From a virus: a stretch of 25,101 nucleotides of DNA. Position numbers and translations under genes: made by a program. The notes under the pieces were generated by a model. The model had not been told where the DNA came from. It did not search any database and saw only the letters and a program-made list of their open reading frames with translations. The stretch spans positions 1-25,101 of the IMG/VR virus record IMGVR_UViG_3300023196_000549. The stretch is one strand, 5' to 3'. The first letter of the stretch is position 1; each line of letters starts with the position of its first letter. Positions 1 through 25,101 of this stretch are shown piece by piece.

Positions 1-534
1 GATACCAAAGTATCTTGCACCAAAACCACCAGAGTTAGTATTACTGTCGTATCCTACAATTCCACCTTCAACTATTAAACCTGCAAAGAGAAGTGGTTTA
101 AGTATATTTTCTATTTCTTGTTCACCATCATATAAATCTCTTGTTGAACGAATAAGTTGTCTTTCTTTAACAAGATTGTCTAAATTTTTTCTTTCGATAA
201 CTTGAAACCAATCACCACCAGATACACTTTTTAATGCATTAATAACAAAGACATCAGCACCTTGTGTTACTGCTGTCGATAATTGAGAAAACTTTGTACT
301 TGGTTTTCTTTGTCCTGACTGGTCTGTAAAATCATAAACTGCAATAGTAATTACTGGTTGATTATCTAAATCAGGTATATCATGCAACAAGTCTATTGTT
401 GGTGTACCTTCAACATAAGGCATAGAACCTTTGTATGTTGATTTATTTCCTTGAGAAGTTTGACAACCACTTAATAACAAGGTCAATGTAATCAACACTA
501 TCACCCCAATGTATGACTGAATATTTGATTTCAT
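1..534 (-). CDS. csgG: CsgG-like curli secretion pore lipoprotein (3' end beyond window)
   Basis: First 178 residues of a homologue of CsgG, the outer-membrane lipoprotein that forms the nonameric curli export channel. I translated it directly. The signal peptide ends in a lipobox, LSGC, with the lipidated Cys at residue 24. It is followed by family-typical stretches: ITIAVYDFTDQSGQRKPST, then a DWFQVIERKNLDNLVKERQ segment, and GARYFGI at the window edge, all closely matching E. coli CsgG in order and spacing (E. coli precursor about 277 residues). An AAGGAG ribosome site precedes the ATG, and the upstream gene stops 2 bases before it, so the gene is probably co-transcribed with the csgF cluster. 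The C-terminal part lies outside the window. Its role in a phage is unknown; a pore in the host outer membrane is the straightforward inference. Confidence 0.9.
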   Translation of the reverse strand, partial: MKSNIQSYIGVIVLITLTLLLSGCQTSQGNKSTYKGSMPYVEGTPTIDLLHDIPDLDNQPVITIAVYDFTDQSGQRKPSTKFSQLSTAVTQGADVFVINALKSVSGGDWFQVIERKNLDNLVKERQLIRSTRDLYDGEQEIENILKPLLFAGLIVEGGIVGYDSNTNSGGFGARYFGI

Positions 535-536
535 CT

Positions 537-821
537 TTAGTCTCTCCTTGCGTCTTCTTTACCATCTGCCCTACTTATTCTCTCTTCATCTTGTCTCAAA
601 TTCAATGCATCTGATATTTGAATATCTAATTTAATCATATCATTATTCATGTTTTTTACTCTATTGTCTAACGCCATAATAATTCCATGCATTCCTGATA
701 CTTGACCTATAACAGATTCAAGTATATATTTTAAAATCAAGAATATAAAATATCCCATAACAACTGCGGCTGCTACAGGTAATCCAAATTCAGCAAGTAT
801 AGTAAAGAATATATTGTCCAT
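537..821 (-). CDS. Small membrane protein, paralogue of the protein at 1336-1590
   Basis: 94 residues with no recognised function. One hydrophobic segment (about residues 11-34) contains GLPVAAAVVMGYFIFLILKY. It is followed by a charged, probably coiled-coil tail (LDNRVKNMNNDMIKLDIQI). The protein 1336-1590 has the same plan and a related core (YGFATLAAIGMGYFIYFIY, then LIDRIRMLDNDLIRL), so the two are paralogues sitting on either side of csgF. The short acidic N-terminus and the basic tail suggest N-outside, C-inside in the inner membrane (inference). It lies between csgF and csgG in one compact operon. Possibilities include a partner of the curli-type pore or a holin-like protein; neither is shown by the sequence. 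Confidence 0.75.
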   Translation of the reverse strand: MDNIFFTILAEFGLPVAAAVVMGYFIFLILKYILESVIGQVSGMHGIIMALDNRVKNMNNDMIKLDIQISDALNLRQDEERISRADGKEDARRD

Positions 822-829
822 TATCTATC

Positions 830-1327
830 TTAAAATACAAAATCCCCTATCGGTACTGTTATAACAGTAATCGTACCATCATCAGAAGTAACAGTCAATG
901 TTATTATATCGGAAGTTGTATCTTTAACCCAAGCAATTGTAGCACCCTCTATCTCCGAAGTACCACTAGTTGGACATGTTGTTGTACTACTATCACAACT
1001 TGTTCCAAACATATTATCTACTAATTGTTTTGATAAGTTTGCGTAGATTCTTGATTCGACATTTGCAATAAACTTATTGACAGTTTTATTTTTTTCTGCT
1101 CTTTCTGCAGCTGAGGCTGCTGATTTTGCCTCATCTTTCATTTTTTGCCTTCTTTGTTCTTGTAATTGGTCAACAGATAGTACATGAGAAGAGTAACCAT
1201 CTCCACTAAATGCAGGGTTACCAAATTCAAAATACATTTCACTTGCATAGACAGGTTTTACTAACCATGCTATGAATACGATTATTAGGATAAAAAGACC
1301 GGGTAAATATTTTTCTTTATTGTTCAT
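830..1327 (-). CDS. csgF: CsgF-like curli assembly factor
   Basis: 165 residues. The signal peptide has a hydrophobic core at residues 11-23 and a likely cut after Ala28 (PVYA-SE). The mature N-terminus, EMYFEFGNPAFSGDGYSS, matches the CsgF N-terminal segment (E. coli TMTFQFRNPNFGGN), the part that enters the CsgG channel and makes a second constriction. The rest follows the family: a helix (FIANVESRIYANLSKQLVDN), then a beta-rich C-terminus that ends near GDFVF, like the E. coli end. It is longer than E. coli CsgF (about 138 residues) because of a charged helical stretch at about 53-80 and a Cys-containing insert (Cys111, Cys118) that might form a disulfide. No clear ribosome site precedes the ATG. 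Adjacency to csgG strongly supports the call. Confidence 0.85.
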   Translation of the reverse strand: MNNKEKYLPGLFILIIVFIAWLVKPVYASEMYFEFGNPAFSGDGYSSHVLSVDQLQEQRRQKMKDEAKSAASAAERAEKNKTVNKFIANVESRIYANLSKQLVDNMFGTSCDSSTTTCPTSGTSEIEGATIAWVKDTTSDIITLTVTSDDGTITVITVPIGDFVF

Positions 1328-1335
1328 ATTAGTAT

Positions 1336-1590
1336 TTATTCTTTATCTTTCTTTGATTTCTCTATTTCTCTTAAAGTTAAAACTGTATTCAATTTAGAAC
1401 GCAATCTAATTAAATCATTATCTAACATACGAATTCTATCAATTAAAGCAATAAGAACTGTACTCATCTCTGATAATTTAACTTTAACTTGAGTTGTTAT
1501 ATATGTATAAATGAAGTATATGAAGTAACCCATACCGATTGCGGCTAGGGTTGCAAAACCATATTGATTCAATACTTCAACAATATCCAT
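1336..1590 (-). CDS. Small membrane protein with coiled-coil tail, paralogue of 537-821
   Basis: 84 residues: a short acidic N-terminus, one transmembrane segment (about residues 11-32, FATLAAIGMGYFIYFIYTYI) and a coiled-coil-like charged tail (TVLIALIDRIRMLDNDLIRL, ending KSKKDKE). It resembles the protein at 537-821 in order and motif, including the MGYFI core. This type of small membrane protein recurs in marine phage genomes to my recollection, but I know of no assigned function. It begins one base after the upstream stop and ends 8 bases before csgF, so translation is likely coupled across the cluster. Confidence 0.75.
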   Translation of the reverse strand: MDIVEVLNQYGFATLAAIGMGYFIYFIYTYITTQVKVKLSEMSTVLIALIDRIRMLDNDLIRLRSKLNTVLTLREIEKSKKDKE

Positions 1591-1591
1591 A

Positions 1592-1858
1592 TTATGCTTG
1601 AATTTTTTTCTTTAGATACAGATATAATGCATAACAAGTAAATAGATAAATTGTTGCTACACCTACATCTACAATATGTTCTCTCATATGATAGATAAAT
1701 TCTATACCTGCTTGTACATCACCTTGACTAGCATTTTCAGTTATGTTTATTGTCTTGCCTTCAAAACCGTCAAATGCTCCATTTTCAATAACAATATCAC
1801 ATTCAATACAGTCTTCTTCAATAGGGGGCGTTGCTATTGTTTGATTTATCTCTGTCAT
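1592..1858 (-). CDS. Small C-terminally anchored membrane protein
   Basis: 88 residues, not recognised. It has no N-terminal signal. The first 60 residues are acidic and polar, with Cys pairs in a DCIECD motif at about 16-21. A single hydrophobic segment near the C-terminus (about 66-84, VATIYLFTCYALYLYL) is followed directly by KKK. By the positive-inside rule the tail would be cytoplasmic and the acidic domain periplasmic. A good ribosome site (TAGGAG) precedes the ATG, and the gene runs directly into the two paralogous membrane proteins, csgF and csgG. It is the first of five consecutive envelope-protein genes; a role with the CsgG/CsgF pore is inferred from position only. Confidence 0.7.
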   Translation of the reverse strand: MTEINQTIATPPIEEDCIECDIVIENGAFDGFEGKTINITENASQGDVQAGIEFIYHMREHIVDVGVATIYLFTCYALYLYLKKKIQA

Positions 1859-1867
1859 TTTTAACTC

Positions 1868-2446
1868 CTATACGATAAGAGTATCTGCTTTAAATATTTC
1901 TGCATGTTGGGTTTCAATAAAAGCCCCACGATAAGCAGTAAGATGCTCTGTATCTTTTGCCCACTTTGTTGGTACATTTTTGTAACATAAAATGGAATTT
2001 TTCTTTTGCTCTATGTATTTAGTAATATCTACGAAGACATTTGCCTCAAAACTAGTGTACTTTTGACAATAAGGATATGCATTCATATACCATACATTTA
2101 AAGGTTGTTTTCGTCTTAAACTGTTTCCTAAGTCATGACAGAATCTATGGTCTTGATGCCAATCTTCTTTCCAATGCGTTATGAGTAAGTCATAAGATGA
2201 TATATTAATTAATGCCTCAATTTCTGCGACAACTTCTCTTGTTATTGATTCATCTCTATGTTCAAGATATAATGGATTAAAACCAAGCACTTTTGCAGAA
2301 TCAAGTACATGTTTTTTATGAGGTACATTTGAACAAACAATTAAGTTTGTTACTTCAACACCTTCATCAACAAATCTTGCAACTGTTCCACCACACGCCA
2401 GTTCTAAATCATCTGGGTGTGCAGTTAATACTAAAACTTTTTTCAA
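1868..2446 (-). CDS. PIG-L/LmbE-family zinc-dependent N-deacetylase
   Basis: 192 residues. The family signature starts at the N-terminus: a beta strand followed by AHPDDLELACGG (His10, Asp12, Asp13: zinc ligand and catalytic base positions). The second metal motif is HWKEDWHQDH, with His97 and His100. Members remove acetyl groups from N-acetylglucosamine-type sugars (PIG-L, MshB, BshB). Length is a little short for the family (about 220-250), but the catalytic motifs are intact. Its ATG overlaps the stop of the glycosyltransferase gene upstream (positions 2443-2446), so the two are translationally coupled and probably act on the same glycan. The substrate cannot be read from the sequence. Confidence 0.85.
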   Translation of the reverse strand: MKKVLVLTAHPDDLELACGGTVARFVDEGVEVTNLIVCSNVPHKKHVLDSAKVLGFNPLYLEHRDESITREVVAEIEALINISSYDLLITHWKEDWHQDHRFCHDLGNSLRRKQPLNVWYMNAYPYCQKYTSFEANVFVDITKYIEQKKNSILCYKNVPTKWAKDTEHLTAYRGAFIETQHAEIFKADTLIV

Positions 2447-3156
2447 TGGGTATCCTTTCTAGAATGTGTCCAAATTGCTTTATCATACCAATCTAGATAC
2501 TTGTCGCCTGTGTAATCTTCAAATGCATAGATATATCTTTCGGGGTATTCGGGTGATTCTTTGAAACACCAATGTGCAGGTTGTAATAAAAGTTCAGCAT
2601 GTTTAACCATATCCCAAACAAAGTTTTGTTCACCCAAATCTTTTCTCTCTACAAATCCATTTTCATAGTAGTACTTTTGATAATACTCATAGTGTATTTT
2701 AAATATTTGTGCAACATGTTTAAAATCATGAGATTTAAACTTATAGTAGTTACCACTAATAGGACAATCTTTCATCTTATCTTTTGCCCACCATCTTGGC
2801 ATACTTGCAAATTGACCTTCTTTAATAGGAAAGTTGATAACACAACTAGGGTCATCATGCCAGAACATATCAATATCTACTACGATGGTTTCATCGTGTT
2901 TATCTGCATTTAACATCTCTGGGTCAAAGAAATAAGATTTAACCCAATGATTATGTCTTTTGATTTCTTCTTCTTTTAAATAATGATTAACAATTTGAAC
3001 ATCATTTGAAAAATCAACCATTGGTGTATCTGATAATAAGTGAAACTTTACATTTTCAACATTGTTATTTACAGGTTCTATTAAGTCCTTAACTAGTTTA
3101 CTAGTTTGATGGCCTTTTAGTTCTTCGCCATATTTTACCATACAAAAGTGTATCAC
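2443..3156 (-). CDS. Putative glycosyltransferase (DxD motif, GT-A type)
   Basis: 237 residues. The arrangement fits a nucleotide-sugar-dependent GT-A glycosyltransferase: an alpha/beta N-terminus (MIHFCMVKYG, then KFHLLSDTPM) and a metal-binding DID motif within IVVDIDMFWHDDP (residues 94-96) at the expected position after about 90 residues. The remainder is rich in aromatic residues and His, with GEQNFVWDM, typical of acceptor-side motifs in GT8-like enzymes. There is no transmembrane segment, so it is a cytoplasmic enzyme. It overlaps the nuclease gene upstream by 4 bases and the deacetylase downstream by 4 bases. The pair suggests making and then deacetylating a sugar on a host or phage surface molecule. 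The family-level call is good; the exact family and substrate are uncertain. Confidence 0.7.
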   Translation of the reverse strand: MIHFCMVKYGEELKGHQTSKLVKDLIEPVNNNVENVKFHLLSDTPMVDFSNDVQIVNHYLKEEEIKRHNHWVKSYFFDPEMLNADKHDETIVVDIDMFWHDDPSCVINFPIKEGQFASMPRWWAKDKMKDCPISGNYYKFKSHDFKHVAQIFKIHYEYYQKYYYENGFVERKDLGEQNFVWDMVKHAELLLQPAHWCFKESPEYPERYIYAFEDYTGDKYLDWYDKAIWTHSRKDTH

Positions 3157-3488
3157 AACTTATCATGCAATCTTACAAAATAATCTGCATCTACTAAGAC
3201 TAGGGGTTTAGTATTATTTCTTTTTAATACTACGATAGGTTCATACTTACCAGAGTTCTCTTTGGCCTGGTCATAAGACTTCCAAATATTAAGTGCCTCT
3301 TGATTTTTGCATTCTATAGAATAAGGAAACTTTTCCCTAGCCGCACGGGCCATGATGAGGTCTTCCCCACCTGCGCCCATACTTCTAGATTCTATATCTT
3401 CTTCATGTATATTAAGCTTTTCAATCAGTAAATCACGAAACCATTGTTGTAATCTACGACCCTTTGCTTTGGCCGATTGTGTTTTCAT
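3153..3488 (-). CDS. PD-(D/E)XK nuclease, Holliday-junction-resolvase-like
   Basis: 111 residues with the core of a small restriction-endonuclease-like nuclease. A basic N-terminal helix (KAKGRRLQQWFRDLL) is followed by RSMGAGGEDLIM (Glu42, Asp43), then YSIECKNQ (Glu59, Lys61: the ExK part of the motif) and a helix with YDQA (Gln74), as in Hjc-like and phage PD-(D/E)XK proteins. Marine T4-like phages often carry such a protein. It could cut branched DNA or act as a small nicking or homing-type nuclease; the sequence does not decide. Its ATG overlaps the stop of the zinc ribbon gene (ATGA). Confidence 0.7.
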   Translation of the reverse strand: MKTQSAKAKGRRLQQWFRDLLIEKLNIHEEDIESRSMGAGGEDLIMARAAREKFPYSIECKNQEALNIWKSYDQAKENSGKYEPIVVLKRNNTKPLVLVDADYFVRLHDKL

Positions 3489-3640
3489 TCATCTTCATCC
3501 TCATATGCTGTTAATTCTTCATCAAAATCATGTTGAGTACCGCAAAATGGGCAGTACTCAATTATGTAGTAGTTTGAATCTAAAGTGTGTTTAATATCAT
3601 ATGTTGCTTCGCAGTCTTCACATAAGATATTTTTTTTCAT
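3485..3640 (-). CDS. Small zinc ribbon protein (51 aa)
   Basis: I translated this short gene directly: it starts MKKNILCEDCEATYDIKH and ends with an acidic tail EDEDE. Two CxxC knuckles, CEDC (residues 7-10) and CPFC (30-33, in EYCPFCGTQHDF), make a four-Cys zinc ribbon. The ATG shares its A with the TAA of nrdB (TAATG) and its TGA overlaps the next ATG (ATGA), so it is translationally coupled on both sides, which supports it as a real gene. Such ribbons occur beside nuclease or replication genes in T4-like marine phages to my recollection. It may bind nucleic acid or a protein partner; function unknown. Confidence 0.8.
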   Translation of the reverse strand: MKKNILCEDCEATYDIKHTLDSNYYIIEYCPFCGTQHDFDEELTAYEDEDE

Positions 3641-4965
3641 TAGAATAAACTTTCTTGTACAAATTTATCATGGTTATGTTCTTCTACTGTACATGTACCT
3701 TCATCTGCGTCACAATTAACTTTAGAGTTTGGGTCTTCATAAGCAACACCCCAATCACCAGTTAATCCAGCGACTTCATACTCGGTCACTCTATTTTCAA
3801 AGAAGTTTGTATGGTCTGCGGCATTTAAAATCCACTCTAACCATGGTATCGGATTTTCTTTGACTTTAAAGTTTGTCTTTAATCCAAGTTGTAGTAATCG
3901 TCTGTCTGCGATATATCTTATATATGTCTTAACATCTTCTTTAGGTAGACCTTCTGGTTCACCCATTTTGTATGCTAATTCAATAAACGCATCTTCAAGT
4001 TCAACAACTTTTCTTGACATTTCATAGATTTCTTTCTTTAATTCATTGTCAACTAAAGAAGCATTTTCAGCACAGAATGCTCTGAATAAATGTGCAATAC
4101 CTTCAACGTGCATTGATTCATCTCTTACTGACCACTCAACAATCTTACCAGAACCTTTCATCTTACCGAATCTTTGAAAGTTTAGTAACATAACAAACGA
4201 TGCAAATAATGAGATACCTTCGTTCATAACTGATTTAGCAAGTGCAAGTGCCATTCCTCTTTTTGTACTTACATTTGAATTCATCATGAAATCAACCTTG
4301 TCAGCCATCTCTTGATACTCTAGGAATGCGTGAAACTCTTCGTCTGGTAAACCAAGTGTTTCATTTAATAATGCATATGCTCTTTGATGTATTCCTTCTC
4401 TTGATGCAAAAGAACCTAACATGTTTCTTATTTCATTGTTTTTAAACTTTGGTAAGAACTGGTCATAATAGTTTTGTCCAACAGCAACATCTGATTGTGT
4501 GAAAAGTCTAAGAACATGTGTTACAAATTCTTTTTCAATATCAGTCATCTTGCCGCCTTTCCAATCTGTTACATCTTCGGATAGGTCAACCTCATCTTCA
4601 ATCCAATGAACTTTTTCATGTTTTTGAACAAAGTCAACTGCCCAAGGATAATGGAAAGGTTTGTATGTTTCGTTAAACTTGTAAAGTCCACCACCTCTTT
4701 TTTTAAGAATCTTTTCTGAACTTTCAAGCAATTGTGCATAACCACCAATTCTTTCACCATTCACAAAAATTTGTGGAACAGACATAATACTACTTGCCTT
4801 GTTTCCTATCTTTTCCTCTACATTATTAACTCTTTGGAAAAATTCTAACTTTTCTTCTTCATTGATTAACGAGTGTTCAGTAAACTCAATTCCGTGTTCA
4901 TTAAACCAATTCTTTGCGTTTAGACAATAACCGCAAGTTGGCGTTGAATATATTTGTACATCCAT
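3640..4965 (-). CDS. nrdB: Glutaredoxin-ribonucleotide reductase beta subunit fusion
   Basis: 441 residues. Residues 1-85 are a glutaredoxin with CGYC active site (Cys11, Cys14), the cis-Pro motif SVPQIF and GGYAQL. Residues 95-441 are the class I NrdB radical subunit. Carboxylate and His ligands align with E. coli by spacing: Asp159, Glu190, His193, Glu249, Glu283, His286 (E. coli D84, E115, H118, E204, E238, H241). Tyr197 occupies the radical Tyr122 position, so a classic tyrosyl-radical class Ia enzyme is expected. Together with NrdA it reduces ribonucleotides to deoxyribonucleotides for phage DNA synthesis, and the fused glutaredoxin would re-reduce NrdA. AAAGGAG precedes the ATG, 20 bases after nrdA. 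Such fusions are known in a few bacterial RNRs. Confidence 0.95.
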   Translation of the reverse strand: MDVQIYSTPTCGYCLNAKNWFNEHGIEFTEHSLINEEEKLEFFQRVNNVEEKIGNKASSIMSVPQIFVNGERIGGYAQLLESSEKILKKRGGGLYKFNETYKPFHYPWAVDFVQKHEKVHWIEDEVDLSEDVTDWKGGKMTDIEKEFVTHVLRLFTQSDVAVGQNYYDQFLPKFKNNEIRNMLGSFASREGIHQRAYALLNETLGLPDEEFHAFLEYQEMADKVDFMMNSNVSTKRGMALALAKSVMNEGISLFASFVMLLNFQRFGKMKGSGKIVEWSVRDESMHVEGIAHLFRAFCAENASLVDNELKKEIYEMSRKVVELEDAFIELAYKMGEPEGLPKEDVKTYIRYIADRRLLQLGLKTNFKVKENPIPWLEWILNAADHTNFFENRVTEYEVAGLTGDWGVAYEDPNSKVNCDADEGTCTVEEHNHDKFVQESLF

Positions 4966-4985
4966 TTCTTATTTCTCCTTTATGT

Positions 4986-6749
4986 TTATGCTTGACAAGC
5001 CAGACATTCTTCTTCGTCTTTTTTGATGTCTGAAAAATCACTTAATTTATCTAACTTCACTTTCGAAGCAATATTTTCTGCTCGATGTGAAACTTCCGTT
5101 CTTAAATAGTAAAGTCCTTTACAACCACTTTCCCATGCTCTCATGTGTGCTGACTGTACATACTTCTTCGATGCTCCTGCTGGAAAAAACAAATTTAATG
5201 ATTGACCTTGGTCTAAGTAAGCTTGTCTTTGTCCACCAAGTTCAACCAATCTCATTTGGTCTAACTCAACAGCAGTTTTGAATACTTCTTTAGTTTCATC
5301 ATCTAAAAAATCAAGATGATGTATAGAACCTGCATTAGTAACAATACCTGTCCAAACTTCAGCGTTATTCATTTTGTGTTTTTCAAGTATCTGTTCAAGA
5401 TACTTATTTTTCATTAAATGCGAACCTGCTCTAGTTCTATGTGTATATGCATTTGCTTTATTAGGTTCAATAGATGGTGATGTTCCTACTATCATTGAAC
5501 TATTAGCATTAGGTGCAATTGCAAGACAATGAGCATTTCGTCTTCCGGTGCCTTCCATATCTGGTGCAACACCCTTTTCTTTTCCTAAGAGTACAGTTTG
5601 TTCGTCTGCTTCTTTTCTTATCCAAGAAAATATTTCTTTATTAATATGTCCTGATTTTTCAAATGGTATCATATGTTTTTGTAAATAGGAATGATAGCCC
5701 ATAGCACCAAGTCCAAGACTTCTTTCTTGTGTTGCAGAAAATTTTGCTCTTGATAAATCATCTGGTGCATTATCTATAAAGAATTGTAATACATTATCTA
5801 AAAATGTAATAAGGTCTTTTACAATATTTGAATCTTTATAATCATCGTACTTTTCTAAGTTAAGAGATGATAAACAACAAACTGCTGTTCTATCTTCACT
5901 AGTAGGTAAATGAATTTCGTTGCATAGATTTGAACCATGAATCTTTAGTCCTTTATCTTTTAGTGCCTTTGGCATTTTATCATTTGCAGTATCAATGAAG
6001 TTGACATAAGGTTCGCCTGTTCTAAATCTTGTTTCTAAAATTTGTTCCCATAACTTTCTTGCCTTAACAACTTCTCTAACAGTACCATCATGTGGGTCAA
6101 TAAGTTCCCAATCTAAACCTTGTTTAACTGCATCCATAAATTTATTTGTAACATTAACTGCATTATGTAAGTTTAGACACTTACGACCAATGTCACCAGT
6201 TGGAATACGAATTGTTAAGAACTCTGCAATGTCTGGGTGTGATACATCTAAGTAAGCCGCATAACTTCCTTTTCTAGTTCTACCTTGACGATACGCTAGC
6301 ATATCTGCATCTACTGTATGCATAAATGGTAATGGGCCTGGTGCAACATCTGATACAGAACGAACGCCTGACCAATGTCCACCAACTCCACCACCTTTAA
6401 CAGACAACCATCTAAGTTCTGATGTGTGAGAAATTAATCCTTCTAATGTATCTGGTACATAAGTTAAAAAACAAGAAATGGGTAATGCCTTTGGTTTTTT
6501 GTTTGGAAGAGGTGCATTTGATAAAACTGGCGATGCAAACATAAACCAACCTTTGGATGCGTAATCGTAAATTCTTTGTGCAAGTTCTCTGTCACCATAA
6601 CAGTAGGCGTTTGATGCTCTTGCTAGTGCGTATTGTGGAGAAGGTTCATCATCTAAACAATAATAATCTTTTAAAAGTTTCTGTGCTTGGTCTGAAAAGT
6701 TTTGGTCTCTGTCGGTGTCGATTTTGATGTTACAATATTGTTTTTTCAT
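4986..6749 (-). CDS. nrdA: Ribonucleoside-diphosphate reductase alpha subunit, class Ia
   Basis: 587 residues, complete in its catalytic core. Active-site Cys pair: Cys93 (PISCFL) and Cys291 (AVCCLSSLNL). The thiyl-radical loop is SNLCNEIHLPT with Asn274, Cys276 and Glu278. The radical-transfer Tyr pair is 547/548 in GLYYLRTE. The C-terminal redox tail is ECLACQA (Cys582, Cys585), the pair that a glutaredoxin reduces. It is much shorter than E. coli NrdA (761), mainly because the N-terminal ATP-cone is absent, so dATP feedback through that site is not expected. Its start overlaps the end of the radical SAM gene by 20 bases, with a GAGGG ribosome site. Partner of the Grx-NrdB protein encoded next. 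Confidence 0.95.
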   Translation of the reverse strand: MKKQYCNIKIDTDRDQNFSDQAQKLLKDYYCLDDEPSPQYALARASNAYCYGDRELAQRIYDYASKGWFMFASPVLSNAPLPNKKPKALPISCFLTYVPDTLEGLISHTSELRWLSVKGGGVGGHWSGVRSVSDVAPGPLPFMHTVDADMLAYRQGRTRKGSYAAYLDVSHPDIAEFLTIRIPTGDIGRKCLNLHNAVNVTNKFMDAVKQGLDWELIDPHDGTVREVVKARKLWEQILETRFRTGEPYVNFIDTANDKMPKALKDKGLKIHGSNLCNEIHLPTSEDRTAVCCLSSLNLEKYDDYKDSNIVKDLITFLDNVLQFFIDNAPDDLSRAKFSATQERSLGLGAMGYHSYLQKHMIPFEKSGHINKEIFSWIRKEADEQTVLLGKEKGVAPDMEGTGRRNAHCLAIAPNANSSMIVGTSPSIEPNKANAYTHRTRAGSHLMKNKYLEQILEKHKMNNAEVWTGIVTNAGSIHHLDFLDDETKEVFKTAVELDQMRLVELGGQRQAYLDQGQSLNLFFPAGASKKYVQSAHMRAWESGCKGLYYLRTEVSHRAENIASKVKLDKLSDFSDIKKDEEECLACQA

Positions 6750-7821
6750 TTTTCCCTCTTCTGTGCGATGTCAACGCTTGTATATATAAGATTCCTTTTT
6801 TATACTCATCATCGTTAGTTTCTTTCAATAATTCATTTCGTATCAAGTCATTAGGTATATAAATCATGTCTTCTTTGTTCGGTAAATTCTTTATCGATAA
6901 AGATGCTGGACTATATACAGGTTCATAATTAACTCTAAAATCTTTATAGTATTCTTCTATTTCTTTCAAGTCAAATGCATTTAGTACACTCACAGTACAA
7001 TTAATCATCATAACATTGTCTTTCATAATCTCTAAGTTTTTTTCAAACTCTTTTACATCTATGGGATATCTAATAAATTCAAGTTTATCACCAAAGTGGT
7101 CACAAGAAACAATAAGTTTTAGTTTCTTAAATTTTCTATCAAGTTCTTTTAATGACCATTTTTTATATTCTATTTGTGTCAAGTTAGAACATATTTCTAT
7201 TTCAATCTTTTGTGCATCGTGCCAGACTATCTTATCTAAGAACTGCCACATTCTATCTAGTAAAACAGGCTCTCCACCAAATATTTTAATCTTTTTTACT
7301 TTGTCAAGATTGTCTAAAATATTTTGATTAAATGTATCAACCTCTGTTGATGATACATTTGTCACCCATTCTCTTTCAAATTCTGCAAGACCTAAATCAT
7401 TCCATGTATCTACTAAGTTTGCAGCTTTTAATTCTTGTCTTCTTGTCGATGAATCATAAGGACGACACATATAACATCCAAGATTACAACGACTACCAAA
7501 ATTTTTTAACTTTGTAATAACATTGTTAACTTCTATATTATTTTCTGTGATATTATTAAAATGAGTTCTATGACTAGAACCTGTTCGTTTTTCACTTTCA
7601 TAACATCCTTCACAACCTTGTATCTTTTTACCTGATAACATATCATTACGAATTTCTTCCATTGCATCTGATAAAAAATAATCAAATGGTAGTGTGTTTG
7701 TTGTATTCATGTAAGATATTGTTTTATTAATATCTGCATGACAACACAATCTATAACGATTTGCATTATCAGAATAAATTTCATCAAAGGCCTTTACACA
7801 ATAAGTCAAACTTTTTTCCAT
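6730..7821 (-). CDS. Twitch-type radical SAM protein
   Basis: 363 residues. The radical SAM cluster is CNLGCYMC (Cys112, Cys116, Cys119, CxxxCxxC), followed by the FGGEP motif (in KIKIFGGEP) for SAM binding. The N-terminal 110 residues hold further Cys: YCVKAF (Cys8), LCCHAD (Cys26, Cys27) and GCEGCYESE (Cys70, Cys73) followed by TGSSHR. This matches the phage 'twitch domain' radical SAM family, in which extra Cys may bind an auxiliary Fe-S cluster. Members are frequent in marine T4-like phages; their reaction is not established as far as I know. It lies between primase and nrdA, overlapping both, hinting at a DNA or nucleotide-related reaction, but peptide modification is equally possible. 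Confidence 0.85.
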   Translation of the reverse strand: MEKSLTYCVKAFDEIYSDNANRYRLCCHADINKTISYMNTTNTLPFDYFLSDAMEEIRNDMLSGKKIQGCEGCYESEKRTGSSHRTHFNNITENNIEVNNVITKLKNFGSRCNLGCYMCRPYDSSTRRQELKAANLVDTWNDLGLAEFEREWVTNVSSTEVDTFNQNILDNLDKVKKIKIFGGEPVLLDRMWQFLDKIVWHDAQKIEIEICSNLTQIEYKKWSLKELDRKFKKLKLIVSCDHFGDKLEFIRYPIDVKEFEKNLEIMKDNVMMINCTVSVLNAFDLKEIEEYYKDFRVNYEPVYSPASLSIKNLPNKEDMIYIPNDLIRNELLKETNDDEYKKGILYIQALTSHRRGKNEKTIL

Positions 7822-8120
7822 TGCAATAATTTAGTTTTTGCCAATAAACCATTAAAGGTATTTTGAGCAATAATATCCTTAATATCTCTTTCAGTTTTTC
7901 CTGAAAGAATCATTTCGTTTATATCTTTTTCTTTTACATACTCTGGCCAAATAACAACATCAAATTTTTCATCAATGTAATTTGTAATCTGATTAACAAC
8001 TTCTACATTACGAGGTTCATTGTCTGGTATTAGTACAACATTGTCTCTGTAAACTCTTAGGTCAGATTGAGCAGTCGCAATACAATTATCAACAAAAAGG
8101 CTATCAATAGGGCCTTCCAC
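7806..8120 (-). CDS. DNA primase, C-terminal (toprim) part
   Basis: 104 residues forming the toprim half of a T4 gp61-like primase. VEGPIDSLF carries the toprim Glu, and VLIPDNEPRN and KDINEMI provide the acidic second and third motifs. It lies in the same reading frame as the N-terminal part at 8130-8825, from which it is separated by a TAA (8130-8132) and three sense codons (V-C-V). If made on its own it would have to start at GTG (8120), with no convincing ribosome site. Read through the stop, the two parts give about 339 residues, the size of T4 gp61 (342). It may be a separately expressed subunit, a readthrough product, a decayed gene or a sequencing error. It overlaps the radical SAM gene by 16 bases. 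Confidence 0.75.
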   Translation of the reverse strand: MEGPIDSLFVDNCIATAQSDLRVYRDNVVLIPDNEPRNVEVVNQITNYIDEKFDVVIWPEYVKEKDINEMILSGKTERDIKDIIAQNTFNGLLAKTKLLQWKKV

Positions 8121-8129
8121 AACACAAAC

Positions 8130-8825
8130 TTATCTATTCCAATCTGCTCTATCAGCTCCAAATATTTTTTCTTGATTTTCGTCCAATTTGATTGTGATGT
8201 ATTTAGGATTTTCATTTCCGAATGCCCTTCCTTGCAAAGCAAATAATTGATTTTTTTCATTAAAAAATGGTATCACTAATCTAGGATGGTCACCAACTAA
8301 ACTAGGATACTTATTATCACTAATTGTATTTACAAACTTATAAAACTGTGGGGCAAAATATAAAAGATAATGTTTATCAGACGGTATCTTTCTATCTTCA
8401 ATAAATTTTTTGACAGGATGTTCAGGGTTTAGTTGTGAAACTTTTTTCAAACTGCGTAATCTAGAATTAGATTCCATTAACAGTTTCCTCACATTTGTGG
8501 ATAACTTTTCTTCATCAATTCTTTCACCTCTGGCAATATCTTTTGGTATCTCTGCACGATAGGCCTCTGTACAAAATTCACTATATAACTTCTCATCTAC
8601 ATGTTTAATAAGTTTAGGAAGATTTGTACCCACACCACAATTATGACATTTGTAAATAAGAGTATTAGTCTTTTCAAAGACATAACCTCTTGCCTTGTTC
8701 TTGTGTTTTTGTGAATCACCACAATATGGACATCGAAAATTAAAGAGATTGTTACTCTTTTTCTTAAACTGTCCTAATTGTGAAGATAACAAAAGCAGGT
8801 ACTTTTGTTGTAGATACATATCCAT
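8130..8825 (-). CDS. DNA primase, N-terminal part (T4 gp61-like), ends at in-frame TAA
   Basis: 231 residues from the ATG at 8825. The zinc-binding domain is at the N-terminus: CPYCGDSQ (Cys32, Cys35) and CHNCG (Cys60, Cys63), with KHKNKARGYV between. The start of the catalytic core follows (YLLYFAPQFYKF; HPRLVIPFFNEKNQLFALQGR). The protein stops at DRADWNR, just before the toprim motif, which continues in the same frame after the TAA. A primase lays down RNA primers for the phage replication fork with a gp41-like helicase. I prefer ATG 8825 (or ATG 8819) over a GTG at 8843, because the latter lies upstream of the predicted transcription start and the family begins near this point. Confidence 0.8.
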   Translation of the reverse strand: MDMYLQQKYLLLLSSQLGQFKKKSNNLFNFRCPYCGDSQKHKNKARGYVFEKTNTLIYKCHNCGVGTNLPKLIKHVDEKLYSEFCTEAYRAEIPKDIARGERIDEEKLSTNVRKLLMESNSRLRSLKKVSQLNPEHPVKKFIEDRKIPSDKHYLLYFAPQFYKFVNTISDNKYPSLVGDHPRLVIPFFNEKNQLFALQGRAFGNENPKYITIKLDENQEKIFGADRADWNR

Positions 8826-8831
8826 GATGAA

Positions 8832-8860
8832 ACTATACCACACTTAGGTGGGATTGTCAA
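8832..8860 (-). promoter_or_regulatory. Sigma-70-type promoter for primase operon
   Basis: Read on the minus strand: TTGACA (8855-8860), a 17-base spacer, then TATAGT (8832-8837), one mismatch from TATAAT. The predicted +1 is position 8825, exactly the A of the primase ATG, so the transcript would be leaderless or nearly so. The -35 box overlaps the TGA stop of the preceding small gene. Confidence 0.7.
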
Positions 8861-9039
8861 TTAATTTCTTTGACTTTTCTTATACTTTTTAATTTTTTTT
8901 CGTACGTAACTTTAGGCACTTGGTGCGTCAAACCGTCAACTATCTTGTGAGCAACTTTAATCGCTTCTTCTTCTGATTCAGCACTAACTTCTAGATGTCT
9001 CACATGTATTTTGTGAGTTTGTACTTTATACTTCGTCAT
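8857..9039 (-). CDS. Small conserved-type hypothetical protein (60 aa)
   Basis: 60 residues, beginning MTKYKVQTHKIHVRHLEV and rich in Lys, His and Glu. A strand-helix-strand pattern (HLEVSAESEEEAIKVAHKIV) resembles small DpsA-like or 'SAESEEEA' type phage proteins, but I cannot name a family or function. It directly follows a strong sigma-70-type promoter and is the first gene of the putative early operon ahead of primase. If the predicted +1 is right, the mRNA starts one base before its ATG. Confidence 0.65.
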   Translation of the reverse strand: MTKYKVQTHKIHVRHLEVSAESEEEAIKVAHKIVDGLTHQVPKVTYEKKLKSIRKVKEIN

Positions 9040-9046
9040 TTCCTCA

Positions 9047-9075
9047 ATTCTAGAAGGTTAATAAGTGATTGTCAA
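9047..9075 (-). promoter_or_regulatory. Sigma-70-type promoter opening the early operon
   Basis: On the minus strand: TTGACA (9070-9075), 17-base spacer, TAGAAT (9047-9052; one mismatch to TATAAT). The predicted +1 is at 9040, one base before the ATG at 9039. It shares the 9-mer TTGACAATC with the promoter at 8832-8860. It marks the boundary between the late/lysis genes (higher coordinates) and the replication/nucleotide genes. Confidence 0.7.
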
Positions 9076-9521
9076 GAGATACTTATGCCAATATTCATTA
9101 ATTTGTGTATAACAAATCCAGCTACTATTGAACCACCTATAAGTAACCATCTAAACTTATCCAATACTGCTACACGCCCGAAAATATCGGATTTAAGGCC
9201 GTTTAGCGCCTGTGTTTGTTCAAGATGTTGTTCAGACATCAGTTGAGTAAGTTGTTTGTTATTACTAGTAATACGGTCGTGAATTTCCTTGATTTCATTG
9301 GAAAACTCTGCTCTTCGAGTTTCAACGAGTGATTGTGAATTTATGATTGCTTCTTCTTGAGATGTGAGTTTTTCTTCATGAACTGCGAGCATTCTATTAA
9401 TAGAGTTAGATACATTAGATATCTTATCTATTGCATTATCTATACGACTGTGAATAAGTTTCATTTCTGAAACATCTCTTTTCAGCATTTCAATATCTAA
9501 TTTGTATTGGTCGTCAGACAT
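9072..9521 (-). CDS. Coiled-coil protein with C-terminal membrane anchor
   Basis: 149 residues. Residues 5-110 form a long, charged, heptad-like region (IDNAIDKISNVSNSINRML; VHEEKLTSQEEAIINSQSLV). A hydrophobic segment at about 123-140 (FRWLLIGGSIVAGFVIHKL) ends the protein. This plan is common in T4-like marine phages; no function is established that I can cite. A late promoter octamer lies 24 bases upstream, and a GAGG ribosome site precedes the ATG. Sitting just downstream of the spanin genes, it may belong to the lysis or envelope set (inference). Confidence 0.75.
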   Translation of the reverse strand: MSDDQYKLDIEMLKRDVSEMKLIHSRIDNAIDKISNVSNSINRMLAVHEEKLTSQEEAIINSQSLVETRRAEFSNEIKEIHDRITSNNKQLTQLMSEQHLEQTQALNGLKSDIFGRVAVLDKFRWLLIGGSIVAGFVIHKLMNIGISIS

Positions 9522-9544
9522 TTATAGTTCCTCTCATCGAAGTA

Positions 9545-9552
9545 TATTTATA
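9545..9552 (-). promoter_or_regulatory. T4-type late promoter
   Basis: Exact octamer TATAAATA on the minus strand, the T4 late promoter -10 element recognised by gp55-type sigma. It lies between the outer spanin stop and the coiled-coil membrane protein, giving a leader of roughly 18 bases. Confidence 0.6.
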
Positions 9553-9936
9553 TTATTCTGTTTCTGTAATTTCTTCAGATTCGTAGTAGTCTTTGTATTG
9601 GTCAAGTATCTTATTTGTTAAATATAATTGATTACGAATAATTGCAAAATTCTTAGCTAACATTTCATAGTCTATATCTGTTATGCCAAATAGAACTGGG
9701 TCAATACCATCCTTTTCAAGTTTTGCGAAAAGTTCTTCAGATGTTTCACTTGTCATGACATGCCACTCTATTCTTTCAAGAACTAAAGGTTTAGGACTTT
9801 CCAAGTTAAGTTTTGCTCTTGGTACTTCCTCTTTAAATATCTCTAATTTTTTAACCGAACTACAACTAGTAAGAAATGTAATTAGGATTAGCGATACTAG
9901 GACACTCTGTATTAATTTCAGATTTCTTTGTAGCAT
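9553..9936 (-). CDS. Outer-membrane lipoprotein, probable o-spanin (Rz1-like)
   Basis: 127 residues. The lipoprotein signal has a hydrophobic core at 8-22 and lipobox LTSC with Cys25. The mature part includes IEWHVMTSE and VLFGITDIDYEMLAKNFAII, a pattern I recognise from other phage proteins near lysis genes. Its first 71 bases overlap, in a different frame, the end of the coiled-coil inner-membrane protein upstream (9866-9936). That overlap of a type II membrane protein with a lipoprotein is the hallmark of two-component spanins, which fuse inner and outer membranes at the last step of lysis. It is longer than most Rz1 proteins. Confidence 0.7.
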   Translation of the reverse strand: MLQRNLKLIQSVLVSLILITFLTSCSSVKKLEIFKEEVPRAKLNLESPKPLVLERIEWHVMTSETSEELFAKLEKDGIDPVLFGITDIDYEMLAKNFAIIRNQLYLTNKILDQYKDYYESEEITETE

Positions 9937-10333
9937 TTATTTCACTTTCTGTTAATGGCGAACCACTAGCAATTTCAATACAACGAGTTGCTCTATCACT
10001 AGCGCTGTTCGTAATTCTCTGAATTGATTTTGTTCTTTCAATTGCAAGTTTACCAAAATCTCTGTTCTTTTTATTAAATCTTTTATCTAAGTCTGTTAAA
10101 TCTTTTTTTAGTGTGTCAATAAGAATTGTCATTTCCTTATTGGCATTTAGAATCTGTTCAAAGTCTTTTTGTTGATTTTCGATTAACTGTTTTTGGTCAG
10201 TAATCGCATCTTCCAACTTAATGGCATTTGCTTTTAATATTTCGTTATCACTTCTTAATTTCATAACATAGAAGCCAGCACCTATTAAAGCACTGGCGAC
10301 TATACCAATTAAAAATAATCTAATGCCTACCAA
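9866..10333 (-). CDS. Inner-membrane coiled-coil protein, probable i-spanin (Rz-like)
   Basis: 155 residues. One N-terminal transmembrane segment (about 3-24, RLFLIGIVASALIGAGFYVM) is followed by a periplasmic coiled coil (NEILKANAIKLEDAITDQK onward to about 110), the Rz architecture. The reading frame is closed by a TAA immediately upstream, so the start must be TTG at 10333 (or a nearby ATT); the first ATG would cut off the membrane segment. The gene's 3' end overlaps the lipoprotein gene. Together with that lipoprotein it would disrupt the outer membrane in lysis. Confidence 0.7.
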   Translation of the reverse strand: MVGIRLFLIGIVASALIGAGFYVMKLRSDNEILKANAIKLEDAITDQKQLIENQQKDFEQILNANKEMTILIDTLKKDLTDLDKRFNKKNRDFGKLAIERTKSIQRITNSASDRATRCIEIASGSPLTESEINATKKSEINTECPSIANPNYISY

Positions 10334-10337
10334 TTAA

Positions 10338-10496
10338 TTAGTCTTTCTTAATTATGGATAGAGCTCCCCAAACTACAGCTGCGTATGCTAGTATGTTTAC
10401 GAAAGGGCCTCCAAGTATTATCAACATGCCTAAGGCAATCAGACTTGCGCCTGACCAACTTGACATTTCTTTTATTCTTCCTTTTATCCAATCCAT
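10338..10496 (-). CDS. Small hydrophobic protein, candidate holin (52 aa)
   Basis: I translated this gene directly: MDWIKGRIKEMSSWSGASLI at the start and SIIKKD at the end. An amphipathic basic N-terminus is followed by two short hydrophobic stretches (about 17-29 and 33-49) around a GGP turn, and a Lys-rich end. An AAGGAG ribosome site lies upstream, after the DUF1353 gene. Two short membrane spans and a place next to the spanin pair fit a small holin, which would time lysis, but many small phage membrane proteins look alike. No endolysin gene is visible in the window. Confidence 0.6.
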   Translation of the reverse strand: MDWIKGRIKEMSSWSGASLIALGMLIILGGPFVNILAYAAVVWGALSIIKKD

Positions 10497-10520
10497 AAGA
10501 TTCTCCTTATTTAATGGTTG

Positions 10521-11138
10521 TTATACCTTGGCACCGTTTTTTCGATGTTTATTCCAAGCCATGAATCCACCTAGTCTTAAAGACCAATATGCTAGATAGT
10601 TCATTAAGAAGAAACCATTTACTTCGATGTTTATATCTCTAAAGATTTGGTCTGCTCTTTTTTGAGATAACTTACCCATGGTATCCTTCTTATTACTTCT
10701 TAATAAGGTTTCATACTTGTACGCATAATCGTGTACAAGACCACCTATTAACAGCACCCCGACTGGTGATAAAAACATATGCAAGAATTTTGGAATACTT
10801 GCACCATCGAACTTAAAACCTGCTGGTATGATAAACTTTTTTCCTTCTACTGAAAATGAAAAATCTGTTGTGATTTCCCAATGTCTTACTCCTAGAAGCC
10901 ACATTTTAATCATTGCGAAAAAACCTTTGCCTTTTGTAGCAATTCTGATTGGTTTCATATGTGGATAATCTGTATATTTAAAATTGACACGACCATCTGT
11001 CTTTTTCTTGTCGAAAAGATTGATGATAAATCCTACAATAATTAATGTGATTAATACTGTCCACATCCAAAATTTAGTTGCCAATGCTTTTACTGTTAGC
11101 AAATATTCATTCGCTAGTAATAAATCTATTATTTCCAT
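10521..11138 (-). CDS. DUF1353-type protein with N-terminal membrane segment
   Basis: 205 residues. A hydrophobic segment (about 22-42, FWMWTVLITLIIVGFIINLF) is followed by a soluble domain with the DUF1353 pattern: IPAGFKFDGASIPKFLHMFL, then LIGGLVHDYAYKYE, then KRADQIFRDI and YLAYWSLRLGG. DUF1353 proteins are small phage proteins of unknown function. The membrane segment added in front, and the position before the holin candidate and spanins, suggest an envelope or lysis-related role (inference). It follows the next upstream gene by one base. Confidence 0.75.
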   Translation of the reverse strand: MEIIDLLLANEYLLTVKALATKFWMWTVLITLIIVGFIINLFDKKKTDGRVNFKYTDYPHMKPIRIATKGKGFFAMIKMWLLGVRHWEITTDFSFSVEGKKFIIPAGFKFDGASIPKFLHMFLSPVGVLLIGGLVHDYAYKYETLLRSNKKDTMGKLSQKRADQIFRDINIEVNGFFLMNYLAYWSLRLGGFMAWNKHRKNGAKV

Positions 11139-11139
11139 T

Positions 11140-11742
11140 TTAATCTCCCTTAGCTCTTTTTAATTGTGAAGGTGTTGGAGCTCCCTTGTCACCCTTCTTC
11201 CTCATCTTTTCACCAGAACCTTGTTTGATTCTTTGTCGTTTCTTATGTATGTTCGCCCATAAACTTTCGTTTCTGAACTGTTCAAAACTCATCTTTGGGC
11301 CACTTGTCTTAAAGTCCTTTTTTCTCATTACTGTCTTTGCAATAAGGTCAAGTTCTTGTCCGTCTAATTTCAATGCAAAAGGCATATTGATATCTGTTTG
11401 CATATCATTAATAACTGCTTCTGCATCTGGGCCTAACTTAGCAATCTTTTTACCGTACTTTTTATAGGATTGTTTGAAAAGTCTTGTAAGTTCTGCTGGG
11501 GTAATTTGTTTTTGATTTCTTGCATCGTTCACTCTGTCCATAAAATGTTTTGTAAATTCTACATCTATATTTAATGATGCAAATAATCTATCTGCGTATT
11601 TTTCTAATTGGTTGATATCTGATTGAGTAACTTTCTTTTCTTTTGATGCATTTAAATCAGCGATAGGTTCATACAGTCCATATGCTTGACTTCTACCTGA
11701 AGGCTCATAAGCCAGACCATACTCTTTAAGTGTTAGGGGCAT
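11140..11742 (-). CDS. Conserved marine-phage hypothetical protein
   Basis: 200 residues, basic. The central part, EFTKHFMDRVNDARNQKQIT and PAELTRLFKQSYKKYGKKI, then PFALKLDGQELDLIAKTVMR, resembles a domain seen repeatedly in T4-like cyanophage and pelagiphage proteins, often as one module of larger virion-associated proteins. The C-terminus is very Lys/Arg rich (KKRQRIKQGSGEKMRKKG), suggesting nucleic acid contact. No catalytic motif is evident. It sits one base after the gene at 11744-12241 in an unbroken late operon. Confidence 0.65.
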   Translation of the reverse strand: MPLTLKEYGLAYEPSGRSQAYGLYEPIADLNASKEKKVTQSDINQLEKYADRLFASLNIDVEFTKHFMDRVNDARNQKQITPAELTRLFKQSYKKYGKKIAKLGPDAEAVINDMQTDINMPFALKLDGQELDLIAKTVMRKKDFKTSGPKMSFEQFRNESLWANIHKKRQRIKQGSGEKMRKKGDKGAPTPSQLKRAKGD

Positions 11743-11743
11743 A

Positions 11744-12241
11744 TTATCTTTTGTTGGCTATAGAATATACAGCATTAGATATTTTTAGAAAGTCTTTTTT
11801 AGTACTGTTTACCATGTTTTCAATTTTCTTTTTATTTGATGCATTTACTTTATCATATACTTGGGTAATTGTACTTGCAGTCATTAAGTCAACTCTCATT
11901 GTGCCGTCTTTAAATTTGATTGATTTGTTTTGTTTCTTTTTAACTATGTCTTTTAACATTTTGATGTTATCTTCGACCATATATAATGCTCGTTCAAAAC
12001 TATCTGATTTTGATAAAACACTTTCTTTCAATTTACTTCTTCGTTCACGCATCTTTGCTAACTTTTCAGCATGTGTTCTATATTCTTTTGTTCTTGCGTC
12101 TATTAATCTTTTTTTCTTTTTTACTGGTACAACTGAACTATCATCACCTGTTCCAGCAACAGCAGTACCCGTTGCGTTTGTTGGTGCGTCTTCATCCACT
12201 GGTCTACCCGAGAAAGGTGTTACTTCTATAAACTTACGCAT
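11744..12241 (-). CDS. Conserved phage hypothetical, helical and basic
   Basis: 165 residues. A low-complexity N-terminal linker (DAPTNATGTAVAGTGDDSSV) is followed by a Lys/Arg-rich, largely helical body (KEYRTHAEKLAKMRERRSKL; DNIKMLKDIVKKKQ). Not recognised. It overlaps the gene at 12234-12848 by 8 bases and precedes 11140-11742 by one base, so it is translated as part of a compact late operon. A structural or DNA-contacting role is possible but unsupported. Confidence 0.65.
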   Translation of the reverse strand: MRKFIEVTPFSGRPVDEDAPTNATGTAVAGTGDDSSVVPVKKKKRLIDARTKEYRTHAEKLAKMRERRSKLKESVLSKSDSFERALYMVEDNIKMLKDIVKKKQNKSIKFKDGTMRVDLMTASTITQVYDKVNASNKKKIENMVNSTKKDFLKISNAVYSIANKR

Positions 12242-12848
12242 TTTCTAAATCCTCTAAACTAACATAGATTTTTTCTTGTGACTTTTCGTGTACTACTGAA
12301 AAAATCTCTAATCCTAATACTGTATCGACAGGTGCTTCATCGTCAAATGCAATAACGATATCACCCTTCTTAGCAGTTAATTCTTCTTCTTGCTTATTTA
12401 GTATATCTTGTTTTAAACGATATCGTCCTTTTGGTAATTGTTCACCAAATCCAATGATTTCTTCTGATATTTCGTCATCAAAGTCAACATTATTCTCTTT
12501 AAGATACTTAATAAACTCTTTTTCAAACATATCTGGGTCTGATACTTCCTCTTTAAATGTATCTTTTAATAGGAATAATGCAGCCGCATATGTTCCGACT
12601 TTTGTTTTCAAACCCGGTATTTTCATAAAAATCTTTTTAATATTGAAAACTAATTTGTGAAGTATTGTGTATGAACTTTGTAATTCGGATGTTGATAATT
12701 CAACGGCTGGTTTTGAAGATTTAGGTTGTAAAACTCTATTACCATCTTTATCGATGACACCTAACTTATACGCAGGCATCTTTTCAAATGGTGTTGTAAG
12801 TAACTTAATAAATCTATAAGTTACAAATAAATCTACTGCTCTACCCAT
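12234..12848 (-). CDS. Conserved T4-like marine phage protein
   Basis: 204 residues. The N-terminus, MGRAVDLFVTYRFIKLLTTP, followed by FEKMPAYKLGVIDKDGNRVL, and a middle segment KTKVGTYAAALFLLKDTF, are familiar from T4-like cyanophage genomes, where the protein is uncharacterised (virion-associated in my recollection, not certain). The C-terminal third is acidic and may be a small SH3-like barrel (LTAKKGDIVIAFDDEAP). No catalytic motif is seen. The ATG shares its A with the upstream gene's stop. Confidence 0.7.
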   Translation of the reverse strand: MGRAVDLFVTYRFIKLLTTPFEKMPAYKLGVIDKDGNRVLQPKSSKPAVELSTSELQSSYTILHKLVFNIKKIFMKIPGLKTKVGTYAAALFLLKDTFKEEVSDPDMFEKEFIKYLKENNVDFDDEISEEIIGFGEQLPKGRYRLKQDILNKQEEELTAKKGDIVIAFDDEAPVDTVLGLEIFSVVHEKSQEKIYVSLEDLENA

Positions 12849-13210
12849 TATATTCCCCTTAAAATTTCCAAAGCATGTTCATCATGTTGAACATCTGTTA
12901 ATTCGTGTTTCTCAATCATATTTAAATAAACTAGGAAAGATTTCATCACACCCCAATGTTGTTTCTCTACTTTAAACAAGAGTAAAGTAACCGCGGCAGT
13001 TGAGGTAAATACATTGTTAATTATTATAAAATGATTAAGTAACAAGCGTTCTCTTAATTCGCCTGTTTCAAAATACTTTTTAAACAATCTTTTAATATAT
13101 TTAAACCTATTCAAATCATCATGAAACTCTAACTCACCCTCACATTGTGGGTTGTTATAGTTCTTTATCGCAAACATAATGACATTTTCGGAAGTAATCT
13201 TCTCGAACAT
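12848..13210 (-). CDS. Conserved T4-like marine phage protein (120 aa)
   Basis: 120 residues, mostly helical: NVIMFAIKNYNNPQCEGELE, then FKYIKRLFKKYFETGELRER and NHFIIINNVFTSTAAVTLL. The NPQC, 'RFKYIKRL' and 'TGELRERL' features recur in an uncharacterised family in T4-like cyanophages. It is coupled to 12234-12848 (shared stop/start) and follows 13217-13651 after 6 bases. Function unknown. Confidence 0.7.
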   Translation of the reverse strand: MFEKITSENVIMFAIKNYNNPQCEGELEFHDDLNRFKYIKRLFKKYFETGELRERLLLNHFIIINNVFTSTAAVTLLLFKVEKQHWGVMKSFLVYLNMIEKHELTDVQHDEHALEILRGI

Positions 13211-13216
13211 GTTTTA

Positions 13217-13651
13217 CTATTCTATTTTTGCGAAAATCTTATAACAATTTGCCTCTGTCATTTCATAACTAAGTTTAAGTGATAATCCACCTTCCACTTG
13301 ATTAGAAATGCCATCATCGTTTAGAAACTCATCATGAGGTGTGTTTTCATCTTTTCCGAATCTTCCACCAAACAATGACAAAGGTAGTGAGTATGAACCT
13401 GTGTTGCCTTCAAACATAGGTACTTCACCGAATTGTAATCCAACTCTCATCAATTTGCTTCTTAACATTGATATCGCATCTTCAACAATTTTAGTTTGTT
13501 CGTTTACGATAGCACCAACAAATGCATTTAATCTTTGTATTACTACTGGGTTTGCAAGTGCAGCTGGATTAATTTGATTGTCCATTTGGAACCCTTGATG
13601 TTGTGTACCAACGCCTGCAGCTTCATCGATGTATTTTTTAAAATTTTTCAT
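13217..13651 (-). CDS. Conserved marine-phage hypothetical (144 aa)
   Basis: 144 residues, beginning MKNFKKYIDEAAGVGTQHQG, a 'MKxFxxYI(D/E)EA' opening that is frequent among T4-like marine phage virion-associated proteins. The helical N-terminal half (NAFVGAIVNEQTKIVEDAIS) is followed by a mixed part with SYSLPLSLFGGRFGKDENTP. Not assigned to a function. The 62-base gap upstream carries a perfect 7-bp stem-loop (13679-13698), so this gene may head its own transcript. Confidence 0.65.
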   Translation of the reverse strand: MKNFKKYIDEAAGVGTQHQGFQMDNQINPAALANPVVIQRLNAFVGAIVNEQTKIVEDAISMLRSKLMRVGLQFGEVPMFEGNTGSYSLPLSLFGGRFGKDENTPHDEFLNDDGISNQVEGGLSLKLSYEMTEANCYKIFAKIE

Positions 13652-13678
13652 TTTGCTCTTTCCTAACTTTTTTTAAGA

Positions 13679-13698
13679 GTGGGGAAATAAATCCCCAC
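13679..13698 (-). terminator. Stem-loop after the gene at 13714-14187
   Basis: On the minus strand GTGGGGA and TCCCCAC pair over 7 bp around a TTTATT loop. It lies 15 bases after a stop codon. It is not followed by a T-run on the minus strand, so it is a weak intrinsic terminator at best and could instead be an mRNA-stabilising or processing hairpin. Confidence 0.45.
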
Positions 13699-13713
13699 CC
13701 ATAAAAGTATATA

Positions 13714-14187
13714 TTAGTTAGCGATATCCACTAAGCCACTATCACCGGCCATTGCCACTGTTGATAGAACTGCCCAAGCAGCACCTGTCCACAACAAGGT
13801 TGCTGTATCACCATCGTCTGCGAAGTTGATGTCTGCATAACCTAATCTTGTTGCAGGTGTCAGAACAGATGTACCACCATCAGTATCGTGTACGATGATT
13901 TTTATTTGTCCAACTACTGTACCGTTAGCAAGTGTTGTTGCGTTAGAACCTGCTGTTTGTAACAGAGTTAATGCTGTTGAAACAGAGATTGCTGTTTGTG
14001 AACCATCAGAAATATCTTCTACTGAATTTGAAAATCCAATAAATGATGGTAAGTTGTTAATGAAGTTTGCTACTGAAACTTTTTTGTTAATTGGTGTACC
14101 TGAAGGGTCATCAATTACATGTAGTAAATCAGCAGAAGCAATACCTGTTGAAAGGTCTGTTAATGCTGTAATTTTCTTATCGGCCAT
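13714..14187 (-). CDS. Virion-type protein with KITALT N-terminus (157 aa)
   Basis: 157 residues. The N-terminus MADKKITALTDLSTGIASAD continues [19 protein letters not shown], nearly the same as the protein at 14608-15162, so the two are paralogues that diverge after about residue 50. The rest is Thr/Ala/Gly-rich beta sequence (TAISVSTALTLLQTAGSNAT; DGDTATLLWTGAAWAVLS), as in phage fibre or head-decoration proteins. It has a strong ribosome site (AAGGAG) and a possible late promoter variant upstream. Likely a structural protein; the exact place in the virion is unknown. Confidence 0.75.
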   Translation of the reverse strand: MADKKITALTDLSTGIASADLLHVIDDPSGTPINKKVSVANFINNLPSFIGFSNSVEDISDGSQTAISVSTALTLLQTAGSNATTLANGTVVGQIKIIVHDTDGGTSVLTPATRLGYADINFADDGDTATLLWTGAAWAVLSTVAMAGDSGLVDIAN

Positions 14188-14224
14188 TACCGTCTCCTTA
14201 ATTTATACCTCTTTTGAGGAATTT

Positions 14225-14232
14225 TACTTATA
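14225..14232 (-). promoter_or_regulatory. Possible late promoter variant
   Basis: TATAAGTA on the minus strand, one base off the T4 late octamer TATAAATA, placed 37 bases before the ATG at 14187. The predicted transcript would start at a small hairpin (CCTC-AAAA-GAGG, 14208-14219). It is supported only by similarity and position. Confidence 0.35.
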
Positions 14233-14245
14233 GCATACACTATAA

Positions 14246-14530
14246 TCACATTGGTGCTTCAGCGTCATCCTTTTCTTGATTCGTTTCATACTTATCATCA
14301 GGTGTATCAGGAAGTGTTCCCATATCACCAGGGTTGTCGCTCGAGGCCTTTTCATTATTAATTTCTGTAAGAAACATTTGACATTGTTGAGCCGCACCTT
14401 GAAATGCGTTCAATTGAGCAATTGCTTCTAATTTCTTTTTTTCAAGGTCTTGAATACTTGCAGATAGTTTTTGCATATCTGTTTGTAGTGTATCAAGTCT
14501 TGCTTTTATTTTGTCTGTTTCCAAACTCAT
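14246..14530 (-). CDS. Coiled-coil hypothetical protein (94 aa)
   Basis: 94 residues from ATG 14530, which has AAGGAG 8 bases upstream; an in-frame GTG at 14539 falls inside the ribosome site and is unlikely. Residues 4-60 form a coiled coil (KIKARLDTLQTDMQKLSASI onward), and the C-terminal third is acidic and disordered-looking (DNPGDMGTLPDTPDDKYETN). It lies between two related structural genes. Possibly a trimerisation, chaperone or scaffold protein, but there is no family match I can name. Confidence 0.7.
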   Translation of the reverse strand: MSLETDKIKARLDTLQTDMQKLSASIQDLEKKKLEAIAQLNAFQGAAQQCQMFLTEINNEKASSDNPGDMGTLPDTPDDKYETNQEKDDAEAPM

Positions 14531-14568
14531 GATTATCACTCCTTAATAATAATATGTGTGAATAATTA

Positions 14569-14587
14569 GGGGCTCAAAAAGAGCCCC
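14569..14587 (-). terminator. GC-rich stem-loop after the gene at 14608-15162
   Basis: On the minus strand GGGGCTC pairs with GAGCCCC (7 bp) around a TTTTT loop, 20 bases after the stop codon, then TAATTATT. The downstream stretch is AU-rich but lacks a strict U-run. It is the most terminator-like structure in the window and separates two genes of the structural cluster. Confidence 0.55.
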
Positions 14588-14607
14588 CAAAAAAGTATTA
14601 ATTACTC

Positions 14608-15162
14608 TTAGTCAGCGAATGCTGGTGCTGTGTCAGATGCCACAAAACCAGATAGTTGCCATGTAGTAGTTGATGTACCAAGACATGTAATATCGTGTGC
14701 TTGTGCAATTGCTAAAGTTAGTGTCTCATTTGAATCTTGGTCACTAAAAATAACTGCTGATGTTTGACCAGTTTGGTTTGTATCGTGGTGTACTAATTGT
14801 CCTTTAAAGAAAATTGAGTTACCAGCGCCTGAAGCGATAATCACAGAATGACCATCAGCCGCAGCTAAACCTGTAGGACCAATAAATCTAAATTCCATTC
14901 CAACTTTTGGTGTTGGTAATGTATATGTTCTATTAGCACTTACGTTTGGTGTAATACAAATTCTTCCAGCGTGTAGCGCTTCTGTTAAAGTTACGTTACT
15001 GTCTGCAAGTGTTACTGCTGTTGATAATGCGTTGAAAAAATCTCCAACTGTTTCTTTTTTGTTTATCGGTGTTCCTGAAGGGTCATCGATAATGTGCAAT
15101 AAATCTTCTCTTGCTGTAGCAGCTGCTAGTGAAGTTAATGCCGTGATTTTTAAATCAGCCAT
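14608..15162 (-). CDS. Virion-type protein with KITALT N-terminus (184 aa)
   Basis: 184 residues. The N-terminus [20 protein letters not shown], then [19 protein letters not shown], is paralogous to the protein at 13714-14187. A beta-rich C-terminal domain follows ([48 protein letters not shown]), typical of phage tail-fibre-like or decoration proteins of marine T4-like phages. It sits behind an exact late promoter (15303-15310) with an unusually long leader of about 135 bases that can fold into a pseudoknot (separate entry). AAGGAG precedes the ATG by 7 bases, and a stem-loop follows the stop. Probably an abundant virion protein (inference from expression signals). Confidence 0.75.
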
Positions 15163-15184
15163 TTAAGGTCTCCTTTTATGTTAA

Positions 15185-15262
15185 CCACCATATTATTGGT
15201 GGGATTCTACTGTAAGAAATCAGGTTGCCCCTATCTTACATCACGGAGCCTTTTTTAGGGGC
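15185..15262 (-). ncRNA. Candidate structured mRNA leader: H-type pseudoknot plus 3' hairpin
   Basis: In the leader of the structural gene at 14608-15162, minus-strand sequence GCCCCTA (15256-15262) can pair with TAGGGGC (15227-15233), and TGTAAGA (15234-15240) with TCTTACA (15211-15217). The order a-b-a'-b' makes an H-type pseudoknot with two perfect 7-bp stems that abut without a gap, loops of 15 and 9 bases. A third hairpin, CCACCA-ATAATA-TGGTGG (15185-15202), lies 9 bases before the ribosome site. This arrangement resembles small riboswitches and the T4 gene 32 leader, but I recognise no known RNA class. Overlapping alternative pairings exist (GGGGCC 15260-15265 with GGCTCC 15245-15250). 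Fold by inspection only. Confidence 0.5.
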
Positions 15263-15302
15263 CCCATATGTATTAATACAACGGAATAATCCGTAGTAAA
15301 CT

Positions 15303-15310
15303 TATTTATA
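15303..15310 (-). promoter_or_regulatory. T4-type late promoter
   Basis: Exact TATAAATA on the minus strand, 5 bases after the stop of the 422-residue virion protein gene. Predicted start near 15297, giving a leader of about 135 bases to the ATG at 15162, far longer than behind the other late promoters here. Confidence 0.65.
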
Positions 15311-15314
15311 CGCC

Positions 15315-16583
15315 TTATGAGGCAGCCACATCTACACCTCTTAGGATGTTTGCAGTACCTGATGAAGAACCAGAAGCAAGGAATGTTGCAGAATCACTTA
15401 ATGATGTCTCAACAACCAGTGCGTCTCCATTGATTACTTCGGCGTTTCTACCGTCACTATTGTCATCGGCAGCGTTACCAGATTCTTGTACCAATTGGAA
15501 AGTATGTCCGTCTTGGTTAGAGATACCTGCTAAGTCAGTAGTTGCTTCCTCTAATGTGAAACCTACTGATTCATCGGCACCAGTTCTAGTAATTGTCATA
15601 ATATCGCTTCTTGTAGCAAATGCTGGACCTGCTACTCCAAAACCTAGAGCATCTACAATAATTTCTTCACCACCGTTAGTGTTGAATATTAAATCAACAT
15701 TATCTGCGATTGTAATTGCTTCACTTAATGTTACAGATGTTGAACCATTAGTTGCAGTTACAGTTAAGTCATTGTTTGTAGAAATTGCAGTATTGCCATC
15801 AGCATCATTAATTGCAAGAGTTGATGTATCTTTTACAGTTACAACATCACCTACTGCGATTGTACCAGAGTTGTTATCTAATACTAATGCTGTTGTTGCA
15901 GTTGTGATTGCACCGTTAACTTTTGCAGATTTACCAGCACTACCTTCAGCAAGTAATTTTCCACCAAATGAAGTTCCGTTTTCTAAACGTAAACTTAATG
16001 CTGAAGAACTATCTTCCTCGTCTAATGTTGCTGTACCATTAAAGTTAATACCTGTTACAATACCTGAATCTCCTACGCCTTCGCCATTGAAAGCAAGGTG
16101 AGCTGCAGCTGCATTAGTTTGAGCTGTTCCTCTGAATACTAATTGGTTTGAACCTGAACCAGAGAAATACATACAAGCCATTGTACTATCTTCTACCATG
16201 TCTGTTTTACCAACTCTTGATAGTAAGATATATGCTTTGTTTGTAATTACTTGGTCGGCACTCCAAGCAGCTGATGTTACATCTACTGCTTCGTCAAATG
16301 TTACTGTGATATCAAATGTACCAGTATCAGCGACAGTTGCGTCAGTCCAATTTATACCTATGATTGATGCAGAACCAAATGCCTCTGCTAAATTTTTTAC
16401 ACAAACCAGTATTTCTGGTTGTGCATCTTTATTGTCGTTACCACTAGCAGCGAGACCAGGTGTTAAACCCCAGCCGCCTTTAACCGCAATGGCGTGTTCT
16501 TTGGCACCAGACGAACCCGCTGCATTCTTGTCATCAGGCAAGAATTTAGGTTTTTCGGCTGTTGTTACTCCCCATAATCCCAT
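15315..16583 (-). CDS. Virion structural protein (422 aa, MGLWG type)
   Basis: 422 residues. It opens MGLWGVTTAEKPKFLPDDKN, an N-terminus I recognise from uncharacterised structural proteins of T4-like cyanophages. A repetitive, Ala/Thr/Ser/Gly-rich beta body follows: an Ig-like stretch (GTFDITVTFDEAVDVTS) and alternating short strands (TATNGSTSVTLSEAITIADN). No Cys-based or catalytic motif. It is expressed from an exact late promoter at 16624-16631 with a GGAG ribosome site. Probably a major capsid-surface or tail component; the precise role is not readable here. Confidence 0.75.
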   Translation of the reverse strand: MGLWGVTTAEKPKFLPDDKNAAGSSGAKEHAIAVKGGWGLTPGLAASGNDNKDAQPEILVCVKNLAEAFGSASIIGINWTDATVADTGTFDITVTFDEAVDVTSAAWSADQVITNKAYILLSRVGKTDMVEDSTMACMYFSGSGSNQLVFRGTAQTNAAAAHLAFNGEGVGDSGIVTGINFNGTATLDEEDSSSALSLRLENGTSFGGKLLAEGSAGKSAKVNGAITTATTALVLDNNSGTIAVGDVVTVKDTSTLAINDADGNTAISTNNDLTVTATNGSTSVTLSEAITIADNVDLIFNTNGGEEIIVDALGFGVAGPAFATRSDIMTITRTGADESVGFTLEEATTDLAGISNQDGHTFQLVQESGNAADDNSDGRNAEVINGDALVVETSLSDSATFLASGSSSGTANILRGVDVAAS

Positions 16584-16600
16584 GTTAGTCTCCTTTATGT

Positions 16601-16614
16601 GATTTTATAAAATC
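16601..16614. other. Perfect 14-bp palindrome in leader of the 422-aa virion gene
   Basis: GATTTTATAAAATC, identical on both strands, sits between the late promoter (16624-16631) and the ribosome site. It could fold as an AU-rich hairpin in the mRNA or be a protein-binding site; in AT-rich DNA it may also be chance. Confidence 0.3.
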
Positions 16615-16623
16615 TTTTAACAT

Positions 16624-16631
16624 TATTTATA
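16624..16631 (-). promoter_or_regulatory. T4-type late promoter
   Basis: Exact TATAAATA on the minus strand, directly after the stop codon of the HAD nucleotidase gene (which ends at 16632). Predicted start near 16618 and a leader of about 35 bases to the ATG at 16583. Confidence 0.65.
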
Positions 16632-17153
16632 CTATTTAAACCCTTGTCTTTTGAGTTCAGATAGAGTTTTCGCAGTATTTACATGTAATATTCCTATACC
16701 ACCCGCTGATTCCCATTCTATTATATTCTTTTTATAGTCATCGATTAGAATATTTGGTCTATCATTCGTAACTGCGAATCTTTTCTTTTGGTCACGCAAC
16801 ACTAAATTAGTGTCTTTTCGTTTAATATTAGTAAGTTTCTGTAACCACTGCAACTTACCTTTTTTAGAGTTAGCCGCCATTTTATCAGAATATGCAGATA
16901 AAATCTTAGGATTATATCTTGCGATAAACTGATATAATTTCTTTCCACCAGACATCCACTCTAAATCAGCCCAGTACTTTGAACCACCTGCGATAATCTT
17001 ATCCCAACGGGTATTTCTATCAGCAGTTACAAATAAACCATTGACAGCCTTATTCGCACCTCTTATAAAGTCACACAGAACTCCGTCCATGTCACAATAT
17101 ATTTGTGGCAAATCCTCTGTACTTGTCTTTTGTACTTCGACAAGTGAAATCAT
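16632..17153 (-). CDS. HAD-family phosphatase, 5'(3')-deoxyribonucleotidase-like
   Basis: 173 residues. HAD motif I is IYCDMDGVLCDF (nucleophile Asp21, acid Asp23), as in the NT5C deoxyribonucleotidase group; motif II is probably Ser in KILSAYSD; motif IV is ILIDDYKKN. Between I and II a small helical cap (TRWDKIIAGGSKYWADLEWM) fits that family. Such enzymes dephosphorylate nucleoside monophosphates; in phages they may adjust dNTP pools or process DNA ends. It sits inside the structural gene cluster, one base after the gene upstream, and probably shares their late expression. Confidence 0.75.
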   Translation of the reverse strand: MISLVEVQKTSTEDLPQIYCDMDGVLCDFIRGANKAVNGLFVTADRNTRWDKIIAGGSKYWADLEWMSGGKKLYQFIARYNPKILSAYSDKMAANSKKGKLQWLQKLTNIKRKDTNLVLRDQKKRFAVTNDRPNILIDDYKKNIIEWESAGGIGILHVNTAKTLSELKRQGFK

Positions 17154-17154
17154 C

Positions 17155-17877
17155 TTAAACCTTTGGATTAACTTCTACTTTGGTTTCTTTCTTACCAGTC
17201 ATAGTTTTTTCTTGTTTATCTTTTGGTTTTTCGCCTTTTTCTTTTTTGGAAATTGCAATTGCAGCCTGTTGTGCTGGATTCATTGCTTCTTTTTGATTTT
17301 CCCAAACTTGTTTAAGAGCTTCTTTCATAGATAAGTGTTTACTTTCCCAAGCGTCATGCATCTTTTTAAGTGCTGTATCTTCATTCTTTATTGCTTTTGA
17401 GATTGCTTTTCTTCTCTTATGTAAATACTTATCAGTAGAATCTGTATCACCATCATTATCGATATCTTTATCTTTTCTGTCAGCGAACTTTTTCTTTACT
17501 GCCTTAGGTTGAACTGCGTCCATACCTTCACCATCGTCAGACTTATCATTCTTATTAGTCTCTTTAACATTTGGCTTTTCGTGTGTGTAACCCATTTTCT
17601 TCATTCTTAGGTGGTCATCCATAACTTTCGCCATAGTACCTTTACCTGTTTTTGGGTCATACATCATATGAGGTTTGAAATCATCTTTTTCTTCATTGTA
17701 ATTCTTATATGATTCTGTTTCGTATTGTTTACCGTTAACTGCAAAGAACTTTTTACCATTCTCTCTTGCAGCCATTAGTGCTTTTGTAAATTTGTTACCT
17801 TCGTTTGCAACTGTTTCACCGAAAATCTGTTTGATTTTATTCTCAAGACCTTCAGAGTTTCTATTAAAATAAGTCAT
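17155..17877 (-). CDS. Modular virion-associated protein with EF-hand-like calcium loop
   Basis: 240 residues, highly charged. Modules in order: residues 10-60, including GNKFTKALMAARENGKKFFA; a segment ending around GYTHEKP; a dockerin/EF-like loop DKDIDNDGDTDSTD (aspartates 138, 140, 142, 144, 146, 149) followed by a basic helix (KYLHKRRKAISKAI); then helices with MNPAQQAAIAISKKEKG. These modules recur in marine T4-like phage proteins near head genes. A calcium-stabilised head or scaffold component is plausible, unproven. Start directly follows the preceding stop codon, with a coupled start. Confidence 0.7.
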   Translation of the reverse strand: MTYFNRNSEGLENKIKQIFGETVANEGNKFTKALMAARENGKKFFAVNGKQYETESYKNYNEEKDDFKPHMMYDPKTGKGTMAKVMDDHLRMKKMGYTHEKPNVKETNKNDKSDDGEGMDAVQPKAVKKKFADRKDKDIDNDGDTDSTDKYLHKRRKAISKAIKNEDTALKKMHDAWESKHLSMKEALKQVWENQKEAMNPAQQAAIAISKKEKGEKPKDKQEKTMTGKKETKVEVNPKV

Positions 17878-19284
17878 TTATTTCTCCTTTAATGCCTTAA
17901 GTAAATCTTTATAGGACTTTCCAGCAGCCTTTTGAAATTTTTCTTTTTCTGCTGGTCTTTTAATCATATTATACTTATTACTTACTGCTCGTGCGATATC
18001 TAATGGTACCTTTTGTTTCTTTCCGTCTTCGAATTCTACTTTAAAGTTACCTTTCAAATCAACAGACTTTCTCATTTGCATAATGATATGCTTGTTAGCA
18101 CTTTCATCATCATGTATTTCACCACTATCTGGGTCATATCTTTTCTTTGAAGGTGTTACTCCATATCGTGATTTTCTTCCCTCTTCTACTGGTGTAGTAA
18201 TATAGTCTCTTAATTTGTTCATCGAATTACTTGCAACAGCAAGTTTATTTGTCCACCATGTGTCTAAATTTTCATCACTTCTTGATGAAAGAGATTGTTC
18301 TATTTGACTAGCATCTTCACTAATTGTTTTACACATTCTTATTGAACTTGGAACATCCATGTGTCCGTCTTCTTTTATTGATTTTTCTAAATCAGATGCT
18401 TGTCCAGCATGTGCTTTACTTGCACCCTTGAGTTTTTTAATAATTTCTTTTACTTTAGGTTCATCTTCTTTATCTAATGCTTCTTTAATTCTAACATAAA
18501 ATTTACTATTGAAAGGTGATTGATAGGCATCTGCTTTTGCACCTTTGTGTTGTTTCATTAAAGAACTAGCCGCATTGTCAGCCTGTGTTCTGTTTGTATA
18601 AATTTTGTCTAGTACTTTAGCACCATTTTTAAGTTTGATAGTTTTCATATTTGGTATTTTTAATTTTTCTTCTATTTCTTCTTTTAAACCAGATAATTTA
18701 CTTGCTTGTGTAAGTTTTTTCATTAAATCTTTTAATTCTTTTTTATCTTTAATAAAAATGCTTCCACTCATACCACCAGACTTATTAATTTCTAAACCTT
18801 TCTTAGATGGGTCTTTTGCATTTTTGTAAGGTTTGATTGAAATAGATTCTTCTATTTCTTCTTTACTTAATCTTATTTTTGCAGGTGTTTCTAAACTACC
18901 CCCTTTAATTGTTTTATTAAAGAGAATATCAACAACAGTAGTTAATGATTTAATATCACCATCTAACTCAATACCACCTGGTATCTTTGTTGCTTTAACA
19001 TCCTTCGTTTTTTTTAATGCTTGTGAAATAGTTTTCATAACACTTGCATCTTTCATATCTGTAATTTTAACCTTTTCTTCGTTAGCAGCTATTTGAAAAT
19101 TTTCATTCTTGTCTTTTGCATCTAGATATGCAGCTACTGCCATCTTATCTTTTTCCTTTTCAGTTTTTCCTTTGAACTGTGGGGCATCAGATTTTCTAAA
19201 ATCTTTAACATATGCACCAGCACCATCCTTCGGATTTAACACCTCATTGTAGAGTTGTGTGTCTGTTTTACTATATTTTGACAT
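17878..19284 (-). CDS. Large modular virion-associated protein (468 aa)
   Basis: 468 residues, Lys-rich. Recognisable modules rather than one fold: an N-terminal KTDTQLYNEVLN stretch; an alpha/beta domain with SVMKTISQALKKTKDVKATK; a module around NRTQADNAASSLMKQHKGAK and SKFYVRIKEA; the module DGHMDVPSSIRMCKTISEDA followed by LDTWWTNKLAVASNSMNKL and RDYITTP; and a C-terminal module with SRYGVTPSKKRYDPDSGEIH. Such mosaics are usual in cyanophage and pelagiphage genomes and are thought to be head-associated. No enzyme motif seen. An exact late promoter lies 19 bases upstream. Confidence 0.65.
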   Translation of the reverse strand: MSKYSKTDTQLYNEVLNPKDGAGAYVKDFRKSDAPQFKGKTEKEKDKMAVAAYLDAKDKNENFQIAANEEKVKITDMKDASVMKTISQALKKTKDVKATKIPGGIELDGDIKSLTTVVDILFNKTIKGGSLETPAKIRLSKEEIEESISIKPYKNAKDPSKKGLEINKSGGMSGSIFIKDKKELKDLMKKLTQASKLSGLKEEIEEKLKIPNMKTIKLKNGAKVLDKIYTNRTQADNAASSLMKQHKGAKADAYQSPFNSKFYVRIKEALDKEDEPKVKEIIKKLKGASKAHAGQASDLEKSIKEDGHMDVPSSIRMCKTISEDASQIEQSLSSRSDENLDTWWTNKLAVASNSMNKLRDYITTPVEEGRKSRYGVTPSKKRYDPDSGEIHDDESANKHIIMQMRKSVDLKGNFKVEFEDGKKQKVPLDIARAVSNKYNMIKRPAEKEKFQKAAGKSYKDLLKALKEK

Positions 19285-19302
19285 ATTTTTTCCCCATATA
19301 CC

Positions 19303-19310
19303 TATTTATA
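19303..19310 (-). promoter_or_regulatory. T4-type late promoter
   Basis: Exact TATAAATA on the minus strand, between the stop of the 707-residue fibre-like protein and the ATG at 19284. Predicted start near 19297; the short leader contains a GGGGA ribosome site. Confidence 0.65.
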
Positions 19311-19315
19311 AGTTC

Positions 19316-21439
19316 TTAGATACTACCTGACTGTCCTAAATCTAGGTTATTATCCGTACTAGCGCCAATTGGCTCCATTGCATCAAATACAAATCCTATT
19401 GCAACACCAAATACATCTAATGCAGTTGTATCAAATCCAGTTTCAGCATCACCAGCATTATTGCTTTTTGCTAAATCAAAGTTAACATTTCCAGGCGTAG
19501 TTGTCAAGGTAGAATTTACAAAACCTTGTTGTCCAACACTTCCAAAAGATAATGCACCAGAACCATCAGTCTTAATAAATTGGTCAGCATCTCCGTCTGC
19601 CGCAGGTAGTGTAAATGTTACATTACTTGAAACAGTTGCAGGTGCCTCAAGCGCCACATATTGTCCACCTGACGCATCTTGGAATCTCATTTCTGCTCTT
19701 GCCAACATATCAATTTGTGTATTGATTTGTGGTGATGTTAATGTTTTGTTAGTCATTGTTTGCGATGCTGTTAATAATGCAATCGCACTTGTATTTGATA
19801 AATCTGTTGATGCAATTGCTATATTAGCAGAACCATTAAATGATTGACCAGCAATTGTTCTCGTTGTTTCTAATGTAGTGGCAGTACCTGCGTTACCAGT
19901 AGTATCTTGATTAAGTGTACCAATTACAAAGTCTAAAGTATTATCAGCATCATCGTAAGAAACTGTTATATTAGTTTCTGTATTAGATGAAACCATAGCA
20001 CCCACAGTATCAGAAATAGTTTCTGCTAGTGTTACTCCACCGATTGTAATTGCATCTGCTTCAAGAGTACCATCTATATCTGCATTACCTGAAATATCTA
20101 ATGTGGCTGCATCTAGTTCACCAGAGATAGTAATATTTCTACCACCTGTTATATCTTTGTTTGAATCTGTTATAATTGCTTTACTAGCAATAACTGTACC
20201 TGCTGTAATACCATCTACTAGATTTAATTCAGCAGCTGTTGATGTAACATTTGTTCCACCAATATCTAAAGTAGTAACAGATAACTCACCTGCTACTGTG
20301 GCAATGCCATCTGCAAGTGTAATTAAATCTGTATCATCTGTGTGGCCAATAGTTGCACCGTTAACAATGACACTATCTACTGTTAAAGTTGTTAATGTTC
20401 CTAATGAAGTAATATTAGATTGAGCTGCTCCTGTTACTGTGGCAGCTGTACCAGAAGTATTACCTGTAACATTACCTGTTAAGTTACCTTCAAAAGTTGT
20501 TGCAACAATTGTTCCAGCAGTACCTGAAAATACTTCACTTGAATTACTTGCATCTGGTATAAATGTAAACTTACCTGTACTATCATCAAATCCAAAAAAT
20601 CCTATTTTTGCGGCAGAACCAGTATGATATCTAAACTCAACTCCTCTGTCCTTATTATCATCTGAACCAGGTGCTGAATCTCCACCCAAAGTAAATACTG
20701 GGTCATCAACTGTTGTTACTGAACTATTTACAGTTGTTGTTGTACCATTAACTGTAAAGTCGCCTGTTACTGTTAAATTACCACCGACAGCTGCATTTGC
20801 AGTTGTTGTTAAAGAATCTATATAAGCATCTTTGAAGCGTTGTGCATTTGTACCTAAATCAACATCACTATCTGTTTGTGGGCCAAATACTCCGTCTGAA
20901 ACAAAAACTTGTTCGGCATTAGCCGCATAGAAATGTATTTCATCTGCTGTTTCAAAATCTATTTTAGTCTGGTCGTCTTCACCAATTTTAATATCAGTTG
21001 CAAGTAAGGATGTAATACCTGTTTGGGCTGCATCAACATTTAAGGTATTTGTTGATAATGTAATACCTGTTCCAGCACTTAATGCCGTTTGACTTAATGG
21101 TAAAGATGAAATTTCTGATTGAACATAAGTTGCAATTTGAGATGCGTTAACTTTTTTTTCAGTTCCACCATCAGACATTGCAAAGTCATCACCATCAACG
21201 ATAGTAACACTTGAACCATCAGTCATACCATCAATATTTAATACTGCTTCAACAGTACCAAACTCTAAAGCACTTGCACCAGAGTTTACTTTTAAAACTT
21301 GTCCAGCACTACCGATAGATAAAGACGCACCAATACCACCATGCGTTAATCCAATAAACTCGCCAGATTGAAATTCTGCAAGTCCTGTCGCATTATTTGA
21401 GCCATCAAAGACTGTTCTAATTGGTGTTTTTATTGCCAT
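19316..21439 (-). CDS. Tail-fibre-like repeat protein (707 aa)
   Basis: 707 residues. It opens with MAIKTPIRTVFDGSNNATGL, then GQVLKVNSGASALEF, an N-terminus usual for structural proteins of marine T4-like phages. The middle is built from many short Thr/Gly/Ala-rich beta repeats (EGNLTGNVTGNTSGTAATVT; QSNITSLGTLTTLTVDSVIV; STAAELNLVDGITAGTVI), the sequence style of trimeric beta-helical fibres. Near the end, MTNKTLTSPQINTQIDML and LPAADGDADQFIKTDGSGAL recur in many phage fibre proteins. Likely part of a tail fibre or whisker that contacts the host. It has no recognisable peptidase or glycan-hydrolase domain. The ribosome site AAGGA is 12 bases upstream. Confidence 0.75.
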   Translation of the reverse strand: MAIKTPIRTVFDGSNNATGLAEFQSGEFIGLTHGGIGASLSIGSAGQVLKVNSGASALEFGTVEAVLNIDGMTDGSSVTIVDGDDFAMSDGGTEKKVNASQIATYVQSEISSLPLSQTALSAGTGITLSTNTLNVDAAQTGITSLLATDIKIGEDDQTKIDFETADEIHFYAANAEQVFVSDGVFGPQTDSDVDLGTNAQRFKDAYIDSLTTTANAAVGGNLTVTGDFTVNGTTTTVNSSVTTVDDPVFTLGGDSAPGSDDNKDRGVEFRYHTGSAAKIGFFGFDDSTGKFTFIPDASNSSEVFSGTAGTIVATTFEGNLTGNVTGNTSGTAATVTGAAQSNITSLGTLTTLTVDSVIVNGATIGHTDDTDLITLADGIATVAGELSVTTLDIGGTNVTSTAAELNLVDGITAGTVIASKAIITDSNKDITGGRNITISGELDAATLDISGNADIDGTLEADAITIGGVTLAETISDTVGAMVSSNTETNITVSYDDADNTLDFVIGTLNQDTTGNAGTATTLETTRTIAGQSFNGSANIAIASTDLSNTSAIALLTASQTMTNKTLTSPQINTQIDMLARAEMRFQDASGGQYVALEAPATVSSNVTFTLPAADGDADQFIKTDGSGALSFGSVGQQGFVNSTLTTTPGNVNFDLAKSNNAGDAETGFDTTALDVFGVAIGFVFDAMEPIGASTDNNLDLGQSGSI

Positions 21440-21454
21440 GTTTCTATTTATCCT

Positions 21455-22024
21455 TTAAAACTCGAATATTTGCGTCTGTCCTTCTGCTTGTAAATCATTT
21501 CCATTTGCCAATTTAAAACCATTAAACACTCTTGTTGTACTTGGTCTTGTCTTAAATGTAAATGTAACTGCAGCAGTACTTAAACCACCTGATGCAGTAA
21601 ACAATGGAACTCTTTTTATTGGTGTTCCCTCTGTATCTGCAATCGCAAGTTTTTCACCTGATGCTGTTTGAGAATTGTCTGGTAGTGTTACACCATTGGC
21701 TGATACTGCAATTGTACCTGTTCCGTCAGATGAAATTGTTGCACCACCTAAGTTAATAGTTTCTCCAGCAAGAAATAATTCTCCAAATCGTTTTGTTGCA
21801 CTTCCTAAATTTCTAGTACCATTACCATCAGGTATAATATCTTGTGCAACTGCTGATAAATCTAAGGCTGCATCAACACCACCTAGTTCAACAATTGTAC
21901 CACTGTTATTAACAAATATCTTTTGTTGGGTAGGATTAATACCTATTTCACCATCTGTTAAATCAGAGGTACTAGGTGTACCTGAACTTGCTGTAAATTT
22001 TTTAAGTTTTATTTTTAATGACAT
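21455..22024 (-). CDS. Tail-fibre-like structural protein (189 aa)
   Basis: 189 residues. The N-terminus has the short motif DLTDGEIGINPTQQKIFVNN, common at the start of phage tail-fibre and 'hyaluronidase-like' fibre proteins, followed by beta-rich sequence with GNGTRNLGSATKRFGELFLA and NLGGATISSDGTGTIAVSAN, motifs shared with marine fibre proteins. The C-terminal part (AAVTFTFKTRPSTTRVFNGF) is unlike the neighbours. Its ATG overlaps the upstream stop (TAATG). Probably a short fibre or adaptor co-expressed with the 707-residue protein downstream. Confidence 0.7.
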   Translation of the reverse strand: MSLKIKLKKFTASSGTPSTSDLTDGEIGINPTQQKIFVNNSGTIVELGGVDAALDLSAVAQDIIPDGNGTRNLGSATKRFGELFLAGETINLGGATISSDGTGTIAVSANGVTLPDNSQTASGEKLAIADTEGTPIKRVPLFTASGGLSTAAVTFTFKTRPSTTRVFNGFKLANGNDLQAEGQTQIFEF

Positions 22025-22911
22025 TAGTTACCATCCACTTGGTCTGTAAATTCTAGTTTTCCACTAGTAGAATTAAATACTAAAAATTTTCCATTACCAA
22101 GTGATGATGTATCAATGTCGTCCAAGTCAAGTAGTCTTACAGCACCGCCGCCACCAATTGTGGACATTTGTTCGGATACCATTTTTCTGAAGTGATTAAA
22201 TTCTCTTCTTATATTTTCAATTTCGTTTAATTCTTCTTTCTTAGGAAGATGATTAGTCATCTTATCAGCATACATGTGACCAGCTGCTATTTCAGTCTTC
22301 TCTTCTAATTTCTTATCAAATGAATCTAACTTATTAAAAAATGTTTTTAGTACATCTATTCTTTCTGCGTTATCTTCATGCGAAATAACTTCTTTAGATT
22401 CCATAGGAACCTCTCTAATAATTTCTCTAGTGTGATAATGTTTTTCTATTGTTTGTGGTTCATCAGCACTTTCTTTTTGCATTTCTTTAGTTTTAATTTT
22501 CATTGCATCAATATATTTACGATAAACTGCGGCTTCAGAAGTTTTACCCATTTCTCTTGCTCTTTGTTCCATTGCCACTGCAGCTTGTATTTTGTGTGCA
22601 TGTGTTTTACCAGAATTAATAATTTTCTTTACACTATCTTTTGCATCTTGTACAGTTGCAAATTTTAAACCTTGTATTGTACCTTTTGGATTTTCGTCTG
22701 TATATAAATCACTATGTTTATCTGAACCTGCAGGTTGACCTTTTTTTCTAGGAATTCTAGGTGCCTCAGCAAGTATATTAAAAAAATCAGATAAAGATTC
22801 CCCAACAGAAATTCTTGGTGAAAATCTCTTTTCCTTTTCTTCTTTTATCTTTGTAGCCTTACTGTTTTCATCAGTTACAAGAGACATAAAATCTGTTAAA
22901 GTTTCAGCCAT
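22024..22911 (-). CDS. Modular virion-associated protein (295 aa)
   Basis: 295 residues. Residues 1-50 repeat a short motif twice (ETLTDFMSLV; ESLSDFFNIL). Then come a module with ENPKGTIQGLKFATVQDAKD and HKIQAAVAMEQRAREMGKTS (a helical domain seen in many cyanophage proteins), a coiled-coil region (VLKTFFNKLDSFDKKLEEKT; ENIRREFNHFRKMVSEQMST), and a C-terminal tag RLLDLDDIDTSSLGNGKFLV that resembles the beginnings of fibre proteins. This reads as a linker or collar-like protein that may join the fibre proteins that follow (inference). Function not established. Confidence 0.65.
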   Translation of the reverse strand: MAETLTDFMSLVTDENSKATKIKEEKEKRFSPRISVGESLSDFFNILAEAPRIPRKKGQPAGSDKHSDLYTDENPKGTIQGLKFATVQDAKDSVKKIINSGKTHAHKIQAAVAMEQRAREMGKTSEAAVYRKYIDAMKIKTKEMQKESADEPQTIEKHYHTREIIREVPMESKEVISHEDNAERIDVLKTFFNKLDSFDKKLEEKTEIAAGHMYADKMTNHLPKKEELNEIENIRREFNHFRKMVSEQMSTIGGGGAVRLLDLDDIDTSSLGNGKFLVFNSTSGKLEFTDQVDGN

Positions 22912-22912
22912 A

Positions 22913-24802
22913 TTATCCCTTCATCAAGTCCGTTACGGATTTCGTACTCCAAAATTTACAAGACCAGTAACCTGCTGTTGTTTTGTCAGTCTTTTGGTCA
23001 CAGTTATGTCTTGCTCTAAATGAGGCTCTTCTTTTTGGGTCATCTCTTTTAATAGACATATTTGGGTCACCAAACTCTACTTTGACGACATTACCTTTAT
23101 CATTTTTTACATAAACTTTATATTTTTTTCTATCACCTGTTGTAGGATTATTAAGTTTAACTTTTCTTCCTTGATACTCTGCATCTTCGGTTATTTCACC
23201 CCATGCATTTTTTAACATAAATTGTCCAAAGGAATCTCTTTTTTCTTTGATAGGTTTAACTACAACTGCTTCAGCAGTATCACATTCCATGCAACAATCT
23301 GGTGTACCACAATTAGTGTGAACTGGTTCAATTTTTTCAAGTAATTTATTTTTAGTTTCAGTTAATTTAATGTACCAGTCATTACCATATTTTAACTCAT
23401 ACTTCTCATGAATTTTCTCGTCTTTATACCATTGTTCAATTTCTTCTTTTGTAATTTTTTTCTTTTCATCTGGTGCAGAATATGGGTCAATCTTTTTTGT
23501 ATGGTCTGCATAGTCTTTACCAATATCGTATGCTTCTTTTGTTCCTCTTGCTTTTGCAGCTAAATCTTTATCAGCTCCACCCCATGTTCCTTTTGATTTA
23601 GTTACAAAAGAATTAACTCTTGCAAAGGCCCATTGTTGTGGGGTAGTACCAGGTCTATGACCAGTTCGCCACGCAGCCATTCCTCTATTGTAAACTTGTT
23701 TTAATATTCCGTAGGAAATACCTGACTTTTCAGCCTTCTTTACTAAACCTTCAATCTTTTCTTGTAAGTCTTTGTCCATAGTTATTGGCATGTCTTCACC
23801 GAACATTTGCTTATATTTCTTAGTATGTTTACTTGGTTTAGTTTTTCCTTTTGCATCACCTGGTGCTGGAGCATATGCAGCTGGATTATCATCATCCATT
23901 TTTGAACCCTTTTTAAAGTGAGCATCTCTAGCATCTTTACTTTTTTTAGAAACACCTGCAAAGTATTTCGCAGGTTGTGTACCTTTTTTGTCTTTAACAT
24001 CTGCATCTTGTTTAACTTCATGCAACCATGCTTTGTGAACTTTACCATTTTTATCATTAAATGAAATATAGTTTGTTCCTCTTTGAATAATTTTTCCTTC
24101 AATTCCTTTTGCTTCAATTAAATCACCGATGTTCCATATTTGGCCTGTAAGATAATTGTCTCGTAACTGTTCGTATTCGTCCATTACACCCATATCTTTT
24201 TGTTCTCTTATACCCATGTATTTTCTTACATCTCTGAATAGTTTTTTTCCGTCTTTAAATCCTCTAGGTAAACCATCTGCAAAATCATCATATTCACCTT
24301 TGTGAGCATGATATCTCATTTTACTAGCAGACATACCTGATACACCTTCTGCGTCTGGGTCTCTCTCTCCAGCAGATACAACATTAATATTATCAAACTT
24401 ATAGAATCCGTGTCGTTTCCCTTCAACACCATTATACTTTTTTAATAATGTACTAAACTCTTTTACTCTATCTGAACCTGCAACCATTGTTAAATTTGTA
24501 AACCCTTGGTCATATAATTTAACTGCAATATTAATTGCTGTTATAGCAGTCTTGTCAGCAATAATTGCTCTTTTGTGTTTAGAAAACATCTTTCTCATAT
24601 ATGCAATTTTCAATGCATGAGGAAGTGGGTCTTTCATTGGATTTTGTGAAAAACTTGGATAGATTCTATATTCGTCTGAACCTGCAACTTGTTTAGTCTT
24701 ATCAATTAATTTTTCATGACCAGTTGTTGGTGGATTAAATCTACCAAATGCAAACACTACATTTTTACCTGGTGCTTCAAATACATTAAATTTTTTAATC
24801 AT
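22913..24802 (-). CDS. Multidomain protein with N-terminal nucleotidyltransferase domain
   Basis: 629 residues. Residues 14-180: a cytidylyltransferase/NMNAT-type fold, with AFGRFNPPTTGHEKLI (TTGH 26-29, the T/HxGH motif), MVAGSDRVKEF and GMSASKMR (157-163, the ISSTxxR position). About 205-265: a small KOW/SH3-like domain (GDLIEAKGIEGKIIQRGTNY). About 274-335: a Lys-rich module with HFKKGSKMDDDNPAAYAPAP. About 345-410: GILKQVYNRGMAAWRTGHRP and TPQQWAFARVNSF. About 498-507: Cys cluster CGTPDCCMEC. The C-terminus: FGDPNMSIKRDDPKRRASFR with Cys601 and Cys615. Marine T4-like phages carry such mosaics. Substrate unknown; the nucleotidyltransferase may act on NMN, CTP-linked sugars or a protein. 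It overlaps the upstream gene by 8 bases. Confidence 0.75.
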   Translation of the reverse strand: MIKKFNVFEAPGKNVVFAFGRFNPPTTGHEKLIDKTKQVAGSDEYRIYPSFSQNPMKDPLPHALKIAYMRKMFSKHKRAIIADKTAITAINIAVKLYDQGFTNLTMVAGSDRVKEFSTLLKKYNGVEGKRHGFYKFDNINVVSAGERDPDAEGVSGMSASKMRYHAHKGEYDDFADGLPRGFKDGKKLFRDVRKYMGIREQKDMGVMDEYEQLRDNYLTGQIWNIGDLIEAKGIEGKIIQRGTNYISFNDKNGKVHKAWLHEVKQDADVKDKKGTQPAKYFAGVSKKSKDARDAHFKKGSKMDDDNPAAYAPAPGDAKGKTKPSKHTKKYKQMFGEDMPITMDKDLQEKIEGLVKKAEKSGISYGILKQVYNRGMAAWRTGHRPGTTPQQWAFARVNSFVTKSKGTWGGADKDLAAKARGTKEAYDIGKDYADHTKKIDPYSAPDEKKKITKEEIEQWYKDEKIHEKYELKYGNDWYIKLTETKNKLLEKIEPVHTNCGTPDCCMECDTAEAVVVKPIKEKRDSFGQFMLKNAWGEITEDAEYQGRKVKLNNPTTGDRKKYKVYVKNDKGNVVKVEFGDPNMSIKRDDPKRRASFRARHNCDQKTDKTTAGYWSCKFWSTKSVTDLMKG

Positions 24803-25091
24803 CTTTTTTCTCTGGTCTCTTTGGATGAAAATTTAACTTAATAATCTTGGCATCTTTTTTTACTGACTTTCCGTCAAGTAAAACTTCTATTGGATAAGGA
24901 ACAAGTTCATTGGCCCAATATGCGATTGAATAACTACCATCTTTGTTTAATCTTACAAGTAATCCTCTATCATAATCATCTTTATCTTGTTTCAAAACAT
25001 TAAGTTTACCAGTCTGTAACATCAAGTCTGCTCGACTATCAGGCACATTTTCTTTCAATGTTCCGATAAATTTAGTAAATTTTTTAATCAT
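24795..25091 (-). CDS. Small hypothetical protein (98 aa)
   Basis: 98 residues, beginning MIKKFTKFIGTLKENVPDSR. The first residues resemble the start of the next protein (MIKKFNVFEAPG), a shared short leader also common in marine phage head proteins. A compact beta-rich body (GLLVRLNKDGSYSIAYWANE; VPYPIEVLLDGKSVKKDAKI) is followed by a basic tail. Function unknown. It overlaps the nucleotidyltransferase gene by 8 bases. The ATG is 10 bases from the window edge, so the upstream context is not visible. Confidence 0.65.
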   Translation of the reverse strand: MIKKFTKFIGTLKENVPDSRADLMLQTGKLNVLKQDKDDYDRGLLVRLNKDGSYSIAYWANELVPYPIEVLLDGKSVKKDAKIIKLNFHPKRPEKKDD

Positions 25092-25101
25092 CTTTATTAG
25101 C

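Follow-up and report, generated by a model that had tools for sequence, protein, structure and literature searches.

The adenylyltransferase-like protein described here is probably carried in the head of a marine T4-related phage. The gene lies on the minus strand at 22913..24802 of the window, that is, the whole 25,101-base stretch of an IMG/VR-type virus record that was analysed. The ORF listing and translation match these coordinates exactly, and PHROG matches cover the encoded multi-module protein of 629 aa. We put at roughly 60% the probability that it is a capsid-loaded, probably injected, head-cargo enzyme with an N-terminal leader derived from the T4-type capsid targeting sequence. To judge from sequence, this leader gives the strongest indication of how the protein would be brought into the head. 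It would recruit the enzyme into the prohead core, and a gp21-type protease would trim it in those relatives that have an L/I-x-E site. The enzyme would then be enclosed with the DNA and enter the host, where the injected member of the NMNAT/NadD/PPAT superfamily may act early on a pool of nucleotides or cofactors. What we add is the likely address label and the proposal that several cargo enzymes carry it, both inferred from sequence and, for the most part, one proteome. In the open-access PMC papers searched, including the available parts of PMC9026906 and PMC5694885, we found no paper linking the capsid targeting sequence to cyanophage cargo.

The window belongs to a Kyanoviridae-type phage close to pelagiphage HTVC008M and methylophage Melnitz, because its gene order is the same in HTVC008M and Melnitz has a similar block. 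Downstream on the minus strand are genes of tail-fibre or structural type, a 5'-3' deoxyribonucleotidase-like gene, a tail assembly chaperone, a primase and two ribonucleotide reductase subunits. A radical-SAM-like gene (6730-7821; phrog_14086, 1.9e-10) is located between the primase and ribonucleotide reductase genes.

PHROG matches, models and a fold search place a nucleotidyltransferase domain of the HIGH superfamily at about residues 13-198 (24209..24766, minus strand, as are the other features of the protein); PHROG cytidyltransferase families match it at 4e-105 and 1e-66. Nucleotidyltransferases of this superfamily carry motifs of the (H/T)xGH and (S/T)xx(R) types. The TxGH and S-x-S-x-x-R type motifs present here are ones that we take to be equivalent to those of PPAT, NadD, NMNAT and NadM. 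Sequence and alignment identify them as TTGH (residues 26-29, 24716..24727) and GMSASKMR (residues 156-163, 24314..24337), and the alignment adds GSDR (residues 109-112, 24467..24478). The original prediction had named TTGH, GMSASKMR and the Cys cluster CGTPDCCMEC in this 629-aa ORF, and all three are present in the translation. T26, G28, H29, G109, D111, R112, G156-K161 and R163 are invariant in the 34 aligned relatives, so that TxGH and GMSASKxR occur in all 34 rows, and S110 is retained in 32. Because these catalytic-motif residues are invariant or nearly so, the motifs are not a product of chance; loss of the key His and Ser residues, the observation that had been named as counting against an active enzyme, was not seen.

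The AF2 model of the domain is mostly near pLDDT 90, and the predicted model of residues 1-270 has the Rossmann-type fold common to PPAT, NadD and NMNAT (Z 14.1, rmsd 2.9 over 150 residues for the best of the 50 matches listed). The closest solved folds among these 50 are PPAT, NadD, archaeal NMNAT and NadM (Z 12.4-14.1), whose scores are too close together to tell the substrate. The likeness to these enzymes lies in the fold, with identities of 10-17%. Matches in the viral fold library were mainly annotated cytidyltransferases, and no PDB sequence matched a profile of residues 1-270 at E 0.1. The gathering score of Pfam PF01467 (21 bits) was missed by the window protein (18.8 bits) and by its relatives in S-SCSM1 (16.3) and HTVC008M (20.4), and was passed by those in S-SM1 (30.4), Melnitz (27.4) and S-CREM2 (22.3). 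Membership of the NMNAT or NadD families was rejected, since the NCBIfam equivalog cut-offs are far off (23 of 341 bits for TIGR01526, 16.6 of 112 bits for TIGR00482), and the NMNAT identity first proposed was thus a guess. A complete nicotinamide salvage route was also rejected; a NadV-type NAPRTase was found in one of 11 phage records (jumbo phage KP13-7) and in none of nine Kyanoviridae records. Our own guess is an early adenylyltransferase acting on a host pool of NMN, NaMN or a related compound, with NMN or NaMN as the substrate only a tentative choice at somewhat under an even chance.

The multi-module make-up proposed earlier was borne out, since the enzyme domain is followed by a small beta-barrel, DUF5824, a helical hairpin and a C-terminal module. 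The barrel (about residues 207-266, 24005..24184) is SH3-like by our reading of the AF2 models and has a weak L21e-like match (E 0.4). A repeat of this region in one relative (L040), hinted at by overlapping BLAST pieces, was absent from the alignment. DUF5824 (Pfam PF19141, 75.2 bits against a gathering cut-off of 25) covers residues 277-412 (23567..23974). Its linker, residues 301-335 (KMDDDNPAAY-PAPGD...MFGE), is nearly invariant in relatives, yet its AF2 pLDDT is below 50. The hairpin (residues 452-491, 23330..23449) is modelled at a pLDDT of about 88, and residues 493-629 have no confident AF2 model. The Cys-rich stretch CGTPDCCMEC (residues 498-507, 23282..23311) had been put forward as a module of its own; CGTPDCC is found in 5 of the 34 alignment rows, and we rejected the cluster as a conserved metal site. 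A putative prohead-protease site, I-T-E (residues 537-539, 23186..23194), precedes the C-terminal module, giving the internal site suggested earlier a candidate and no firmer standing.

The C-terminal module (about residues 539-617, 22952..23188) matches phrog_7595 at 1.5e-12 and resembles DUF5754, whose gathering score it misses (Pfam PF19058, 15.2 vs 27.4 bits). Its description as a domain typical of head-associated proteins did not hold, phrog_7595 being a family with no assigned function that, of 12 phage records searched, was found in two, HTVC008M and Melnitz. DUF5824 was likewise found in those two (of 13 records). Neither was found in the three phages that have virion proteomes (S-SM1, S-SCSM1 and S-CREM2), and both were rejected as general head markers. 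HTVC008M and 22 of 80 IMG/VR loci (the best 80 of 363) encode the C-terminal module as an ORF of its own, and in two loci (L018 and L047) DUF5824 is on another nearby gene; by sequence comparison, modules move between genes. Internal leader-like stretches were rejected as protease junctions, their profile scores in the 34 proteins being mostly inside the shuffled null (99% level 9.6); the one row above it, L056 at residue 543 (score 15.3), is a candidate junction.

Residues 1-9 of the window protein, MIKKFNVFE (24776..24802), resemble a diverged capsid targeting tag in the translation and alignment. This leader was overlooked in the original prediction. According to the available part of a review (PMC9026906), positions 4 and 7 of T4 IPIII drive targeting, positions 8 and 10 drive processing, and gp21 cleaves after L/I-x-E. 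The window leader, MIKKFNVFEA, has Phe at both targeting positions, F5 and F8, which are three apart. F5 is invariant in 34 of 34 alignment rows, and position 8 is Y in 23, F in 6 and L in 5. The leader has no L/I-x-E site, reading V-F-E with its Glu two positions early, and no L/I-x-E occurs in the protein before residue 198. Relatives with this type of leader start with MIKKFSLYEQP or IKKFSLFEVP, in which L-x-E is present, or MIKKFNAYEQP, in which it is absent. For the window protein itself, targeting appears plausible and trimming doubtful, and the case rests on the family.

The leaders of the relatives detected in virions are MKKFSAFLNEA (S-SM1), MKSFLQFLKEA (S-SCSM1) and MKNFSSFLTEA (S-CREM2), and those of other isolates are MKSFSKFFSEA (S-SCSM2R), MKKFSAFLTEA (P-SSM7), MAMRSFLTFLTEA (ACG-2014f) and MKGFSNFLIEA (S-H34). 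The T4 proteins ipII and ipIII start with MKTYQEFIAEA, and ipI with MKTFKEFTSTT. Many IMG/VR relatives have an L/I-x-E site in or just after the leader, and a gp21-type prohead protease is encoded in all 12 related or control records searched. The Syn1 enzyme has no leader (its adjoining next gene starts MRDFKKLREQA), the HTVC008M enzyme, starting MKTLKELLRKK, counts as an exception, and no leader is present on the homologues in jumbo phages 30-3 and KP13-7. Several observations suggest that the leader is more than the beginning of the enzyme sequence. It is disordered (the first 8-9 residues of the window protein in both models), and it lies well ahead of the enzyme domain in S-SM1 and S-SCSM1, whose Pfam matches start at residues 83 and 110. 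In the S-SCSM1 enzyme, residues 1-49 match the N-terminal 49 residues of the S-CREM2 kinase (36%, E 0.007), and residues 3-51 match positions 148-199 within the same kinase (40%, E 8e-07).

Comparable starts are found on other genes. The upstream 98-aa gene of the window (24795..25091, minus strand) starts MIKKFTKFIGTLKE, and its relative in locus L024 (MIKKFTKFIETLKE) matches motif B, defined below. A 144-aa gene of the same block (13217..13651, minus strand) starts MKNFKKYIDEAAG, a full-form leader that matches motif A, and has no PHROG or Pfam match; HTVC008M gp139 and Melnitz gene 27 have similar starts, MKSFKDFQ and MKNFKNHIAEE. PSSM7_194 of P-SSM7 (L099:4488-5006), near the enzyme gene, starts MKTYSQFIEEG, almost the T4 leader. 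The C-terminal end of S-SCSM1 ORF93 (L088:11627-11836), a 69-aa virion protein, is the leader-like RTFKEFLEYIE. S-CREM2 gp12 (L095:7704-10313, minus strand), annotated as a virion Cas9, has no Pfam match at E 0.01, matches phrog_3561 (function unknown) and carries PLRFASFMAEA, which resembles a leader, near residues 16-26.

Packaging of the virion enzyme is well supported for the protein's family by published detections, given here as in the available parts of the papers. PMC3037559, of 2010, reports T4-GC190 of S-SM1, described as a putative citidylyltransferase, from purified virions, and the gene SSM1_190 bears its number. S-SCSM1 ORF91 (PMC9602691) and S-CREM2 ORF154 (gp154; PMC10665884) were also detected in virions, the latter with only 3 unique peptides, and authors of virion proteome papers on relatives had already suggested injection. 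The prediction of a virion-packaged enzyme is thus well supported for the family; the claim that packaging would be new biology does not hold, because it is already in print in these three papers. The T4-GC190 homologue was undetected in an earlier S-PM2 virion study (cited in PMC3037559), and the S-CREM1 genome map lists an NMNAT, none being named among its 14 virion proteins in the available text (PMC9964418). An NMNAT reported from S-CBWM1 virions was set aside; it belongs to a different architecture that does not have this leader.

Motif A (^M.{0,6}[KR].[FY]..[FYLIVM][LIV].E) and motif B, which is one residue shorter, were fixed after the IMG/VR leaders had been viewed, with the T4 leader in mind, and before S-CREM2 was retrieved. 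The window leader matches neither. S-CREM2 (219 annotated CDS, virion list of 52 proteins) was scanned from all start codons for ORFs of at least 50 aa. Six matches were obtained, three of them at annotated CDS starts (motif A, 3/219): gp6, a SAM lyase (Pfam S-AdoMet_lyase, 2.3e-19); gp14, a kinase; and gp154, the homologue of the window enzyme. All three are non-structural members of the virion list (3/3, p=0.013), and the other three matches comprise two reverse ORFs that lack annotation and, for gp14, an in-frame start upstream of the annotated one. Shuffled N-termini gave a mean of 0.057 matches, with none of 2000 shuffles reaching three. Without gp154, which shares the family, the enrichment is 2/2 (p=0.054).

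A leader profile built from 19 IMG/VR leaders, in which the window's own leader scores low, placed seven virion proteins among the S-CREM2 top 10 (gp154, 6, 14, 137, 136, 84 and 13; p=0.002), gp154 partly through homology, together with three non-virion proteins, gp182 (second), gp33 and gp191. The 28 non-structural virion proteins outscored the 165 non-virion ones (p=0.001), and the 24 structural ones did not (p=0.10). In S-SCSM1, three of six motif matches were at CDS starts, those of ORF89 and ORF91, both virion proteins, and pebS, a non-virion false positive (2/3, p=0.08, for a virion set of 48 of 282 genes so marked in the record; the paper, in its available part, gives 45, PMC9602691). 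In 50 kb of the 168.9-kb T4 genome the motif picked out ipII, ipIII and, within gene 7, an internal start; it missed ipI, and alt is outside the scanned 50 kb. Among the IMG/VR relatives (the best 80 of 363, partly redundant), 34 match motif A, 15 motif B and 28 a looser pattern that keeps two hydrophobic positions, 24 of these 28 being of the window's KF..[FY]E type; three match none. Motif A also starts 34 of 1181 other ORFs (at least 80 aa) in those loci, 34/790 on the plus strand and 0/391 on the minus strand, and by eye these belong to several families.

It is possible that the protein is an ordinary cytoplasmic infection enzyme of NAD or cofactor metabolism, that its presence in virions is carry-over and that the leader is part of the enzyme's sequence. 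The authors of both the S-CREM2 and S-SCSM1 proteomes caution about carry-over (PMC10665884 and PMC9602691, available parts), which does happen in virion preparations, because a RegA-type repressor is present in the S-SCSM1 virion list; the gp154 peptides, moreover, are few. However, independent detection in the virions of three phages, the same leader on unrelated virion proteins, its distance from the enzyme domain and its absence from the jumbo-phage homologues make this explanation unlikely. The head-cargo reading has further points against it in the motif failure of the window's leader, the p values of 0.054 and 0.08, the S-PM2 and S-CREM1 results and the Syn1 and HTVC008M exceptions.

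The leader of the window branch might instead have decayed, the protein reaching the head via its added modules (DUF5824 and the C-terminal module) or not at all. The L/I-x-E site has been lost from the leader in the window clade, and among the records searched HTVC008M and Melnitz alone had the added modules. Nothing links these modules to heads, however, and the conservation of F5 and of Y, F or L at position 8 in every row argues for a retained leader, so we regard decay as improbable. A part in head structure or assembly, with the enzyme domain secondary, would fit the S-SCSM1 neighbours of ORF91 in the same helicase-to-primase block, of which 89, 90, 92, 93, 95 and 97 are annotated virion proteins. 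Against conserved catalytic motifs and a protein low in or missing from some virion proteomes (in their available parts), such a role is highly improbable, and the head-assembly function raised in the original prediction found no support.

As head cargo, the window protein would have counterparts in several known systems. The T4-GC190 cytidyltransferases (S-SM1 SSM1_190, S-SCSM1 ORF91 and S-CREM2 gp154) share a homologous enzyme domain, the same PHROG families and an N-terminal leader, and the gene block is common to the window, S-SM1 and S-SCSM1. However, at 387, 409 and 286 aa (S-SM1, S-SCSM1 and S-CREM2) they are shorter, they lack the DUF5824 and phrog_7595 modules, and their leader is full-form whereas that of the window is diverged. 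HTVC008M gp130 and gp131 and Melnitz gene 18 have the modules and synteny of the window, although HTVC008M differs in the start of gp130 and in its separate gene for the C-terminal module. T4 IPI, IPII and IPIII likewise begin with a short leader whose aromatic residues are three apart, as described in the available literature, but are small and basic, whereas the window cargo would be a large enzyme. Polyvalent proteins and MuF fusions are also multi-domain phage proteins thought to be injected (PMC9503650, available part); by Pfam the window protein has no MuF or portal fusion, and it has a separate short leader instead.

A broader proposal, for which we see the chances as evenly balanced, is that the Kyanoviridae use the T4-type targeting peptide as a general label for interchangeable injected proteins (adenylyltransferase, SAM lyase, kinase and several unknown families), and that the cargo of the window branch is a fusion of once-separate proteins, possibly recut by the prohead protease. 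Such a label would explain the SAM lyase, kinase and adenylyltransferase in cyanophage virion proteomes, which have no known packaging route. A label that predicts cargo would reduce the identification of what marine T4-related phages inject besides DNA to a genome scan and one proteomics test. If the general label is true, head cargo would be predictable from sequence across the marine T4-related phages.
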